NCBI GenBank assembly: GCA_947169885.1
Contig: CAMVRM010000007.1
Coordinates: 1-64,000 of the forward strand
Origin: an uncultured Ruminococcus sp.
GTDB taxonomy: Bacteria > Bacillota > Clostridia > Oscillospirales > Ruminococcaceae
DNA: 64,000 nucleotides
Reading direction: 5' to 3'
The notes beneath the pieces were generated by a model, which made no database searches, was not told the origin of the DNA, and was given only the letters and a program-made list of their open reading frames with translations. Shown piece after piece: positions 1 through 64,000 of the stretch. Numbering within the stretch: the stretch's first letter is position 1; each line of letters starts with the position of its first letter. Position numbers and translations under genes: made by a program.

Positions 1-34
1 AGAGAGCTAAAAGAAAAGAGGTCACAAACCAAAT

Positions 35-96
35 TCTTTCTTATTTCTTATCTCTAATTTCTTATTTATTATCTCTTATCTCTTATCTCTTATCTC
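35..96 (-). repeat. Heptamer array (GATAAGA-type), copy 1
   Basis: Read on the minus strand this is a run of degenerate 7-nt units of the form GATAAGA/AATAAGA. It begins in the last codon and TAA stop of the phosphofructokinase gene, so the array supplies that stop codon. Similar arrays occur at 1388-1420 and 23036-23090 on the plus strand. There are no spacers, so it is not CRISPR. Function unknown. Confidence 0.8.
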
Positions 97-1301
97 AGTT
101 TGAAGTGCAGGGGCATTCCGTTGCGCATTGCGATGTTGACTTCGCCTTGTATGAGGGGGAGGAAGTACTTGATCGCTTCGTCGGAAACGTTGTTGGCAGA
201 GGAGTTTATCCACTCTTTCGGGAAGAATTTTTCCTTGTTGGCGAGCAGGGAAGTGTCAGCCGTTTCGATCGTTACGACATAGGGCTTGTCCGAAAGCCTG
301 CGGAAGACCATTGTAACGCCCGTTTCGCCGCGCATAGCCGCCTTTACAGCTTCTGCACCTATCGCCTCGGCTTCGTCAATGTCCGTCTTGGAACAGATGT
401 GGCTTGAACACCTCTGCATGACGTTCAGTTCGATAGAACGCACCTTACAGCCGATGTTCTCACGCACAAGCGTTTCGAGTGCCTTGCCGATGCCTGACAG
501 ATACTTGTGACCGAAATTGTCCACCGCACCGCTTCGCATATCATCGCCGCAGTCAAGCTCCACGCCCTCGGAAACCGCCACGATGAGCGCCATGTGTTTT
601 GCCCTCTCCGCACGAACGTCCTCGAGGAACTTCTCAGCCGAGAACTTGCTCTCAGGCAGATAGATAAGGTGCGGCGCTATCTCGTCATTCGCCCTCAGAA
701 CGCAGGTGGAAGCCGTCAGCCAGCCTGCGTGCCTGCCCATTATCTCGATTATCGTTACCGAATCTATCGAATACACGCTCGAATCACGGATTATCTCCTG
801 CACCGTTGCGTTGACATACTTCGCCGCCGAACCGAAACCGGGGGTGTGGTCGGTGACGGGCAGATCGTTGTCTATCGTTTTCGGCACGCCGATGAAACGG
901 ATACCCGAGCCTGTGTCACGGGCATACTCCGAAAGCTTCTGAACCGTGTCCATAGAATCGTTTCCGCCGATGTAGAAAAATGCTTCGATACGGTGCTTGT
1001 TGAGCGTGTTGAAAATTTGCTCGTAGATCTGAACGCCGCCGTCGTCCTCGAGAGGGGGCAGCTTGAACCGACATGAACCCAGCACGGTCGAGGGGGTCTG
1101 ACGGAGCAGTTCCATGTCCTCATTGGTGCGGATAACACGCTTTAAGTCAAGCAGTTCGTCCTTGATAACGCCCTCAATGCCGCATCGAGAGCCGAAAACA
1201 GCGTCAATTTCGGGGGTTTTGAGTGCCTGCCCGAAAACGCCCACCAGTGAAGCGTTGATAGCGCAGGTGGGTCCTCCCGACTGTGCGATAAGAATATTCA
1301 T
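90..1301 (-). CDS. pfp: Pyrophosphate-type 6-phosphofructokinase
   Basis: Phosphorylates fructose 6-phosphate to the 1,6-bisphosphate, in glycolysis in the cytoplasm. The 403-residue protein shows the PFK fold signatures in order: the N-terminal QSGGPT loop, GGNDSMDT near residues 112-119, PKTIDND at 140-146 and MGRHAGW at 188-194. The Lys in PKTIDND (Gly in ATP enzymes) and the non-GGDG phosphate loop are family marks of PPi-dependent enzymes, so PPi rather than ATP is the inferred donor. The ORF track starts 28 codons upstream. The ATG at 1301 was chosen because it follows an AAGG-type ribosome site and begins with the conserved MNILIAQSGG. A consensus promoter lies just upstream. Confidence 0.93.
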   Translation of the reverse strand: MNILIAQSGGPTCAINASLVGVFGQALKTPEIDAVFGSRCGIEGVIKDELLDLKRVIRTNEDMELLRQTPSTVLGSCRFKLPPLEDDGGVQIYEQIFNTLNKHRIEAFFYIGGNDSMDTVQKLSEYARDTGSGIRFIGVPKTIDNDLPVTDHTPGFGSAAKYVNATVQEIIRDSSVYSIDSVTIIEIMGRHAGWLTASTCVLRANDEIAPHLIYLPESKFSAEKFLEDVRAERAKHMALIVAVSEGVELDCGDDMRSGAVDNFGHKYLSGIGKALETLVRENIGCKVRSIELNVMQRCSSHICSKTDIDEAEAIGAEAVKAAMRGETGVTMVFRRLSDKPYVVTIETADTSLLANKEKFFPKEWINSSANNVSDEAIKYFLPLIQGEVNIAMRNGMPLHFKLR

Positions 1302-1337
1302 ATTTTCCCAACCTTTCGTATTTTGCGATATATCCCT

Positions 1338-1366
1338 ATTATAGCACATTCTTCCAACACGTTCAA
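1338..1366 (-). promoter_or_regulatory. SigA-type promoter of the phosphofructokinase gene
   Basis: On the minus strand TTGAAC (1361-1366) and TATAAT (1338-1343) are separated by exactly 17 nt, about 37 nt before the chosen start codon. Confidence 0.8.
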
Positions 1367-1387
1367 TAAATAAATGTGAAAACAATC

Positions 1388-1420
1388 TTAAATAAGAAAT
1401 AAGAATTAAGAAATAAGAAA
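1388..1420 (+). repeat. Heptamer array, copy 2
   Basis: Short AATAAGA/ATTAAGA run upstream of the phosphofructokinase promoter, in inverted orientation to the array at 35-96, so the gene sits between an inverted pair of arrays. Confidence 0.7.
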
Positions 1421-1441
1421 GTCAATAATTTCTCGACAGTG

Positions 1442-1497
1442 TTTTGTACAAAATAAACAGCGTACTGTCACTTTCTTTGTGCAAAGTAACAGTACGC
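1442..1497 (-). terminator. Probable intrinsic terminator of the DUF2325 gene
   Basis: A 15-nt inverted repeat with one mismatch (GCGTACTGTCACTTT, 1460-1474, against 1483-1497) is followed on the minus strand by a T-rich tail. It lies about 110 nt past the DUF2325 stop. The rest of the 1302-1607 gap holds only the phosphofructokinase promoter and heptamer array 2. The 60-codon ORF there has no supporting signal. Confidence 0.5.
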
Positions 1498-1607
1498 CGC
1501 TATGAATGGTAAAGAGGGTCAATCGTTGAACTCTATTTAAATAGTAAGAGAATACGCATTTATCTCTTGATAGCCCCGAGCCGCACAAATTTACGTCCTA
1601 ATCAATC

Positions 1608-1901
1608 TTATGTGCGAGGGCAATGAGCCGTCCGCCCGAGGACTTTTTTCAGTGCGCTTACGCTTGCTGAGTGGCAGCGCACTACTTTCACACTGTCTTT
1701 CTCCGCTTTCTTGTCAACGATACCGACCATTTTGTGCGAGCAGGTGCTTGTGAACACCACTATCAGATCGGGCTGTCCTATCTTACTGCTCAGATCGGCG
1801 GGCATCTGCGTGAAAACTTTCGCCTTACAGTTATAAGCTTTGCAGATCTCTTTGTACCTGCCTGCCATGCGGTCGTTTCCGCCAACTACTACTATACTCA
1901 T
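1608..1901 (-). CDS. DUF2325 domain protein
   Basis: Small 97-residue protein matching the DUF2325 pattern: an N-terminal VVGGNDRM nucleotide-binding-like strand and loop (residues 4-11), a central FTSTCSHKMV (50-59) and a C-terminal HSAS segment. The biochemical role of the family is unknown to me. The start at 1901 follows a clear AAAAGGAG site. The gene stands alone, downstream of a near-perfect promoter and two dyads that resemble DtxR/IdeR boxes, so iron or manganese control is inferred from DNA alone. The last residues (HCPRT) add one more Cys. Confidence in the family is good, in function low. Confidence 0.75.
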   Translation of the reverse strand: MSIVVVGGNDRMAGRYKEICKAYNCKAKVFTQMPADLSSKIGQPDLIVVFTSTCSHKMVGIVDKKAEKDSVKVVRCHSASVSALKKVLGRTAHCPRT

Positions 1902-1920
1902 TATATACTCCTTTTCTAAC

Positions 1921-1938
1921 AGTTAGCCAATGCTAACT
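1921..1938. promoter_or_regulatory. Proximal DtxR-like operator
   Basis: AGTTAGCCAATGCTAACT is a perfect dyad (7-bp arms, 4-nt centre) just upstream of the DUF2325 ribosome site. It resembles the TTAGGTTAGSCTAACCTAA box of DtxR/IdeR metalloregulators. Confidence 0.6.
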
Positions 1939-1953
1939 AATCAGCCATGTTAA

Positions 1954-1975
1954 AGAGTTAGCTTGTTCTAACTCT
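1954..1975. promoter_or_regulatory. Distal DtxR-like operator
   Basis: Perfect 8-bp-arm dyad AGAGTTAG-N6-CTAACTCT. It starts about 7 nt after the -10 box, so a bound repressor would cover the transcription start. Confidence 0.6.
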
Positions 1976-1981
1976 AAGCAT

Positions 1982-2010
1982 ATAATAACATATTTGCGCA
2001 TTCATGTCAA
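1982..2010 (-). promoter_or_regulatory. Promoter of the DUF2325 gene
   Basis: Minus-strand TTGACA (2005-2010) and TATTAT (1982-1987) with a 17-nt spacer, immediately upstream of the distal operator. Confidence 0.75.
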
Positions 2011-2143
2011 TAAGAAAAAGAGCATAACAGCTAAATTTTACATAATATTCATTTTTCAAGATGCAAGTTTGGACAAACTAACAAACATATTTCAATAAAA
2101 ATATACAGATATAGTGCATATTGACTAACAAACAAACATTTTT

Positions 2144-3103
2144 TCAAAATTTTCTCGGGAAATAGGTCGTGAGTTCGTCTATGTCCTGCTGTGAGAGTGT
2201 CTGTTCCTGCGGCTTTTGTTTAGGGAAATGAGTATCAATGAAGCGCTTCGCACGTTCAATCTCTTCTTTATTTTTCTGTTCTATCTCTAACAAAGCACTC
2301 AGCTTGTCTGCTCTGAGCTGTTCTTCACTGAGATGAACTTCACTCGGTTCAGCTTCACTTTCATGAATTGAACTTGTTTGGTCTGTTTTGTCCTGAACAG
2401 AACTTTCTTCAACTTCATTCGGCTGAACTTCACTATTCTCGATTAAACTGTCTTTGTTTGTTCTTTTCTCAGCTAAACTCGACTTATTTATACTTGTTTC
2501 GACTATTTTCGACTGGATTCGACTTGCTTCGACTGAAATTGACTGAACTTGACTCTCCTGAACTTCATTCGACTGAACTTCACTTTCCTGAATTGAATTA
2601 TGTTTGTCTGTTTTGTTCTGAGCTGAACTTTCTTCGCTTTCACTCACCTGAACTAAACTCGCCTGAACTTCACTTCCCTGAACTAAACTATCCTCACCTG
2701 TACTAGACTTACCTATACTATCCTCGGTTAACCACATATTAAGATTTTGTGAATACTGTTTATCAAGTGTATATTCTCCGTTTTCTTTAATGTGAAGCTT
2801 TTTCTTTTCTTCGGTATAAACTGACGAATGATAACGGTCTTTTCGGATAAGATTGCTGATTTTCCAGTGTGCGATAGCCACAACGCCCGACTCAAACTGA
2901 ATGAGAAACTTGCCATTGATAAGCTCCTCGAGTATCGCCTTGCTCAGACCCAGCATTCTTGCCTGCGAGCGTGGGTTCTTCACAAACCCGTCATCGTCAG
3001 CCTGCATACCCAAGTGGAAGTAGAGCAGCTGTGCCTCGTGGGAAAGATCGAGAAAATCGTCACAGTCAATCACACTCTTTGCGAACATTCTTCTTTCTGC
3101 CAT
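2144..3103 (-). CDS. DnaD-like replication protein with repetitive tail
   Basis: The first ~120 residues (MAERRMFAKSVIDCDDFLDL..., then IAHWKISNLIRKDRYHSS) resemble the winged-helix N-terminal domain of phage and plasmid replication-organiser/DnaD-like proteins of Firmicutes. Residues ~130-270 are a low-complexity Ser/Glu/Val/Gln/Thr stretch built from degenerate 5-residue units of the type xSEVQ, encoded by 15-nt repeats. The last ~50 residues are Lys/Glu-rich and end in a short DELTTYFPRKF motif. The canonical DnaD C-terminal YxxxIxxxW motif is not visible. The start at 3103 follows AAGGAGGAAAC. No phage genes are adjacent. Binding to a primosome component is possible but not shown. Confidence 0.6.
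   Translation of the reverse strand: MAERRMFAKSVIDCDDFLDLSHEAQLLYFHLGMQADDDGFVKNPRSQARMLGLSKAILEELINGKFLIQFESGVVAIAHWKISNLIRKDRYHSSVYTEEKKKLHIKENGEYTLDKQYSQNLNMWLTEDSIGKSSTGEDSLVQGSEVQASLVQVSESEESSAQNKTDKHNSIQESEVQSNEVQESQVQSISVEASRIQSKIVETSINKSSLAEKRTNKDSLIENSEVQPNEVEESSVQDKTDQTSSIHESEAEPSEVHLSEEQLRADKLSALLEIEQKNKEEIERAKRFIDTHFPKQKPQEQTLSQQDIDELTTYFPRKF
2340..2705 (-). repeat. Degenerate 15-nt coding repeats
   Basis: Within the DnaD-like gene, units encoding xSEVQ, xSSVQ or NEVQE recur many times in register. On the plus strand they read as repeated CTGAACTTCA-like words. This explains the repetitive shadow ORF at 2368-2706. Confidence 0.75.
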
Positions 3104-3262
3104 TCATGTTTCCTCCTTAAATTAAAGTAAAAAGTGAACTTTGCCTTTAATTTAATTATATCGGAAATTATCGGTATGTCAAGTATGATACGAACATTTC
3201 GTGCAAATTATACATAAAAGTTAGTTAAATTTCCACAAAAAAGTGAACATCAAAAAGAGCGC

Positions 3263-3295
3263 AAAAAAAGACCGCCGATCTTTTGACCGACAGTC
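3263..3295 (-). terminator. Intrinsic terminator after rpmB
   Basis: On the minus strand an 11-bp stem with three G-U pairs, an AAAA loop and seven Ts, 33 nt after the rpmB stop. Confidence 0.75.
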
Positions 3296-3327
3296 AGTTT
3301 CTTTGCTTTGTTCTGTTAAAGAAAACT

Positions 3328-3513
3328 TTACGCTCTCTCAACCTTACCCGAACGTAAGCATCTGGAGCAAGCGTAAACGTGGCAAGGAGTACCGTTGACA
3401 ACAGCCTTTACTCTCTTAACGTTGGGCTTCCAGCTTCTGTTAGTTCTTCTGTGCGAATGCGATACCTTGATACCGTAAACGATCTGCTTTCCGCAGAACT
3501 GACACTTTGCCAT
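3328..3513 (-). CDS. rpmB: 50S ribosomal protein L28
   Basis: A 61-residue large-subunit protein. MAKCQFCGKQ at the N-terminus and CSRCLRSGKVERA at the C-terminus supply two CxxC pairs, so this is the zinc-ribbon form of L28. The core SHRRTNRSWKPN is typical of the family. The start at 3513, not the ORF-track start 30 codons upstream, was chosen because it follows an AGGGGGTG site and matches the family N-terminus. Monocistronic, with its own terminator. Confidence 0.96.
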   Translation of the reverse strand: MAKCQFCGKQIVYGIKVSHSHRRTNRSWKPNVKRVKAVVNGTPCHVYACSRCLRSGKVERA

Positions 3514-3708
3514 ACAAAAAGCACCCCCTTTTGAATAGGATAGTATGGGTAAATTTGACTTTTTACTCTTTGTCAATAACCAAAATATATTATACCACAT
3601 CAAAGCGCCGATTGCAAGCGTTTTTCAAAAAAAAATGTGAATTTTCGGTAAATTCGTCCTTCGTATCAAAAAATTATTGATAAGCATTAAAAAAAATCGG
3701 TCAGACAC

Positions 3709-3737
3709 TTGCAATTCGCTCGAAAATGGTGTATAAT
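3709..3737 (+). promoter_or_regulatory. Promoter of the M50-scpAB operon
   Basis: TTGCAA (3709-3714), 17-nt spacer, TATAAT (3732-3737), 36 nt before the M50 protease start. Confidence 0.8.
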
Positions 3738-3772
3738 AAATTATATGTTTATTTTGAAAAGAGGAAAGCTTA

Positions 3773-4453
3773 ATGATCTCAGCATTTATGTCAGGCGATA
3801 AAGAAACCATTATACTGACGTTTTTTGTTTATCTGATGATAATTTTTCTGATAACACCGATACACGAATTTGCCCACGCATGGGCGGCTCACAAGCTGGG
3901 CGACGACACCGCACGCCTTAAAGGAAGGCTCACGCTCAATCCGCTGGCATCGCTCGACCCGCTCGGCACGCCTGCCATGCTCCTGTTCGGCTTCGGCTGG
4001 GGCAAGCCCGTGCCTATCAACCCACTGCGCTTCAAGGAGTACCGCAAGGGCATCGCTCTGACGGCGCTCGCAGGACCCCTCTCGAACTTCATCGTGGCGT
4101 TTTTCGGCATGATCGCCTATAAGTTCGCTTTGTATTACTACTTCACGAACCCTACCGATGTGGCGTATTACATTAAATGGGCATTAGAGCTTTTTACGAC
4201 CCTGAACATCGGTCTCGGCGTGTTCAACCTTATCCCGATACCGCCCCTTGACGGTCAGAAAATACTCTCCTACTTCACCTCGAAAGAAGTGGACGAGTTC
4301 ATGTACCGCAATCAGATGTTCCTGACGCTTGCACTGTTTGCGCTCATTTCGTCGCCCATTCTGGGCAAGGTCAGGGAAGTGGTCTTTATCGGCTATGACA
4401 AGCTGACTTTCTTCATCGACCCGATCGCTCAGTCGTTATTTCCCATTCCATGA
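3773..4453 (+). CDS. Site-2 protease family (M50) membrane metalloprotease
   Basis: Intramembrane zinc protease of the compact M50 type found beside scpA in Firmicutes. HEFAH (residues 31-35) carries the zinc ligands and catalytic Glu, and NLIPIPPLDG (152-161) is the second conserved element with the Asp ligand. Hydrophobic segments at about 12-30, 66-78, 95-122, 138-158 and 176-195 indicate several membrane passes. No PDZ domain is present, unlike RseP/SpoIVFB-type enzymes of regulated proteolysis. The start follows a GAGGAAAGC site. The stop overlaps the scpA start by 4 nt (ATGA), so translation is coupled. The substrate is unknown. Confidence 0.9.
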   Translation: MISAFMSGDKETIILTFFVYLMIIFLITPIHEFAHAWAAHKLGDDTARLKGRLTLNPLASLDPLGTPAMLLFGFGWGKPVPINPLRFKEYRKGIALTALAGPLSNFIVAFFGMIAYKFALYYYFTNPTDVAYYIKWALELFTTLNIGLGVFNLIPIPPLDGQKILSYFTSKEVDEFMYRNQMFLTLALFALISSPILGKVREVVFIGYDKLTFFIDPIAQSLFPIP

Positions 4454-6129
4454 GCATTCCCGAGTTCAAGCTTGACGCTTTTGAAGGGCCTCTTGACCTT
4501 CTTCTGCACCTTATCCAAAAGCACAAGCTTAATATTTATGACATAGAAATTTCACTTCTTCTTGACCAATATCTGGAATACATCGAGGGTCTGGAAGAGC
4601 AGGACTTCGACTCGGCAGGCGATTTTCTCGCAATGGCGGCTCGGCTGGTCTACATCAAGACCTGTTCGCTCCTGCCCCAGCCCGAGGAAGCGGAGGAAAT
4701 GAAGAAGGAACTGCAAGGCGAACTGCTGGACTATTCCGACTGCAAGGCGGCGGCGGCAAGGCTTCTCAGGCTGTCGGTCTACGGCGAAGTGTTCGTGCGC
4801 CCGCCCGAGAAACTGCCCGTCAACAAGGTCTTTACGGGGCGCATCGACCCTCAGCGGCTCGTGGACGCATACCTCGGCATGAACGCCAAAACACGCAGTT
4901 TGAAGCCCATCCGTGCGGAGCAGTTCACGCCGCTCGTGCGCTCACGTTTCGTAACAGTCACCTCGAAGATCATACACGTTTTGAAGCGCCTGCTGAGATC
5001 GGGCGAATGCACCATTGCGGAGCTGTACGTGGGCGTGACCGACAGATCTTCACGTGTGGCGACATTTCTTGCGGTGCTGGAACTTGCAAAGTCGGGGCGC
5101 ATCAGGCTCAACGATGACAACACGGTCATAAGTTTCAACCGCAATGCTCCACGCCGTCATGCTCCCGAAAACAAAGTTAATATTGTTACATCGGTCAGAA
5201 AGTCCGAGTATGTCAAGCCGCTTGTTACCGTTGAACGGACTGTTAATAAGGCGGAATATGTCAAGCCGCTTGTTGCTGTTGAACGGACTGTTAATAAGGC
5301 GGAATATATCAAGCCGTATGTTACTATTGAGCAAATTGTTAATAAGCTTGAATACGTAAAGCCTGTTGTTACTGTTGAAGAAATTGTTAACAAGCAGGAA
5401 TATGTAAAGCCGTCAGTTGCTGTTGAAGCAGTTGTAAATAAGCTTGAATATTCTGCGCCTGTGGTTACTATCGAACAAACGTTAAATAAGTCGGAGTATA
5501 TCAAACCGAGACTTGTTATTACCGAAACACTTGCAAAACGGGGCTATTTACAGCCTGAGATATACATAAAACAAGTGACGAACGAACAAGAAAACAGTTC
5601 GGGAAATGTTACTATTGAACAAGTTCCTGTTAAAGAGGTCTACCTTGCACCGAACGTTACTGTCGGGACTGTTGCAGAGGTCACGCCGTATATAGTTCGT
5701 GAAGAAGAACACACGGACATAACGCCCGTTGTTAATATCCTGCAATCGACTGTACCTGAAACGGAAGAAAAAGCTGTTGTTCCTGCGCCTGTTATCGAAC
5801 GGCGTTTTGATGACCTGACTTTCGGTGAACAGGAAACAGAAGTTCGCATGGCAGACGGGCAGGGAAGTGCTGAGGTTCATATCCTGCAACTTGCTGACGA
5901 AACGCCCGAGGGTGAGCATACTATTAATAATAGGCACGAAACGGCTAAAACTGCCGCACTCGATGCCGTCGGGATTGTTCACACAAAGGCGATACCTGCG
6001 TTCCTCCTGCTGACCGACAGCACGCCCGAACGCACTGAAAAAATCAACAATAACCGCTTCGGAATGCGCTTTTTCTGGGGCTATCCCGCAAAAGGCAGCT
6101 GCTGGAGCTATCGGAGGGTGAGATTATGA
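4450..6129 (+). CDS. scpA: Segregation and condensation protein A with repeat extension
   Basis: Kleisin subunit that bridges the Smc heads and binds ScpB in chromosome condensation. Residues 1-~240 are a standard ScpA (FEGPLDLLLHLIQKHKLNIYDIEI at the N-terminus, LAMAARLVYIKTCSLLP, and a C-terminal winged helix with FLAVLELAKSGRIRL). A normal ScpA ends there at about 250 residues, but this protein runs to 559. Residues ~250-410 are about ten 16-residue units of the form NKxEYVKPxVTVEQxV. Residues ~410-559 are an acidic, Thr/Glu-rich tail ending in a basic GYPAKGSCWSYRRVRL. The frame is open throughout, and the stop overlaps the scpB ATG. The extension's function is unknown. Confidence 0.88.
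   Translation: MSIPEFKLDAFEGPLDLLLHLIQKHKLNIYDIEISLLLDQYLEYIEGLEEQDFDSAGDFLAMAARLVYIKTCSLLPQPEEAEEMKKELQGELLDYSDCKAAAARLLRLSVYGEVFVRPPEKLPVNKVFTGRIDPQRLVDAYLGMNAKTRSLKPIRAEQFTPLVRSRFVTVTSKIIHVLKRLLRSGECTIAELYVGVTDRSSRVATFLAVLELAKSGRIRLNDDNTVISFNRNAPRRHAPENKVNIVTSVRKSEYVKPLVTVERTVNKAEYVKPLVAVERTVNKAEYIKPYVTIEQIVNKLEYVKPVVTVEEIVNKQEYVKPSVAVEAVVNKLEYSAPVVTIEQTLNKSEYIKPRLVITETLAKRGYLQPEIYIKQVTNEQENSSGNVTIEQVPVKEVYLAPNVTVGTVAEVTPYIVREEEHTDITPVVNILQSTVPETEEKAVVPAPVIERRFDDLTFGEQETEVRMADGQGSAEVHILQLADETPEGEHTINNRHETAKTAALDAVGIVHTKAIPAFLLLTDSTPERTEKINNNRFGMRFFWGYPAKGSCWSYRRVRL
5197..5676 (+). repeat. Ten 48-nt tandem repeats inside scpA
   Basis: In-frame units of 48 nt start at codon 250. Units 1-3 are nearly identical at the DNA level, while units 8-10 have drifted (AKRGYLQPEIYIKQ, NEQENSSGNVTIEQ, VKEVYLAPNVTVG). 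Because 48 is divisible by 3, the other frames also stay open, which creates the repetitive shadow ORFs on both strands here. Confidence 0.93.
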
Positions 6130-6716
6130 CCGACCTTACACAGCTTGCCGCACACGTTGAAGCGGTTTTGTTTTCGAGCGGCGACCCTCTCGCTGCCGAA
6201 AAAATTTGTGCGGCTCTCGGAGTTACGAAGCGTGAGTTGAATCTTGCTGTGGAAATGCTCGAAGGCAAATACGCCGCCGAGGACAGCGGCATCGAACTTC
6301 TGCACCTCGGCGAATCCTACCAGCTTGCTGTGAAAAAGCAGTATTCCGCAGACGTGAAAGCCGTGTTGGAGATAAAAAAAGGTGCGACCCTCAGCCCTGC
6401 CGCCATGGAGGTGCTGACGATCGCCGCCTATAACCAGCCCGTCACCAAGGCGTTTGTCGAACACGTCAGGGGCGTGGACTCATCGAGCGTGGTCAATTCG
6501 CTTGTCGAGAAAGACCTGCTCTGCGAAACGGGGCGGCTGAATCTCCCCGGGCGACCCGTTGCGTACAAGACCACCGAGAATTTTCTGCGTGCCTTCGGGC
6601 TGAGTTCGCTCGATGAACTGCCTGCTCTGCCCGAGCGCCAAGACCAGCTGACTTTTGAGGACACCGCTCCCGACAAGGAGGCTGACGAGGAAAATACAGA
6701 CGCAGAAGCTGAATAA
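6126..6716 (+). CDS. scpB: Segregation and condensation protein B
   Basis: Winged-helix partner of ScpA in the Smc condensin complex. The 196-residue length fits the family. Conserved features are the N-terminal HVEAVLFSSGDPL, central LSPAAMEVLTIAAYNQPVTK and RPVAYKTTENFLRAFGLSSLDELP. The last ~25 residues are acidic and variable. The start ATG overlaps the scpA stop (ATGA), and its ribosome site GGAGGGTGA lies within the last scpA codons, so expression depends on translation through the scpA repeat region. Confidence 0.95.
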   Translation: MTDLTQLAAHVEAVLFSSGDPLAAEKICAALGVTKRELNLAVEMLEGKYAAEDSGIELLHLGESYQLAVKKQYSADVKAVLEIKKGATLSPAAMEVLTIAAYNQPVTKAFVEHVRGVDSSSVVNSLVEKDLLCETGRLNLPGRPVAYKTTENFLRAFGLSSLDELPALPERQDQLTFEDTAPDKEADEENTDAEAE

Positions 6717-6794
6717 CTGTACGTTTTATTGTACCAATAACTGTTACTGTACAGATAAGCGTACACGAAATCTACTGCGTAAAAAAGATAAACT

Positions 6795-6810
6795 GTCCGA
6801 AACTTCGGAC
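6795..6810 (+). promoter_or_regulatory. Small hairpin before the DUF2953 ribosome site
   Basis: GTCCGAAACTTCGGAC forms a tight stem directly upstream of AAGGAG in the scpB-DUF2953 gap. The rest of that gap (6717-6790) is GTAC-rich and similar to the duplicated element at 9372-9708. Confidence 0.4.
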
Positions 6811-6828
6811 TAGAAGGAGTGACGGCTG

Positions 6829-7740
6829 TTGCCTAACAAAAAGATCATCATAGCTGCCGCAGCTATACTTTTAGTGGTGCTTGCCGTGCTGTTCAAGCCT
6901 GTGAGGATAGTGCTTCTGGTGCTGTTTTTGCTTGTTATCATCGCACTTGCGGTCGATGTTGTGGTGTATATCGATGCGTCAAAAAACGGCTTGGACATTC
7001 GGGCGAAATACTTCGGTTTTCAGGTCTATCCCCGAAAGAAAAAGGGGAGTGACGCTCCTGCTGATGATGAAGATGAACAATCGTTTGTTGATGATATAGA
7101 CGATGAACTTGTTGAAAATTCGCAGGAAGTTGTGCAGAATGACGAATCTGCCAAACCTCCGCAGACTGAAAAACCTCCTGAAACTGAGCTTGAAACTGTA
7201 CAAGAAAATGTACAGGAAGATGATGACGATGAAGCTTGGGACGGCGAACCGGAGGACGATGACGAACCTCAGACCCCCGGAAAACCACGTAAAAAGCGTG
7301 AAAATCCGCTTGTTAAAAAGGTGAAGAGCCTGCGTGCAAAGTATGAAAAGTACAAGCCGTTTATCCCGATGGCGTGGAAAGGCTTCCGACAGCTTTGCAA
7401 GACGATCCGCTTTTACATCGACGATGCGTGGGTGGATGTCGGGCGGTTCGATGCGCACGAGGCGGCGATCTATTACGGCTCGATACAGGCGCTCATCGCC
7501 GAGACTTTCAAGGACATCGCCGTGGTCTTCACGCTAAAACCACGCTGCGTCAAACGCTGTGATGTCAACGTAAAATGGGGCAAAAACGTCATTGACGGGG
7601 CGGTCTCGATGCGCATAAAACTGCGCCTGCTCACGATAATCGGCATAATTTTGCTCATGGGAATAAAATTTATCATCATAAAACTGCGGCAGCGCCGTCA
7701 AAAAAAGGCGCAGGCAGACACTTCGGCAGAGCCGACTTAA
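6829..7740 (+). CDS. DUF2953 membrane protein
   Basis: A 303-residue protein in the usual scpB-DUF2953-ytfJ-dacF order of Clostridia. It has a hydrophobic N-terminus (residues ~5-47), a strongly acidic Pro/Glu/Asp-rich central region (~72-150), a conserved C-terminal DUF2953 block (WVDVGRFDAHEAAIYYGSIQALI) and a final membrane helix (~267-285) with a basic tail. The start codon is TTG, supported by AAGGAG nine nt upstream. The family has been linked by neighbourhood to sporulation, but its biochemical role is not established. Confidence 0.8.
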   Translation: MPNKKIIIAAAAILLVVLAVLFKPVRIVLLVLFLLVIIALAVDVVVYIDASKNGLDIRAKYFGFQVYPRKKKGSDAPADDEDEQSFVDDIDDELVENSQEVVQNDESAKPPQTEKPPETELETVQENVQEDDDDEAWDGEPEDDDEPQTPGKPRKKRENPLVKKVKSLRAKYEKYKPFIPMAWKGFRQLCKTIRFYIDDAWVDVGRFDAHEAAIYYGSIQALIAETFKDIAVVFTLKPRCVKRCDVNVKWGKNVIDGAVSMRIKLRLLTIIGIILLMGIKFIIIKLRQRRQKKAQADTSAEPT

Positions 7741-7758
7741 ACGAAAGGAACGATAATT

Positions 7759-8142
7759 ATGGCTACAAATCTTGAACAGCTGGTAACTTCGGCAATGGCA
7801 AAGGTCAAGGAGATCTCCGATTCTGAAACGATAATGGGTAAGCCCGTGGTAACTCCTGACGGCACGACCATTATCCCCGTTTCAAAGGTGTCATTCGGGC
7901 TGGCTTCGGGCGGCACCGACTGGGGCGAAAAGGGCAGTTTCGGCGGTGGTTCGGGCGCAGGCGTGACCATTTCGCCGCTCGCTTTCATCGTTGTGAGAAA
8001 CGGCGAGACGAAGCTTCTCCAGCTGACCAACAACACGCCCTACCAGAACGCACTTGTCAACGTTGTGCCCGAGGTGGTCGACAAGATAATTGATTTTGTT
8101 GACAAAAAGACTGCGCCTGACGAGACTTTGGAAGAGGAATAA
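7759..8142 (+). CDS. ytfJ: GerW/YtfJ family sporulation protein
   Basis: 127 residues covering the GerW domain: ETIMGKPVVTPDGTTIIPVSKVSFG, then GSFGGGSGAGVTISPLAFIVV, and a C-terminal helix. In Bacillus the homologue is needed for proper spore germination. It lies 18 nt after the DUF2953 gene and upstream of dacF, the conserved clostridial order. The start follows GAAAGGAACG. It suggests the organism belongs to a sporulating lineage, although the family also persists in non-sporulating relatives. Confidence 0.9.
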   Translation: MATNLEQLVTSAMAKVKEISDSETIMGKPVVTPDGTTIIPVSKVSFGLASGGTDWGEKGSFGGGSGAGVTISPLAFIVVRNGETKLLQLTNNTPYQNALVNVVPEVVDKIIDFVDKKTAPDETLEEE

Positions 8143-8202
8143 TTTTTCAGGTAAGTTTGGCTCGCATCTGCGCACTCTATATAAAAAGGAGGAGTACGCA
8201 AG

Positions 8203-9378
8203 ATGAAGTTAAACAAACAAATGTTCATATTTGTGCTGCTGTGCAGTGTTGTTATATGTATATTGGCATTTCCTGCGGCGGCACACGCTGAACCTGCACG
8301 GACTGACAGCGCAAAGGCAGCGATAGTTTTTGACCCGAGAACAGGGGAGATACTGTACGCCCATGACGAACACGAGCGCCTGCCAATGGCAAGCACCACG
8401 AAGATCATGTCGGCGCTCATCGCCCTTGAAAGCGGCGGACTTGACGAGCCGTTCACGGTGGACAGCCGTGCGATACGTGTCGAGGGTTCGTCAATGGGGC
8501 TGACCGAGGGCGACTGCGTGACGATGCGTGCGCTGGTCTGCGGTATGCTCCTGCCCAGCGGCAACGATGCGGCAAATGCGGCGGCGGTGCGTGTTGCAGG
8601 CAGTACCGAGGATTTTGTGCGGCTGATGAACGGGCGTGCGGAGCAAATGGGGCTTCACGATACGCATTTTGTCACGCCCTCGGGTCTGGACGATGACACG
8701 GACGAGCATTATTCTTCCGCATACGATATGGCGGTGCTTACGGCGTATGCACTTGACAATGCGGATTTTTCACAAATATGCTCTCAGAAGTATATCAAAG
8801 TGAACTTCGGTAATCCGCCGCAGGACAGGTGGCTCACCAACACCAACAGGCTTCTTGACAGCTGTGAGGGGGTCATCGGAGTCAAGACGGGCTTTACCGA
8901 CAAGGCGAGGCGTTGTCTTGTGTCTGCCTGCGAGCGTGACGGCGCACGGCTGATATGCGTGACGCTGAATGACCCCGACGACTGGAAAGACCACTCGGCG
9001 CTCTATGACAAATGCTTTGCGAAGATGCGTCTGACGCACATGGAAGGCTCTGGTCACGAGTATGAGATAGCGGCAGCAGGCGGCGAAAAGCCTGTAATTA
9101 CGGCGGTCGCAGCACCCTTAGACCTGATGCTCCCCGAGACCGCCGCCGACAAGATCACTGCGAAAGTGCGGCTGAAACATTTTGTTTTTGCGCCCGTGGA
9201 GAGCGGCGAACAGGTGGGCTGTATCGCTTATTACCTCGGGGAAAAGCTTATCTGCGAACTGCCGATACGTGCCGCCGAGGGTACTGCGCTCCGAAAAGCC
9301 GAGAAAAGCGAGTGGAAGAAACTGCTCAGGAATATTGACGATATTCTCGGAAAAGCGGACAGATACGGGCTTTGCTGA
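8203..9378 (+). CDS. dacF: D-alanyl-D-alanine carboxypeptidase (S11, DacF-like)
   Basis: Trims the terminal D-Ala from peptidoglycan stem peptides outside the cell. The signal peptide covers ~1-29 (LAFPAAAHA). Penicillin-binding motifs are all intact: STTK (Ser64, Lys67), SGN (119-121) and KTG (228-230). A PBP5-like C-terminal beta domain follows from about residue 280. The 391-residue length fits. The start uses an AAAAAGGAGG site. It is the last gene before a duplicated intergenic element, and the first repeat copy begins within the last codons of dacF. Confidence 0.94.
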   Translation: MKLNKQMFIFVLLCSVVICILAFPAAAHAEPARTDSAKAAIVFDPRTGEILYAHDEHERLPMASTTKIMSALIALESGGLDEPFTVDSRAIRVEGSSMGLTEGDCVTMRALVCGMLLPSGNDAANAAAVRVAGSTEDFVRLMNGRAEQMGLHDTHFVTPSGLDDDTDEHYSSAYDMAVLTAYALDNADFSQICSQKYIKVNFGNPPQDRWLTNTNRLLDSCEGVIGVKTGFTDKARRCLVSACERDGARLICVTLNDPDDWKDHSALYDKCFAKMRLTHMEGSGHEYEIAAAGGEKPVITAVAAPLDLMLPETAADKITAKVRLKHFVFAPVESGEQVGCIAYYLGEKLICELPIRAAEGTALRKAEKSEWKKLLRNIDDILGKADRYGLC

Positions 9379-9708
9379 TGTTCACATTCGTCAAAACTTG
9401 ATAAGTGTACTGAAATTTATACTTTTGATTATTGCGGGTAAGATTTTTGTACAGTTGGAAAGTGCTTTTGATATTATCGTATACAAGTACGGATCTATGT
9501 ACAAATAAAAGCAACTGTGATATTATTCGTACAGATACTGTTCTTGCTGATGTTCACATTTGATAAGTGTGCCGAAAATCACTCTCTTGAATGCAATGGG
9601 TAAGATTTTTGTACAGTTAGAAAGCGTTTTTGATATTATCGTGTACAAGTACGGATTTATGTACGTTTATAGATAACTGTAACATTATTCGTACAGATAA
9701 AATTGCTG
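9372..9708 (+). repeat. Tandem intergenic duplication, about 165-172 nt per unit
   Basis: Unit 1 (9372-9543) and unit 2 (9544-~9708) share TTGCTGATGTTCACATT, GATAAGTGT, TAAGATTTTTGTACAGTT, TTTTGATATTATCGT and ATTATTCGTACAGATA in the same order, with ~10-nt indels. The units carry several GTAC half-palindromes and no ORF. This fills most of the 390-nt gap between dacF and rluB. A partly similar GTAC-rich stretch follows scpB. Confidence 0.88.
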
Positions 9709-9768
9709 AAAATACGCACGAAACAGTGCGGTTTAGTGTCTACCGACGGGAGTCGGAGGAGGTATATT

Positions 9769-10521
9769 ATGGAAAAGATAAGATTACAGAAGATCATTTC
9801 GGACAACGGCATCTGTTCACGCAGAAAAGCGGAGGAGATGATCTCGCAGGGGCGTGTCAAGGTCAACGGCAGACCCGTCAAAGTCGGCGACAAAGCCGAC
9901 CCGATGAAAGACCTCATCAGCATTGACGGCGAGCCTATCCGCATCGAACGCAGACGCTCTCTGCGCTACATCATGCTCAACAAGCCGAGGGGCTACGTCA
10001 CCACCATGAGCGATGAACTTGACCGCAAAAACGTCACCGAACTGCTCACGGGCGTGGGCGACCGGGTCTACCCCATAGGCAGGCTGGACAAGAACTCCGA
10101 GGGGCTTCTGCTGTTCACAAATGACGGACGGCTCGCCAACGACATCATGCACCCCTCACGCCACATCACCAAGACTTACCGTGTGACGGTGCGCCCCGAC
10201 ATTGATGACGAAACGCTCGTCAAGCTCGCCGAGGGCGTTGTCATCGACGGCAAAAAGACCCTGCCCTGCACCGTGCTGGTGCTTGAAAAACAGCCCGGGC
10301 GTGTTGTTCTGCAAATGACGATCAGCGAGGGCAGGAACAGGCAGATACGCAAGATGTGCGAAGCCGTGGGGCTTGAAGTCGCACGCCTGAAACGCACGTC
10401 CATAGGTCCTGTGCGCCTCGGTATGCTCAAACCCGGCGAATGGCGTGACCTCAAACCCGATGAACTGCGTGCCCTGCGCACCGCTATCGAGAAGAACAAA
10501 GCCGCAAACGATAATAAATAA
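9769..10521 (+). CDS. rluB: Pseudouridine synthase RluB-like
   Basis: Modifies uridine in 23S rRNA (family RluB/RsuA). The N-terminal S4 RNA-binding domain is visible in residues 1-~60 (LQKIISDNGICSRRKAEEMI). The catalytic motif GRLDKNSEGLLLFTNDG places the nucleophilic Asp at residue 107. The conserved GRNRQIRKMCEAVG follows near residue 185. The start at 9769 follows GGAGGAGG and removes 22 unsupported N-terminal codons from the ORF track. It follows dacF, as in many clostridial genomes, but the duplicated element separates them. Confidence 0.94.
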   Translation: MEKIRLQKIISDNGICSRRKAEEMISQGRVKVNGRPVKVGDKADPMKDLISIDGEPIRIERRRSLRYIMLNKPRGYVTTMSDELDRKNVTELLTGVGDRVYPIGRLDKNSEGLLLFTNDGRLANDIMHPSRHITKTYRVTVRPDIDDETLVKLAEGVVIDGKKTLPCTVLVLEKQPGRVVLQMTISEGRNRQIRKMCEAVGLEVARLKRTSIGPVRLGMLKPGEWRDLKPDELRALRTAIEKNKAANDNK

Positions 10522-10528
10522 ACGTTCG

Positions 10529-10564
10529 GGAAATATGGCATCGGCTTTTTCGTGCCGTATTTCC
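10529..10564. other. Hairpin after rluB
   Basis: A 12-bp stem (GGAAATATGGCA with one G-U pair) without a following T-run. It may be a weak terminator or an mRNA 3' end element. Confidence 0.35.
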
Positions 10565-10655
10565 TGCTTACCGTTTAAGGTTGGCATTTATCAAATATAA
10601 ATGTAAACTTTTTTTGCGGTTATCGTAAAAATTGTATATTATTTTCAAAAGTAAC

Positions 10656-10684
10656 TTGATATTTTATCCCTTTTGTATTATAAT
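10656..10684 (+). promoter_or_regulatory. Promoter of the transcarboxylase-like cluster
   Basis: TTGATA (10656-10661), 17-nt spacer, TATAAT (10679-10684), about 58 nt before the first gene. Confidence 0.75.
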
Positions 10685-10741
10685 AAATTTGTATGTTAAT
10701 TTTCCGCAAGAGTGCGGACTAAATCGAATGGAGGAAAGGAT

Positions 10742-12118
10742 ATGGCTGAAATCAAGTCAAACCCTGCGGAACTGGCGGCGCTCGCTGCTGCTGACAGCAC
10801 CGCAAAAAAAAGACTTACATATCTCTACGATGAGGGCAGATACACCGAACTTGACGCATACGCCGCAAACGGCGACAAGCTGTGCGGTGCGGTGACTGCT
10901 TTCGGTTACGTTAACGGCAACGCTTGCTATGCTTTTTCGCAGGACGTGAGCGTGAACTATGGTGCGCTCAACCGTGCGCAGGCTGAAAAGCTCGCAAAGG
11001 TCTATGACCTTGCCGCAAAAACAGGCGTTCCCGTGGTGGGCATCTATGACAGCTGCGGCGCTGACCTGACTGACGGTCACGAGGCTCTCAACGCTTACGG
11101 CGAACTGCTGCTTGCTATGAGCAATCTTTCGGGCGTTGTTCCCCAGATCGCTGTTGTTGCAGGCGTTTGCTCGGGAACTTCGGCACTGCTCGCACAGTCG
11201 GCTGACTTCACAGTTGTTGCTGACGGCGCTGAACTGTATTTCAGCCCAAACACAGGCGCAAATTCCGATTCTGCCGCAAAGAACGGCACTGCCGCTCTGA
11301 CCGCTCCCGATGACATGGCTGCTGTCAAGGCTGCAAGAACACTTCTCGAAAAGCTGCCTATGAACAACCTTTCGCCTGTTCCGATGTATGAATTTGAAGC
11401 ACCGTCTGCTCCTGCGGCGGGCGATGCTGTGTCGCTCGCAAAGGCTGTCCTTGACGTAAACAGCATCACGGAAGTTTACGCTGATTACGGCTCTGCTTCT
11501 TACACCGCACTTGCGACCCTCAGCGGCGCAGCTGTCGGTTTTGTTGCTACAAATAAGACAAGAAGCGCACTCACTGCCGAGGACTGCACGAAGATCGCAC
11601 GTTTTGTACGCACCTGCGATGCTTTTGCTATCCCCGTTATAACGGCTGTCGACACAGTTGGTTTTGAGTGCGGCGATGAGTGCGAAGCGGCAGGCGATGT
11701 AAAGAGCATGGCTAAGCTTGCTCACGCTTATGCAGAAGCTACTACCATTAAAATTTCCGCTGTCACAGGCAAGGCTTACGGTGCGGCATTTATCGCACTC
11801 GCAGGAAAGGGCGCAAACGCTGACCTTTCTTACGCTGTCAACACTGCTGTTATCACTCCGCTCGCTCCGATAACTGCGGCAGAGTTCCTTTATCACGATG
11901 AACTTGCAGGCGCTGACGACCCCAAGGAAAAGAGACTTTCGCTTGCGGCTCGCTACGCTGCTGAGGAAGGTTCGCCGTTCGCTGCTGCTGAAAAGGGCTG
12001 CATTGACGGCGTTACGACTGCTCAGGGTCTGAGAAGCACACTCGTTTCGGCTGTTGAGATACTCGCAGGCAAGCGTGTTTCCAGATTGCCAAAGAAGCAC
12101 AGCAATATCCAGCTTTAA
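10742..12118 (+). CDS. Carboxyltransferase-domain protein (MmdA/12S-like)
   Basis: A 458-residue protein with two crotonase-fold halves of the acyl-CoA carboxyltransferase family. The first half shows GIYDSCGADLTDGHEAL and GVVPQIAVVAGVCSGTSALLAQSADF. The second shows AKLAHAYAEATTIKISAVTGKAYGAAFIAL, aligning with the family's YAYSEATVPKITVI...KAYGGAY. It is shorter than typical MmdA/12S (~510-525), and the usual GGAR and GGA(V/A)YSPA oxyanion segments are altered (SCGAD, SGTSALLA). The acyl-CoA substrate, or even activity, is therefore uncertain. The start at 10742 follows GGAGGAAAGG. It heads a biotin-carrier and OadA cluster, so transfer of CO2 to or from carboxybiotin is inferred. Confidence 0.75.
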   Translation: MAEIKSNPAELAALAAADSTAKKRLTYLYDEGRYTELDAYAANGDKLCGAVTAFGYVNGNACYAFSQDVSVNYGALNRAQAEKLAKVYDLAAKTGVPVVGIYDSCGADLTDGHEALNAYGELLLAMSNLSGVVPQIAVVAGVCSGTSALLAQSADFTVVADGAELYFSPNTGANSDSAAKNGTAALTAPDDMAAVKAARTLLEKLPMNNLSPVPMYEFEAPSAPAAGDAVSLAKAVLDVNSITEVYADYGSASYTALATLSGAAVGFVATNKTRSALTAEDCTKIARFVRTCDAFAIPVITAVDTVGFECGDECEAAGDVKSMAKLAHAYAEATTIKISAVTGKAYGAAFIALAGKGANADLSYAVNTAVITPLAPITAAEFLYHDELAGADDPKEKRLSLAARYAAEEGSPFAAAEKGCIDGVTTAQGLRSTLVSAVEILAGKRVSRLPKKHSNIQL

Positions 12119-12137
12119 AAAAAGTGGAAAGTTTTTT

Positions 12138-12332
12138 ATGAAAAAGACTGATAACGCTGAAAGTACTGAGAAAAAGTACAAAACGACCAAAAGACCTCAG
12201 AGTTTTAAGAATCATAAGATAAGACCCTATGACCTGTGGGAAGCCGGAGAATGCCCTGTGTGCGGCTGGTACTACGAAGGCGATCTTATAGGGCAGATCA
12301 AATGTCCGGTCTGCGGTCAGCTTATAGATTAA
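12138..12332 (+). CDS. Small zinc-ribbon protein
   Basis: A 64-residue protein with a Lys/Thr-rich N-terminus and two zinc knuckles, CPVCGWYY and CPVCGQLID, giving four Cys ligands. The start at 12138 removes a 28-codon read-in from the upstream gene. The ribosome site (GGAAAG) is weak, and the gene begins 20 nt after the carboxyltransferase. Its position between two enzyme-subunit genes suggests an accessory or structural role in that complex, but nothing in the sequence proves it. Confidence 0.7.
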   Translation: MKKTDNAESTEKKYKTTKRPQSFKNHKIRPYDLWEAGECPVCGWYYEGDLIGQIKCPVCGQLID

Positions 12333-12365
12333 AGTCAACTTATATCTGAAAAGGCGGTAAACACA

Positions 12366-12725
12366 ATGAAAAGATACAATATCACTGTAAACGGAAAGGC
12401 TTACGATGTAAGCGTTGAGGAACTTGACGGCGGCGCTGCTCCTGCTGCTGCTGTCTCCGCACCTGCTGCTGCTGCTCCTGCACCTGCTCCTGCTGCGGCT
12501 GCACCTGCAAACGGCACAAAGGTAAGCGCACCTATGCCCGGAACTATCCTTGACATAAAGGTATCTGTCGGTGACACTGTTTCCGAGGGTCAGGCTCTCG
12601 CTATCCTCGAAGCAATGAAAATGGAAAATGACATCAATTCGCCATGCGCAGGCAAGGTACTGAGCATCAACGTCCAGAAGGGCGCAGCTGTTGAGACAGG
12701 CACGCTCGTCTGCGTTGTCGGCTGA
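12366..12725 (+). CDS. Biotin carboxyl carrier protein
   Basis: Carries biotin on Lys85 within AMKMEN (83-88). Residues 1-20 form a short N-terminal docking segment. Residues ~23-48 are an Ala/Pro hinge (encoded by GCTCCTGC-type repeats) that acts as a swinging arm. Residues ~50-119 are the biotinyl domain (APMPGTILDIKVSVGDTV). Typical of the 1.3S subunit of transcarboxylase and of the carrier subunits of decarboxylases. It lies 33 nt after the zinc-ribbon gene and 23 nt before the OadA-like gene. Confidence 0.93.
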   Translation: MKRYNITVNGKAYDVSVEELDGGAAPAAAVSAPAAAAPAPAPAAAAPANGTKVSAPMPGTILDIKVSVGDTVSEGQALAILEAMKMENDINSPCAGKVLSINVQKGAAVETGTLVCVVG

Positions 12726-12748
12726 TAAAACGAAAGGAACTGATAACA

Positions 12749-14149
12749 ATGGCAAAGAAACTCGGTATAACCGAAACTGTCCTGCGTGATGCTCATCAGT
12801 CGCTCATTGCCACCAGAATGTCCATTGACGAGATGAAGCCTATCATGCAGGAAATGGACAAGATCGGCTTTCACTCCGCAGAGGTGTGGGGCGGTGCGAC
12901 TTTCGATTCCTGCATTCGTTTCCTGAACGAAGACCCGTGGGAGAGACTGAGAACTATCAGACGTGAGATGCCGAACACAAAGCTGCAAATGCTGTTCCGT
13001 GGTCAGAATATGCTTGGTTACAGGCACTATGCTGACGACTGCGTTGAATATTTCGTGCAGAAATCTATCGCAAACGGTATCGACATCATTAGAATTTTTG
13101 ACGCATTAAACGACATCCGCAACCTTGAAACGGCTGTTAAAGCGGCTAAAAAGGAAAAGGGTCACGCTCAGATCGCTATTAGCTACACGCTGGGCGATGT
13201 TTTCACCCACGAATATTACGTAAATTACGCAAAGCAGATCGAGTCGCTGGGCGCTGATTCTATCTGCATCAAGGATATGGCGGCTCTGCTCACCCCCTAC
13301 GAGGCAAGCGCACTCGTCACCGAGCTGAAAAAGGCGGTCAAGATCCCGATCCAGCTGCACACCCACTACACAACGGGTCTTGCTTCCATGTGCATAATCA
13401 AAGCTGCTGAGGCAGGCGTGGACGTTGTGGACACCGCTATGTCGCCGCTCGCACTGGGCACTTCGCACGCTCCTACCGAGTCGATCGTGGCTGCGTTCCA
13501 GGGCACTGAGTACGATACGGGTCTTGACCTCGTTAAGCTGGGCGAGATCAGAGAGTACTTCATGGGTCTGAGACAGAAGTACATCGACAACGGTCTGCTC
13601 GACCCGAAAATGCTTGCGACCGATGCAAAAACGCTCATTTATCAAGTGCCGGGCGGTATGCTCTCCAACCTGCTGTCTCAGCTGAAACAGGCAGGCAAGG
13701 AGGACAAGTTCAACGAGGTGCTGGAAGAAGTTCCGAGAGTGCGCAAGGACGCAGGTTCTCCTCCGCTGGTAACGCCCTCCTCGCAGATCGTCGGCACTCA
13801 GGCAGTGTTCAACGTTATTCTGGGCGAGAGATACAAGAACGTCACCAAGGAGTTCAAGGAACTGGTAAGGGGCGGTTACGGCAAGACTCCCGAGCCGATA
13901 GCTGCGGAATTTTCCAAGAAGATACTGGGCGACGAGAAGCCGATCACCTGCCGTCCTGCCGATCTGCTCGAGCCTGAGCTTGAAAAACTGCGCTTAGAGT
14001 GCAAGGAGTGGACGGAGCAGGAGGAAGATGTTCTGACCTACGCAATGTTCCCGAAGGTCGCTCCCAAGTTCTTCAAGGCAAGACGTGACAAAAAGTACAA
14101 TATTGACGGCGCTCACAGCGATGCCGCAAGCAAGGTACACCCCGTTTAA
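12749..14149 (+). CDS. oadA: Oxaloacetate decarboxylase alpha / 5S transcarboxylase-like subunit
   Basis: TIM-barrel carboxyltransferase that moves CO2 between biotin and pyruvate/oxaloacetate. The metal and substrate residues are visible: TETVLRDAHQS with Asp14, FRGQN, the carbamylated-Lys motif CIKDMA (Lys175) and the zinc-binding His pair in QLHTHYTTG (204/206). The 466-residue length covers the barrel and the post-barrel domain but no fused biotinyl domain, which is supplied by the preceding gene. No OadB sodium pump follows, so a soluble transcarboxylase-like role (with the MmdA-like gene) is as likely as a sodium pump. Confidence 0.9.
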   Translation: MAKKLGITETVLRDAHQSLIATRMSIDEMKPIMQEMDKIGFHSAEVWGGATFDSCIRFLNEDPWERLRTIRREMPNTKLQMLFRGQNMLGYRHYADDCVEYFVQKSIANGIDIIRIFDALNDIRNLETAVKAAKKEKGHAQIAISYTLGDVFTHEYYVNYAKQIESLGADSICIKDMAALLTPYEASALVTELKKAVKIPIQLHTHYTTGLASMCIIKAAEAGVDVVDTAMSPLALGTSHAPTESIVAAFQGTEYDTGLDLVKLGEIREYFMGLRQKYIDNGLLDPKMLATDAKTLIYQVPGGMLSNLLSQLKQAGKEDKFNEVLEEVPRVRKDAGSPPLVTPSSQIVGTQAVFNVILGERYKNVTKEFKELVRGGYGKTPEPIAAEFSKKILGDEKPITCRPADLLEPELEKLRLECKEWTEQEEDVLTYAMFPKVAPKFFKARRDKKYNIDGAHSDAASKVHPV

Positions 14150-14160
14150 GCAAAAAATTA

Positions 14161-14194
14161 AGAGACTCACCGTGAAAAGTGAGTCTCTTTTTTT
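14161..14194 (+). terminator. Intrinsic terminator of the transcarboxylase-like cluster
   Basis: AGAGACTCAC and GTGAGTCTCT form a perfect 10-bp stem with an 8-nt loop and a run of seven Ts, 11 nt after the oadA stop. Confidence 0.92.
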
Positions 14195-14241
14195 GCTTGT
14201 TCGCAATAAGTGGTAAGTGAAATAGTCCGGGAGTGTGCTGT

Positions 14242-15075
14242 TTATTGCGGTGAATTTGTGATAATTTGTGTGGGGTTGTCCTCTTTTATAAGTATCTCGC
14301 CTATCGAATCGGCTTTTATACGTCCGCTTGTGGGGTCAAGGATACTGTCGATACTGCCTACAATATCCGCATCAACGGTGGAGTACTCAAACGCAAGGGT
14401 AGTATTTTTCAGCGTGCAGTTGATAAGTTTCAGGTTCTCGATGTAGCACATACCTTGCAGGCTTTCGATCTCACAGTTGATGAAAGTCAGATTTTTCGAG
14501 TTCCAGCCGAGATATGCACCCGAAATAACGCAATTTTCGGCAAGTATGTTCTCACTGTTCCAGAAAGCGTCACGTCCGGTTATCTTCGAGTTTGTTATGT
14601 GTAAATTTTTCACGCCGTCAAAGCTGTAACAGCCGTCAAGCACAAGTCCGTCAACGCTGATGTCACGGCTGTTCATGCAGAGATAGTCACCCGAAACGTA
14701 AATATCTTTAACAAAAACGTTGCTGCACTCCCAGAGCAGTTCAGAACCGTTTGCGAACTTTGTGCCGCTTATATTCACATTGTCACAGCGCCTGAAAGCT
14801 TTAACGCCGTTGTAGTCTGTATTTGTCATGCGGACATTGTTCGTGTACCAAAGAGCGGCACGGGTGTTCTCTGAGAATCGGCAGCTGTCGATATTGACAT
14901 TGTTGCAGTACCAAACGGGGTATTTCCAAAGAAAATCGCAGTCATGCAGGTCGACATCTTCCGAGTGTTTGAGCGCCGACTCACCAACGTCAAAACTGCA
15001 TTTTTCGATTTTCACGCCCTTTGAACGGAACAGAGAACGCTCGTCTGTAAATTGCTTATTGTGAATTTCGGTCAT
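14242..15075 (-). CDS. DUF3737 family protein
   Basis: A 277-residue protein of the DUF3737 type (MTEIHNKQFTDERSLFRSKG...). About ten short strands of the form NNVNIDSCRF, NNVRMTNTDY, DNVNISGTKF, KNLHITNSKI repeat along the chain, which fits a right-handed parallel beta helix. There is no signal peptide, so it should be cytoplasmic. The start follows AAGGAGAAC. It is the last gene of a minus-strand group with the deacetylase and ispD. Its biochemical function is unknown. Confidence 0.82.
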   Translation of the reverse strand: MTEIHNKQFTDERSLFRSKGVKIEKCSFDVGESALKHSEDVDLHDCDFLWKYPVWYCNNVNIDSCRFSENTRAALWYTNNVRMTNTDYNGVKAFRRCDNVNISGTKFANGSELLWECSNVFVKDIYVSGDYLCMNSRDISVDGLVLDGCYSFDGVKNLHITNSKITGRDAFWNSENILAENCVISGAYLGWNSKNLTFINCEIESLQGMCYIENLKLINCTLKNTTLAFEYSTVDADIVGSIDSILDPTSGRIKADSIGEILIKEDNPTQIITNSPQ

Positions 15076-15087
15076 GTAAAGTTCTCC

Positions 15088-15723
15088 TTAGTAAAGATCG
15101 GTCTTGAATACATCACTGTAAATAATTGGCAGGTCGGAACGTGGAGCAATGCCGTTGACCTCAAAAAGCTCCGTCAGCGTGACAAGTTCGTAACCTTGAC
15201 GGATAAGCGTTGGGACGATGACTTTCAGTGCTTCGACTGTCTTTTGGTTGTTCTGCTGATCGTGAAGAAGTATCATCACGCCGTCAGCTGCATCTGCGAG
15301 GACTTTCTGCACACGTTCTTCCGCAGAAACGCTCTGATCCCAGTCATTACAGCCTATTCCGCAGATAAACGGCAGGTCGATGAGCCGAAACATACGTTCG
15401 TCATAAGCGATATACGGCGGACGAAAAAACTTAGGTCGCTGACCGATTATTGCGGTTATACGGCGCTCGGTTTCTTCCATTTCGTCAAGTATCTGCTGGT
15501 CGGTTAGCTTTGTCATGTCGCTGTGGGTCAGTGAATGAGTGTTTATCTCGTGCCCATCAGCTTGTTCACGCCGCACAAGATACTCGGTCTCGGGCGTGAT
15601 GTTGTTTCCGATAAGGAAGAACGAACCCTTTGCGCCATGCTCTTTGAGAATGTCCAGCACCTGCGGAGTTATCTCGGGATCGGGTCCGTCATCGAACGTC
15701 AGCGCAATATATTTTTTGTTCAT
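15088..15723 (-). CDS. Polysaccharide deacetylase (NodB homology)
   Basis: Metal-dependent de-N-acetylase fold. The motifs are ALTFDDGPDP (catalytic and metal Asp), NTHSLTHSD (His ligands), FFRPPYIAYD and VMILLHDQ. The 211 residues cover one NodB domain only. No signal peptide or membrane helix is visible, so the usual cell-wall substrate is unproven here. The start ATG overlaps the ispD stop (ATGA), so translation is coupled to ispD. Confidence 0.88.
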   Translation of the reverse strand: MNKKYIALTFDDGPDPEITPQVLDILKEHGAKGSFFLIGNNITPETEYLVRREQADGHEINTHSLTHSDMTKLTDQQILDEMEETERRITAIIGQRPKFFRPPYIAYDERMFRLIDLPFICGIGCNDWDQSVSAEERVQKVLADAADGVMILLHDQQNNQKTVEALKVIVPTLIRQGYELVTLTELFEVNGIAPRSDLPIIYSDVFKTDLY

Positions 15724-16427
15724 AAATTGTCATCTCCTAAAAGCATTTCGGCGAAGCGCATATCGGTCGGAGTGGTCAGCTTTATGTTGCGCTCGCTGCC
15801 GAGTATCAGACCGACAGGCAGACCAGCCGTGATGAAAACGCTCGCCGTGTCGGTCAGGCGGCTTTTTTGCTCATCGGTCAGCGAACTGTACGCCGAAGCG
15901 AGCTTTTCAAGGCGGAAAGTCTGCGGAGTGAGGGCACGGAACAGCGTGGAGCGGTCGGGAACGCTGTCGATGTGTGCGCCGTTTTGCGAGAAAAGAAGCG
16001 TGTCGGTGGAGGGTATGCAGACGGTAACTCCGTCCTCACGCTCCATAGCAGAAATGCTGTCAAGTATCTCGGCTTTACTTACGAACGGTCGAACGCCGTC
16101 ATGGGTAAGGATAATGTCCTCAGCCGTAACGCCGTGCCCTGCCGAAATGCTCTGCACGATGCGAAAGACAGTTTCCGTCCTGTCCTTACCGCCCTCCAAA
16201 ATTCGCAGACGGGAAGCGTCAAGCTCCGAATCTGCGCACATTTCGGTAAATTTGTTCACCCAGTCGGAATGCACCCCGACATACACAAAGTCTATCTCGG
16301 CGCATTCCAGAAATTTCCTGACAGTATGCACAAGGACAGGCGTGCCGCCCAGGGGCAGGAACTGTTTTGGAATGTCAGCGCCCATGCGTGAGCCTGTTCC
16401 GCCTGCGACAATGGCTGCGTAGATCAT
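15720..16427 (-). CDS. ispD: 2-C-methyl-D-erythritol 4-phosphate cytidylyltransferase
   Basis: Makes CDP-ME in the non-mevalonate isoprenoid pathway. The N-terminal nucleotide-binding motif is AAIVAGGTGSRMGADIPKQFLPLGG, followed by LTHDGVRPFV and a C-terminal KLTTPTDMRFAE. The 235-residue length is typical. The start at 16427 follows GAAGGTGAAATC. The ORF-track start lies 107 codons upstream, inside prs. Its pathway partner ispF lies separately at 24312. Confidence 0.94.
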   Translation of the reverse strand: MIYAAIVAGGTGSRMGADIPKQFLPLGGTPVLVHTVRKFLECAEIDFVYVGVHSDWVNKFTEMCADSELDASRLRILEGGKDRTETVFRIVQSISAGHGVTAEDIILTHDGVRPFVSKAEILDSISAMEREDGVTVCIPSTDTLLFSQNGAHIDSVPDRSTLFRALTPQTFRLEKLASAYSSLTDEQKSRLTDTASVFITAGLPVGLILGSERNIKLTTPTDMRFAEMLLGDDNL

Positions 16428-16439
16428 GATTTCACCTTC

Positions 16440-16463
16440 AAAAAAGGCGGCACGAATGCCGCC
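16440..16463 (-). terminator. Terminator between prs and ispD
   Basis: On the minus strand GGCGGC, a 6-nt loop, GCCGCC and six Ts, directly before the ispD ribosome site. Confidence 0.8.
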
Positions 16464-16470
16464 CGTAGTT

Positions 16471-17610
16471 TTATTTGTGGTACTTTTCGAGAAGTGCCGA
16501 AATTTTCTGATGAGGGTCGATAACGTCTGAAATGGACATATCGTGATTGAGTGTCGCAATGTAGTAAGCGATGTACTTTGAGCAGTCAACTTCGTGGAAC
16601 CAAGGTCTTTCGAGAAGTTCGGGAGTGCGGTAGGTGAGGTTCGTGCCGAAAACTGCATCGATCGTGCCTTTCTCGAACATTTCGTCAAACTTTTTAAGAC
16701 CGCTTGTGAACATTCCGTAGGTCGCATAGCAGAAAATTTTGTTGGCATTGCGCTTTTTCAGTTCGATAGCGATGTCTAGCATCGACTCGCCCGAAGCGAT
16801 AAGGTCATCGGCGATGAAAACGTTCTTGCCCTTGACATCGTTGCCCATGTATTCGTGAGCGACAATGGGGTTCCTGCCGTTTATAACGGTGGAGTAGTCA
16901 CGGCGCTTATAGAACATACCGAGGTCAACGCCCAGCACCGAAGCGTAATACATATTTCTGCCGATAGCGCCCTCATCGGGGGACACGATCATGAAGTTAT
17001 CCTTATCGAATTTCAGCTCGGGGAAAGTGCGGATCATGGTTTTCAACACCTGATAGGAAGGCATGATGTTGTCAAAGCCTGTCAGGGGGATAGCGTTCTG
17101 AACTCTTGGGTCGTGAGCATCGAATGTGATGATGTTCTGAACGCCCATGTTCGCAAGTTCCTGCAAAGCAACTGCGCAGTCGAGCGACTCACGGTAGGTA
17201 CGGCGGTGCTGTCTGCCGCCGTAAAGGATAGGCATGATAACATTTATGCGGTGAGCCTTGCCGCTTGCAGCCTGTATGATGCGTTTGAGATCCTGAAAAT
17301 GGTCATCGGGAGACATTGCGTTTTCCTTGCCGAACATTGTGTAAGTACAGCTGTAATTTGCCATGTCGCAGATGATAAACAGGTCTTTTCCTCGAACGGT
17401 CTGTTTGATAAGACCCTTTCCGTCACCCGACTGGAATCGGGGGCATTCAGCCTCGATAAGAAAACCCTTGTCGTCCTCGGGGATATTGAACCACTTGCGG
17501 AAATAGCCGTCAAGTCTTGTGCCCAGCTCGGAAGCGCTCTGCATAGCGATGATGCCGAGGGGTGCGACACTTGTGCTGGTGTCAAAAATCACTTTTTCGT
17601 TACTGCCCAT
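16471..17610 (-). CDS. prs: Ribose-phosphate pyrophosphokinase
   Basis: Makes PRPP from ribose 5-phosphate and ATP. The family features are NVIMPILYGGRQHRR (flexible-loop region), ITFDAHDPRVQNAIP, the substrate-binding VFIADDLIASGESMLDIA and the adjacent GMFTSG. At about 380 residues it is longer than the classical ~315-residue enzyme, with extra N-terminal and C-terminal segments. The track start (17625) has no ribosome site. The ATG at 17610 is preceded by TGAGGAT at good spacing and is preferred. Downstream ispD is separated by a terminator. Confidence 0.88.
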   Translation of the reverse strand: MGSNEKVIFDTSTSVAPLGIIAMQSASELGTRLDGYFRKWFNIPEDDKGFLIEAECPRFQSGDGKGLIKQTVRGKDLFIICDMANYSCTYTMFGKENAMSPDDHFQDLKRIIQAASGKAHRINVIMPILYGGRQHRRTYRESLDCAVALQELANMGVQNIITFDAHDPRVQNAIPLTGFDNIMPSYQVLKTMIRTFPELKFDKDNFMIVSPDEGAIGRNMYYASVLGVDLGMFYKRRDYSTVINGRNPIVAHEYMGNDVKGKNVFIADDLIASGESMLDIAIELKKRNANKIFCYATYGMFTSGLKKFDEMFEKGTIDAVFGTNLTYRTPELLERPWFHEVDCSKYIAYYIATLNHDMSISDVIDPHQKISALLEKYHK

Positions 17611-17825
17611 CTGATTGATCCTCATTTCTAAATCATTTGTCCGCAGCCGCAGACTTTAATATACTTCTATTATACAATATTTGCGTCAGACTTTCAAGTG
17701 CTTACAGAAAAATTTATTATTTTTGCTCATTTGTACAAAATCGACAGAGTTTACCTATGTTTACTTGTATCAAAAATGTAAAAGAATGACATTTGTACAC
17801 AGTATTTTTTTACCTGAATGAAAAC

Positions 17826-17866
17826 AAAAAGCGTTTTAAGCCCGACATCTGCCGAGCCGAAAACGC
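17826..17866 (-). terminator. Intrinsic terminator after the aldo/keto reductase
   Basis: On the minus strand GCGTTTT pairs with AAAACGC around an inner GGC-rich stem and is followed by TTTTTGTTTT, 10 nt after the stop. Confidence 0.7.
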
Positions 17867-17875
17867 CTGTTATCC

Positions 17876-18844
17876 TTAAAGAAGATTTTCGAGAAATGCG
17901 ATAGTCTTGTGGTCGAACACAAGATCCTGAGCCGCCATGTCCTCGTCTATCTGCCACGATTTTGAGGCAGAGAAAACGGAACTTACGAAAAACGGCTGAG
18001 AGTTGAGATAACCCAGCGGGATGACTGCGGCAGGGATGCCCTCTTTTTCGCTCAGCTGTTTGACCCTTGCGAGCCTTGCGAGGTTTGCGGTGGAAGTGAA
18101 CTGACCCTCGGGGAGATTTTTCGCAGGGTCGCCCTTTGCGAGCTTTGCGAAAAAGCCCTTTGCCTGCGGACAGTAAGCCATGACGGGTATGCCGCTTCTC
18201 TGATACCACCTGAATTCACGCAGGTTCATGCAGACAACGGTGGGGTCGCCGAACGTATCGGTGGAAGAATGCGCAAGGCTGTAATTTATCTGACTTATCC
18301 TGAAAGGCTCCATGCCGTTTGCTTCTGCGAACTTGTTAGCCTCTTCGATGCGTGCGGAAGTCCAGTTAGACGCACCTAAAAAATGCACCTTGCCGCTCTT
18401 GACAAAATCGTTGAGAACGGGCATTATCTCGCTGACGGGGATAAGTTCATCGTCACGGTGCAGGAAATAAACATCTATGTAGTCAACGCCGAGAACTCTG
18501 AGCGAGCGTTCAAGGTCGTATTCAAGGTCATCTCTTGTGAGCCTTGACTGTTCCATGTTGTCGAAAGGAGGGTGTCCGCCCTTGGTGCAAATCACGATGT
18601 CATCACGGCAGCCCCTAGCTTTGAGCCATCTGCCGACAACGCCCTCGGAGGAGTCAGCGCCTTCCTCGAGCCATTCGCAGTAAACACGGGCAGTGTCGAT
18701 GCACCTGCCGCCGTCTTTATAATAGGTATCCAGCAGTTCAAAATAGATCTCATCGGAATCGCTTCTTTCAAAGCCGGCAGTTCCGAAAGTCAGTGCAGGT
18801 ATCTTCAAGGCGTACTTGTCGTTTTTCAGGTCAAAGTTTAACAT
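17876..18844 (-). CDS. Aldo/keto reductase
   Basis: NAD(P)H-dependent (alpha/beta)8 oxidoreductase acting on an unknown carbonyl or sugar. The catalytic tetrad appears as Asp and Tyr in CIDTARVYCEW, Lys in VICTKGG and His in DVYFLHRDD. The C-terminal cofactor region includes GIPAAVIPLGYLNSQ. The 322-residue length is typical. The start at 18844 follows GAAAGGATAAT. Monocistronic, divergent from ylxM. Confidence 0.9.
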   Translation of the reverse strand: MLNFDLKNDKYALKIPALTFGTAGFERSDSDEIYFELLDTYYKDGGRCIDTARVYCEWLEEGADSSEGVVGRWLKARGCRDDIVICTKGGHPPFDNMEQSRLTRDDLEYDLERSLRVLGVDYIDVYFLHRDDELIPVSEIMPVLNDFVKSGKVHFLGASNWTSARIEEANKFAEANGMEPFRISQINYSLAHSSTDTFGDPTVVCMNLREFRWYQRSGIPVMAYCPQAKGFFAKLAKGDPAKNLPEGQFTSTANLARLARVKQLSEKEGIPAAVIPLGYLNSQPFFVSSVFSASKSWQIDEDMAAQDLVFDHKTIAFLENLL

Positions 18845-19013
18845 TCTATTATCCTTTCTGTTTTTCTTGAGAACGCAAATGAAAATAAAGCCCCCAATGA
18901 GCTTTTTTGCGTTCCGATATAAACCTTATTCATCAATATGAATAATCATACCACATATTTATAGCTTGATTTGAGTGAAATTGTAAATTTTTTTTAATAA
19001 TTGCAGAAAGTGC

Positions 19014-19042
19014 TTGACAAGCTGTTTTACTTGATATATAAT
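19014..19042 (+). promoter_or_regulatory. Promoter of the ylxM-ffh operon
   Basis: Full-consensus TTGACA (19014-19019), 17-nt spacer, TATAAT (19037-19042). Confidence 0.9.
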
Positions 19043-19090
19043 AGAAAAGCAATGTAAAGAACATATGCTTTACAAAAGGGGGCAGGTCAG

Positions 19091-19474
19091 ATGTCAGTTC
19101 CGTATGAGATAGAAAAAAATCTTCATATCGGCGTTCTATTGGATATTTACGGCAGTCTGCTGACAGAGCGTCAGCGTGACATCATGGAGCTTTATTATCA
19201 CGATGACCTGTCGCTTTCCGAGATCGCCGAGCAGTATGACATCTCCCGTCAGGGCGTTCACGATGCCGTGAAAAGGGGAGCGGAGGCTCTTGAAGAATAC
19301 GAGCAGAAGCTGGGTCTGTCGGCACAGCAGAAGCTCCGCCGTGAGGAACTCGAAAAGTTCAAGTCAATGGCACTTGAAGCGTTTGAAGAATGCAAAAAGG
19401 TGAACTTTGGCAGAAACATCGCCGAAAAGATCATAGCACTTCTTGAAGAACTTGACAGAAAACTCGAGGATTGA
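19091..19474 (+). CDS. ylxM: YlxM/p13-like signal recognition particle-associated protein
   Basis: HTH protein of the UPF0122 family that sits before ffh in Firmicutes and binds SRP components. A sigma-70 region-4-like helix-turn-helix is clear (LTERQRDIMELYYHDDLSLSEIAEQYDISRQGVHDAVKRG). The rest is a charged helical tail, giving 127 residues. The start uses GGGGGCAGG. A consensus promoter lies 50 nt upstream, and ffh follows after 72 nt. Confidence 0.93.
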   Translation: MSVPYEIEKNLHIGVLLDIYGSLLTERQRDIMELYYHDDLSLSEIAEQYDISRQGVHDAVKRGAEALEEYEQKLGLSAQQKLRREELEKFKSMALEAFEECKKVNFGRNIAEKIIALLEELDRKLED

Positions 19475-19546
19475 GATAAGGCACTTTTTATATAACGTAA
19501 ATATGTTATCTTTTATATATTATCTAAAACAAAAGGGGGATATGTA

Positions 19547-20965
19547 ATGGCATTTGAAAGCTTGTCCGAAAAGCTGGGCGGAGTGTTCAAAAGGCTCAAA
19601 AACAGAGGTAAGCTGTCCGAGGCTGACGTTAAGGCGGCAATGCGTGAGGTCAAAATGGCGCTCCTTGAAGCAGATGTCAGCTACAAGGTCGTTAAGGACT
19701 TCGTGAATAAAGTTACCGAACGAAGCATCGGTGAGGAAGTGCTTTCAAGTCTTACTCCCGCACAGCAGGTAATAAAGATAGTTAATGACGAGCTGATCGC
19801 CCTTATGGGTGACGGCAGTGCAAAGGTCAACTTCCCGAAAAAGCCGCCCTGCATCATTATGATGTGCGGTCTGCAAGGCGCAGGAAAGACCACCCACGCC
19901 GCAAAGCTTGCTAAATATTTCAAGCGCACCCGTGAGATGCGCCCTCTGCTCATCGCCGCCGACGTTTATCGTCCTGCGGCTATCGAACAGCTGAAAATAG
20001 TCGGCGCAAAAGCCGAAGTGCCCGTCTTTGAAATGGGTCAGATCGACCCCAGAAAGATAGTAAAACAGGGCTTGAAATACGCTAAGGATCAGGGCAACGA
20101 CCTTGTTATCATCGACACCGCAGGCAGACTTCACATCGACGAGGAACTTATGAAGGAACTTGTTGACATTAAGAAGCTTGCCGAACCCAGCGAGATAATG
20201 CTGGTAGTCGATGCGATGATAGGTCAGGATTCCGTCAAGGTGGCTGAGGCGTTCGACAATGCGCTCGGCATCGACAGCATTCTCCTGACAAAGCTTGACT
20301 CCGACACAAGAGGCGGTGCGGCGCTGTCGGTACTTTCCGTAACAGGTAAGCCTATCAAGTTCGTGGGTATGGGCGAAAAACTTGACGAGTTCGAGATGTT
20401 CCACCCCGACAGAATGGCTTCACGTATCCTCGGTATGGGCGATATGCTGTCGCTCATCGAAAAGGCAACTATGACAATTGACGAAGCTGATGCAGAGCGC
20501 ATGGCGAAAAAAGTTCAGGAAAAGGGCTTCGACATGAACGACCTGCTCGAGAACATGGAGCAGATAAGCAAAATGGGCTCGGTGGCTTCTATCATAAAGA
20601 TGCTCCCCGGTGCAGGTGATGTGAGCGAAGCACAGATCGCACAGGGCGAAGTTCAGCTGAAATACACAAGGGCAATGATACAGTCGATGACTAAGGCTGA
20701 AAGAGCAAAGCCCTCGATCATCGACCCCAAGCGCAAAAGACGTATCGCCGCAGGTGCAGGCGTGAACGTTTCTGACGTGAACAAACTGCTCAGACAGTTC
20801 GAGGATATGCAGAAACTCATGAAGCAGTTCGGCATCGGAAACGGCAAGCTCCACGGAAAAAAACAGCGCATGAGCCGTGCTAATATGCTCAAAGCCATGG
20901 GCGCACTCCCTGCGGATATGCAGGCAATGAAGCCCGAAAAGAAAGAGAAGAAAAAGAGGAAATAA
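19547..20965 (+). CDS. ffh: Signal recognition particle protein Ffh
   Basis: GTPase that binds signal sequences and SRP RNA and targets ribosomes to the membrane. The N domain (1-~90) is followed by the G domain with GLQGAGKTTHAAKL, DTAGRLHID and TKLDSDTRGGAA, and a Met-rich M domain from ~300 (LENMEQISKMGSVASIIKMLPG, then GAGVNVSDVNKLLRQFEDMQKLMKQF). The Lys-rich C-terminus PEKKEKKKRK ends the 472-residue protein. The start follows AAAAGGGGG. No SRP RNA gene was found nearby. Confidence 0.97.
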   Translation: MAFESLSEKLGGVFKRLKNRGKLSEADVKAAMREVKMALLEADVSYKVVKDFVNKVTERSIGEEVLSSLTPAQQVIKIVNDELIALMGDGSAKVNFPKKPPCIIMMCGLQGAGKTTHAAKLAKYFKRTREMRPLLIAADVYRPAAIEQLKIVGAKAEVPVFEMGQIDPRKIVKQGLKYAKDQGNDLVIIDTAGRLHIDEELMKELVDIKKLAEPSEIMLVVDAMIGQDSVKVAEAFDNALGIDSILLTKLDSDTRGGAALSVLSVTGKPIKFVGMGEKLDEFEMFHPDRMASRILGMGDMLSLIEKATMTIDEADAERMAKKVQEKGFDMNDLLENMEQISKMGSVASIIKMLPGAGDVSEAQIAQGEVQLKYTRAMIQSMTKAERAKPSIIDPKRKRRIAAGAGVNVSDVNKLLRQFEDMQKLMKQFGIGNGKLHGKKQRMSRANMLKAMGALPADMQAMKPEKKEKKKRK

Positions 20966-20968
20966 CCC

Positions 20969-21172
20969 GTGATCTTTACTTCTCTTATCCTTATGGCAGG
21001 CGGCGTGTTCACGATCTGGTGCGCTTACAAGGACTATGACTGGTTCATGAACAACTACAAAGCACGGATATTCGTGAAGATGTTCGGCAGGGACGGCGCA
21101 AGGATCTTCTATATGGGATTGGGCGTGTTCATAGTGTTGTGTGCTGTTGCTATGCTGTTTTTCGGCAGTTAA
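20969..21172 (+). CDS. Small membrane protein, Imm17-like
   Basis: A 67-residue protein with two hydrophobic helices (~1-18 and ~46-66) around a charged, aromatic loop (KDYDWFMNNYKARIFVKMFGRDGARIFYMG). This layout resembles the immunity protein 17 family, recalled from memory rather than searched. The start is GTG, 3 nt after the ffh stop, with GAGGA in the ffh tail as ribosome site, so it is translated with ffh. No toxin gene is adjacent, which argues for a housekeeping membrane role in this context. Confidence 0.6.
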   Translation: MIFTSLILMAGGVFTIWCAYKDYDWFMNNYKARIFVKMFGRDGARIFYMGLGVFIVLCAVAMLFFGS

Positions 21173-21233
21173 AAAAAGGTTTGAACTCACACGAGTTTAG
21201 ATACAAACAAGATTTTTTGGAGGTGAAAGTAAA

Positions 21234-21476
21234 ATGGCAGTAAAGATCAGACTGAGAAGAATGGGTGCTAAGAAAGCTCCTTTCTACCGCATTGTTGTTG
21301 CTGATTCGAGATACCCCAGAGACGGCAGATTCATCGAGGAGATCGGTATCTACGATCCCACTAAGGACCCTGTTGTTCTGAAGGTCGATGATGAGAAAGC
21401 TAAGGCTTGGATCGCAAACGGCGCACAGCCTACCGACAGAGTTAAGGCACTTCTCAAGAAGAACGGAACTATCTGA
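21234..21476 (+). CDS. rpsP: 30S ribosomal protein S16
   Basis: Small-subunit protein of 80 residues beginning [26 protein letters not shown], the family hallmark, with [15 protein letters not shown] and a C-terminal [16 protein letters not shown]. The start follows TGGAGGTGA. It keeps the common order ffh-rpsP-khpA, and a terminator-like hairpin separates it from khpA. Confidence 0.97.
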
Positions 21477-21484
21477 TAACGGCA

Positions 21485-21521
21485 AAGCGGATCTATCAGA
21501 TCACGATAGAACCGCTTTTTT
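21485..21521 (+). terminator. Terminator/attenuator between rpsP and khpA
   Basis: GCGG-AT-CTATC pairs with GATAG-AA-CCGC and is followed by six Ts, just before the khpA ribosome site (GCAGGAGG). Confidence 0.75.
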
Positions 21522-21538
21522 ATCAGCAGGAGGAAAAA

Positions 21539-21772
21539 ATGGAAGAATTATTAAAGACAATCGCTACCGAACTGGTCGAGGACAAGTCAGCTGTTTCTGT
21601 TACTGTTGACCCTATCAACGAAGAGGGCGTTATCGTATACCATCTCCACGTTGCAGAGGACGACATGGGCAGAGTTATCGGCAAGCAGGGCAGGATCGCT
21701 AAGGCTATCAGAGTTGTTATGAGAGCAGGCGCTGCAAGACTAGACCAGAAGATCATGGTAGAGATCGACTGA
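21539..21772 (+). CDS. khpA: KH-domain RNA-binding protein KhpA
   Basis: A 77-residue single KH domain (UPF0109) with the GxxG loop in VIGKQGRIAKAIRVVMRAGA. In Firmicutes KhpA forms an RNA-binding pair with KhpB/Jag and affects cell division and sRNA biology. Three acidic and Val-rich N-terminal strands precede the KH core. The start follows CAGGAGGAAA. Located directly after rpsP, as usual. Confidence 0.94.
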   Translation: MEELLKTIATELVEDKSAVSVTVDPINEEGVIVYHLHVAEDDMGRVIGKQGRIAKAIRVVMRAGAARLDQKIMVEID

Positions 21773-21781
21773 TTAAACGTT

Positions 21782-21820
21782 CGCCTCGTTGGGAATAATC
21801 CTGACGGGGTGATTTTTTTT
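21782..21820 (+). terminator. Terminator overlapping the start of the next gene
   Basis: CGCCTCGT (21782-21789) pairs with ACGGGGTG (21804-21811, two G-U pairs) and is followed by eight Ts. The last two Ts are part of the TTG start codon of the TauE-like gene, and the 3' arm GGGGTGA is its only ribosome-site candidate. Confidence 0.7.
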
Positions 21821-22169
21821 GCGCAAAGATAAACTCAGTGCCGCAGGTTTCCTGAGCGGTGCGGTCAACGGTCTTTTCGGGGCAGGCGGCGGAAATATCG
21901 CAGTACTGATGCTCGAACGTGAGGGCGCAGACCCAAAGACTGCCCACGCTTCGGCACTTGCGCTGACGCTCGTTTTCAGCATCGTGAGCATTTTCATCTA
22001 CACCGCAAAGGGAGCGCTTGACCCCGTGAATGCGGCAAAACTCCTGCCGTTCGGGGCAATGGGCGCATTTGTCGGCACACGCCTTATGAAGCGCATCGAC
22101 CCGATGATGCTTGTGCGGCTGTTCGCCTGCGTGATGATATATTTCGGCATACGCATGATGACAAACTGA
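21819..22169 (+). CDS. TauE/SafE half-transporter, first copy
   Basis: A 116-residue hydrophobic protein with the TauE/SafE repeat motif (AGFLSGAVNGLFGAGGGNIAVLML) and about three membrane helices. Canonical TauE/SafE exporters of sulfonate or sulfite-type anions are ~250 residues with two such repeats, so this is a half-size unit. The start is TTG at the end of a terminator T-run. No better upstream start is seen, and the family motif fixes the N-terminus. It should pair with the similar gene 17 nt downstream. Confidence 0.75.
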   Translation: MRKDKLSAAGFLSGAVNGLFGAGGGNIAVLMLEREGADPKTAHASALALTLVFSIVSIFIYTAKGALDPVNAAKLLPFGAMGAFVGTRLMKRIDPMMLVRLFACVMIYFGIRMMTN

Positions 22170-22186
22170 CGCAGGAGGGTAAAAAA

Positions 22187-22597
22187 ATGGACACTTTACC
22201 GTTATACGCCGCATCGTTTGCGGCAGGCATATGCGCAGCGCTGGGCTTGGGCGGCGGAACAGTGCTGATACTTTTTCTCACAGCTGTCGGCGGTTACTCA
22301 CGGCAGGCGGCACAGGGGATAAACCTTGTGTTCTTCATACCCTGCGCACTGACAGCGCTTGCCGCCTACCGAAAAGAACATTTGTTCCAGCCGAAAAAAC
22401 TGCTCCCTGCGCTGTTGTTCGGCACGGTGGGAGCAATTCTGGGGGCGCTTTTCGGGCTGACGGCAGAGCAGGCGCTCATGCGCAGAGCCTTCGGAGCGTT
22501 TCTTGTCGCAATGGGAATGGTCACGCTCAGTCGCTGTCAGCAGAAGTCTGAGCGGACTTCTTATTTCGGCGGTAATCAAGATAACCCTGCAAAATAA
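22187..22597 (+). CDS. TauE/SafE half-transporter, second copy
   Basis: A 136-residue protein with the same repeat motif (SFAAGICAALGLGGGTVLILFLTAVGGYSRQAAQGINLV) and three to four membrane helices. Together with the preceding gene it would make one full two-repeat TauE/SafE carrier from two chains. The ribosome site is CAGGAGGG. The last 71 nt overlap ruvX on the opposite strand. The hydrophilic C-terminal ~25 residues (RCQQKSERTSYFGGNQDNPAK) come from that overlap and are probably not conserved. Confidence 0.78.
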   Translation: MDTLPLYAASFAAGICAALGLGGGTVLILFLTAVGGYSRQAAQGINLVFFIPCALTALAAYRKEHLFQPKKLLPALLFGTVGAILGALFGLTAEQALMRRAFGAFLVAMGMVTLSRCQQKSERTSYFGGNQDNPAK

Positions 22598-22973
22598 TGA
22601 CCGCCGCCACCGTGTCGACAACTTTTTTGCGCTTGCTGCCGCGAACATTTGTTTCGTTGAGTATCTGATGCGCCGTCACGGTCGTGGAACGCTCGTCCCA
22701 CATCACGACGGGCAGTTCGGTGACGCACTCGACCATTTCGGCGAACGCACGGCACTTCTGCGCACGAGGACCCTCCGAACCGTTCATGTTCATCGGCAGA
22801 CCGATGACGATCTCGCCGACCTCATACTGTTCCGCCATGTGAGCGACTTTCATCGCAAGTATCTGAGCGTTGCGCTCCTCGATCGTACCTATCGGCGAAG
22901 CGAGAAACTCAGTCCTGTCGCAGACCGCAAGCCCCGTGCGTGCATCGCCGTAATCAACTGCCATAATTTTCAT
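22527..22973 (-). CDS. ruvX: YqgF/RuvX putative Holliday junction resolvase / pre-16S nuclease
   Basis: RNase H-fold nuclease of 148 residues. Conserved blocks are MAVDYGDARTGLAVCD (first catalytic Asp), VIGLPMNMNGSEGPRAQKC, and WDERSTTVTAHQILNE (acidic active site), then a final VDTVAAVIILQGYLD. In E. coli the homologue processes the 16S rRNA 5' end. The start at 22973 follows GGAAGGTCAGG. Its 3' end overlaps the second TauE half convergently. Confidence 0.93.
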   Translation of the reverse strand: MKIMAVDYGDARTGLAVCDRTEFLASPIGTIEERNAQILAMKVAHMAEQYEVGEIVIGLPMNMNGSEGPRAQKCRAFAEMVECVTELPVVMWDERSTTVTAHQILNETNVRGSKRKKVVDTVAAVIILQGYLDYRRNKKSAQTSADSD

Positions 22974-23035
22974 GTTCCTGACCTTCCTTTCACTGATAAT
23001 AACATTATAGCACAGTTGAACGAATATGTCAAATG

Positions 23036-23090
23036 AAGAAATAAGAGATAAGAGATAAGAGATAAGAAATAAGAGATAAGAATTAAGAGA
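23036..23090 (+). repeat. Heptamer array, copy 3
   Basis: Seven or so consecutive GATAAGA/AATAAGA/ATTAAGA units in the gap between the divergent ruvX and pheA genes. Confidence 0.85.
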
Positions 23091-23131
23091 TCGGCTATGT
23101 TAAATTATAATTACCATTTTGTAAAATCGGT

Positions 23132-23160
23132 TGCAATATTTCTCGGGATATGGTAAAATA
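23132..23160 (+). promoter_or_regulatory. Promoter of pheA-ispF
   Basis: TTGCAA (23132-23137), 17-nt spacer, TAAAAT (23155-23160), 36 nt before pheA. No attenuator leader peptide was seen. Confidence 0.65.
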
Positions 23161-23196
23161 GAAAAAGCATTTTAACACGTTAAAGGAGCATAATAT

Positions 23197-24312
23197 ATGG
23201 ATCTCAACGAACTCAGAGGTGAGATAAACGAAATCGACAGGCAGATACTGGAACTTTTTGAAAAGCGCATGAAAGTCTGCGGTCAGGTCGCCGAATACAA
23301 GATCGCAAAGGGTCTGCCCATTTTTCACCCCGACCGTGAACAGCAGATAATCGACCGTGTGAAGCGCAGTGTCGACCCCGAACTGTCAGAGTCGGCGGCG
23401 ACCCTTTTCACGAATCTTATGGATATTTCCAAATGCAGGCAGTTCCAGATGTACTACGCCAACGAGCCGAGACCGAAAAGCATAACCCTTGACTGTACAA
23501 AAAATCACACAATGGCAGTCGCAGGAACAGTCGGTTCTTACACTCATGCCGCCGCTTCAAAGCTTCTGCCGAACTCCGAACCTCAGTTTTACGACTCGTT
23601 TGCGGAGGTCTTTGCGGCTGTCGAGAGCGGTACTTGTGACTTCGGCATCGTCCCGATAGTCAATTCCACCGCAGGGACTGTCAATGCTACATATGAACTC
23701 ATGAGCAACTATTCACTGACGATATGCGCCACCACGAAAGTCTCGGTCAACCACTGTCTTGTCGCTAAAAAAGACACGGACGTTTCGCAGATAAAGCGTG
23801 TTTACTCCCACGAACAGGCGCTCATGCAATGCTCGAACTATCTTTCGGCGCACGGCTACTCCGCTCGTTCTTACGTGAATACTTCACTTGCGGCGGCGCA
23901 CGTTGCCGAATCGGATGAACCTATCGCCGCAATTTGTTCAGAGATATGCGCCGAACACTTCGGGCTGAACATCATCGACAGGTCTATCGCCAACGCCGAC
24001 ACCAACTACACACGCTTCATCATGATAAGCAAGGAACTGCGCCTTGACCCCGATGCCAACACGATCTCCGTTGCGCTCAGACTGCCGCACCAGCCCTCGG
24101 CGCTCTATCGCCTGCTGACAAAATTTTCCGTCTGCGGTCTGAACCTGACGAAGATCGAATCACGTCCCGTTGCCAACACGGATTTTGACGTTATGTTCTA
24201 TCTCGACTTCGAGGGTTCGGTGCTGTCGCCCGTTGTTCTGCGGCTTATGCGTGAACTGGAAACGGAACTGAAGTACTTCAAGTTCCTCGGAAACTACAAG
24301 GAGGTATTCTGA
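23197..24312 (+). CDS. pheA: Bifunctional chorismate mutase / prephenate dehydratase
   Basis: Converts chorismate to prephenate and on to phenylpyruvate for phenylalanine synthesis. Residues 1-~85 are an AroQ-type mutase ([30 protein letters not shown]). Residues ~105-280 are the dehydratase ([15 protein letters not shown], then [18 protein letters not shown], and [10 protein letters not shown]). Residues ~285-371 form an ACT domain ([31 protein letters not shown]) for Phe feedback. The start follows AAAGGAGC. The stop overlaps the ispF start by one base. Confidence 0.95.
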
Positions 24313-24779
24313 TGCGTATAGGTCAGGGCTACGATGTACACAGGCTCGTAGAGGGCAGAAAGCTGATATTGGGCGGCGTTGACGTGCCGTTTGAGCTGGG
24401 TCTGCTGGGGCATTCCGATGCGGACGTGCTCGCCCATGCGGTCATGGACGCACTTCTCGGGGCGGCGGCTCTGGGCGACATCGGCAAGCTTTTCCCCGAC
24501 ACCGACCCGAAATACAGCGGTGCGGACAGCCTTGTGCTGATGCGTGAGGTGTGCCGTGTCATTCGTGAGTACGGCTATGAGATCGGCAACATTGATGCTA
24601 CGGTCATCGCACAGCGCCCGAAGCTTGCGCCTTTTATCACTCAGATGCGTGAGAATATGGCGGCGGCGTGCGGAATTGACATTTCGCAGATCTCGGTCAA
24701 AGCCACCACCGAGGAAAAACTCGGCTTCACGGGCAGGGAAGAGGGCATGGCGGCTATGGCTGTCGCTCTTTTGAATTAA
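24312..24779 (+). CDS. ispF: 2-C-methyl-D-erythritol 2,4-cyclodiphosphate synthase
   Basis: Cyclises CDP-ME 2-phosphate in the non-mevalonate pathway. The N-terminal [13 protein letters not shown] and [33 protein letters not shown] carry the zinc ligands and active site, and [19 protein letters not shown] is the conserved C-terminus. Length 155 residues. TGATG overlap with pheA implies translational coupling between two unrelated pathways. Confidence 0.96.
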
Positions 24780-24849
24780 AAATATGATGTCTGTTTCGTT
24801 CATAAAATGTTAAACTTTATCGGAAATATTCGTAACGAAAAGTACACAC

Positions 24850-24877
24850 CAAAAAAGCCGCAGTTTTACCCACGGCT
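24850..24877 (-). terminator. Terminator of the VOC-family gene
   Basis: On the minus strand AGCCG, a loop and CGGCT with six Ts, 37 nt after the stop. It probably also marks the end of the convergent pheA-ispF unit. Confidence 0.65.
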
Positions 24878-24913
24878 CTTTCGGAAAAGGTAAATTTATG
24901 GCAAGAGTACATT

Positions 24914-25294
24914 TTACTGATCTTTAAGATGCTCGATAACGCAGATCTGGAAACCTGACGGAGATGCCATTGTCGCCGCCTTTGCACGTCCTGTGCTTGC
25001 GGAGCTGTCATCGCCTGCGAGGTTGACAAATCCTTTTTCTTTGAGCATTGCATACGCTTCGTCAAAATTATCAACGTTCATGCGGATAAGCGTCATATCC
25101 TGCGGAACAGCCTTGACATCTGCGATGTCGACATAGAAGCCGCCCTCGTTCTTCATGCGTGTCACGTCAAGAGGGAATCCGTTCACGTCCATTTGCAGAA
25201 CGTGCCTTACAGCAAATCCCAGCGCCTCGAATACCTTGACAGCTGAATCCTTGTCGGGCGAGAGTATCAGGGGGTTGAATGAGGTTATTTTCAT
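24914..25294 (-). CDS. VOC (glyoxalase/bleomycin-resistance fold) protein
   Basis: A 126-residue protein with two beta-alpha-beta-beta-beta halves: PLILSPDKDSAVKVFEALGFAVRH in the first and RMNVDNFDEAYAMLKEKGFV in the second, ending SPSGFQICVIEHLKDQ. The fold is recognisable, but the metal-ligand residues are not convincing and the substrate is unknown. The start follows GAAAGGAAG. Monocistronic. Confidence 0.75.
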   Translation of the reverse strand: MKITSFNPLILSPDKDSAVKVFEALGFAVRHVLQMDVNGFPLDVTRMKNEGGFYVDIADVKAVPQDMTLIRMNVDNFDEAYAMLKEKGFVNLAGDDSSASTGRAKAATMASPSGFQICVIEHLKDQ

Positions 25295-25663
25295 GCTTAT
25301 TACTTCCTTTCTTCGGGTCGGAGAATATTGCTTTTAACACAGGGAGTTAAATTTGCGTTCTTAGTTCATGTGTAAATTGTACCATAATTCTTAATAAATG
25401 TCAATAATATTTTTAAAATTTGTCAATAATGATAATTTCTTTGTTCATATTGTATAATGTAGATATGTATATGCTTATCTGACTTTTATTATATATAACT
25501 GTGGAAAAGTCTGTAAATGCGTATTTTGCGGATATTCTGACGTTATGCTGTGAGTAAACGTTTTGTCATTCGCACAAGCTAATATATGACAAACAATTGA
25601 CAGTACCGACAGGTATAAACAGCACTTTTTGTGGAACAATACCCACGAAAGGAGTTGTTTTTC
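25295..25663. other. AT-rich intergenic region
   Basis: A 369-nt gap between two divergent genes. It holds a TATAAT at 25453-25458 without a good -35 box, and no ORF, repeat or stable hairpin that I can support. Probably the two divergent promoters. Confidence 0.5.
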
Positions 25664-26122
25664 ATGAACGAGATAAACGGCATAAGCGGCTCAAAGACCG
25701 ATTCGATAAGGCTTTTGCGTGAGACGAACGCAGGCATTCAAATGGGCGTTACCACCATTGACGAGATAATCAAGAGCATCGGGGACGAGGGCTTGCGGAC
25801 GGTCATGAGCCGTGCAAAGGCGGAGCATGAAAAGCTGGGCGGCGAGGCTCACAGGCTTCTGCATTTCTACGGGAGCGACACCAAAGAGCCGCACCCTGTT
25901 GCAAAATTCATGTCGAGCGTCAAGACGAATGTCAAGCTTGCCGCCGAGCCTGACGACAAGACCGCCGCCGAACTCATAACAGACGGATGCAATATGGGCA
26001 TCAAAAATCTGAACAAGTACCTCAACGAGTACGGCAAGGCTTCGCCGCTCGTTTCGGCGCTCACAAGGCGTGTTATCAGGAGCGAGGAAAAGCTCTGCGA
26101 TGACGTGAAGCAGTATCTCTGA
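25664..26122 (+). CDS. Hypothetical helical protein
   Basis: Not recognised. The 152-residue product is soluble and predicted almost entirely helical, with four long amphipathic stretches (~12-48, 50-75, 82-115, 120-150), which would fit a four-helix bundle. It lacks a ferritin-like ExxH pattern and has a central EPHPVAKFMSSVKTNVKLA segment. The start at 25664 follows AAAGGAG and drops 11 unsupported codons. It is monocistronic and followed by a hairpin that overlaps the next gene's operator. Confidence 0.6.
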   Translation: MNEINGISGSKTDSIRLLRETNAGIQMGVTTIDEIIKSIGDEGLRTVMSRAKAEHEKLGGEAHRLLHFYGSDTKEPHPVAKFMSSVKTNVKLAAEPDDKTAAELITDGCNMGIKNLNKYLNEYGKASPLVSALTRRVIRSEEKLCDDVKQYL

Positions 26123-26128
26123 GCGAGG

Positions 26129-26165
26129 ACGTTTCCTGTTGGTAAAATTGCACAACAGGAAACGT
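26129..26165 (+). terminator. Hairpin after the hypothetical gene
   Basis: Perfect 13-bp inverted repeat ACGTTTCCTGTTG with an 11-nt loop, followed by TTACATTTG. It is a probable terminator. Its 3' arm also contains the LacI-type operator of the next gene. Confidence 0.6.
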
Positions 26166-26170
26166 TTACA
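26157..26170. promoter_or_regulatory. LacI-type operator upstream of lacI-family gene
   Basis: GGAAACGTTTAC has the AAACGTTT core with central CG typical of LacI/GalR/CcpA operators. It lies about 40 nt upstream of a TATAAT (26211-26216), which suggests autoregulation. Confidence 0.55.
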
Positions 26171-26260
26171 TTTGTCAAAAACGTGTATTTAAATTGTGAC
26201 AAAAATGTGCTATAATGTCTATATAAATAAATATCAAAATATTATGAAAGGAAATAACAT

Positions 26261-27271
26261 ATGAGCGCAACTATCAAGGACGTTGCAAACGAGGCGGGGC
26301 TTTCGGTCGCAACGGTTTCGAGGGTGCTGAACAACAGCGCAAACGTTTCGGAGGAGGCTGCCGAAAAGGTCAATCAGGCGATAGAAAAACTGGGCTATTC
26401 GCCGAATTTTCTCGGGCGCAACCTGCGCAAGCGTGAGACGAACGTTATCCTTGTGCTTATGCCGACTTCCGAACATTCGTTCTATATGAAGATAGTCGCC
26501 GGCATTCAGAGTTTTGCACAGCCGAGGGGCTATGACATCATTTGCGCTTCGTCAAATTCCACCTCCGAGATCGAGGTCAGACAGATGAATATGCTGTTCA
26601 ACCGAACCGTTGACGGAGTTATCCTGCTGGGAACTTCCTACGATGCCGAAACGCTCAACAAGCTGTCAAAGACCTATAATATCGCACTTTGCTGTGAGGG
26701 CGTGGAGAACGCCGAGGTGCTGACGGTCGTGGTGGACGATGAACAGGCGGCTTACGATGCCGTAAAGGAGCTTATCAGGCTGGGTCACAGGCGGATAGGT
26801 TTTGTTGGTGCGAACGACAGTTCCGCTTCAAGCTGTAACCGCCGTCAGGGTTATATGCGTGCGCTGGGCGAGTTTCTGGGCGAGGTCAGCGAGGAACTTA
26901 TGTACATCGAGTCGTTCGAGTATGACTGCGGAGCAAGGGCGCTGGACTATTTCATGGGGCTTGACGAGCCGCCGACAGCCGTTTTCTGCGTGTCCGACCT
27001 GCTCGCTATCGCCGTTATCCACAAGGCGCACGATCTGGGGCTGAAAGTCGGCGAGGACATCTCGGTCATGGGCTTCGACAACATCTCGATGTGCGAAATG
27101 ATGCTCCCGACCGTTTCGACCGTTGAACAGCCTTGCGGCAAGCTGGGCGAAGTGGTGGTGCGCAAGCTCATCTCGAACATCGGCGCTTCAACAGGCGCTA
27201 AGGACAACGGTTATTACACTGTTCCGCACAGGGTCATTCTCAGGGATTCCACGGGTTATGTGAAAAAATGA
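26261..27271 (+). CDS. LacI/GalR family transcriptional regulator
   Basis: A 336-residue repressor with the N-terminal HTH and hinge (IKDVANEAGLSVATVSRVLNNSANVSEEAAEKV, then LGYSPN) and a periplasmic-binding-protein-like sugar domain (from ~60, with MQNML-like FNRTVDGVILLG and C-terminal MGFDNISMCEMMLPTVSTVEQP). It should bind a sugar effector. Matching AAACGTTT operators before this gene and before the downstream sugar-binding lipoprotein indicate that it controls both. The start follows GAAAGGAAAT. A terminator follows. Confidence 0.92.
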   Translation: MSATIKDVANEAGLSVATVSRVLNNSANVSEEAAEKVNQAIEKLGYSPNFLGRNLRKRETNVILVLMPTSEHSFYMKIVAGIQSFAQPRGYDIICASSNSTSEIEVRQMNMLFNRTVDGVILLGTSYDAETLNKLSKTYNIALCCEGVENAEVLTVVVDDEQAAYDAVKELIRLGHRRIGFVGANDSSASSCNRRQGYMRALGEFLGEVSEELMYIESFEYDCGARALDYFMGLDEPPTAVFCVSDLLAIAVIHKAHDLGLKVGEDISVMGFDNISMCEMMLPTVSTVEQPCGKLGEVVVRKLISNIGASTGAKDNGYYTVPHRVILRDSTGYVKK

Positions 27272-27360
27272 AACTTCGGTAACGATTTTAACGGACAGTT
27301 TGTCCAACTATCATTTACCGATTATTGCGCTTTTTGCTGATACACATAAAATACAGCGTT

Positions 27361-27400
27361 CCTCTCGGGTCGGGTTTACGTCTCGGGAGGGATTTTTATT
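27361..27400 (+). terminator. Terminator after the lacI-family gene
   Basis: CCTCTCGGG pairs with CTCGGGAGG (two G-U pairs) and is followed by ATTTTTATTTG. The rest of the 384-nt gap holds the next promoter and operator. Confidence 0.7.
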
Positions 27401-27551
27401 TGTTTACACAGCGGAAACAACATAGTGAAAATACTAAACCGCATATAAAAATATTGATATTTAGATTGTGCAAAATGTATAATAATAAGCCTCGGTTTTA
27501 AGTTAAAACAACAAAAATTATCAAGAAACAATGTCAATGATTTATTGCTTA

Positions 27552-27580
27552 TTGACAATTTTCAGTCAATGTGATAAAAT
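27552..27580 (+). promoter_or_regulatory. Promoter of the solute-binding protein gene
   Basis: TTGACA (27552-27557), 17-nt spacer, TAAAAT (27575-27580), 76 nt before the start codon. Confidence 0.85.
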
Positions 27581-27593
27581 ATTACTAGAATAG

Positions 27594-27607
27594 TGTAAAC
27601 GTTTTTA
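27594..27607. promoter_or_regulatory. LacI-type operator of the solute-binding protein gene
   Basis: TGTAAACGTTTTTA shares the AAACGTTT core with the operator before the lacI gene. It sits about 14 nt after the -10 box, where a bound repressor would block initiation. Confidence 0.65.
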
Positions 27608-27655
27608 TGCAAAATTTGAAAGTAAGTTTCTTATATATTATGGAGGTATGTTATT

Positions 27656-29074
27656 ATGAAAAAGTCAAAGATACTTCTTGCGGGAGTTTTCGCACTGACT
27701 GCTGCGGCTGTCGCAAGCGGCTGCGGTTCGGGCGGAAGCAGTGACAGCAGTTCATATGTAGATCAGGTCAAAGTTGAGGACACCGAGGAGATCGAGGCTA
27801 TCCCCGAGGGCGCTGAAAACGAACTGGAATGGCTCTCCTATTTCGACCTGAACCCCGGCAAGGGCGCAAACGAAAAGAGCGTTGAGCTTGACCTGTTCGA
27901 GAAAAAGGGCGGCAAGATCAAGTATTCGCCCACAACTTCCATGACCAAGTTCGACACCCTCGCAAACCGTGTCCTGTCGAACGATGTGCCCGATATGTTC
28001 TGGTACGAAGCAAGTATGTGTTTCCCGAACTACTGCATCAAGGATATGTTCCAGCCCGTTGATGACATCATCGACTTTGACGCACCGCTGTGGGCTGATG
28101 TGAAGGAAACTGCCGATCAGTTCACATTGAAGGGCAAACATTATGTTGCTCCGTTCAAGTATGTTGCGAACTCCGTGCTGACCTATGACAAGGATATGAT
28201 CGAAGCGGCGGCGCTCGATGACCCCTATGAACTCTACTTAAACGGCGAGTGGAACTGGGATACATGGTATGACATGATGGACACTTACGTTAAGGAAGCC
28301 GAGGGCGATGAGGAACGCTACGGTGTGAACGGCTGGTTCGCAAACTTCATATTCTACTCCACGGGTCACACGCTCGTTGAGTATGACAAGGAAAACGATA
28401 TTTATGTCTCGAACGTTGACGACCCCAACTTCGAGAGGGCTACCGACCTGCTCTATAACATCAAGAAAAACGGTCTGTATTACGGCGACTGGATAGGTCA
28501 GGCTTCCGACTGCTTCAAGGACAATATCCTGTTCTATGCAATGGGTCCGTGGGCTTCGAGCGACATCCACACGCCCAAGGACGGCAACAACTGGGGAAGC
28601 GTTCCCATGCCGAAAGACCCCAACGCCGACAAGCAGTACATAACCGTTGAGATCGACGCTTACCTCTGGGTAAAGGGTTCGACAAAGAACGAGGCTATGA
28701 AGTGCTGGCAGGAGTGCGCAAAGAGCGCTTACACCGACCCGACCTACAAGGAACAGTCCAAGGAGAAGTTCTTCGTCAAGAACCCCAACTGGACGGAGGA
28801 AATGTATAACGTGGGCTACGAGGAGTACGCTTCGGACAACTGGACGAGGATCATCGACCCCGGCTACGGTATCTCGCTGCTGCTCTCGAACGATAACGCT
28901 GCGACAAACGCCACCAAGGAGGCTATAATCTCCTATATGTACACCTCCGTTATGAAAGAGGACGATTCAGGCGCACAGTACACATGGACTCAGCTTCGTG
29001 AAATGTACAAGGGCACTATCGAATCCGAACTTAAAGCGTTCAATCAGGAATATAAGAATTTTGTCAATTCGTAA
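27656..29074 (+). CDS. Extracellular sugar-binding lipoprotein (family 1)
   Basis: Substrate-binding component of a carbohydrate ABC importer, anchored outside the membrane by a lipidated Cys23 (lipobox VASGC). A Gly/Ser and acidic linker precedes the mature domain. Family-1 features include KIKYSPTTSMTKFDTLANRVLSNDVPDMFWYE and GNNWGSVPMPKDPNADKQYITVEIDAYLWVKGSTKNEAMKCW. The 472-residue length fits. The gene stands alone, since no permease or ATPase is next to it, so it must use components encoded elsewhere. Sugar specificity cannot be read from sequence. The ribosome site is TATGGAGG. Confidence 0.9.
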   Translation: MKKSKILLAGVFALTAAAVASGCGSGGSSDSSSYVDQVKVEDTEEIEAIPEGAENELEWLSYFDLNPGKGANEKSVELDLFEKKGGKIKYSPTTSMTKFDTLANRVLSNDVPDMFWYEASMCFPNYCIKDMFQPVDDIIDFDAPLWADVKETADQFTLKGKHYVAPFKYVANSVLTYDKDMIEAAALDDPYELYLNGEWNWDTWYDMMDTYVKEAEGDEERYGVNGWFANFIFYSTGHTLVEYDKENDIYVSNVDDPNFERATDLLYNIKKNGLYYGDWIGQASDCFKDNILFYAMGPWASSDIHTPKDGNNWGSVPMPKDPNADKQYITVEIDAYLWVKGSTKNEAMKCWQECAKSAYTDPTYKEQSKEKFFVKNPNWTEEMYNVGYEEYASDNWTRIIDPGYGISLLLSNDNAATNATKEAIISYMYTSVMKEDDSGAQYTWTQLREMYKGTIESELKAFNQEYKNFVNS

Positions 29075-29081
29075 GAAAACT

Positions 29082-29124
29082 GACCGCTGCGGCGAAAAAG
29101 GCTGCGGCGGTCTTTTAATTTTTT
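29082..29124 (+). terminator. Terminator of the solute-binding protein gene
   Basis: 12-bp GC-rich stem (GACCGCTGCGGC with two G-U pairs) with a short loop and a T-rich tail, 8 nt after the stop. Confidence 0.88.
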
Positions 29125-29230
29125 GTAAATAAAATTTGCATATTTTAGCACAATTTGCGGAAACTGCTTGCAAAAATGCTTTGCAAGTGGTATAATTAAA
29201 AAAGATATGCCGTTTACAAAATTTGGCTTG

Positions 29231-29259
29231 TTGACGAAACGGCAAACTGATGATATAAT
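29231..29259 (+). promoter_or_regulatory. Promoter of thyX
   Basis: TTGACG (29231-29236), 17-nt spacer, TATAAT (29254-29259), with the start codon only 20 nt further on. Confidence 0.85.
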
Positions 29260-29278
29260 TGTTATGGAGGGCGAAGAT

Positions 29279-30046
29279 ATGAAAGTCAAACTGCTGACAC
29301 ACACCCCCGAGCCTGAAAAGTACATCGCTGCGGCGGCAAAGCTGTGCTACGCAAACGCCGATGTTGACACGCTTATCGAGGGGCTTGACGAGGAAAAGAC
29401 CGAACGCTTTGTGTCGATGCTCGCATCTATCGGGCACGAAAGCCCTATCGAGCACGTTTCCTTCACGTTTGCGGTCGAGGGCATTTCGAGAGCCTGTTCA
29501 CATCAGCTTGTGAGACACCGCATCGCCTCCTATTCACAGCAAAGTCAGCGATATGTCAGCATGGAGCAGTTCGAGTACGTAACGCCCCCCGAGATAGCCG
29601 CCGACCCCGATGCGCTCGCAATTTACGAGGAGCAGATGAAACAGGCTGCCGACTGCTATCAGAAGCTTTCGGAAACGCTTGAAAAACGGCACTTTGAGAC
29701 ATTTCTTTCGGAGGGGCTGGACGAAAAACAGGCAAGGCAGAAAGCAAAGAAAAAGGCGATAGAAGACGCACGCTTCGTTCTGCCGAACGCCTGCGAGACA
29801 AAGATAGTCGTGACGATGAACGCACGCACCCTCATGCACTTTTTCAGACTTCGCTGCTGCAACAGGGCGCAGTGGGAGATAAGGGAAGTCGCTGTCGAGA
29901 TGCTCAGACAGGCGAGAGAAGCCGCTCCTCTGCTGTTCAAAAATGCGGGTCCGTCATGCGTGAGCGGCGTATGTCCCGAGGGAAAGATGAGCTGCGGAAA
30001 AGCCGCCGAGATGCGTGCATTTTTCGCCGAACTTAACAATAAATAA
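29279..30046 (+). CDS. thyX: FAD-dependent thymidylate synthase
   Basis: Makes dTMP from dUMP with methylene-THF and FAD. The ThyX motif appears as [14 protein letters not shown] (family RHRxxSxNxxSxRY, with Tyr-Ser in place of the usual Asn spacing). The C-terminal half has ELPNA-like [29 protein letters not shown] and [10 protein letters not shown]. At 255 residues it is within range. The start at 29279 follows ATGGAGGGC. It begins a run of folate and cell-wall genes (DJ-1, 5-FTHF ligase, mltG) and shares folate chemistry with the ligase. Confidence 0.94.
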
Positions 30047-30060
30047 TGGAGGACGCAGTT

Positions 30061-30603
30061 ATGGTATATGTATTTCTTGCAAACGGAACGGAAGAACTTG
30101 AAGCTCTTGCACCTGTTGACGCTTTAAAGCGTGCAGGCGTTGAGGTAAAAACAGTCGGCGTTGGCGGCAGTACCGTCACTGCCTCTCACGGAGTAAAGAT
30201 AACCCCCGACATCACTGCCGACAAGATTGTTCTTGATGACAGCCTTGAAATGATCGTTATTCCCGGCGGTATGCCCGGTACGCTCAATCTTGAAGCTTCT
30301 CCCGAAGTTCAGGCGGCTATCGACTTCTGCGCCGACAAGGGAAAATACATCGCCGCAATTTGTGCCGCACCTCAGATACTCGGTCACAAGGGTCTGCTCT
30401 CGGGCAAAAAATGCACCTGTTTCCCCGGTTTTGAGACTGAGCTGAAAGGTGCGCTCCACACGGGAGAACCTGTTGTTCGTGACGGAAATATCATCACGGG
30501 CAAGGGCGCAGGTGCGGCTCTGAGATTTGCACTCAAACTTGTGGAAGTGCTTTGTTCTGCCGAAAAAGCCGATGCACTTGCAGGCTCGCTCCAATTTAAA
30601 TAA
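30061..30603 (+). CDS. DJ-1/PfpI family protein
   Basis: A 180-residue flavodoxin-like protein of the DJ-1 (YajL/ThiJ) group. Conserved motifs are the N-terminal FLANGTEELEAL (acidic residue near the active site) and AAICAAPQILGHKGLL, which holds the nucleophilic Cys. Members act as glyoxalases, chaperones or deglycase-like enzymes, and the role here is open. The start at 30061 is preferred to 30046 because TGGAGGACGCAGTT supplies a ribosome site only for the former. Confidence 0.88.
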   Translation: MVYVFLANGTEELEALAPVDALKRAGVEVKTVGVGGSTVTASHGVKITPDITADKIVLDDSLEMIVIPGGMPGTLNLEASPEVQAAIDFCADKGKYIAAICAAPQILGHKGLLSGKKCTCFPGFETELKGALHTGEPVVRDGNIITGKGAGAALRFALKLVEVLCSAEKADALAGSLQFK

Positions 30604-30605
30604 AC

Positions 30606-31199
30606 ATGGACAAATCAGAACTTCGGCGGCTGAAAATTCGTGAACGCAGGGCAATGCCGCCCGATGAGAAAAAAGAGCGTTCACAGTCTATCGCCGAACA
30701 AGTGTTCGCACTGGACGATTACAAGCGCTGTGACACTCTGCTTTGCTTTGTTTCGACACAGATAGAAGTTGATACTTCCGCCATTATCGAGAGGGCTTTT
30801 GCGGACGGAAAAAAAGTCGCCGCCCCCCGATGCGAGGACAAAAACGGTCACATGAACTTCTATTACATCGAAAGCACCGATGACCTTGAAACGGCGGCGT
30901 TCGGCATATTTGAGCCGAAAAAGCACTGCCGCAAAGCCGGGCGTTTTGAACGTGCGCTGTGTGTCGTGCCTGCGCTCACATTCACCGAAACGGGGTACAG
31001 GCTGGGGTTCGGCAAGGGTTATTATGACAGGTTTTTAAGCGGTTTTTCGGGCGTTTCCTGCGGTGTTATCTTCGACAGCGATATAACTGATGAACTGCCG
31101 ACAGACCGATTTGACTGCCCCGTGATGATCGTTGCCTGCGAAACGAGGACGATATTTACTGATAAATATGCTCCTGTCGGAAAAGGAAAGGAAACATGA
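30606..31199 (+). CDS. 5-formyltetrahydrofolate cyclo-ligase
   Basis: Returns 5-formyl-THF to methenyl-THF with ATP. Recognised by the N-terminal LRRLKIRERRAMPPDEKKERS, the central VDTSAIIERAFADGKKVAAPRCE and the C-terminal ATP/folate motif ALTFTETGYRLGFGKGYYDRFLSG. 197 residues. It starts 2 nt after the DJ-1 stop without a strong ribosome site, so it is probably translated by coupling. The mltG start lies 1 nt after its stop. Confidence 0.92.
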   Translation: MDKSELRRLKIRERRAMPPDEKKERSQSIAEQVFALDDYKRCDTLLCFVSTQIEVDTSAIIERAFADGKKVAAPRCEDKNGHMNFYYIESTDDLETAAFGIFEPKKHCRKAGRFERALCVVPALTFTETGYRLGFGKGYYDRFLSGFSGVSCGVIFDSDITDELPTDRFDCPVMIVACETRTIFTDKYAPVGKGKET

Positions 31200-31200
31200 T

Positions 31201-32646
31201 ATGAAAGACGCAAATCAGTTAGACGAGCTTTTTAATAAGCCCGAAAGTGCCAAAAAGCGCATCTCAGAACACAGCAGTTCGCTGGACGCTGCTTTGCAGG
31301 ACTTTGAAACGGAACATAAGGGCGAAGCTGTTTCGGCTCAAAGGAAAGCTCCTGAAAAAAAGCCGCTCCCCGATGAAGATGTTTTCGGCGGTCTTGATTT
31401 GGAAAGGGTACGTCAAAGCGCCGATGATGAGCAGGAAAACGCCGATACTTCTGCGCCGAAAAAGACTGTTTCGAGCGGACAAGCGCCGCAGATACGCCCC
31501 GTTTCGACAAAGGCGGAGAACAGGACTTCCGACCGCCCGAAAAGACCTGCGCAGAACGGCAGTTCTCAGCGCCGCAAAAAGAAAAAGCGTGAGCGCATTC
31601 TCAACACTTCGATAATCACGGGTCTGACCCTTACTATCGCTATCGTTTCTGTCTCGATAGTGCTTGCAACGGGCGGCATAACCCTCGGCATGGAGTACCT
31701 CGGCATAAACAAAGCCGACAAGGAGATAACCTTCCATATCCCCGAAGGCTCGAACAATGATCAGATCGCCGACCTGCTCGTTGAAAACAACATAATCAAG
31801 AACAAACAGCTGTTCAAAGTGGCGCTCCGCATAAAGCATGACCCCGTGCTTTTCCCGGGAGACATCACACTCAGCCCCAGCAAGAGCTACCCCGATATTG
31901 TCGAGGAACTTTCATATATGCGTGAGTCATTCGAGACTGTTGAGCTGACTTTCAAGGAGGGTACGAACCTGCTGTCTGTCGCCAAAAAGCTTGAAAAGAA
32001 CGGCGTTTGCTCCAAGGACGATTTCCTCACCGCATTCAACGCAAAGCAGGATTTTGAACTTGACGGCAAAGTTGACAGAAACGTTGAAGCATACTTCTCG
32101 ATGGAGGGCTTCTTCTTCCCCGATACCTACGAATTCTATCTCGATGACTCGCCTTATAACGTCACAAAGATAATCCGTGAGAACTTCAACAGCAAGATCA
32201 CCGACGATATGTATTCACGCATGAAAGAGATGAATATGTCGCTTTATGAAGTGGTGACGCTCGCTTCGATCGTCCAGGCTGAGGCTGGCTCTGTGGAGGA
32301 TATGCCTGTGGTGGCTTCCATCTTCTTAAACCGTCTCCATGATCCTGCCACCTTCCCATGCCTGCAATCTGACGCTACCGGTAACTATATCAAAAAGGTA
32401 ATAAAGAAGCTTGAAACTTCGACTGTTATGCTCGAACGCTACACCAACAACTACGATACTTATATCTGTCAGGGTCTGCCGGCAGGTCCCGTCTGCGATC
32501 CCGGACTTGATGCGATAAAAGCGGTACTCTACGCTGAGGACACCGATTATTACTACTTCTGCCACGATCTCAACACGGGCGAAATGTTCGTTGCCGAGAC
32601 TCTGGAAGAGCATGAAGAAAATCTGAAAAAGGCAGGGCTTGCTTAA
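31201..32646 (+). CDS. mltG: Endolytic murein transglycosylase MltG-like
   Basis: Cleaves nascent glycan strands at the membrane to set their length. Residues 1-~135 are a disordered, charged cytoplasmic tail much longer than in E. coli. One membrane helix lies at ~138-165. Then comes a LysM-like segment and the YceG domain with the catalytic Glu in ASIVQAEAGSVEDMPVVASIFLNRL. The C-terminal GPVCDPGLDAIKAVL and YYYFCHDLNTGEMFVAETLEEHEENL are standard. The start at 31201 follows GGAAAGGAAAC, and 23 upstream codons of the track ORF are dropped. Confidence 0.93.
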   Translation: MKDANQLDELFNKPESAKKRISEHSSSLDAALQDFETEHKGEAVSAQRKAPEKKPLPDEDVFGGLDLERVRQSADDEQENADTSAPKKTVSSGQAPQIRPVSTKAENRTSDRPKRPAQNGSSQRRKKKKRERILNTSIITGLTLTIAIVSVSIVLATGGITLGMEYLGINKADKEITFHIPEGSNNDQIADLLVENNIIKNKQLFKVALRIKHDPVLFPGDITLSPSKSYPDIVEELSYMRESFETVELTFKEGTNLLSVAKKLEKNGVCSKDDFLTAFNAKQDFELDGKVDRNVEAYFSMEGFFFPDTYEFYLDDSPYNVTKIIRENFNSKITDDMYSRMKEMNMSLYEVVTLASIVQAEAGSVEDMPVVASIFLNRLHDPATFPCLQSDATGNYIKKVIKKLETSTVMLERYTNNYDTYICQGLPAGPVCDPGLDAIKAVLYAEDTDYYYFCHDLNTGEMFVAETLEEHEENLKKAGLA

Positions 32647-33896
32647 TGGGAGCAGTCGGGAACAGCTATAATTACAGCCGTCCGCTCGAAGTGCTGTCGC
32701 CTGCGGGTGACATGGAGCGGCTTGAAGCGGCGCTGGAATTCGGGGCAGATGCGGTCTACCTCGGAGGAAAAATGTTCGGCATGAGGGCGGCTTCACCGAA
32801 TTTCACGGGCGAACAGCTGAGTATCGCCTGCGAAAAGGCGCACGCTCTCGGCAGAAAGGTCTATCTGACCTGCAACACTCTGCCGAGAAATGACGAGATA
32901 CCGCACTTTGAACAGTTCGTGAGGGAGGCGCAGGAGGCGAAAGTCGATGCGCTCATCGCTAATGACATCGGCGTGTTCTTCATGATAAAACGATATGCCC
33001 CCGATATGGAGATACATATGTCCACACAGACGGGCATAGTCAATTACGCCGCCGCAAACGAGTTCTACAACATGGGCGCAAAGCGTGTGGTGCTTGCCCG
33101 TGAGCTTTCGCTGGAAGAAATTGCCGAGATACGTGCAAAAACTCCGAAAGAGCTGGAAATAGAAGTGTTCGTTCACGGCGCAATGTGCGTGAGTTTCTCG
33201 GGGCGGTGTCTTATCTCGCAGTATATCATCGGGCGTGATGCCAATCGTGGCGAGTGCGCCCAGCCGTGCAGGTGGGGCTATCATCTTATGGAGGAGAAGC
33301 GGAAGGACGAGTTCTACCCCGTTTTCGAGGACGAATCGGGAACGTATATCTTAAACGCAAAAGACCTCTGCATGATCGACCACATCGACAAGCTTGCGGC
33401 GGCAGGCGTTGACAGCTTCAAGATCGAGGGACGTGCAAAGTCCTCTTACTACGTGTCTGTCGTGACGAATGCTTACAGGCGTGCCATGGACGAATTTCTC
33501 AGATCCCCCGAGCATTTCAAGCTTCCCGAGTGGGTGCATAACGAGGTGTTCAAGGTCAGCCACCGTCCCTACTGCACGGGATTTTTCTTCGGACACCCGA
33601 AAGATTGTCAGTACTGGCAGTCGAGCGGCTATATCCGTGACTGGGACGCTGCGGCGATCGTCACGGGCTATGACAGCGAGCGTGGGCTTGTGGAGTGCGT
33701 TCAGCGCAACAAGTTCCTAAAAGGCGACACGCTTGAAGCGCTTGAACCGAACGGCACTCCGCTGACCGTCAAGGCGGATGAGATATTCGATGAGCATTTT
33801 GAGCCGATAGAAAGCACGAACCATGCGGCGATGAAGTTCTATCTCAAAGCGGAGCGTGAACTGAAAAAACACACGATACTCAGAATAGAGAGATAA
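32646..33896 (+). CDS. Peptidase U32 family protein
   Basis: A 416-residue U32 protein, starting with PLEVLSPAGDMERLEAALEFGADAVYLGGKMFGMR. The Cys cluster region reads VHGAMCVSFSGRCLISQYIIGRDANRGECAQPCRWGY, typical of members that hydroxylate RNA (RlhA, TrhP) as well as those called collagenase-like, so an iron-sulfur-linked RNA modification role is more likely than proteolysis. The start ATG overlaps the mltG stop (TAATG), which couples them. A terminator follows directly. Confidence 0.9.
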   Translation: MGAVGNSYNYSRPLEVLSPAGDMERLEAALEFGADAVYLGGKMFGMRAASPNFTGEQLSIACEKAHALGRKVYLTCNTLPRNDEIPHFEQFVREAQEAKVDALIANDIGVFFMIKRYAPDMEIHMSTQTGIVNYAAANEFYNMGAKRVVLARELSLEEIAEIRAKTPKELEIEVFVHGAMCVSFSGRCLISQYIIGRDANRGECAQPCRWGYHLMEEKRKDEFYPVFEDESGTYILNAKDLCMIDHIDKLAAAGVDSFKIEGRAKSSYYVSVVTNAYRRAMDEFLRSPEHFKLPEWVHNEVFKVSHRPYCTGFFFGHPKDCQYWQSSGYIRDWDAAAIVTGYDSERGLVECVQRNKFLKGDTLEALEPNGTPLTVKADEIFDEHFEPIESTNHAAMKFYLKAERELKKHTILRIER

Positions 33897-33925
33897 AAAA
33901 GTGCCCTGTAACAAGGGCATTTTTT
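33895..33925 (+). terminator. Terminator between U32 gene and xer-like gene
   Basis: GTGCCCT-N6-AGGGCAT with A-run before and six Ts after, so it can act in both directions. The next gene's ribosome site (AAAGGAG) starts two nt past the T-run. Confidence 0.85.
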
Positions 33926-33941
33926 CAAAGGAGCGGTGAAT

Positions 33942-34949
33942 GTGAAAAAGGAATATCAGGCGGACTGTCCGCAGTTTCTTGCGGATTTTCTGACATATCT
34001 GAAAGTCGTGCAGGACAGAGCCGACCGCACCGAAGAAGCTTATTACATCGACCTGCGGACGTTCTTCCGCTATTTAAAGCGTGAAAACGGTCTGTGCGAT
34101 ATGGGGCTTGACTGGGGGGACATAAAGATCGGCGACCTGCCGTTTGAATGTGTCCGAAAATTCACCCTCAGCGATGCTCACAAGTATCTGTACTATTTAA
34201 GGAGCGAGCGTGGCAATTCCACGGCGACAAGGGCGAGAAAAGCCTCGGCGATGAAGCGTTTTTTCAACTATCTGCACCTGAAAGCCGACCCGCAGTTCAG
34301 GCTTGAAACGAATCCCGTGGAGAACCTTGACCTGCCGAAAGTCAAGAACAAACAGCCGAGATACCTGACACTTGAACAGTCATTGCAGATGCTCTCGAAC
34401 ATCGACTCGAAGAACCGTGAGCGTGACTACTGCATCATCTGCCTGTTCCTCAACTGCGGAATGCGTCTGTCGGAACTGGTTGGGCTGAATATGCTTGATT
34501 ACAGCGAGGAGAACCGCACGCTCCGTCTGTTCGGAAAGGGGAGCAAGGAGCGCATCGTCTACCTCAACAACGCCTGCATCGAAGCGCTGAACGAATATCT
34601 TGTGATACGCCGCTCGGTCACGACCCCCGAGAAAGCCATTTTTCTGTCGAGCCGTGGCACACGCATAACACGCAGGCGTGTCCAGCAGATAGTCGAGGAA
34701 ATGCTCACCCGTGCAGGGCTGTCGAACCTCGGCATCACGACCCACAAACTGCGGCACACGGCGGCGACCCTCATGTATCAGCACGGCGGTGTCGACACGC
34801 TCGTTCTGCGTGACATTCTCGGTCACAAGAGCATAGCCACCACCGAGATATACACGCATCTTTCGGATGAGAACCTGCGTCAGGCTGCCGAAAGTTCGCC
34901 GCTCGCAAACGTGGGAACGGACAAAAAGCGCAGTAAACAGGATAAATAA
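33942..34949 (+). CDS. Tyrosine recombinase XerC/XerD-like
   Basis: Site-specific recombinase of about 335 residues, with an N-terminal SAM-like core-binding domain (~5-110) and the catalytic domain. The active residues are visible as Arg in CGMRLSELVGL, the HxLRH box in THKLRHTAATLMYQHGG, His in LGHKSIATTEIYTHLS and the nucleophile Tyr in the same motif. No integrase-type neighbours or att repeats are seen, so a chromosomal dimer resolution role is more likely than a mobile element. The GTG at 33942 is chosen because GGAG lies 8 nt upstream. The GTG at 33936 is only 2 nt from it. Confidence 0.88.
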   Translation: MKKEYQADCPQFLADFLTYLKVVQDRADRTEEAYYIDLRTFFRYLKRENGLCDMGLDWGDIKIGDLPFECVRKFTLSDAHKYLYYLRSERGNSTATRARKASAMKRFFNYLHLKADPQFRLETNPVENLDLPKVKNKQPRYLTLEQSLQMLSNIDSKNRERDYCIICLFLNCGMRLSELVGLNMLDYSEENRTLRLFGKGSKERIVYLNNACIEALNEYLVIRRSVTTPEKAIFLSSRGTRITRRRVQQIVEEMLTRAGLSNLGITTHKLRHTAATLMYQHGGVDTLVLRDILGHKSIATTEIYTHLSDENLRQAAESSPLANVGTDKKRSKQDK

Positions 34950-34958
34950 GTACAATAA

Positions 34959-34997
34959 AAAGGACAGCCGCCCGACTTTTTCGGGTAACTGTCCTTT
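34959..34997. terminator. Bidirectional terminator
   Basis: AAAGGACAG pairs with CTGTCCTTT around an inner CCCG/CGGG stem, with A-rich and T-rich flanks. It separates the convergent recombinase and STAS genes. Confidence 0.85.
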
Positions 34998-35011
34998 ATT
35001 TTGTACGTAAC

Positions 35012-35308
35012 TTATTTGATAACGAGGAAGTCGGAGAAACCCGTTACCTCGAATATCTCGGCAATATCTTCGCTGACGTTTATGAGCTTCATGCCGCCTT
35101 TCTTGCTCATGACCTTGTGCGCCGAGAGCAGAACTCTTAAACCTGCCGAGGAGATGTACTCGACCTGTGCAAAATCCAGCACCAGCGAATCGCAGCCGCT
35201 CATGTTGTTTTTCAGTTCAGTTTCGAGCGTGGGGGCTGTGGTGGTATCGACCCTGCCGATAACGGAGACAGTCAGAACGCCGTTTTCCATTGATTTTTTA
35301 ATATCCAT
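35012..35308 (-). CDS. STAS-domain anti-sigma factor antagonist
   Basis: A 98-residue SpoIIAA/RsbV-like protein. The conserved phosphoserine region is DSLVLDFAQVEYISSAGLRVLLSAHK, preceded by GRVDTTTAPTLETEL. Such proteins bind and inhibit a GHKL anti-sigma kinase when unphosphorylated. No kinase or sigma factor gene is adjacent. The start at 35308 follows GAAAGGAAG, and seven track codons are dropped. Confidence 0.9.
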   Translation of the reverse strand: MDIKKSMENGVLTVSVIGRVDTTTAPTLETELKNNMSGCDSLVLDFAQVEYISSAGLRVLLSAHKVMSKKGGMKLINVSEDIAEIFEVTGFSDFLVIK

Positions 35309-35504
35309 AATATTCTTCCTTTCTGTCAAAAAAACTATTGTGCAATTATATTATAACAGTTCACGCATGAAAATGCAAGCCCTTTTGAAAGATTTTTTTC
35401 ACTTTTGCTAAAACGAGCGGAAGCCATGTGCAAAATTATATAATGTATACCAAAATAGTTTGTGATATTTTCATAAATATTCAAAAAATAACAAAAGAAT
35501 CTCA

Positions 35505-35533
35505 TTGAATTTGACGATAGTCTATGTTAAAAT
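35505..35533 (+). promoter_or_regulatory. Promoter of the SdpI-like gene
   Basis: TTGAAT (35505-35510), 17-nt spacer, TAAAAT (35528-35533), 30 nt before the start. Confidence 0.7.
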
Positions 35534-35562
35534 ATTTATAAGTAAAAAAGGAGGTATGCACC

Positions 35563-35922
35563 ATGCTCGGACTGCTCATGGTCCTTGATGTTGTTCTTTC
35601 AGCCGCACAGCTTCTGGGCGGCATAATGCTTATGTCGTTTGTTTCGTCAAGACCCGATAACATGATCGGCTGGAAAACAGCCCGTGGTTCTTCAAGCCGT
35701 CAGGCAAGGAAATACGCCAACAAAACAGGCGGTAAGCTGTGGGTCATCGCAGGCACGCCCGAACTTGTCATGTCGCTTGCTCTGCCGGCTTTTCTGAACG
35801 CCCGTGTCGGAACAGCTGCGGCAGGACTTGCAGCCGCTGCTGTGTTTATCATAATTCTGACGAGTTTTGCGCTTTCGTTCGCCGTTGTTGAATCACGTCT
35901 TAAAAAGTATTTTCCCGAATAA
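35563..35922 (+). CDS. SdpI-like small membrane protein
   Basis: A 119-residue membrane protein with helices at ~3-24, ~62-80 and ~84-106. The loop after the first helix, NMIGWKTARGSSSRQARKYANKTGGKLW, matches the SdpI/YhfL family signature (IGyRT..s..n...W..AN..gG). SdpI of Bacillus is an immunity and signalling protein against SdpC, but many SdpI-fold proteins have no known toxin, and none is seen here. The start follows AAAGGAGG. Confidence 0.7.
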   Translation: MLGLLMVLDVVLSAAQLLGGIMLMSFVSSRPDNMIGWKTARGSSSRQARKYANKTGGKLWVIAGTPELVMSLALPAFLNARVGTAAAGLAAAAVFIIILTSFALSFAVVESRLKKYFPE

Positions 35923-36062
35923 GAAAATTCTTATATTGATAATTCACAAAGATTTCACTCACTCAATATACTGTTATCATATTCATGTGCTATCATTTAC
36001 AAAACACAAAGAATACGGATTTTGTATACTTTGCGTTTATCCTGAAACGGAGGTAAAAAGCT

Positions 36063-36218
36063 ATGAAATATGTATGTGAAGTTTGCGGTTATATCTATGA
36101 CGAGGCTGAGGGCTGTCCCGATGCAGGCATTGCCGCAGGAACAAAGTGGGAGGACGTTCCCGAGGATTTTGTCTGTCCGCTGTGCGGTGTCGGCAAGGAT
36201 CAGTTTGCCGCTGAATAA
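36063..36218 (+). CDS. rubR: Rubredoxin
   Basis: A 51-residue electron carrier missed by the ORF track because of its length. The single iron site is formed by Cys5 and Cys8 ([13 protein letters not shown]) and Cys38 and Cys41 ([11 protein letters not shown]), with [11 protein letters not shown] between. It transfers electrons in anaerobic oxygen and peroxide detoxification. The start follows CGGAGG. Thioredoxin follows after 47 nt, giving a small redox pair. Confidence 0.97.
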
Positions 36219-36265
36219 TTTTTCGCCGACAGGTCAAGGATATTTCTGAAAGGAAGTGCATCAAA

Positions 36266-36586
36266 ATGGCAGTTGAATTAACGGGTGAGAATTTTGCTCA
36301 GGCAGTCGAGGAAGCAAAGGAAGCAGGCAAGCCGATGCTTGTTGATTTCTGGGCACCGTGGTGCGGTCCGTGCAGGAACATGGCACCCATAATCGAACAG
36401 ATAGCCGAGCAGAGAAATGACTTTATGGTCTGCAAGGTTAACGTTGACGAAGAACCCGAACTTGCGGCACAGTTCGACGTAAGCAGCATTCCCTGTTTCT
36501 TTGTTATCAAGGACGGAAAGGCGGCGGCTTCAAGAGTGGGCGGCTGTTCAAAGCTGATGCTCGAAGAGTTTGTCGATAACGCATAA
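36266..36586 (+). CDS. trxA: Thioredoxin
   Basis: A 106-residue thiol-disulfide oxidoreductase with the full WAPWCGPC active site, followed by KVNVDEEPELAAQFDVSSIPCFFVIKDGK, where the usual cis-Pro stands in SIPCFF. An extra Cys sits right after the cis-Pro, and a late CSK occurs near the C-terminus, both uncommon in classical TrxA. The start follows GAAAGGAAG. Confidence 0.94.
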   Translation: MAVELTGENFAQAVEEAKEAGKPMLVDFWAPWCGPCRNMAPIIEQIAEQRNDFMVCKVNVDEEPELAAQFDVSSIPCFFVIKDGKAAASRVGGCSKLMLEEFVDNA

Positions 36587-36593
36587 TATCACC

Positions 36594-36632
36594 GACCGAG
36601 GGGCTTGAATGATAAGCTTCTCGGTCTTGTTA
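36594..36632 (+). terminator. Terminator after thioredoxin
   Basis: GACCGAG pairs with CTCGGTC with an inner CTT/AAG stem and a T-rich tail, 8 nt after the stop. Confidence 0.65.
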
Positions 36633-36706
36633 TTGCTTATTGTATGTGTGAAATGTAAATTTTTTGTTGACTAAATTGAACAAAATGAAAAATCGTGTCC
36701 GAATGC

Positions 36707-36735
36707 TTGCAATTTGAACGGCGATTTGTTATAAT
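36707..36735 (+). promoter_or_regulatory. Promoter of the lepB operon
   Basis: TTGCAA (36707-36712), 17-nt spacer, TATAAT (36730-36735), 39 nt before lepB. Confidence 0.8.
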
Positions 36736-36773
36736 AAATAGGTATTATAATTAAAGAAACAGAGGTCTGTTTT

Positions 36774-37412
36774 ATGGAAAACAAAGAACTGACAGCTAAA
36801 CCCGAAAATGAGAACAAAAATGCGCCTGCGGAAGAAAAAAAGTTCAATCTTCTGGACGAAGCGCTTGACTGGCTCGAAGCGTTCGTTTTTGCGACTTTTA
36901 TGGTGCTGATGATCTTTATATTCCTGTTCAGGACTGTCGTGGTGGACGGCGGTTCGATGGAGCCGACACTTTATAACGAACAGCGGCTGATACTCACCCA
37001 TTTCAACTACACCCCCGAACGCGGCGACATCGTGGTGTGCAACTGCCCCGGTCTGAACAAGATAATCATTAAGCGCTGTATCGGCGTTGAGGGCGACACC
37101 GTGCTTATAAATTACGCTGAAAATTCCATAACCGTCAACGGCGAACAGCTTGACCAGTCTTATCTGGGCGAACCTATGGACTTGAAGGACTATATTTTCG
37201 ACGACAGCAGCCGCATATCTGATTATGAGTATGAGTATCACGTCCCCGAAGACACCGTTTTCGTGCTGGGCGACAACCGCAACAATTCGAGAGACAGCCG
37301 TTTTACGGAAGTGGGATTTATCAGCGAATCGGATATTTTAGGTCATGCGGCGTTCAGGTTCTACACCGCTGACCAGCCGGGCAAAGTCGGCAAACTGCCG
37401 TCTATCGCATAA
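36774..37412 (+). CDS. lepB: Signal peptidase I
   Basis: Removes signal peptides from exported proteins at the outer face of the membrane. A Lys/Glu-rich cytoplasmic tail (1-~30) precedes one membrane helix (~34-53). Catalytic Ser61 is in DGGSMEPTL and Lys100 in IIIKRCIGVEGD. The box E motif is VLGDNRNNSRDSR. The 212-residue, single-helix form is typical of Gram-positives. It is followed by rbgA after 19 nt, as in many clostridia. Confidence 0.95.
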   Translation: MENKELTAKPENENKNAPAEEKKFNLLDEALDWLEAFVFATFMVLMIFIFLFRTVVVDGGSMEPTLYNEQRLILTHFNYTPERGDIVVCNCPGLNKIIIKRCIGVEGDTVLINYAENSITVNGEQLDQSYLGEPMDLKDYIFDDSSRISDYEYEYHVPEDTVFVLGDNRNNSRDSRFTEVGFISESDILGHAAFRFYTADQPGKVGKLPSIA

Positions 37413-37431
37413 AATTAAGGAGGGAAAGTCT

Positions 37432-38319
37432 TTGGGCGACACAACAAGAGTGCAGTGGTTTCCGGGACATATGGCGAAAACACGCCGCATCATGCAGTCG
37501 AACCTCAAACTCGTTGACTGCGTTATCGAGATAACCGACGCACGTATACCTTTTTCGAGCCGCAACCCCGAAATGGACAGGCTCGTGGGTTCAAAGCCGA
37601 GACTTCTGCTTCTCAACAAGTCCGACTCCGCTGACGAGACTGTGACTTCGCAGTGGATCGACTTCTACAAGCGAAAGGGCATCATCGCCGTTGCCACCGA
37701 CTGCCGAAGCGGAAAGAACATAAACCGCTTTAAGTTGGCGCTCGGTCAGCTTATGGCGGAACAGGTGCAGGTGTGGGAAGCCAAGGGAATGCACGGCAGA
37801 CCTATACGCATGATGATCGTGGGTATCCCGAACGTGGGAAAATCTTCTTTCATCAACAGGCTCGCAGGCTCAAAACGTGCGAAAGTTGAGGACAGACCGG
37901 GCGTTACCCGTGGCAAACAGTGGGTGAAGCTTGACGATAACACCGAACTTCTTGATATGCCCGGCGTTCTGTGGCCTAAATTCGAGGACAAGACGGTCGG
38001 CGAACATCTTGCGTTCACGGGGGCTGTCAAGGACGATATTCTTGATACCGAGTATCTGGCGTGCAGGCTTGCGGAACTGCTCTGCGCCGATTATCCCGAC
38101 ACGCTTACTCAGCGTTACGGCATCTCGCTGGAAGAACTTCCCGAGAACGAGGACGAAACGGCAGGCTGTGTGAAAGGGCTTGAACTGCTCGAACGCATCG
38201 GCAGAAAACGTGGATTTCTGGTGTCGGGCGGCGAGATAAACACCGAACGTGCGGCGGCTGTGCTTCTGGACGAGTTCAGGGGCGGCAAGCTGGGGCGCAT
38301 CTCATTGGAGAGACCGTGA
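37432..38319 (+). CDS. rbgA: Ribosome biogenesis GTPase RbgA/YlqF
   Basis: Circularly permuted GTPase that acts late in 50S assembly. The G motifs appear in permuted order: NKSDSADE (G4), then GIPNVGKSSFINRL (G1), PGVTRGKQW (G2) and DMPG (G3). The N-terminal VQWFPGHMAKTRR is diagnostic. The start is TTG at 37432, supported by AAGGAGGG, which removes 29 upstream codons that overlap lepB. The stop overlaps the rnhB start. Confidence 0.95.
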   Translation: MGDTTRVQWFPGHMAKTRRIMQSNLKLVDCVIEITDARIPFSSRNPEMDRLVGSKPRLLLLNKSDSADETVTSQWIDFYKRKGIIAVATDCRSGKNINRFKLALGQLMAEQVQVWEAKGMHGRPIRMMIVGIPNVGKSSFINRLAGSKRAKVEDRPGVTRGKQWVKLDDNTELLDMPGVLWPKFEDKTVGEHLAFTGAVKDDILDTEYLACRLAELLCADYPDTLTQRYGISLEELPENEDETAGCVKGLELLERIGRKRGFLVSGGEINTERAAAVLLDEFRGGKLGRISLERP

Positions 38320-38951
38320 TGGAAGAACAGGCGATAATGACACTGCACGATTTCGACTTGCAGTATTATAAGGAATATCCGCTTCTTTGCGGAACGGACG
38401 AAGCAGGCAGAGGTCCGCTTGCGGGGGACGTTTTTGCGGCGGCTGTGATACTCGCTCCCGATACGGTCATCGAGGGCATAAACGACAGCAAAAAACTTAC
38501 CCCGAAAAAGCGTGACAAACTGTTTGACGAGATAAAGAAAAAGGCGCTTTACTGGGCGATAGCTTCCGCTTCGGTGGAGGAGATAGAACGGCTGAATATC
38601 CTCAACTGCGCCATGCTTTCGATGAAGCGTGCGGTCGAGGGGCTGGGAGTCAAGCCCGATATGGTGCTTGCGGACGGCAACAAGACCCCCGATCTGGAAT
38701 GTCCCGTGCAGTTTGTCATAAAGGGCGATGCGAAAAGTCAGTCGATAGCGGCGGCTTCGATCTTAGCCAAGGTCGCAAGGGACAGGTATATGGAACAGAT
38801 TGCCGTTAAATATCCGCAGTATCAGTTCGAGAAGCACAAGGGTTACGGCACAAAACTGCATTATCAGATGATAGATCAGTTCGGCGAAAGCCCCGTACAC
38901 AGGCACTCGTTCTTAAAGAAGTACTATGCAAAAAAGCAGGACGACTCGTGA
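38319..38951 (+). CDS. rnhB: Ribonuclease HII
   Basis: Cleaves RNA in RNA-DNA hybrids and removes misincorporated ribonucleotides. The acidic active site is in GTDEAGRGPLAGDV and VLADGNKTPD, with NDSKKLTPKKR and SIAAASILAKVARDRYM. The 210-residue length is typical. The ATG at 38319 overlaps the rbgA stop (GTGATG). The final 26 nt overlap the yraN gene. Confidence 0.96.
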   Translation: MEEQAIMTLHDFDLQYYKEYPLLCGTDEAGRGPLAGDVFAAAVILAPDTVIEGINDSKKLTPKKRDKLFDEIKKKALYWAIASASVEEIERLNILNCAMLSMKRAVEGLGVKPDMVLADGNKTPDLECPVQFVIKGDAKSQSIAAASILAKVARDRYMEQIAVKYPQYQFEKHKGYGTKLHYQMIDQFGESPVHRHSFLKKYYAKKQDDS

Positions 38952-39309
38952 AACGGGTGATATTGGCGAACAGGCTGTCGCTGAATTTCTCACGGCTCAC
39001 GGTTACGATATTCTCGAACGGAATTTCACCGTTCGGGGCGGCGAGATCGACATTGTTGCGTTCAAGGACGGCAGGCTCGTTTTCGTCGAGGTAAAAACAC
39101 GTTCTCCCGATGCGCTCACGGCAGGGGAGAGGGCGGTAACAAAGCGCAAGCGCAGTTTTCTCATGCGTGCCGCAGGTATCTATTACCGCCGTTACAGGGA
39201 AAAGCACGGCGATGCGCTCTGCCGCTTTGACGTTGCGGCTGCTGTTATTGAAAACGGCAGTATAATCAAAGTAAGATACTACGTCAATGCCTTTGACGCA
39301 GGAACTTGA
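38926..39309 (+). CDS. yraN: YraN family (UPF0102) nuclease-fold protein
   Basis: A 127-residue protein usually next to rnhB. The endonuclease-like core is GEQAVAEFLTAHGYDILERNFTVRGGEIDIVAFKDGRLVFVEVKTR, with Glu, Asp and EVK as candidate catalytic residues. Biochemical function unproven. It starts inside rnhB (26-nt overlap), so it depends on rnhB translation. Confidence 0.9.
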   Translation: MQKSRTTRETGDIGEQAVAEFLTAHGYDILERNFTVRGGEIDIVAFKDGRLVFVEVKTRSPDALTAGERAVTKRKRSFLMRAAGIYYRRYREKHGDALCRFDVAAAVIENGSIIKVRYYVNAFDAGT

Positions 39310-39331
39310 TATAAGGAAAGGTGAAAGGATA

Positions 39332-40822
39332 ATGAATTACAAAAGCACAAGAAACAGCGAAGTTAAGGTAAGCTCTGCACAGGCTATCGCACAGGGCATC
39401 TCGAAGGACGGCGGACTTTTCGTTCCCGAGACTATCCCTTCTGTAACGCTTGACGACATCAAGGCACTGGGCGGCATGAACTACCGTGAGCGTGCGGCGT
39501 TCGTTTTCGCAAAGTTCCTTACCGATTTTACCGAGGCTGAGATAGCTCACTGCGTTGACAGCGCATACAACACCAAGGCTTTCGACACCGACAACATCTG
39601 CGAGCTTGCACCGCTGTTTGACGGCACTTATATGCTCGAACTGTGGCACGGTCCTACCTGCGCTTTCAAGGATATGGCGCTCCAGATCCTGCCTTACCTG
39701 CTGACAACTTCTACCAAAAAGCTGGGCACTGACAAAAAGGTAGTTATCCTCGTTGCGACTTCGGGCGACACAGGAAAAGCCGCACTCGAAGGCTTCAAGG
39801 ACGTTCCCGATACTTCGATCCTCGTGTTCTATCCCGATGACGGCGTTTCGGCAATGCAGAAAAAGCAAATGACCACTCAGGAAGGCGGCAACGTTGGCGT
39901 TTGCGCTATCAAGGGCAACTTTGACGATGCTCAGAACGGCGTTAAGGCTATCTTCACAAACGCTGAGATCGCTGAGGAACTGGACAAGAACGGCATGATG
40001 TTCTCGTCTGCTAACTCCATTAACTGGGGCAGACTTGCACCTCAGATAATCTACTACATCTCGTCCTATGCACAGCTGGTCAAAGACGGCAAGCTTGAAC
40101 TCGGCGAAACGCTGAACGTTGTTGTTCCCACGGGCAACTTCGGCAATATCCTTGCGGCTTACTATGCAAAGCACATGGGCGTGCCGATAGGCAAACTTAT
40201 CTGTGCTTCAAACTCCAACAACGTGCTGACCGACTTCCTGAACACAGGCGTTTACGACAGAAACAGAGCATTCCACGCAACTATCTCTCCCTCGATGGAT
40301 ATTCTTATTTCCTCGAACCTCGAAAGACTGCTCTATATGCTCTGCGGCGAGAACGATGCAACTATCAGAGACTGGTTCGGCAAGCTCGCTTCTGAGGGCA
40401 AGTACGAAGTAAGCGACGATGTTAAGAAGATACTCGCCGAGGAATTTGCGGCAGGCTTCTGCTCCGATGAGGACACAAAGGCTACTATCAAGAGCATCTA
40501 CGAAAAGTATCACTACACCTGCGACACTCACACCGCTGTTGCAGTAAAGGTATATGAGGACTACAAGGCTAAGACGGGCGACAACACCAAGACGATCATC
40601 GCTTCCACCGCAAGCCCCTATAAGTTCAGCGGTTCTGTTCTGTCGGCTATCGGAGAGAACACCGATGCTGAGGAATTTGAGCTGGTAGACAAGCTTGCTG
40701 AGGTATCGGGTCTGAAAATACCTGCATCGCTTGCGGCACTCAAAAACAAGGCTGTCCGCTTCGATAAGGTGATCGCTAAGGAAGACATGAAGGATTATGT
40801 TTTCTCGGTACTCGGTATCTGA
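39332..40822 (+). CDS. thrC: Threonine synthase
   Basis: PLP enzyme converting O-phosphohomoserine to threonine. The PLP Lys lies in PTCAFKDMALQIL. The phosphate cup and substrate site include ATSGDTGKAALEGF and VPTGNFGNILAAYYAKHMG. At 496 residues it belongs to the longer class. The start at 39332 follows AAGGTGAAAGG and drops 15 track codons that overlap yraN. A terminator follows. Confidence 0.95.
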   Translation: MNYKSTRNSEVKVSSAQAIAQGISKDGGLFVPETIPSVTLDDIKALGGMNYRERAAFVFAKFLTDFTEAEIAHCVDSAYNTKAFDTDNICELAPLFDGTYMLELWHGPTCAFKDMALQILPYLLTTSTKKLGTDKKVVILVATSGDTGKAALEGFKDVPDTSILVFYPDDGVSAMQKKQMTTQEGGNVGVCAIKGNFDDAQNGVKAIFTNAEIAEELDKNGMMFSSANSINWGRLAPQIIYYISSYAQLVKDGKLELGETLNVVVPTGNFGNILAAYYAKHMGVPIGKLICASNSNNVLTDFLNTGVYDRNRAFHATISPSMDILISSNLERLLYMLCGENDATIRDWFGKLASEGKYEVSDDVKKILAEEFAAGFCSDEDTKATIKSIYEKYHYTCDTHTAVAVKVYEDYKAKTGDNTKTIIASTASPYKFSGSVLSAIGENTDAEEFELVDKLAEVSGLKIPASLAALKNKAVRFDKVIAKEDMKDYVFSVLGI

Positions 40823-40871
40823 TAAAAATGTGAACGTTCGGTACTGAATGTTCGTATGAATAAAGCAATAG

Positions 40872-40907
40872 CCCGACAGCTGTGAACAAACTGTCGGGAC
40901 ATTGTTT
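40872..40907. terminator. Terminator shared by thrC and the DUF1540 gene
   Basis: CCCGACAG pairs with CTGTCGGG around an 11-nt loop, with a T-rich tail on the plus strand and an AATA-rich one on the minus strand, between convergent genes. Confidence 0.75.
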
Positions 40908-40910
40908 TAC

Positions 40911-41069
40911 TTATTCCTTAGACCTGAAAGTGCGGCACTCAGTCTCGTCACAGCAGTCGGGGTCTTTGCAGGTGCAGCTAACGTCCACATTGTCTGCGGT
41001 GCATTCGCAGGAATTTTTGTTGTAGACACAGCTGTCAACACTGCAATGAAGTCTGTTTCGTTCGCTCAT
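40911..41069 (-). CDS. DUF1540 Cys-rich small protein
   Basis: A 52-residue protein too short for the ORF track, on the opposite strand to thrC. It reads MSERNRLHCSVDSCVYNKNS, then CECTADNVDVSCTCKDPDCCDETECRTF, with ten Cys. The pattern C-x4-C-x2-N...C-x-A and final TxCxTF fits DUF1540, found in many Clostridia and probably metal binding. The start at 41069 has GGAG nine nt upstream. A second in-frame ATG two codons earlier is too close to it. Confidence 0.85.
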   Translation of the reverse strand: MSERNRLHCSVDSCVYNKNSCECTADNVDVSCTCKDPDCCDETECRTFRSKE

Positions 41070-41141
41070 GTTCATCAGCTCCTTTCGTGAGTATTATTGC
41101 ACGGAATGCGCAGTTCTATGCGCTTAGACAGGAGGAAAATT

Positions 41142-41852
41142 TTGGCATTATTTGTGATAGCGGATCTTCATCTTCCGCTGGGTGTCGACAAGCCCATGGA
41201 TATTTTTCAGGGCTGGGACAATTATGTTCCGCGTCTGCAAGAAAATTGGCAGCACGTTGTCAAGCCTTGTGACACGGTGATGATACCGGGCGATTTCTGC
41301 TGGGCGACAAAGCTTGAAGAATCCCTTGCGGATTTCAAGTTCCTCGAATCGCTCAACGGCACAAAGATAATCTCAAAGGGCAACCACGATTATTGGTGGC
41401 AGACCGCCGCAAAACTGAACAGATTTTTCTCGGAAAACGGCATAAACAGCGTGAAGATACTGCACAATAACTATTATCCCTATGGGAATTACGGTTTATG
41501 CGGAACAAGGGGCTGGATAAGCGAGAACGGCGAAGCGGCGGACGAAAAAGTGCTTGCCCGTGAAGCGGGACGGCTGGAAATGTCGATAGCAGCGGCGGAA
41601 AAGGACGGGTTCAGACCTATCGTTTTTCTGCATTATCCGCCTGTTTATGTCTACGGCGAGAACAAGCCGATAATGGAAGTTCTGCGGCGGCATAACATCA
41701 AAACCGTTTTCTACGGACATATCCACGGGCGCAAAGGTCACGCTCTTGCGGTCAAGGGAATGCACGGCGGCATTGATTATCACCTTATTTCAAGTGATTA
41801 TCTACAATTTATGCCGCTTGATATAACTAATTTTGTGCAAAGTGCTGAATAG
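41142..41852 (+). CDS. Metallophosphoesterase
   Basis: Calcineurin-like phosphoesterase of 236 residues. All metal motifs are visible: DLHLPLG, PGDFCWATK, SKGNHDYWW and YGHIHGRKGH. Single domain, no signal peptide, so cytoplasmic. The substrate is unknown. The track ATG is 15 codons upstream and lacks a ribosome site. The TTG at 41142 has AGGAGG six nt upstream and fits the family N-terminus (LALFVIADLH). Confidence 0.9.
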   Translation: MALFVIADLHLPLGVDKPMDIFQGWDNYVPRLQENWQHVVKPCDTVMIPGDFCWATKLEESLADFKFLESLNGTKIISKGNHDYWWQTAAKLNRFFSENGINSVKILHNNYYPYGNYGLCGTRGWISENGEAADEKVLAREAGRLEMSIAAAEKDGFRPIVFLHYPPVYVYGENKPIMEVLRRHNIKTVFYGHIHGRKGHALAVKGMHGGIDYHLISSDYLQFMPLDITNFVQSAE

Positions 41853-41952
41853 TGCGAAAAATACTGGAAATCTGATAAAAAGTATGGTATAATATTAGGG
41901 ATATTTTGTCAGTCATATAATTTTTGGCTGAGATACTTGGAGGAATATTAAA

Positions 41953-43230
41953 ATGAGTTTAAAGTCTGTAAACAAGGTTGACACCAACAAGTCTGAGCTT
42001 GAGATCACAGTCTCCGCTGAGGAGTTCGAGGCTGCTATACAGAAAGTATACCTCAGACAGAGAAAGAACATCGCTCTCCCCGGCTTCCGCAAGGGCAAAG
42101 CTCCCAGAAAGCTTATCGAGCGTGAGTACGGCGAGGCTGTTTTCTATGAAGATGCAGTGAACGAGTGCGCTCCTGCGGCTATCGACAGCGCTGTTGCTGA
42201 GTCGGGTCTTGACATCGTTGCACGTCCCGAAGTTGAAGTTACTTCCGTTGGCAAAGAAGGCGTTACCATTAAGGCTGTTTGCGTAACTAAGCCCGAGGTA
42301 AAGATCGACGGCTACAAGGGCATCGAAGTTGAGCGTGAGGTAAAGGAAGTTACCGATGAGGACGTTGATGCAAGAGCGCAGCAGCTGACCGAGAAGAACG
42401 CACGTCTTATCACCGTTGAGGACAGACCTGCACAGAACGGCGATCAGGTAGTTATCGACTTCAAGGGCTTCAAGGACGATGTTGCATTCGAGGGCGGCGA
42501 GGCTGAGAACTATGAGCTGGAACTCGGCAGCGGCACATTTATCCCCGGTTTTGAGGAGCAGATCGTAGGTCACAGCGTTGGCGATGAGTTCGACGTAAAC
42601 GTTACTTTCCCCGACGAGTATCAGGTAGAGGAATTAAAGGGCGCTCCCGCTGTCTTCAAGATCAAGCTGCACGAGATCAAGTTCAAGGAAGTTCCGCTGC
42701 TTGACGATGACCTTGTTAAGGACTCCACCGAGTTCGACACCGTTGACGATTATAAGGCTGACATCAGAAAGACTATGGAGGAGCAGGCTCAGAAGGTCGC
42801 TGACTCCGCAGTTGAGAACAAGCTTTTTGATGCTGTTATCGAGAAAATGGAAGCAGAAGTTCCTCAGGAGATGTATGACGCTCGCATCAACGAGATGCTT
42901 CAGGATCTTCAGGGCAGACTTGCTCCTCAGGGCATCACTCTCCAGCAGTATTTCCACTTCACCAATCAGTCTCTCGAGGACGTAAAGAAGATGTACGAGA
43001 GTCAGGCTAAGAAGCAGGTAGACCTGAGACTTGCTCTTGAAAAGATCGCTGAGATCGAGGGCATCGAGCCTTCCGCTGAGGAGATCGAGGAAGAGTACAA
43101 GAGAGTTGCAGAAGCTTACAGCATGGAGCTGGAGCAGGTCAAGAACGTTCTGCCCGAGGACGGCGTTAAGCTTGATGTTAAGGTAAGCAAGGCAGTTGAC
43201 CTTATCAAGGATTCTGCTGTTATCAAGTAA
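41953..43230 (+). CDS. tig: Trigger factor
   Basis: Ribosome-bound chaperone and prolyl isomerase. The ribosome-docking motif [13 protein letters not shown] (residues ~46-58) is followed by an FKBP-type isomerase domain ([43 protein letters not shown]) and a helical C-terminal chaperone domain. 425 residues. The start follows TTGGAGGAAT. A weakly supported TATAAT lies at 41888. It precedes clpP-clpX in the classic order. Confidence 0.97.
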
Positions 43231-43251
43231 TTTTTTTACATACTGCCAAAA

Positions 43252-43330
43252 GCGGTGCGGAGCGTTTTCGCACTGCTGTAAGGCGGTATCAGGCCGATTT
43301 CGCCCACCCCTTTCGAGCGTGTGGGCGAAA
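43252..43330 (+). other. Two hairpins between tig and clpP
   Basis: AGCGGTGCG/CGCACTGCT (around 43252-43276) and the perfect 10-bp stem TTTCGCCCAC (43298-43307) with GTGGGCGAAA (43321-43330). Neither has a T-run, so they are more likely mRNA-processing or stability elements than terminators. Confidence 0.55.
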
Positions 43331-43379
43331 CGTATATTTCAACAACCACGCATATTTCGACATAAAGGGAGGAATCAGT

Positions 43380-43970
43380 ATGGCATTAGTACCTTACGTT
43401 GTAGAGCAGACAAGCAGGGGAGAGCGCAGCTACGATATTTATTCAAGGCTTCTCAATGACAGGATCATCATGCTCTGCGATCAGGTGAATGACACAACAG
43501 CGAGCCTTGTTATCGCTCAGATGCTGTATCTTGAAGGTCAGGATCCCGAAAAGGACATCGACCTTTACATCAACAGCCCCGGAGGTTCGATCTCCGCAGG
43601 CATGGCGATCTATGACACCATGAACTATATCAAGTGCGATGTTTCGACTATCTGCATCGGTATGGCGGCTTCAATGGGCGCATTCCTGCTTTCCAGCGGC
43701 GCTAAGGGCAAGCGCTTTGCACTTCCCAACAGCGAAGTCATGATCCACCAGCCCCTTATCGGCGGCGGCGGTGTAGGCGGTCAGGCTACTGAGATCAAGA
43801 TAATTTCAGACCACATAATCCGCACCAGAGAGAACCTGAACAAAATCCTTGCTCTCAACACGGGCAAGACTGTTGAGGAGATCGCAAGGGATACCGAGCG
43901 TGATAACTACCTTTCCGCTCAGGAAGCTATGGATTACGGTCTGATCGACAAGGTTATATCCCACAGATAA
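43380..43970 (+). CDS. clpP: ATP-dependent Clp protease proteolytic subunit
   Basis: Serine protease of the Clp complex. The catalytic triad is Ser98 in GMAASMGA, His123 in MIHQP and Asp in [27 protein letters not shown] is conserved. 196 residues, typical. The start follows AAGGGAGG. It is 18 nt before clpX, so the two are co-transcribed. Confidence 0.98.
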
Positions 43971-43988
43971 AGTGAGGTAATTTGACAA

Positions 43989-45251
43989 ATGGCAATTGAA
44001 TCAATCAAACGATGCAATTTCTGCGGCAAGCCCGAAACAAAGGTCAAGTTCGTTTTCTCGGCTGACAAGTATCATATCTGTGACGAGTGCGTTACCCTTT
44101 GCTACAATCTGCTCAGTCAGCAGTCGAATCTCAGCAGTTCGACTGACATCTCCGCAGAGTTTGCCGATGAGGGCATCACCCTCCGCACACCTGCGGAGAT
44201 AAAGAGCGTTCTTGACGAGTATATCATCGGTCAGGACGAAGCGAAAGTGTCGCTTGCTGTCGCTGTTTACAACCACTACAAGCGTATACTTTCCCTCGAG
44301 AGCGAGGACAACGATGTTGAACTGCAAAAGTCAAACGTCCTGCTGGTGGGTCCTACGGGAACGGGCAAAACACTTCTCGCTCAGACGCTTGCAAAGCTTC
44401 TCAACGTGCCTTTTGCTATCGCTGACGCTACCACGCTCACCGAGGCAGGCTATGTCGGCGATGATGTTGAAAACGTGCTGACAAGACTTATTCAGGCGGC
44501 TGATTACGATGTTGAGGCGGCTGAAAAGGGCATCGTGTATATCGACGAGATCGACAAGATCGCAAGAAAATCCGAGAACACCTCGATAACCCGTGACGTA
44601 AGCGGCGAGGGCGTTCAGCAGGCTCTCCTGAAAATCGTCGAGGGAACTGTTTCAAACGTTCCTCCGCAGGGCGGCAGAAAGCACCCGCATCAGGAGTTTA
44701 TCCAGATCGACACAAAGAATATCCTGTTCATCTGCGGCGGCGCATTTGACGGATTGGAACAGGTCATCAAGAAGCGCACAGATTCGTCCTCGCTGGGATT
44801 CGGCGCAAAGGTCGTCAAGCAGAAGGAAGAACACAACATCATGAAGAAAGTCGTTCCTCATGACCTTGTTAAGTTCGGACTTGTGCCCGAGCTGGTGGGC
44901 AGACTGCCTGTCATCACCGTTCTTGACGAACTGGACGAGGAAGCGCTCACAAGGATACTTACCGAGCCGAAAAACTCCCTTGTCAAGCAGTACTCCAAGC
45001 TGTTCAAAATGGACGGCATCGAGCTTGAAGTCACTGAGGATGCAAAGCTTGAGATCGCAAAAATGGCTATCGAGCAGAAAACAGGCGCTCGTGGTCTGAG
45101 AGCGATCGTTGAGCGCAGTTTGCAGAAAGTCATGTTCGACGCTCCCTCCGACAAGGAGATCGTCAAGGTGACTGTCACCGACAAGACCGTTAAGGGCGAG
45201 GAAGAAGCCGAGGTAACTCGTTCGGCAAAATCCCCCAGATTAGGCGCATAA
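43989..45251 (+). CDS. clpX: ATP-dependent Clp protease ATP-binding subunit ClpX
   Basis: AAA+ unfoldase that feeds ClpP. The N-terminal zinc-binding domain is [15 protein letters not shown]...CDEC. Walker A is [15 protein letters not shown] and Walker B is [12 protein letters not shown]. The sensor and pore regions include [24 protein letters not shown] and [15 protein letters not shown]. 420 residues. The IGF loop for ClpP docking reads LGFGAK rather than the typical (I/L)GF-AxV, within the normal range. Confidence 0.98.
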
Positions 45252-45260
45252 CAAAAGAAA

Positions 45261-45294
45261 CCCGACACATTTTTCGGTGTGTCGGGTATTTTTA
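45261..45294. terminator. Terminator between clpX and the SCIFF locus
   Basis: CCCGACAC pairs with GTGTCGGG, followed by TATTTTTATTT. It lies between convergent genes. Confidence 0.85.
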
Positions 45295-45501
45295 TTTGTT
45301 AAGTTTTACGCCGTATTTTTCGCAGAAAGCGTCGATGTCCTCCTGTGAGCGCACAAGTTCGGTGTATTTCAGCTTGCGTGTTGACGGGTCAAAAAAGCCG
45401 ATCGTCTTTTCGCCCGTGCAGGTGGAGGATTCGATGCGCACTTGAAGCCCCTCACAGCCGTCAGGGGGCTTTGCGGACTTGTTCTTCCTGAAAAGGCTCA
45501 T
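45292..45501 (-). CDS. Small hypothetical protein downstream of the SCIFF maturase
   Basis: A 69-residue basic protein (MSLFRKNKSAKPPDGCEGLQVRIESSTCTGEKTIGFFD...) that I do not recognise. It has two Cys and a C-terminal helix, EDIDAFCEKYGVKL, with a third Cys. It starts one nt after the stop of the maturase gene with no ribosome site of its own, so it is translated by coupling. Its position suggests a partner in the SCIFF pathway. The larger track ORF in the same frame is a read-in from the maturase region. Confidence 0.6.
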   Translation of the reverse strand: MSLFRKNKSAKPPDGCEGLQVRIESSTCTGEKTIGFFDPSTRKLKYTELVRSQEDIDAFCEKYGVKLNK

Positions 45502-45502
45502 G

Positions 45503-46873
45503 TCATTCAGCCGTGTCGAGAAGCTTTTCGGCTTTGAGGGCGATCGCGCACTCAACTCTGTGGCGCTCGATCTCGCAGGAAAGTTCGTGTGAGGTGCGTA
45601 TGTCGCCCTTGTAGAGGTAGTTGTTTGCGTTGCAGCCGCCGCTGCAATAGAACTTCGCCCAGCAGTCACGGCAGGCAGGCTTTGAGTAAACGTGTGCGGA
45701 AGCGAAATCGTTTTTCATCGCCGTGTCGAAGCTGCCCTCGTGGACGTTGCCCATTTTGTAGTCGTCAATGCCGACAAACTGGTGACAGGGGTAAATGTCG
45801 CCGTCAGGGGAGATCGCCACGTATTCGTTGCCGCAGCCGCAGCCTTTCAAACGTTTGATAACGCAGGGACCCTGATCGAGATCCATCATGAAGTGGAAAA
45901 AGTTGATGAACTTGCCCTTGTTCGTGATCTCACGGATCATTTTCGCAAGTCGGTCATATTCCTCGAAAATTTTCGGCAGGTCAGCCGCCGTCAGAGCGTA
46001 AGGCTCAGTCTCGGGTGACATAACAGGCTCAACGCTTATCTGCTCGAAGCCCTCGTTGTAAAGGCTCATAACGTCCTCGGCGAAATCAAGGTTATACTTG
46101 GTGAAAGTTCCACGAACATACCAGTCTTTGTCGCCACGTTTTGAGACCAGTTTTTTGTACTTGTCGATAAAAATGTCATAAGTACCCTTGCCGTTTACCG
46201 TCTTGCGTACACGGTCATTGACCTCACGTCTGCCGTCCACCGACAGCACCACGTTGTACATCTCCTTGTTGAGGAAGTCGATGATCTCGTCATTCAGAAG
46301 CACGCCGTTAGTAGTGAGTGTGAACTTGATGTTCTTATTGTGCAGTTTTTCCTGCTCACGGGCATACTCAACGACCTGTTTTACGACCTTGAAGTTCATA
46401 AGCGGTTCGCCGCCGAAGAAGTCTATCTCCAAAGCCTTTCGGTTTGCGGACTTTTCGATAAGAAAATCTATCGCCTTTTTGCCTGTCTCGAAACTCATGA
46501 GCATTCTGCCCTTGCCGTAGTCGCCCTTGCTTGCAAAGCAGTACTCACAGCGCATATTGCAGTCCTGCGAGATGAGCAGGCAGAGCGCCTTGACGGGCGA
46601 AGCCACCGAGGTGTTCGCATACTTTTCGTAATCGTCTTCGGAGAAAAGTATCTTGTCGTCAGCAAGCGATCTGAGTTCGGCATAGACCTCACGTAAATCG
46701 TTTTCGCTGTACTTGCCCGAAAGCTTGTCCAGAGCCTCCTGCGGACATTCAGCGGCAAGCGGCTCGGTGCAGTAGTCGAGCAGATCGTATGTAAGTTCGT
46801 CGATAACGTGAACGCCGCCGCTGTTGACATCGAGAACGAAGTACATACCGTTCTGTATAAATTTATGTATCAT
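45503..46873 (-). CDS. scfB: SCIFF peptide thioether maturase (radical SAM, SPASM)
   Basis: Radical-SAM enzyme that forms Cys-based thioether crosslinks in the SCIFF peptide. The N-terminal ~75 residues resemble a precursor-binding RRE-like region. The AdoMet cluster motif is SQDCNMRCEYC (Cx3Cx2C). The C-terminal SPASM region has GCGCGNEYVAISPDGDIYPCHQF and CRDCWAKFYCSGGC, binding auxiliary FeS clusters. 456 residues. The start at 46873 follows GGAGGTCAAT. The SCIFF gene is 70 nt upstream, separated by an intrinsic terminator. Confidence 0.95.
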   Translation of the reverse strand: MIHKFIQNGMYFVLDVNSGGVHVIDELTYDLLDYCTEPLAAECPQEALDKLSGKYSENDLREVYAELRSLADDKILFSEDDYEKYANTSVASPVKALCLLISQDCNMRCEYCFASKGDYGKGRMLMSFETGKKAIDFLIEKSANRKALEIDFFGGEPLMNFKVVKQVVEYAREQEKLHNKNIKFTLTTNGVLLNDEIIDFLNKEMYNVVLSVDGRREVNDRVRKTVNGKGTYDIFIDKYKKLVSKRGDKDWYVRGTFTKYNLDFAEDVMSLYNEGFEQISVEPVMSPETEPYALTAADLPKIFEEYDRLAKMIREITNKGKFINFFHFMMDLDQGPCVIKRLKGCGCGNEYVAISPDGDIYPCHQFVGIDDYKMGNVHEGSFDTAMKNDFASAHVYSKPACRDCWAKFYCSGGCNANNYLYKGDIRTSHELSCEIERHRVECAIALKAEKLLDTAE

Positions 46874-46887
46874 ATTGACCTCCGTCG

Positions 46888-46920
46888 AAAAAAAATGTGA
46901 CATTCATGGGGAATGTCACA
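46888..46920 (-). terminator. Intercistronic terminator between SCIFF and its maturase
   Basis: On the minus strand TGTGACATTC, a 5-nt loop and GAATGTCACA give a perfect 10-bp stem followed by eight Ts. It lies between the SCIFF stop and the maturase ribosome site, so it should make the peptide mRNA more abundant than the enzyme mRNA. Confidence 0.88.
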
Positions 46921-46943
46921 TCGGTTTTTGAGTTTTGTGTGGC

Positions 46944-47087
46944 TTAGTCTTCCTTAGCGCACTTCTGATTTGCAACGGTGCAGGAAGTCTTGCAAGCCGA
47001 CTGACAGGAAGCCTGACAGTTACCGCAGCCGCCCTTTTCAGCAGACTGCTTGAGGTTAGCCTTGTTGATAGTCTTGATATGCTTCAT
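46944..47087 (-). CDS. scfA: Six-cysteine SCIFF peptide
   Basis: A 47-residue ribosomally made precursor, MKHIKTINKANLKQSAEKGG followed by a Cys-rich half (CGNCQASCQSACKTSCTVANQKC) holding the six Cys in the family pattern. It is the most widely conserved sactipeptide-type precursor of Clostridia, and its final role is unknown. The start at 47087 follows GGGAGG. The 26 upstream track codons are spurious. Confidence 0.96.
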   Translation of the reverse strand: MKHIKTINKANLKQSAEKGGCGNCQASCQSACKTSCTVANQKCAKED

Positions 47088-47186
47088 GGTGTTATACCTC
47101 CCATATTTATTTTCTATATTATAACATATTTTTTGTATGTTTATATTAACACACAGTAAACGCACTATAAATATTTCCTCAAACTG

Positions 47187-47591
47187 CTATTTTATCCTGA
47201 ACCGTGTTCCGCTGGAATTAACGCCCACGATACCGCCTATCCCTGCGGAAATTAGCGAAATAACAAGCTTTGCAGTCGCCGAGAAGCCGCCTGCCGCCCC
47301 TGCGAAAAGGTATGAGCAGACGAAGATCACGCCGAAAACGGTCAGACCGCACAGCAGACCCATGAGCAGACCGTTCTGCCTGCGGCGGCGTGAAGCAACA
47401 TATCCGCCGACATAAGCGCCTGCCGCAAGTGCCGCCGAAGTCAGTACCGACAGCACTTTATCGTTTAAGTCGATCTTCGTGATGATAAACCCGATGAGCA
47501 GTATCACCCCGAAGATGACCGCAAACCCGACTGCCGCCGAGACAAGCGCCGTCAAAACGTTTTCGGAAAGTCTGCTGTGCTTTTTTCTCAT
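47187..47591 (-). CDS. TIGR04086-like membrane protein
   Basis: A 134-residue protein with four hydrophobic helices, starting MRKKHSRLSENVLTALVSAAVGFAVIFGVILLIGF, with a basic cytoplasmic VASRRRRQNG loop and a second pair GLLMGLLCGLTVFGVIFVCSYLF and LVISLISAGIGGIVGVNSSG. It resembles the TIGR04086 family, which I recall being found near SCIFF genes, but function is unknown. The start at 47591 follows GAGGTGATC. It lies 99 nt upstream of scfA. Confidence 0.65.
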   Translation of the reverse strand: MRKKHSRLSENVLTALVSAAVGFAVIFGVILLIGFIITKIDLNDKVLSVLTSAALAAGAYVGGYVASRRRRQNGLLMGLLCGLTVFGVIFVCSYLFAGAAGGFSATAKLVISLISAGIGGIVGVNSSGTRFRIK

Positions 47592-47640
47592 ACCGATCAC
47601 CTCAGTTGATGATATGCGGAAAGCGCTGATTTTATGCGTA

Positions 47641-47674
47641 AAAAAAGGCGTTCCCGTCTGCACGAAAACGCCTT
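47641..47674 (-). terminator. Terminator after the surface protein gene
   Basis: On the minus strand AAGGCGTT pairs with AACGCCTT, followed by six Ts. It lies 8 nt past the stop and partly overlaps the start region of the track ORF of the next gene. Confidence 0.8.
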
Positions 47675-47681
47675 AAACGTT

Positions 47682-49325
47682 TTATTTTTTCTTTCTTGCA
47701 ACAACGAATACGCTTGCGGCAAGAACCATCACGGCACTTCCGACTCCTGCGGCACTGCCCGTGTTCGCAACTGCGCCTGTGCTTGAAGTTGAAGCGACCG
47801 AACTGCTCGAAGCGGTACTGCTTGACGATGCGGAACTTGTGTCAGTTACCGAACTGCTGTCGGGAAGGGAACTGCTTTCGGCGACAGAACTGCTTTCAGC
47901 CACGGAACTGCTGTCGGGAACAGAACTGCTCTCAGCCTCAGAACTCGACTCCTCGGAAGAACTGTCCTCAGCGGCAGACTTCACGGAAATGTTCATTTTC
48001 TGAATGTCCTTAGTGTCGGTGACGGTGAGCGTGTTGCCCTCCAGCTCGAACTTGTCGCTGTCGATCTCCACGGTGTACTCGCCCGGCTCAACATTATAGA
48101 GCGCAAAACTCTTGCCGTTGGCTTTTTCGGGGAACTCAAAAGGCGTTTTCAGGATGTGACCTGCAACTTTACCTGCGAGCATTCCGCTTGTGCAGTTCAT
48201 GTAACGGAATCCGATATTATCCCAAGCTTCGTCTTTCTTGACCCAGATCGGGAAATTGCCGTTTTCATCGGGAATGCTTGCGGTAACGACTGCACCGTAC
48301 TCAAAAACGTAGGAGAACGTATGTTCGTTGCCCTCAGCATCAACGGTATTGCCCCTCAGATCGTAATGAACAGGGTCATCTCCGTCAGAGCTGTAAAAAT
48401 TATAATCGAATGTCATATCGTCATTTACATCGAACATATACGACAGCGCATATTTCGCAGGAACTAAAACCTTTACGTAAGTTTCGTCCTTGTCAGATGC
48501 AACAACATCACGGTTATAGGCATTTGTGCCTGCGCCGTCACCATGCCGACCGAACCACATGAGGTATCCGCCGGGTTCAGCATCATATGTCAGCAACTCG
48601 CCGCAGTGTTTGTTAGGTTCGATGTCCATTTTTGCTTCGTCCTGAAGAACGAGATCTTTTTCATCATCGTTATTATTGAAATAGATATATGTAGTCTTGT
48701 CGTTTTTAGCCGCATAATTTTCGTCAACTGCAACAACAATATGGTTTACAGGAACGGTCATTTCGTCAATTACGTCAAAAGGTTCTCTCGAATACCCCAT
48801 AATGATATATGAACCGCCGGGGGTCAGGCAATACTTCACCACGCCATCCGACTTAATACTTGCGAAAGAGCCGTAACCGTTAAGATCAACAAGCGGAGAA
48901 GCAAGAAGCGGATACATCTTTCTTATGTTCTGAGGTTCGCACAGCTTGCAGAGCTGATCCTTGTCATAGTCGACCAGCTTTTTCCAGTCGGCGTTCTCCT
49001 CGGAGAAGCCCGAAATATCGAAAAGGTTTTCGTCCTTTATTTCGTCAAAGCCAACGTTTTCGTCAGCAATTTCGGTCATACCCGTCCAGCTTGCGATCTC
49101 AGTGCCGTCTTTCTTAACGGTGAACTTCAAGCCGTCAATGTCAAGACCGCCGTTGTCGACAACAAAATTGACGTAAGGCTTGTTGACCTTGATCTCAGTC
49201 TCGTCAATAAATTTGTAGTCATCGGTCTCGGAGTAAAAATTTGGTTCAGCGCAGACGTTCAAAGCACAAGCCGATGCAATGGCTGCGCAGGAAAGTCCTG
49301 CGATGATCCTTTTTGTCAGTTTCAT
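47682..49325 (-). CDS. Secreted Ser-rich surface protein
   Basis: A 547-residue exported protein of unrecognised family. The signal peptide covers ~1-25 (ALNVCAEP). The body (26-~440) is acidic and beta-rich with no known domain, and contains GGYLMWFGRHGDGAGT. Residues ~445-515 are a Ser/Glu/Ala-rich stalk with repeated SSSVAE and SSSVPD units. The C-terminus (GAVANTGSAAGVGSAVMVLAASVFVVARKKK) is a membrane helix with a basic tail. ANTG may be a degenerate sorting signal. The start at 49325 follows GGAAGCGC. Possible role in surface binding. Confidence 0.6.
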   Translation of the reverse strand: MKLTKRIIAGLSCAAIASACALNVCAEPNFYSETDDYKFIDETEIKVNKPYVNFVVDNGGLDIDGLKFTVKKDGTEIASWTGMTEIADENVGFDEIKDENLFDISGFSEENADWKKLVDYDKDQLCKLCEPQNIRKMYPLLASPLVDLNGYGSFASIKSDGVVKYCLTPGGSYIIMGYSREPFDVIDEMTVPVNHIVVAVDENYAAKNDKTTYIYFNNNDDEKDLVLQDEAKMDIEPNKHCGELLTYDAEPGGYLMWFGRHGDGAGTNAYNRDVVASDKDETYVKVLVPAKYALSYMFDVNDDMTFDYNFYSSDGDDPVHYDLRGNTVDAEGNEHTFSYVFEYGAVVTASIPDENGNFPIWVKKDEAWDNIGFRYMNCTSGMLAGKVAGHILKTPFEFPEKANGKSFALYNVEPGEYTVEIDSDKFELEGNTLTVTDTKDIQKMNISVKSAAEDSSSEESSSEAESSSVPDSSSVAESSSVAESSSLPDSSSVTDTSSASSSSTASSSSVASTSSTGAVANTGSAAGVGSAVMVLAASVFVVARKKK

Positions 49326-49422
49326 TTTTTGTGCGCTTCCTTTCAATTGCGTTATATTTTTGTATCTCTATTTTATCACAAAATCATCATTTTGTCAAGC
49401 GCATAATAGTCAAGTTGCATAT

Positions 49423-50820
49423 TTATTTACATATTTCTTCGGCGTAATCACGAAAAACTCTGCAAATCTGCGGCTGAGTAAGTTCAAAGCTTGCGCAGGG
49501 GTCAGAGAGCGTGTTGATTATCACCTTGTCTTTGCAAATGATTATCTCCATATCGTCCAGCTCGTAGCTTTTGTCGGCATTTTCGGGGTGCAGAGAGGTC
49601 TTGTTATAGGTTATCATTGGCTTGCTGTCTTCAAGGATAAGGTTGAAGGAGTTCTTGTGGAAACTGAGCGAAGTCTCGTCACAGAGGTAGTAATAGTTGC
49701 AGTAGTTCTCAGCGCCCTTGACACAGCAGGAGACAACGCAATCGTTTTCGGGGTCAATAAATATCGTATGCACAAATCTGTCACCGCTTTTTTTGCTGCA
49801 ATGATAAGGTTCGATAAGCCCCGAAACATAGAGCGGCAGCCAGCTGTTTATTGCGGTCAGAAGTTCGGCGGCTTTGACCTCGTTGCTGTGGATAAGTTTC
49901 AGTTTTATGCCGTTTTGCACACAGCGGTTGATGAGCGACAGCCACGAGGGCAGAAAATCGCCCGTCATCCACCCGATGTCCCTGTCTGAATAGAGCCAAA
50001 GTTCCTTGCTGCCGTTTTTGACAGCCGTTCCGATGAACCTCAGCATGGCACGTTGCAGTCCCTCAGTACCCTTGTAAATATCCGTTTTGTCCATAAGAAC
50101 ATTTTCGGTAACTATATCGTCAAAGTCGGGCAGAACAACATTTAGTTCCTTGGTTTTCTGCTTCATGCTCTCTAAAAGCTGTCTCACCGCGATCACTTCC
50201 GAGTCGATGCCGCTGCTCAACCACCTTATCACCTGCCGGGCGGCGTTGGCTTCGGTCAGTTCCTCGCCCGAGGAGAGCAGTTCAGCGAGCCAGGGGAGCT
50301 TCTGCTGTTCAACGATCTTTGCAGAAAGATCAGTGCTTATGTTGTACATCAGCTTCGAGCCTGCCTTCGGGACACGTTCGCCTCGTCTGAAACGGCTTAT
50401 GTAAGAAGCGTCGATGCTGAGAGTTTTGCTCAGTCGGCTGTTGGTCACGTCCGCAAGCTTCATCAGTGCGTCGAGTTTTTTTCCGAACACAGCCGCTTTG
50501 TCATTTTGAAAAACAGACGAAAGCTCAGGCGGCAGTTCGGGCGGCGCATCATCATAAAGCCAGTCGATGACCGATTCGTCCATGTCGGAAGTGACTTCTG
50601 AACCAACAACAAGGCTGAGAAGTTCCTGCGTTCCGCTCGAACGTGCGAAGCAGCAGATACCTTCGGAAAGTTTTTTTATCGTCCGGCTGTTTTTTGACGG
50701 TATCCTCGAGCCGCTTTTCAGTCTGCTGATGTTTGATGCTGAACAGCCTGCACAGCGAGAGATCTCGGTATTATCAGTATTCAGAATATCCAGCAGGAAA
50801 CGCAGCTTTTCACTCAGCAT
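49423..50820 (-). CDS. HTH regulator with a PLD/TrmB-like C-terminal domain
   Basis: A 465-residue regulator that I do not recognise by name. The N-terminus has two Xre-type HTH units: LRFLLDILNTDNTEISRCAGCSASNISRLKSGSR, and a second at ~110-145 (ADVTNSRLSKTLSIDASYISRFRRGERVPKAGS). The C-terminal half (LWLYSDRDIGWMTGDFLPSWLSLINRCVQNGIKLKLIHS) resembles the ligand-sensing domain of TrmB/PLD-fold proteins, by pattern only. The start at 50820 follows GAGGTG. It is 97 nt upstream of the Ser-rich surface protein and a candidate regulator of it. Confidence 0.65.
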   Translation of the reverse strand: MLSEKLRFLLDILNTDNTEISRCAGCSASNISRLKSGSRIPSKNSRTIKKLSEGICCFARSSGTQELLSLVVGSEVTSDMDESVIDWLYDDAPPELPPELSSVFQNDKAAVFGKKLDALMKLADVTNSRLSKTLSIDASYISRFRRGERVPKAGSKLMYNISTDLSAKIVEQQKLPWLAELLSSGEELTEANAARQVIRWLSSGIDSEVIAVRQLLESMKQKTKELNVVLPDFDDIVTENVLMDKTDIYKGTEGLQRAMLRFIGTAVKNGSKELWLYSDRDIGWMTGDFLPSWLSLINRCVQNGIKLKLIHSNEVKAAELLTAINSWLPLYVSGLIEPYHCSKKSGDRFVHTIFIDPENDCVVSCCVKGAENYCNYYYLCDETSLSFHKNSFNLILEDSKPMITYNKTSLHPENADKSYELDDMEIIICKDKVIINTLSDPCASFELTQPQICRVFRDYAEEICK

Positions 50821-50908
50821 TATTTTCACCTCATATATGAATTTTGTTATATTTCAGGAGATATTTCAGCTGAAATGAACATTTTTTTAATAATTGTTAT
50901 CTTATATT

Positions 50909-50937
50909 ATTATAGCACCATTGCACATTTTTCGCAA
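50909..50937 (-). promoter_or_regulatory. Promoter of the HTH regulator gene
   Basis: Minus-strand TTGCGA (50932-50937) and TATAAT (50909-50914) with a 17-nt spacer. Confidence 0.7.
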
Positions 50938-50997
50938 TAGTTGGCAAACTTTTGTCAATGACAATTTGCGTACTCATGAATAAAAAGACAAAAAAAT

Positions 50998-51040
50998 AAG
51001 AATACCGAACGAAAAGCCTGTGCTAACGTTCGGTATTCTT
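50998..51040. other. 14-bp perfect inverted repeat (hairpin)
   Basis: AAGAATACCGAACG and its complement with a 15-nt loop. On the minus strand it is followed by ATTTTTTTG, so it could terminate a minus-strand transcript or act as an attenuator before the HTH gene. Confidence 0.7.
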
Positions 51041-51124
51041 ACGCAAAATGTATTAAAATATGGGGAACTAACTTTTGCTGTCTCTTTCTGATATTATTAT
51101 AGCTCATTTTGAAAACGATTTCTT

Positions 51125-51211
51125 CCCGAAAATTGCGTTCAACTTACTAATTATTGCTATTTTTCGATGTAACAATAATAACCTGAAAAAACGCAATAAT
51201 CGGGTGGAGTT
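51125..51211 (+). other. Long hairpin with T-run upstream of GH67
   Basis: CCCGAAAATTGCGTT pairs with AACGCAATAATCGGG (13 of 15 positions) around a ~50-nt loop with its own small stem, followed by seven Ts. It may end a short transcript from ~51040-51210. No ORF is present. With the other hairpin it accounts for most of the 487-nt gap. Confidence 0.5.
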
Positions 51212-51227
51212 TTTTTCTTCGCTGTAC

Positions 51228-51233
51228 TATAAT
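51228..51233 (+). promoter_or_regulatory. -10 box upstream of GH67
   Basis: TATAAT with no strong -35 at 17 nt, as expected for an activator-dependent promoter. Confidence 0.45.
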
Positions 51234-51267
51234 TATAACAGGAAAAAATTGTTATAGTTCAAATAGA

Positions 51268-51282
51268 ACCATTATTAATGGT
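51268..51282. promoter_or_regulatory. Dyad operator candidate before GH67
   Basis: ACCATTA-T-TAATGGT, a perfect 7-bp-arm palindrome between the -10 box and the GH67 ribosome site. Confidence 0.5.
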
Positions 51283-51307
51283 ATACGCAAAACAGGAGGC
51301 TTTTCTC

Positions 51308-53230
51308 ATGGAACACTCGGCACTTTGGCTCAAAGCACAGCCGCTTTCGGGGTGCGGGATCAGGAGCATTTCGATCGTCTGCACCGACCACACGCCCCAG
51401 TCATCGGCGGCAGTCTGGGAACTCAGGAGCGGCTTGACTGAATTATTCCCGAAAGTTGCGTTTGTGACGGGTCAGGCAGATTATTTTGTGAAAATGAAAG
51501 TTAAAAAGTTCACTTCCCCCGAAAGCTATTCCGTCACCTCAGACGAAAACGGCGCATTTGTCACGGGCGGTTCGGGTGTCGGCATACTTTACGGCGTTTT
51601 CGCACTGCTCCGAGGGCTGAGACTCGGCGGTCTCGGGCGCTTTTCCGAGAGCATCACCCCCTCACAGCCGCTCAGGATGCTCGACCACTGGGACAACCTT
51701 GACGGCAGTATCGAGAGGGGCTACTCGGGGCGGTCATTTTTCTTCCGTGACGGCGAACTGCTGATAAACGAGCGCACGGTCACTTACGCACGTCTGCTGT
51801 CCTCAGTCGGTATAAACGCCTGCGCAATAAATAACGTAAACGTTCGTGACGGCGCACAAATGCTCATCACCGAGAAATTTTTCCCACGTCTGTCGGCGCT
51901 GTGCGACCTTTTCGGGCGTTACGGAATAAAGCTGTTTCTGAGCGTGGATTTTTCTGCGCCGATGTCTGTCGGGGGACTTGCGACAAGCGATCCGCTTGAC
52001 AGGGAAGTTCAGGCGTGGTGGAGCGAGCGGTGCGCAAAGCTTTTTCGGCGTGTGAACGGCTTGGGCGGTTTTCTCGTCAAAGCCGATTCGGAGAGACAGC
52101 CGGGACCTTACGCTTACGGACGTGACCACGCTGACGGTGCGAACCTGCTCGCACGAGCGATAGCCCCCTACGGCGGCAGGGTCATTTGGCGTGCGTTCGT
52201 CTATAATTGCTCGCAGGACTGGCGTGACCGCACCACCGACAGGGCACGTTCGGCATATGACTGCTTTAAGCCGCTTGACGGCAAATTTGACGAAAACGTT
52301 ATCTTGCAGGTGAAGAACGGTCCTATGGATTTTCAAGTGCGTGAGCCTGTGCATCCGCTTTTCGGGGCTATGCCGAACACGAATATCATGGCAGAAGTCC
52401 AGCTTGCGCAGGAATACACGGGTCAGCAGAAGCACGTCTGCTGTCTTGTGCCGTCATTCTGCGCATTTTTCAGGCACGAAACGGGCAGGGGAACAGTCTC
52501 CGAAAACGTTTGCGGAACAGCGGCAGTCTCCAACACGGGCGATGACTTCTGCTGGACGGGGAGCGAGCTTGCGGCGGCGAATCTCTACGGTTTCGGACGT
52601 TTGACTTTTGACGGCAGTTTGTCTCCCGAGCGTATCATCGCCGAGTGGTGCGCTCTGACCTTTTCGGACGAAACCGCACGCCGTGTTATCGCCGAGATAC
52701 TTCTGCGCTCTCACAAGGCTTACGAGGATTACACTGCGCCGCTGGGTCTGGGCTGGCTGTGCAAGCCGAACCACCACTACGGACCCGACCCGTGGGGCTA
52801 CGAATTCGACCGCTGGGGGACATACAACCGAGCTGACCGAGACTGCGTGGGCGTTGACCGTTCGGCAAGCGGCACAGGCTATTCCGAACTGTACGCCGAG
52901 CCGCTCGCAAACGTTTTCGGTTCGCCCGAGACCTGCCCCGATGAACTCCTGCTGTTCTTTCACCGAGTACCCTACACCCACAGGCTTCACAGCGGAAAGA
53001 CGGTGATACAGCACATTTACGACACACATTTCGAGGGTTACGAGCAGGCGAAGCGTTTTGCCGAGGCGTGGAAAACTCTTGAAGGTCATATAGACGAACA
53101 AACGTTTGCAAACGGCAGTGAACGTTTTGCGGAACAGTTGAGAAGTGCGGCGGAGTGGCGTGACGTGATAAACAGCTTTTTTCACCGCCTTTCGGGAATA
53201 GATGATGAGCAAAACAGACAAATCTATTAA
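51308..53230 (+). CDS. aguA: Alpha-glucuronidase, GH67
   Basis: Releases (4-O-methyl)glucuronic acid from aldouronic xylo-oligosaccharides. The 640-residue protein has the GH67 body: GGFLVKADSERQPGPYAYGRDHADGANLLA, then DGKFDENVILQVKNGPMDFQVREP and the diagnostic AEVQLAQEYTGQQKHVCCLVPSF. The catalytic acids lie in these last two segments. There is no signal peptide, so the enzyme acts on imported oligosaccharides in the cytoplasm. The start at 51308 follows AGGAGGC. It stands opposite an AraC gene, and a palindrome lies in its leader. Confidence 0.92.
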   Translation: MEHSALWLKAQPLSGCGIRSISIVCTDHTPQSSAAVWELRSGLTELFPKVAFVTGQADYFVKMKVKKFTSPESYSVTSDENGAFVTGGSGVGILYGVFALLRGLRLGGLGRFSESITPSQPLRMLDHWDNLDGSIERGYSGRSFFFRDGELLINERTVTYARLLSSVGINACAINNVNVRDGAQMLITEKFFPRLSALCDLFGRYGIKLFLSVDFSAPMSVGGLATSDPLDREVQAWWSERCAKLFRRVNGLGGFLVKADSERQPGPYAYGRDHADGANLLARAIAPYGGRVIWRAFVYNCSQDWRDRTTDRARSAYDCFKPLDGKFDENVILQVKNGPMDFQVREPVHPLFGAMPNTNIMAEVQLAQEYTGQQKHVCCLVPSFCAFFRHETGRGTVSENVCGTAAVSNTGDDFCWTGSELAAANLYGFGRLTFDGSLSPERIIAEWCALTFSDETARRVIAEILLRSHKAYEDYTAPLGLGWLCKPNHHYGPDPWGYEFDRWGTYNRADRDCVGVDRSASGTGYSELYAEPLANVFGSPETCPDELLLFFHRVPYTHRLHSGKTVIQHIYDTHFEGYEQAKRFAEAWKTLEGHIDEQTFANGSERFAEQLRSAAEWRDVINSFFHRLSGIDDEQNRQIY

Positions 53231-53262
53231 CCACGAAATCGTTTAAGTAAGTGTTATTGCAT

Positions 53263-53288
53263 AAAAAACGGAGAGGCTGACCTCTCCG
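53263..53288 (-). terminator. Terminator of the AraC gene
   Basis: CGGAGAGG-N4-CCTCTCCG with six Ts on the minus strand, 7 nt past the araC-family stop. It also separates it from the convergent GH67 gene. Confidence 0.85.
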
Positions 53289-53294
53289 AAAGTT

Positions 53295-54149
53295 TCAGAA
53301 TGAATTATTTTCCATGCGGTAAAGCTTGCGGAACTCCGAGGGCGTACAGCCTTTAAGTTCCTTGAACACACGGTTAAACGTTGTCAGGCTGGAAAATCCG
53401 ACCTGCATCGCAGCGTCCGTCACCGACATATCTTCGTCCAGCAGGAGCAGTTCGGCGGCTTTGATGCGGCGCTGATTCAGGTAGGTGATGAACGTGGTGG
53501 AGCTGTATTTCTTGAAGATCCTCGAGAAATGGTATTTGCTGTAACCTGCGATGTCTGCGAGGTCGTCCAGCGTGATGTCGTACATATAATTTTTCTCGAT
53601 GTATTTCAAGATCATGCGGAATTTGTCGGCGTATTTTTCGTCCTCGCCCAGATTCACAGAACTCAGCTTATACTCTTTGATGCGAGCGAGCAGGGTGAGC
53701 AGTTTGATGTAGATATAGACCTCCGTGACCTCGCCGAAATCGGAGTAAAGCGCATAGATGTCCGCAAGAATGTTGGTCAGCGAGATGAGAAATTCGCTGT
53801 CATAGTCGGAATTTATGTGAACGGGGGCACTGAGCAGTCCGTATAGTTCCGACAGCGCAGGGTTGTCGCCGATCGTGCGGTTGTCGAAGAGGAAAAAAAG
53901 CCGCCTGCCTGCCTGCGCTTTCATCGAGTGGAGCGAGCCGGCAGGGATTATGAGAATGTCACGCTCGGCAAGGGTGTAACTTGTGCCGTCGCAGGTCGCC
54001 GTGAACGGATTTGTCAGCGGCATGATTATCTCGATCGCATTGTGCCAGTGAACGGGGTATTCCTCAGTCTCAACGTTGTCATAAATAAGCACGCTGCGGT
54101 TTTCGGTGTAATCGACTGTTTCGTAATCGCCGTCAAGATGAACGATCAT
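53295..54149 (-). CDS. AraC family transcriptional regulator
   Basis: A 284-residue regulator. The N-terminal cupin-like sugar-binding domain (IMPLTNPFTATCDGTSYTLAERDILIIPAGSLHSMKA) is followed by a double HTH (ITLDDLADIAGYSKYHFSRIFKKYSSTTFITYLNQRRI and MSVTDAAMQVGFSSLTTFNRVFKELKGCTPSEFR). The start at 54149 follows TTGGAGGAC, and the track's TTG start is too close to it. It is divergent from the esterase gene and convergent with GH67, so it is the likely local regulator of xylan side-chain genes. Confidence 0.9.
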   Translation of the reverse strand: MIVHLDGDYETVDYTENRSVLIYDNVETEEYPVHWHNAIEIIMPLTNPFTATCDGTSYTLAERDILIIPAGSLHSMKAQAGRRLFFLFDNRTIGDNPALSELYGLLSAPVHINSDYDSEFLISLTNILADIYALYSDFGEVTEVYIYIKLLTLLARIKEYKLSSVNLGEDEKYADKFRMILKYIEKNYMYDITLDDLADIAGYSKYHFSRIFKKYSSTTFITYLNQRRIKAAELLLLDEDMSVTDAAMQVGFSSLTTFNRVFKELKGCTPSEFRKLYRMENNSF

Positions 54150-54380
54150 GAGCCTGTCCTCCAAATAATTGTTAACAAGAGTCGGTTGAATGAAATAAAA
54201 TATTTACAAATTATTTATATAATTATATATTGCGGTTAGTATTTATGCTTTATTATGTAATTATAACACAATTTTCTGTTATAATCAAGTACTTTCGTGA
54301 GATATGTCAATAATTTTTCGTAAACAATATTTAAAGTATATAAAAAGCGCAATAATTGAAAAATAACAAAGGTGGAAAAT

Positions 54381-56243
54381 ATGCAAAGTGTAAAGCAGCT
54401 GCGTATCATGAGTTATATTCAGAGCGGTGCAGTGATACAGGCGGGTGAAACGTTTTCGATACGTGGACACGCAGAACCGCACAGTATAATAAAGTATGCG
54501 CTGATAAATGGAGAAAAGCTTTTCGAGGGCTTTTCGGAAAGCGGTATCAACGGCAGATTTGTGATGAGATTGCCGCCTATCAGAGCAAGCTTTGACGAGT
54601 ATACGCTCGTTATTACGGACGGCAACGAAACATTGCGATTTACAGAAATCCTTTTCGGAGAGGTATTTCACATCTCGGGACAGTCGAACATGGAACTGCC
54701 CGTCAGACGAACATATCACCCGTTCAAGCCGTTTGAACACCGTGAGAGCAGTACTGTCCGAGAGTTCAAAGTGCCCGTAAAATGTAGTTTTTCAGATGAT
54801 GAACAGGAGGATTTTTCGGACGGGAAGTGGCTGAGGGCAGTGGGTGACGAGCTTCTCGAAATGAGTGCGGCAGGTTACTATTTTGCGTTGGAACTGCAAG
54901 AAAAGCTTGGGTGTCCTGTGGGTCTGCTGAACACTTCGGCAGGCGGAAGTTCTATCGAGAGCCGTATGTCACGTGATATGCTCGAAAGTTTCGGCTGGTA
55001 CGAAAGTTATCTCGAAAAGTACAAAGACCCCGACTATATGCAAAAGCAAGCCGCCGCCGACAGCCAGAACTTGCAGGACTGGTACAAAGAACTGGACAGA
55101 CTGGACACTGCTAGCGAAAACGTATTCTCTGAAAGTTTCGTATCTGATGGCTTGTGCGTCCTGCCCGAATATCTGCGTAATATAAACGGTTTAGAGCGTT
55201 TTTCGGGGCGTATATGGTTCAGAAAACGTTTTAGTATCCCCGAAAATACGCCGCTCGAAAATGTGGAATTAGTCCTCGGCTGTATGATCGACAGCGACAG
55301 AGCGTATATCAACGGCGAAAAAGTCGGCGAAACAGGCTATATGTATCCTCCGAGGTATTATAGATTTGACGGCAGTCTCCTGCACCACGGCGAAAATACG
55401 CTCGCAGTCTGCCTTGACGTTATGTGCGAAAACGGCGGTTTCGTAACTGAAAAAGACTACTGTCTGAAAGTCGGCGGCACAGTGATCGACCTTTCAGGCG
55501 AGTGGGAATACGCCGCAATCCGCACAAAAACACTGAATAGCGCCGTTTTCTTCCCCGAACTGCCGATGTCGCTCTATTCTGCCATGACTGCGCCTGCTTT
55601 TGGGATAAACGTCAAAGGTCTGCTGTGGTATCAGGGCGAGACGAACGCATGGCATCCCGAGCGGTATTTTGACTTGTTTTCTGAATTTGCGAAAACGTTT
55701 CGCAAACGTTGTAGAAAAGACCTGCCGATAATCATCGCACAGCTTCCGAATTATGCAGGACACGGCAGGGAAGTTGGCACAAGCTGGGCGAAACTGCGTC
55801 TCGAACAGGAGCGCTGTACGTCTGTCGGCAACTGCGCACTTGCTGTAATGATCGGCTGCGGCGAGTCCAACGATCTGCACCCGATCGACAAAAAGACAGT
55901 TGGACAGCGACTTGCGTGGAGCGCCCTCGAACTTATATACGGTATCACTGTAAAGCGGCAAAGCAAATGCGTTTCGGCAGAGTATTCTGACGGAACAGTG
56001 AAACTGAACTTTGATGGTGCAGAAGTTCACCTCGCAAATTCCCCGACAAAGTACTTTGAAGCGGTGATAAACGGAAGAAAAGTCCCTGTTTATGCGAGAA
56101 TGACGGATAGTCATACTCTTGTTTTTGACTGTTCCGAACGTCCCGAACTTGTCCGTTATGCCTATACAGACGACCCGTGTGAGCCTGACATTTTCAGCGC
56201 TGACGGTCTGCCTGCTGCGCCGTTTGAACTGCATATCAGCTAG
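54381..56243 (+). CDS. Sialate O-acetylesterase-like SGNH esterase
   Basis: A 620-residue esterase of the sialate O-acetylesterase type. The N-terminal SGNH block is FGEVFHISGQSNMELPVRRT (nucleophile Ser in GQSNM), followed by LLNTSAGGSSIESRM, an inserted beta-sandwich (~275-385, RIWFRKRFSIPENTPLENVEL) and the second catalytic part LLWYQGETNAWHPERYF with ESNDLHPIDKKTVGQRLA. No signal peptide, so it should be cytoplasmic. Together with GH67, removal of acetyl groups from xylo-oligosaccharides is inferred rather than sialic acid use. The start at 54381 follows AAAGGTGG. Confidence 0.88.
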   Translation: MQSVKQLRIMSYIQSGAVIQAGETFSIRGHAEPHSIIKYALINGEKLFEGFSESGINGRFVMRLPPIRASFDEYTLVITDGNETLRFTEILFGEVFHISGQSNMELPVRRTYHPFKPFEHRESSTVREFKVPVKCSFSDDEQEDFSDGKWLRAVGDELLEMSAAGYYFALELQEKLGCPVGLLNTSAGGSSIESRMSRDMLESFGWYESYLEKYKDPDYMQKQAAADSQNLQDWYKELDRLDTASENVFSESFVSDGLCVLPEYLRNINGLERFSGRIWFRKRFSIPENTPLENVELVLGCMIDSDRAYINGEKVGETGYMYPPRYYRFDGSLLHHGENTLAVCLDVMCENGGFVTEKDYCLKVGGTVIDLSGEWEYAAIRTKTLNSAVFFPELPMSLYSAMTAPAFGINVKGLLWYQGETNAWHPERYFDLFSEFAKTFRKRCRKDLPIIIAQLPNYAGHGREVGTSWAKLRLEQERCTSVGNCALAVMIGCGESNDLHPIDKKTVGQRLAWSALELIYGITVKRQSKCVSAEYSDGTVKLNFDGAEVHLANSPTKYFEAVINGRKVPVYARMTDSHTLVFDCSERPELVRYAYTDDPCEPDIFSADGLPAAPFELHIS

Positions 56244-56287
56244 TCATATTTGGCAAAAATATACAAAATAGCAAAGGAGTTTTTGAC

Positions 56288-56860
56288 ATGAAACTTGAAT
56301 ACACGGTCGATGCACAGACCGCCCTCGAACGCCTGAAAAATGGCAATCGCATCTATCTTGGTTCGGCGGTCAGCAGCGGCGACATTTCCCCCGAAAAACG
56401 TCTCGAAACTTGCGAAAACGGTCAGAGACCTTACGCTGTGATAGTCACTTGTTCCGATTCGAGGGTCATTCCCGAAAGCGTTTTCGGAGCGGGCATCGGC
56501 GACCTTTTCGTGATACGTGTCGCAGGAAACGTTATCGATGATCACCAGCTTGGTTCGATCGAGTACGCCGCCGAACATCTGGGGATCAGGCTCGTTGTGG
56601 TGCTGGGTCACGACCACTGCGGAGCTGTCGATGCCGCCATAAATCACGATCCTGACGGCTATATCAAGTTCATCACGGACGAGATCAAGCTTGCGATCGG
56701 CGGCGAAACGGATGATTACAAGGCTTGCTGTCTCAATGTCCGACGCAGCGTAAACGTTATCGAAAGCAGTTTCGAGATACACAAGGAGGAGGAACACGGC
56801 TTGCGTGTCATCGGGGCGATTTACAGGCTCGCAGACGGCAGAGTGGAGTTCGATATTTAA
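56288..56860 (+). CDS. can: Beta-carbonic anhydrase
   Basis: Interconverts CO2 and bicarbonate. The zinc-ligand motifs are CSDSRVIPESVFGAGIGDLFVIRVAGNVI and VVVLGHDHCGAVDAA. 190 residues, typical of the beta class. It ends with KEEEHGLRVIGAIYRLADGRVEF. The start follows AAAGGAG. It lies 44 nt after the esterase gene and may share its transcript. A terminator follows. Confidence 0.94.
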   Translation: MKLEYTVDAQTALERLKNGNRIYLGSAVSSGDISPEKRLETCENGQRPYAVIVTCSDSRVIPESVFGAGIGDLFVIRVAGNVIDDHQLGSIEYAAEHLGIRLVVVLGHDHCGAVDAAINHDPDGYIKFITDEIKLAIGGETDDYKACCLNVRRSVNVIESSFEIHKEEEHGLRVIGAIYRLADGRVEFDI

Positions 56861-56869
56861 AAAAATAAA

Positions 56870-56908
56870 AGCATCGGGCAGTTTTACGTGTCCGATGCTG
56901 TATTTTTT
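56870..56908 (+). terminator. Terminator after the carbonic anhydrase gene
   Basis: 11-bp stem (AGCATCGGGCA with one G-U pair) and GTATTTTTTT tail, between convergent genes. Confidence 0.9.
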
Positions 56909-58074
56909 TACCAGTTCTGCATATTCTGTTCGATGAGCGAAATTTTTTCGTAACTTGTGGTCGATGCCGCACCGAGGGCGAACAACACATCGGTAGCGCC
57001 GACTTCATTCGCAAAATCCACCGAATTTATGTTGAAGAAACGGTTGTCGCAGAGATAAATTTTCGAGAAAGAGCTTGTCAGGAACGGCACAAGTGCGTTT
57101 CCGTAACTGTCCTTGAATATGACCAAAACACGGTCATTGTTCACATCGGTGTCGACTTCGAGTATCGTATCATCTGTGCCGACAAAAACGGTGTAGCTTG
57201 AACCGATGTCATTGTCCTCAAAGAACAGACTGCTCTCGATCCCCCCGTCTTCACTGAACCATGTGTCATGATAGATAGTTTTTATACTGTCCAAATTTTC
57301 GGGCTTGTAGTAGGTGAAAGTGTCGGGATACTCTTCAAGCTGGTAAATATCGTTGACCGAGTAAAAAGCCCCGAGGTAACCTTCACGCTCCACAGGTTCA
57401 TATGTGTCAAAATTCGCAAACGGCACGTCAGCAGTGTTCGCAAACGTTCTCGCCGCATAAAATGCCGCAAGCGGCTGCCAGTGATAGTCGGAGCGTGAGT
57501 AGAGATACTCCGCCTTGTGTTCGTCAAGAAGCGCATCGATCGGCACACTTTTGGCATTTTTTAGCGCCGAATAAACATATTCCGCCGATTCTGCCTGATC
57601 CGAGTAGTCATTTTTCAGGTCAACGGGCGTGTAAAATTCCTGCGAAGTCGGTATCATCATGAGGTATGTGTTCACGCCGCTGCTGACCGCCGCCGAATAT
57701 TGCTCAACGCAGTCGGCGAGATAGTCGCCCGTTTCCTCGCTGAAATAGTATTGCTCCATAGCCCTGACCTGCGGCGTGCCCTGATACGCAACGATACAGC
57801 CGTTTTCGATGCTGTATGGCGTGTCCTGCTCAGGCTCGGCGGAGGTGGAAACAAGCGTTGGAGTTGTGGTCGTGGTGGTTGTCGTTTCGGCGGTGGTCGT
57901 GGTGGTCTGTTCCGTTGTTTCAGTCTCGGCTGTGGGCGTGTCGGCGGCTGTTTCGCCTGCGGCAGTTACGGCAGGCGAAACGTTTTCGGTCTGCGATGTT
58001 TCGGCAGATTCAGCCTGACCGCAGCCGCTGAACACCAGCATTGCCGCACAGACGGCGGCTAATTTCTTTTTCAT
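56908..58074 (-). CDS. DHHW-family lipoprotein
   Basis: A 388-residue exported protein with lipobox FSGC (Cys18), a Thr-rich linker (~45-80, TTTTTAETTTTTTTTPT) and a C-terminal SGNH/AlgJ-like domain with the DHHW-type motif (RSDYHWQPLAA) and VFKDSYGNALVPFL. Family members are linked to O-acetylation of polysaccharides, including exopolysaccharides. The active-site Ser would lie in the KDSYGN motif. The start follows AAAGGGGAAAG. The HD-GYP gene lies 99 nt upstream on the same strand. Confidence 0.85.
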   Translation of the reverse strand: MKKKLAAVCAAMLVFSGCGQAESAETSQTENVSPAVTAAGETAADTPTAETETTEQTTTTTAETTTTTTTTPTLVSTSAEPEQDTPYSIENGCIVAYQGTPQVRAMEQYYFSEETGDYLADCVEQYSAAVSSGVNTYLMMIPTSQEFYTPVDLKNDYSDQAESAEYVYSALKNAKSVPIDALLDEHKAEYLYSRSDYHWQPLAAFYAARTFANTADVPFANFDTYEPVEREGYLGAFYSVNDIYQLEEYPDTFTYYKPENLDSIKTIYHDTWFSEDGGIESSLFFEDNDIGSSYTVFVGTDDTILEVDTDVNNDRVLVIFKDSYGNALVPFLTSSFSKIYLCDNRFFNINSVDFANEVGATDVLFALGAASTTSYEKISLIEQNMQNW

Positions 58075-58116
58075 AACTCTTTCCCCTTTGTGTTAATATT
58101 TTCATATGAATAATAT

Positions 58117-58160
58117 GCTGTCGGTGATATATACATAAATACGCACATATACCCGACAGC
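58117..58160 (-). other. Weak stem between HD-GYP and DHHW genes
   Basis: GCTGTCGG (58117-58124) pairs with CCGACAGC (58153-58160) across a 28-nt AT-rich loop. No T-run. Confidence 0.35.
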
Positions 58161-58173
58161 AATATTTTTGCAT

Positions 58174-60312
58174 TTATTCGCCTGTATAATTCTTGGCATT
58201 GTCTTCGGCGATCTTACGCACTTCTTCCTCAGCGCCGATAAACGCATCTGCCACAAGCGGATCAAAGTGCGAACCTGCGTCCTCACGGATAATGTTCAGC
58301 GCCTTCTCGAACGAAAACGGTTTCTTGTAGCTTCTCTGCGAAACAAGCGCATCGAAAACGTCTGCGACTGCCATTATCCTTGCAGAAAGCGGAATATCCT
58401 CGCCGCTCAGACCCTTTGGGTAGCCCTTGCCGTTCCATTTTTCGTGGTGATACATCGAAACGTTTTTCGCTTCACGCAGATAGTCGGAGTCGGGCACCAT
58501 TGCCGCCGCCCTGTCGATGACCTCACTTCCCATGGTGGTGTGAGTTTTCATAATTTCGTACTCTTCATCGGTGAGTTTGCCGGGTTTGTTCAGGATAACG
58601 TCCGAGATCTTTATCTTGCCGATGTCGTGGAGCGGTGCGGCGTTCATGGTGTTCTGCGCAAATTCATCGGTCAGCTGGTCGGAGTAGTAGCCCTTTTTCT
58701 TCATTTCCCTGAGTATCAGCCCGACATAAGCGGCAGTTTTTCTAACGTGGTCGCCCGTGCATTTGTCACGGCTCTCGACCATATCCGCAAGCACCATGAT
58801 AAGCCCGTTCTGCATTTTCGAGATAGTTTCGGTCTTGTTCTGTATATCGTCAACATAATTCATACTGTCGCCGATAGTTTTCAGGAATGCGTTGTAAAGG
58901 TTTTCGATCTCGTCACCCGTGCAGATACCCAGCTGTTTCATGCGGTTGACGCTTTCCTCACGGGCTTCGTCACTGTTGTAGGCAAACGCCCCTGCGCTGT
59001 AAGCCATGGTGTTGACGGGGACGATCATCTGATATTCCACCAGCCACTGACCGATAGCCAGTATCACCACGAAAAATCCTACCAGCAGTGCCACCTGTTT
59101 TGCGAAGAAACTTTGTCCGTAAGTTTCAAGCAGGTTCATCGAAACGTCCGTGCAGGCGTAGCAGACGCATTCACCCTCGGCGTTTCTGACGGGGCGGTAA
59201 ACGGTGAGAAGCCAGCCGAAAGTATCATCGGTGATTATCGGGTCTATCTCGCCGCCTTTAAGAAGTGTTGGCAGATACGGCTCGAAGGATTCGTCAAACG
59301 GCACTATTTCGCCTGCTTCCGAGCCTTGCAGTTCCTCAGTATCAAGGTCAAAAACAACATGACAGCCGTCCTCACGTATCTGATAAACATAAAGATACTC
59401 AATATCGTGCATACTTTCACGGAGTTGGTAAAGCTGACGTTTCGTTTCGGAATAACCTTCGGCATTCTCGCCGTTATCAATGAAATCGTTTACCCTTTCG
59501 GCATCAATGCACGCCGACGCAAGTTCAGCCACTCCGTCGGCAAGCTTCTTGTGATCGTTTATGACCGATTTTTTGTACAGCATATAGCTTATGCCGATAG
59601 CAATGCCGCCGACGCAGACAGCCGCAGACATGAGTATGAGCAGAATTTTCGTCCGAAGCGAAACTGATCGGCAGTGAGCGTTTGAGACTTGTTCGATAAC
59701 ATCGTTGTCAAGCGGCGACTGCCACCAGCCCACGGGGGGCATTTTAAGTTTGACGGCTTCGGGAATGACTTTCACCAGGATCAGTGCGATCATGAGAGAA
59801 ACGCCCTTGTCGCAAAGATCGGTGACTGATTCGGCAATGAACAGTGACAAAAATCTCGGAACGCCGTTATCGTTTATGCTGTGGGCGAATTCAGCGGAAA
59901 GTCCGCCGATGTTCCCCGAGTTCAAAAACCAAGTCAGCACCGAACTTATACCGCCCAGCACAACTCCGAGGACAACTGAGGCAAAAAGTTTGCCCTTGAC
60001 CGACTTCAGAAATTGCCGCCTTGCGAAAAAAGCCACGATAAGCGCCGAGAACATATTTATCGAGGTGTAATATAGTTCGGTACTTTTTGTAATGCTTTTG
60101 ACAACATTCGTGAAAAATCCGACAATAACTCCGGGGAACATTCCTCCAGCAAGGCAGACTGCCATTGTTCCTGCGGTGTCAAAAGCGGCAGGGATATTCA
60201 AAAGGTTCGCCGCCTGCGACAAAAGCAGGTTCAGAAGCACTCCGAGAGCGCAGTATGCTATAAAGGACAAAATTTTTTTGGCACGAACAGAAAAAGGTAT
60301 GATGCTGCTCAT
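58174..60312 (-). CDS. HD-GYP domain membrane sensor protein
   Basis: A 712-residue membrane protein with an HD-GYP output domain, which typically hydrolyses cyclic di-GMP. Residues ~15-185 are a hydrophobic block of about six helices resembling an ECF-transporter S-component (FDTAGTMAVCLAGGMFPGVIVGFFT). A membrane helix near ~222-246 and another at ~405-425 flank an external sensing domain (~250-400). The output domain from ~510 holds HDIGKIKISD, THTTMG and HHEKWNGKGYP. In the last motif the common DG is NG. The start at 60312 follows GAGGTGATC. Confidence 0.88.
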   Translation of the reverse strand: MSSIIPFSVRAKKILSFIAYCALGVLLNLLLSQAANLLNIPAAFDTAGTMAVCLAGGMFPGVIVGFFTNVVKSITKSTELYYTSINMFSALIVAFFARRQFLKSVKGKLFASVVLGVVLGGISSVLTWFLNSGNIGGLSAEFAHSINDNGVPRFLSLFIAESVTDLCDKGVSLMIALILVKVIPEAVKLKMPPVGWWQSPLDNDVIEQVSNAHCRSVSLRTKILLILMSAAVCVGGIAIGISYMLYKKSVINDHKKLADGVAELASACIDAERVNDFIDNGENAEGYSETKRQLYQLRESMHDIEYLYVYQIREDGCHVVFDLDTEELQGSEAGEIVPFDESFEPYLPTLLKGGEIDPIITDDTFGWLLTVYRPVRNAEGECVCYACTDVSMNLLETYGQSFFAKQVALLVGFFVVILAIGQWLVEYQMIVPVNTMAYSAGAFAYNSDEAREESVNRMKQLGICTGDEIENLYNAFLKTIGDSMNYVDDIQNKTETISKMQNGLIMVLADMVESRDKCTGDHVRKTAAYVGLILREMKKKGYYSDQLTDEFAQNTMNAAPLHDIGKIKISDVILNKPGKLTDEEYEIMKTHTTMGSEVIDRAAAMVPDSDYLREAKNVSMYHHEKWNGKGYPKGLSGEDIPLSARIMAVADVFDALVSQRSYKKPFSFEKALNIIREDAGSHFDPLVADAFIGAEEEVRKIAEDNAKNYTGE

Positions 60313-60535
60313 AACGGATCACCTCATGACATATGATAATAGTTTGTATTCATTATAACATATTTCATTACAAAATGCAAGTCATAATGTGAAATAAATT
60401 TGTCGTTTTTCAGCATAAAAAAAGTTGATATAAGACATACAGTGAAAAAAGCAAAGTATTCTGTCAGTTTTGCACGTTAAAGTTTCAAAATTCAAAGTAT
60501 AAAAAGTGAACATATCAAATTTATGCAAAAAAAAA

Positions 60536-60564
60536 TTGACTTTCAGTTAAAAATGTTATATAAT
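60536..60564 (+). promoter_or_regulatory. Promoter of the serpin gene
   Basis: TTGACT (60536-60541), 17-nt spacer, TATAAT (60559-60564), 32 nt before the start codon. Confidence 0.88.
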
Positions 60565-60595
60565 CAAATCAGCAGAATAAAAGGAGGCATTTTTG

Positions 60596-62074
60596 ATGAA
60601 AAACAAAAAACTTGCGGCGGCTGTGCTTGCTTTCGCACTTGCGGCGGCTTCCTGCGGTACGGTGGCCGAGGATAAAAACGATAATCCCAACTCCTCACCG
60701 AAAACGACCGAATTAACGTCCGTTGCCGACAGACATCCCGAGACAACAACAGCAGAAACAGCCGCTTCAAAAGCCGACACTACCACGTCAAAAGCCAAAA
60801 CGACCACGAAAAAAGCTGAAACGTCCGTTTCCGAAAAGACCGAACCGACTGTGACGACCTCTGCCGCCAAACCTGACGATGCAGACTTCACGCCTTACAC
60901 CGATGTCACGCCGTTAATGACAAACGATGAGTTCACAAATGCCGTCACTCAATACACCTGCGACCTTTACCGTCAGACGGCGCTCATGAACGCAGGCTCG
61001 GGAGACGGTGCGCTCGCAGGGAAAAATGACCTTGTTTCGGGGCTGTCGGCGATGCTCGCTTTCGGCATGACCGCAAACGGCATGGCAGGCGAAACGCTCG
61101 ACCAGCTCCTCGGCACGATGAACGGCATAAGTCTTGAAACGCTCAATTCCGAGTGTAGTTCGCTTATGGACAAAACGGATACCGACAATTCGGTCATCAA
61201 CATCGCAAACGGCATCTGGATAAACAGCAGCAACAGAATGGCAGAAGTCAAACAGAGTTTTCTTGACACTTGCAGTTCAACTTTCAGATCGTCGGCGGCT
61301 TTCAAGCCTTTCGATGACGGCACAAAGGACGAGATAAATTCATGGGTCAATGAGCAGACTCACGGCATGATCCCAAAGGTCTTGGAAAATTTTGATGATG
61401 GACAGCTTATGTCGCTTATCAACTGCATCTGCTTTGAGGACACATGGGCAGATCAGTTTGATGATCATCAGCTGTCTGACGGCGTTTTCCATGCGGCTGA
61501 CGGCAGTGAACAGCCCTGCACGATGCTCTGCGGAAATTCAAACGGCTATTTCAACAACGAGTTCGCCGAAGGTTTCACGAAGAGTTATTCCAACCGTGAT
61601 TACTACTTTGCGGCTATGCTCCCGAAAGAGGGCGTTTCGGTCGGGCAGGCGATAAACAGCCTGTCAGCGGAAAGCGTGTCCGATTTTCTGTACAGATGTG
61701 ACAGATGTGTAGAAGTGATTTTCAAGATACCCGAGTTCACATATGATTATTCGAGTTCTCTGACCGATGCGATGAAAGCACTCGGCTGTACAAAGGCATT
61801 TGACAGTGTTATGGGCGGCGACTTCTCCAACATGGCTGAATATGACCCTGCAGTTATTGTTTACATTTCAAGTGCGCTCCAGAAAACACACATCGAGTTC
61901 GACCGCTACGGAACAAAGGCGGCAGCCGCAACTGCGGTAAATGTCGCAACAGGCGTTTCTGCAATTCCGAAGTCGAAAGTGATGATTTTTGACCGCCCGT
62001 TTCTCTACATGATCGTACACAGAACAGAGAACGGCGATTACCCCGTGTTCATCGGAACGGTGAACGAAATTTAA
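60596..62074 (+). CDS. Serpin-family lipoprotein
   Basis: A 492-residue serine protease inhibitor of serpin fold. The signal peptide ends at a lipobox-like AASC (Cys20), followed by a Thr/Lys/Ala-rich linker (~25-90). The serpin body has INSWVNEQTHGMIPKVL and the C-terminal FDRPFLYMIVHRTENGDYPVFIGTV. The reactive loop hinge is RYGTKAAAATA, as in inhibitory serpins. Aligned from the hinge or from the C-terminal DRPF, P1 falls within ATGVSAIPKS, where small and aliphatic residues suggest elastase- or subtilisin-like targets. It is anchored outside the cell. The start at 60596 follows AAGGAGG. Confidence 0.9.
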   Translation: MKNKKLAAAVLAFALAAASCGTVAEDKNDNPNSSPKTTELTSVADRHPETTTAETAASKADTTTSKAKTTTKKAETSVSEKTEPTVTTSAAKPDDADFTPYTDVTPLMTNDEFTNAVTQYTCDLYRQTALMNAGSGDGALAGKNDLVSGLSAMLAFGMTANGMAGETLDQLLGTMNGISLETLNSECSSLMDKTDTDNSVINIANGIWINSSNRMAEVKQSFLDTCSSTFRSSAAFKPFDDGTKDEINSWVNEQTHGMIPKVLENFDDGQLMSLINCICFEDTWADQFDDHQLSDGVFHAADGSEQPCTMLCGNSNGYFNNEFAEGFTKSYSNRDYYFAAMLPKEGVSVGQAINSLSAESVSDFLYRCDRCVEVIFKIPEFTYDYSSSLTDAMKALGCTKAFDSVMGGDFSNMAEYDPAVIVYISSALQKTHIEFDRYGTKAAAATAVNVATGVSAIPKSKVMIFDRPFLYMIVHRTENGDYPVFIGTVNEI

Positions 62075-62083
62075 CAAAAGATA

Positions 62084-62126
62084 ACAGACACTCGGACGGA
62101 AAAAAGTCTGAGTGTCTGTTTTTTTG
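62084..62126 (+). terminator. Terminator after the serpin gene
   Basis: ACAGACACTC pairs with GAGTGTCTGT (plus an inner GAC/GTC) and is followed by seven Ts. It lies between convergent genes. Confidence 0.92.
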
Positions 62127-62127
62127 G

Positions 62128-63210
62128 TCAGTTGAAAGATATTTTCATGAGGTTTTTCTCGCCGAAAGTAAATTCTGTCTTGTGCGACATCTTCTTAACG
62201 ATCTTCGCCGAGAGCGGGTCGCCGTCAGTCAGCGGATCAAATCTCTTTCCGCCGTAAGACATGGACATTTCGGTCATTCCGCTTGCTTCCGAGTACTCGA
62301 TCACAACGCTTACCGGCAGTGTTTCAGCGTTCGGCATGATGTTCTGCACCGCAAGTTCCTCAAAGCACAGCTGAATGTTGCGGACAGTCTTTTCGTTAAG
62401 CAGATTTTTGTGACCGAAGTTCTCGATCTGCGACACAAATCCAACAAAGTCAGCGTCTGCCGAGGTTATCTCGAAGGTCAGCTGTTTGAGCCGCTTGATG
62501 AAGATGCGTGTCTTTTCCTTCTGCGGCGACTCGAATATCTGTTCGGGCGTGCCTTCCTCATAGATGCCGCCCTCGTCCATATAGAATACCCTTGTCGAAA
62601 CGTCTCTTGCGAACTTCATTTCGTGGGTCACAATCATCATTGTCATGCCCTCTTTCGCAAGCGAACGTATTACCGACAGAACTTCTCCGACCATTGTCGG
62701 GTCAAGCGCCGAAGTCGGCTCGTCAAAGAGCAGTATCTCGGGCTTCATTGCGATAGCACGGGCAATAGCCACACGCTGTTTCTGACCGCCCGAAAGCTCA
62801 TCGGGGAAGTTGTAAGCCTTTTCAGCAAGACCAACTCTCCTCAGCAGTTCCATGCCCTCCTTAAAAGCCTCGTCTTTCGGCTTTTTCAGAAGCTTAACGG
62901 GTGCTGCCGTCACATTCCCGATGATATTCAGGTTCGAGAACAGGTTGAACGACTGGAACACCATTCCCATTTTCTGCCGCACCTTTGAGATGTTGCACTT
63001 GGGGTCTGTTATCACCTCGCCGTCAACAGTGACCTTTCCCGAGGTGGGGTATTCCAGCTGGTTCAGACACCTCAGAAGTGTTGATTTTCCCGTGCCTGAC
63101 GGTCCTATCACCGAGATAACGTCCCCCTTGTTGATCTCGACCGTAACATCTTCAAGCGGCGTAACATTGGGATATTCCTTGCGAAGATGCTCTATCTTTA
63201 TCATGCTCAT
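62128..63210 (-). CDS. Amino-acid ABC transporter ATPase with extra C-terminal GHKL-like domain
   Basis: Residues 1-~240 are a GlnQ-type ATPase with Walker [10 protein letters not shown] (36-44), Q-loop FQSFNLF, signature LSGGQKQR, Walker [13 protein letters not shown] and H-loop THE. Such proteins end near 245, but this one continues to 360. The added ~115 residues look like an RsbW/HATPase fold: [14 protein letters not shown] resembles an N-box (E-x-x-x-N), then a strand pair and [12 protein letters not shown]. The usual Asp of the DxG box is replaced (SYGG), so ATP binding there is doubtful. Its start follows the AAGGAGG that lies at the end of the permease gene. Confidence 0.85.
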
Positions 63211-63212
63211 TT

Positions 63213-64000
63213 TTATGCCGCCTCCTTTGAACTGCGCTTTCTCTTTTTCGGGTCTATCTTTTTAAGAACGAGTTTCAGGATAAGCGACAGTATCCACGCA
63301 AGCGCAAAATAGATGATAGCCGTCACGATAAGAGGGAAGAACGCTTCATAAGTGCGGCTTCTGATTATGTCGCTCATTTTCGTCAGGTCTTGTATAGCGA
63401 TGTAGCCCACGACTGACGTGCCTTTGAGCAGTGTGATTATCTCGCCGTTATAGACGGGCAGGAAACGCACTGCCGCCTGCGGGAAGATGAACTTGAAGAA
63501 CGCCTGATTCTCGGTGTAGCCCAGAGCGAGCGCCGCTTCACGCTGACCGCCGTCAATGCTCTCGATGCCCGAACGCATTATCTCCGAAGTGTATGCCGCA
63601 AAGTTCAGCGTGAAACCGATTATTGCGACCCACACCGCCGAAATGCCCGACTTGCCGAAGATGACGTAATAAAGTATCATGAGCAGAACGACCATTGGCG
63701 TGCCCTGCAAAAGTTTTACGTAAATGTTCGAGATGATGTTCGCAAGCTTAGATTCGGTGCGCCTGAACATACAGATAAGGAACGAAAGCACACTTCCGAA
63801 AATTATCGTCATTATCGTGATAAAGCAGGTGGTCTTGACGCCCTCGATTATCAGCTTGTACCTGTCCTCACGGATAAAGTTCTTCTTAAAGCTCTCTTTC
63901 AGCTCGCTGATGAAGGTTTTCTTTTCATCAGTTTCGCCTGCCGAAGCGGCGCTCTGCTGAGTGTCAAGGTCTTTTCTTACTACCGCAACGGCGTTCGTGG
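63213..64000 (-). CDS. Amino-acid ABC transporter, binding-domain/permease fusion (partial)
   Basis: The track lists a 199-residue ORF from 63812, but the frame stays open through 64000, so the gene is cut by the window edge. The visible upstream part reads [15 protein letters not shown], a sequence like the end of a periplasmic binding domain, then a Glu/Lys linker and the permease. The permease has five helices and the ATPase-contact EAA loop [30 protein letters not shown]. ATPase gene follows after 2 nt. Whether a signal peptide starts the fusion lies outside the window. Confidence 0.85.

Follow-up and report, generated by a model that had tools for sequence, protein, structure and literature searches.

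The window analysed here, a stretch of 64,000 nucleotides from an uncultured Ruminococcus species, carries scpA at 4450–6129 on the forward strand as an uninterrupted open reading frame of 559 amino acids. It is followed by scpB, which begins at 6126, the scpA stop and the scpB start overlapping as ATGA. The locus is made up as follows:

4450–5142, forward strand: ScpA kleisin core, approximately residues 1–231, comprising an N-terminal Smc-neck/ScpB-binding domain and a C-terminal winged helix (Pfam, AlphaFold2, alignment with relatives)
5197–5532, forward strand: seven clear tandem units of 48 nt (16 aa), consensus NKxEYVKPxVTVExTV (TRF, unit matrix, profile scores 59–77)
5533–5676, forward strand: three degraded units of the same 16-aa repeat (profile scores 27, 37 and 37; null maximum 23)
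5677–5949, forward strand: non-repetitive acidic stretch of the disordered linker (composition; pLDDT below 50)
5950–6018, forward strand: motif A, TAALDAVGIVHTKAIPAFLLLTD, residues 501–523, a weaker patch conserved in congeners (G001, L003 and others)
6049–6126, forward strand: motif B, the basic-aromatic tip NNRFGMRFFWGYPAKGSCWSYRRVRL, residues 534–559 (alignments, profile matches, codon-level selection)
6126–6716, forward strand: scpB (Pfam SMC_ScpB, E 1.2e-49)

As a subunit, ScpA is compact and conserved, and it belongs to the bacterial loop-extruding complexes, which are usually regarded as acting on DNA alone. An ordinary ScpA has about 240–270 amino acids, and among the phylum-wide matches listed no open frame exceeds 330 amino acids. 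The window protein resembles ordinary ScpA in its core of about 231 residues, in the scpA-scpB gene order and in its winged-helix end. Residues 21–221 match SMC_ScpA (PF02616) with an E-value of 1.6e-16 and 61.4 bits, compared with a curated cut-off of 24.6, and the solved ScpA structures 3w6j, 4i98 and 3zgx are matched as well. The protein is thus an SMC_ScpA kleisin with an adjacent scpB and an intact C-terminal winged helix, and the open frame bears out the original prediction that it continues to 559 residues, past the usual end near 250. The NCBIfam model NF001751 (PRK00478.1), a segregation and condensation protein A of 505 positions, is likewise far longer than 250 residues, but only residues 7–89 of the window ScpA match it (model positions 164–247) and the tail has no match.

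In the AlphaFold2 model the winged-helix domain, residues 170–229, has a pLDDT of about 94, after which the value stays below 50 for nearly all of residues 238–544, with a small rise to 52–63 over the last 20 residues. The kleisin is therefore whole before the tail begins. The extension had been placed at the site of contact with the Smc head; since the Smc-binding winged helix is complete upstream of the tail, it lies outside that site.

The tandem array is detected by TRF with a period of 48 at 5209–5508, and autocorrelation of the ScpA protein at lag 16 gives 82 matches (shuffled mean 22, shuffled maximum 39). The ten 16-residue units first counted are present as seven clear and three degraded ones, both groups having been scored against a profile of the units themselves, with a null maximum of 23. 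The unit of 48 nt preserves the reading frame, as had been proposed. Units 1–3 had also been called almost identical in DNA, which is overstated: the identities are 85% for units 1 and 2, 81% for 2 and 3 and 71% for 1 and 3, and successive units at the front of the array share 85%, 81% and 75%. DNA identity among the seven clear units has fallen to 48–85%, and a recent expansion is for this reason only mildly supported.

The same divergence bears on the reading of the repeats as an assembly or sequencing artefact, which is extremely improbable. Arrays of this kind do break assemblies: the nearest relative, G001 (core 91% identical), carries a 16-aa unit akin to that of the window, PKEQYTVPTVTIERAV, whose array enters an assembly gap of 285 N, and in G089, G347 and G349 the tip is found on a separate contig. 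The diverged units of the window, however, assemble through, a related unit is present in G001, and the complete chromosome of R. bicirculans 80/3 (L087) has both tail and tip.

Other repeats occur elsewhere in the window. Arrays of 7-nt units are found at 37–96 (TCTTATC, eight copies), 1390–1420 (AAATAAG, four copies) and 23036–23091 (AAGAGAT, eight copies). On the reverse strand, 2144–3103 encodes a protein of 319 amino acids that lacks a Pfam match and contains a Q/E/S-rich region built of degenerate 15-nt repeats (ESEVQ-like), and 47682–49346 encodes a protein of 554 amino acids, predicted to be secreted and C-terminally anchored, with a serine-rich stalk of 18-nt repeats (SSSVAE/SSSVPD) in an array of 113 bp.

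The tail had further been described as long and acidic. This is true of residues ~409–530, with 25 D/E and 9 K/R, but not of its end, the last 29 residues containing 7 K/R, no D/E and 7 aromatic residues. GC content at the third codon position (window 5146–6126) is 0.39 in the linker, down from 0.69 in the core, and 0.63 in the tip.

Every genome of the genus (g1) in which ScpA is readable, 11 in all, has a long open ScpA frame of 365–576 amino acids, and in g1 and g73 taken together ScpA has 365–623 amino acids. In the rest of the family most genera have their stop at 234–265 amino acids, and R. flavefaciens likewise near 240–265. The extension was to be doubted if relatives stopped near codon 250; the frame is open in every congener with a readable ScpA, and the extension is real. 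As an observation apart, one genome of the family has three equal-score scpA matches within 10 kb (G016:C3:945989-955434), the result either of amplification at that site or of faulty assembly.

Between core and tip, the tails of the relatives compared are unalignable, predicted to be disordered and mostly acidic. In a set of 64 tails, which includes the N-gapped frame of G001, length ranges from 60 to 379 amino acids with a median of 181, so the variation in length suggested at the outset is seen between species. The linker has a mean charge of −26 and 3% aromatic residues, compared with +4.8 and 20% for the last 34 residues, the latter averages taking in the tails of genus g121 discussed below. 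Strong periodicity is found in 21 of the 64, with best lags of 6 to 41 residues and differing repeat units, which indicates that tandem duplication makes new linkers repeatedly. The 16-aa unit of the window, searched for across the genus, occurs only in ScpA of this genome and of G001, all other matches being at noise level. G010 has an array of a clearly different 16-aa unit, EEKPENQPVQIAVQVA, the tail of G006 has a period of 14 amino acids, and that of G004 (core 88% identical) has no clear repeat. The repeats, which had been taken as the key element, are therefore not what is conserved, as the linker differs from species to species; judged by these comparisons, the ten-unit array is one species' replaceable linker.

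The conserved element is the tip, formed in the window by the last 26–29 residues of ScpA. All complete congener tails finish with a version of INRFSxRYYWGYPxxGNCWxYRRERL, and the tip was found in each of the 11 genus members whose ScpA is readable. It is common to 55 distinct ScpA cores from genera g1, g71, g73 and g78, including those of R. albus (L091) and R. bicirculans (L087); versions are VFKPNYWAKRRYYWGYSPVGDDGDNNFWCYG in R. bicirculans, VFKINRFGTRYYWGAHSWAEGRLRLG in R. albus and PKVNLWNNSAIRHYTVAQGTLRKANLWGYLRKANTYADR in g71. In the tree of ScpA cores the tip-bearers of g1, g73 and g78 form one cluster (91/86), and g71 falls close to it. A tip profile gives one strong match each in 28 of 29 g73 genomes, the 29th being without any ScpA match, and one each in 18 of 299 genomes of the family, which represent 4 of 115 genera; in a class-wide sample of 391 genomes nothing else rises above noise. 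No second copy was found elsewhere in this genome, and the g73, class and family searches gave no strong second matches.

Wherever the contig is continuous, the tip matches are ScpA C-termini. Short contigs or gaps part the tip from the core in G001, G089, G347 and G349. In G001 the link is direct, motif A and the tip NRFGRRCRWGHPAEGNCWSYRRERL lying beyond the gap, while in the other three genomes the tip presumably belongs to the same protein. Motif A, the patch upstream of the tip, has counterparts IALEAVSSRHSLAIPAFSLFID in G001 and IALETMAARHSLAIPAFVLFND in L003, and its short form reads ALDAVGIVHTKAIPAF in the window and ALEAVSSRHSLAIPAF in G001; putative versions of it outside the genus are suggestive only.

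The difference between tip and linker is also visible in alignment scores, 86 for the tip against 22 for shuffled sequences over 30 amino acids, and 53 against 43 for the linker over far longer stretches. Within the genus, tip codons show a pS of 0.79 and a pN of 0.26 (pN/pS 0.33, compared with 0.18 for the core), which indicates constraint on the tip at the protein level. It is the tip that selection retains, the repeats being a replaceable linker.

The codon data also bear on the reading in which loss of the old stop left scpA with a neutral 3' extension, the tail, whose tip is conserved as the ribosome-binding site of scpB. In this genus the Shine-Dalgarno sequence of scpB, GGAGG, does sit inside the last tip codons of scpA, and the last nine codons have a lower pS (0.51) and a higher pN/pS (0.48). 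Such a site overlaps only the last tip codons, however, and so cannot account for conservation of the tip: conserved residues lie 40–80 nt upstream of the scpB start, and a block of 12 tip codons is saturated synonymously (pS 0.79) while its amino acids are kept. Moreover, most of the g73 loci examined start scpB about 10–30 nt past the scpA stop and still keep the tip. The ribosome-binding site as the cause of conservation is thus largely refuted by codon-level divergence, and this reading as a whole is very unlikely.

A role of the extension in binding a partner or as a spacer, both raised in the original prediction, is plausible. In the model proposed here a normal ScpA kleisin would be followed by an intrinsically disordered linker free to change in sequence, whose length would change largely through in-frame tandem duplication, represented in this species by the ten 16-aa units. 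The basic-aromatic tip of 26–37 residues at the extreme C-terminus would then dock Smc-ScpAB to something fixed, the likeliest single target being the surface of the cytoplasmic membrane. The basic-aromatic tip, the acidic linker, its disorder and the turnover of its length suit the picture of a hook on a fishing line. That the tail acts as a tether is likely, and the model as a whole, with its kleisin, flexible linker of variable length and docking tip, is somewhat more probable than its contrary; the membrane as the target of the tip is a tentative choice. The membrane surface ranks first among the docking candidates, a protein partner close behind it and DNA third.

The membrane is placed first on account of the interface partitioning of the tip, as calculated, and of a predicted transmembrane helix at the corresponding place in genus g121. 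The best 13-mer of the tip has a median Wimley-White interfacial energy of −4.3 kcal/mol, compared with a 5th percentile of −1.07 for the core. Unlike in classical membrane-targeting helices, no amphipathic helix is apparent in the tip, its helical moment being no higher than that of shuffles, and some tips contain a conserved acidic pair, VGDD, which counts against membrane docking.

The interfacial energy derives largely from the aromatic content and would equally suit a protein-binding motif. The tip may instead be a short linear motif recognised by another protein (the Smc head or hinge, ScpB, ParB, or a divisome or replisome protein), with the linker setting its reach as in the tails of SSB and FtsZ. 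The retention of specific aromatic and N/R/W/G positions, beyond what bulk hydrophobicity needs, is in line with this, as are the single copy per genome, on ScpA alone, and the order of a long flexible linker and a conserved tip, the usual architecture of such motifs. The tip has no match in Pfam or PDB (one member reaches E 0.3 in Pfam), and a protein partner by itself leaves the transmembrane ends of g121 unexplained; it is a serious candidate, if a somewhat doubtful one.

Binding of the tip to DNA as an extra kleisin anchor, tuned or masked by the acidic linker, would suit its net charge, which averages about +5, and the lack of acidic residues in this species. It is unlikely, as tips of the R. 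bicirculans type have a net charge of only about 0 to +2 and a conserved DD, and a transmembrane end of the g121 kind would not bind DNA.

In g121, a related genus, 5 of 6 complete tails have a predicted transmembrane helix at their end in place of the tip. These helices have Kyte-Doolittle values of 2.0–2.4 and are preceded by a basic stretch, as in KRSYINGVLTGVCVAAVGIGLYVAAKEIMTTKRG; in L063–L065, L161 and L164 the helix core is conserved and TGVCxAAVGIGL-like, again with basic residues before it. AlphaFold2 models residues 375–403 of L152 as one helix, with a pLDDT of 74–81 over the last 30 residues. The g121 tail without a helix, L066, appears aromatic by eye and was considered as a homolog of the tip; it was rejected with a profile score of −2.6 bits, and homology between tip and helix end is therefore unsupported. 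The core tree separates g121 from the main tip clade and puts it among short-tailed genera, so its helix is possibly an independent invention. The helix may have replaced the tip or arisen in parallel, and either origin would fit a common requirement for ScpA to be positioned at some site. A second ScpA in G008 (L031, G008:C21) is near-identical to the g121 type (L063) and lies on a separate contig; it is probably assembly contamination.

It is quite possible, though short of even odds, that the condensin of the Ruminococcus clade is membrane-attached, in most genera by an interfacial tip, in one by a true transmembrane segment. Smc-ScpAB would then be held at the cytoplasmic membrane by a disordered ScpA arm that evolves in length, with tandem repeats serving as an adjustable linker within a core chromosome protein. 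The literature searched, open-access only, where absence is no proof, yielded no ScpA with a natural arm for docking to a membrane or a partner, and nothing on a ScpA tail, membrane-bound ScpA or Ruminococcus condensin. The tail is a clade-level variation on a known protein, strongly supported in its anatomy and more tentative in its proposed target. A clade that built, kept and re-engineered a kleisin tether would be a natural experiment on the existence and manner of condensin anchoring, and the ScpA with tail and tip is present in the cultured species R. albus and R. bicirculans.

The architecture is similar to that of FtsZ, where a folded core is followed by a hypervariable disordered linker and a conserved C-terminal peptide that binds FtsA, ZipA and SepF. 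The ScpA tails likewise have a disordered, fast-evolving linker and then a conserved tip, without homology to FtsZ. A second parallel is RocS of Streptococcus pneumoniae, a segregation factor with a C-terminal membrane anchor, in which altering the nature of the anchor is reported not to be drastically harmful (PMC11500499); such a factor can thus require an anchor whose exact kind is exchangeable. RocS differs from ScpA in that it has a DNA-binding domain of its own as well as an amphipathic helix, and it is neither homologous to ScpA nor a subunit of Smc, but its interchangeable anchor resembles the alternation of tip and predicted transmembrane end among the relatives of this ScpA.
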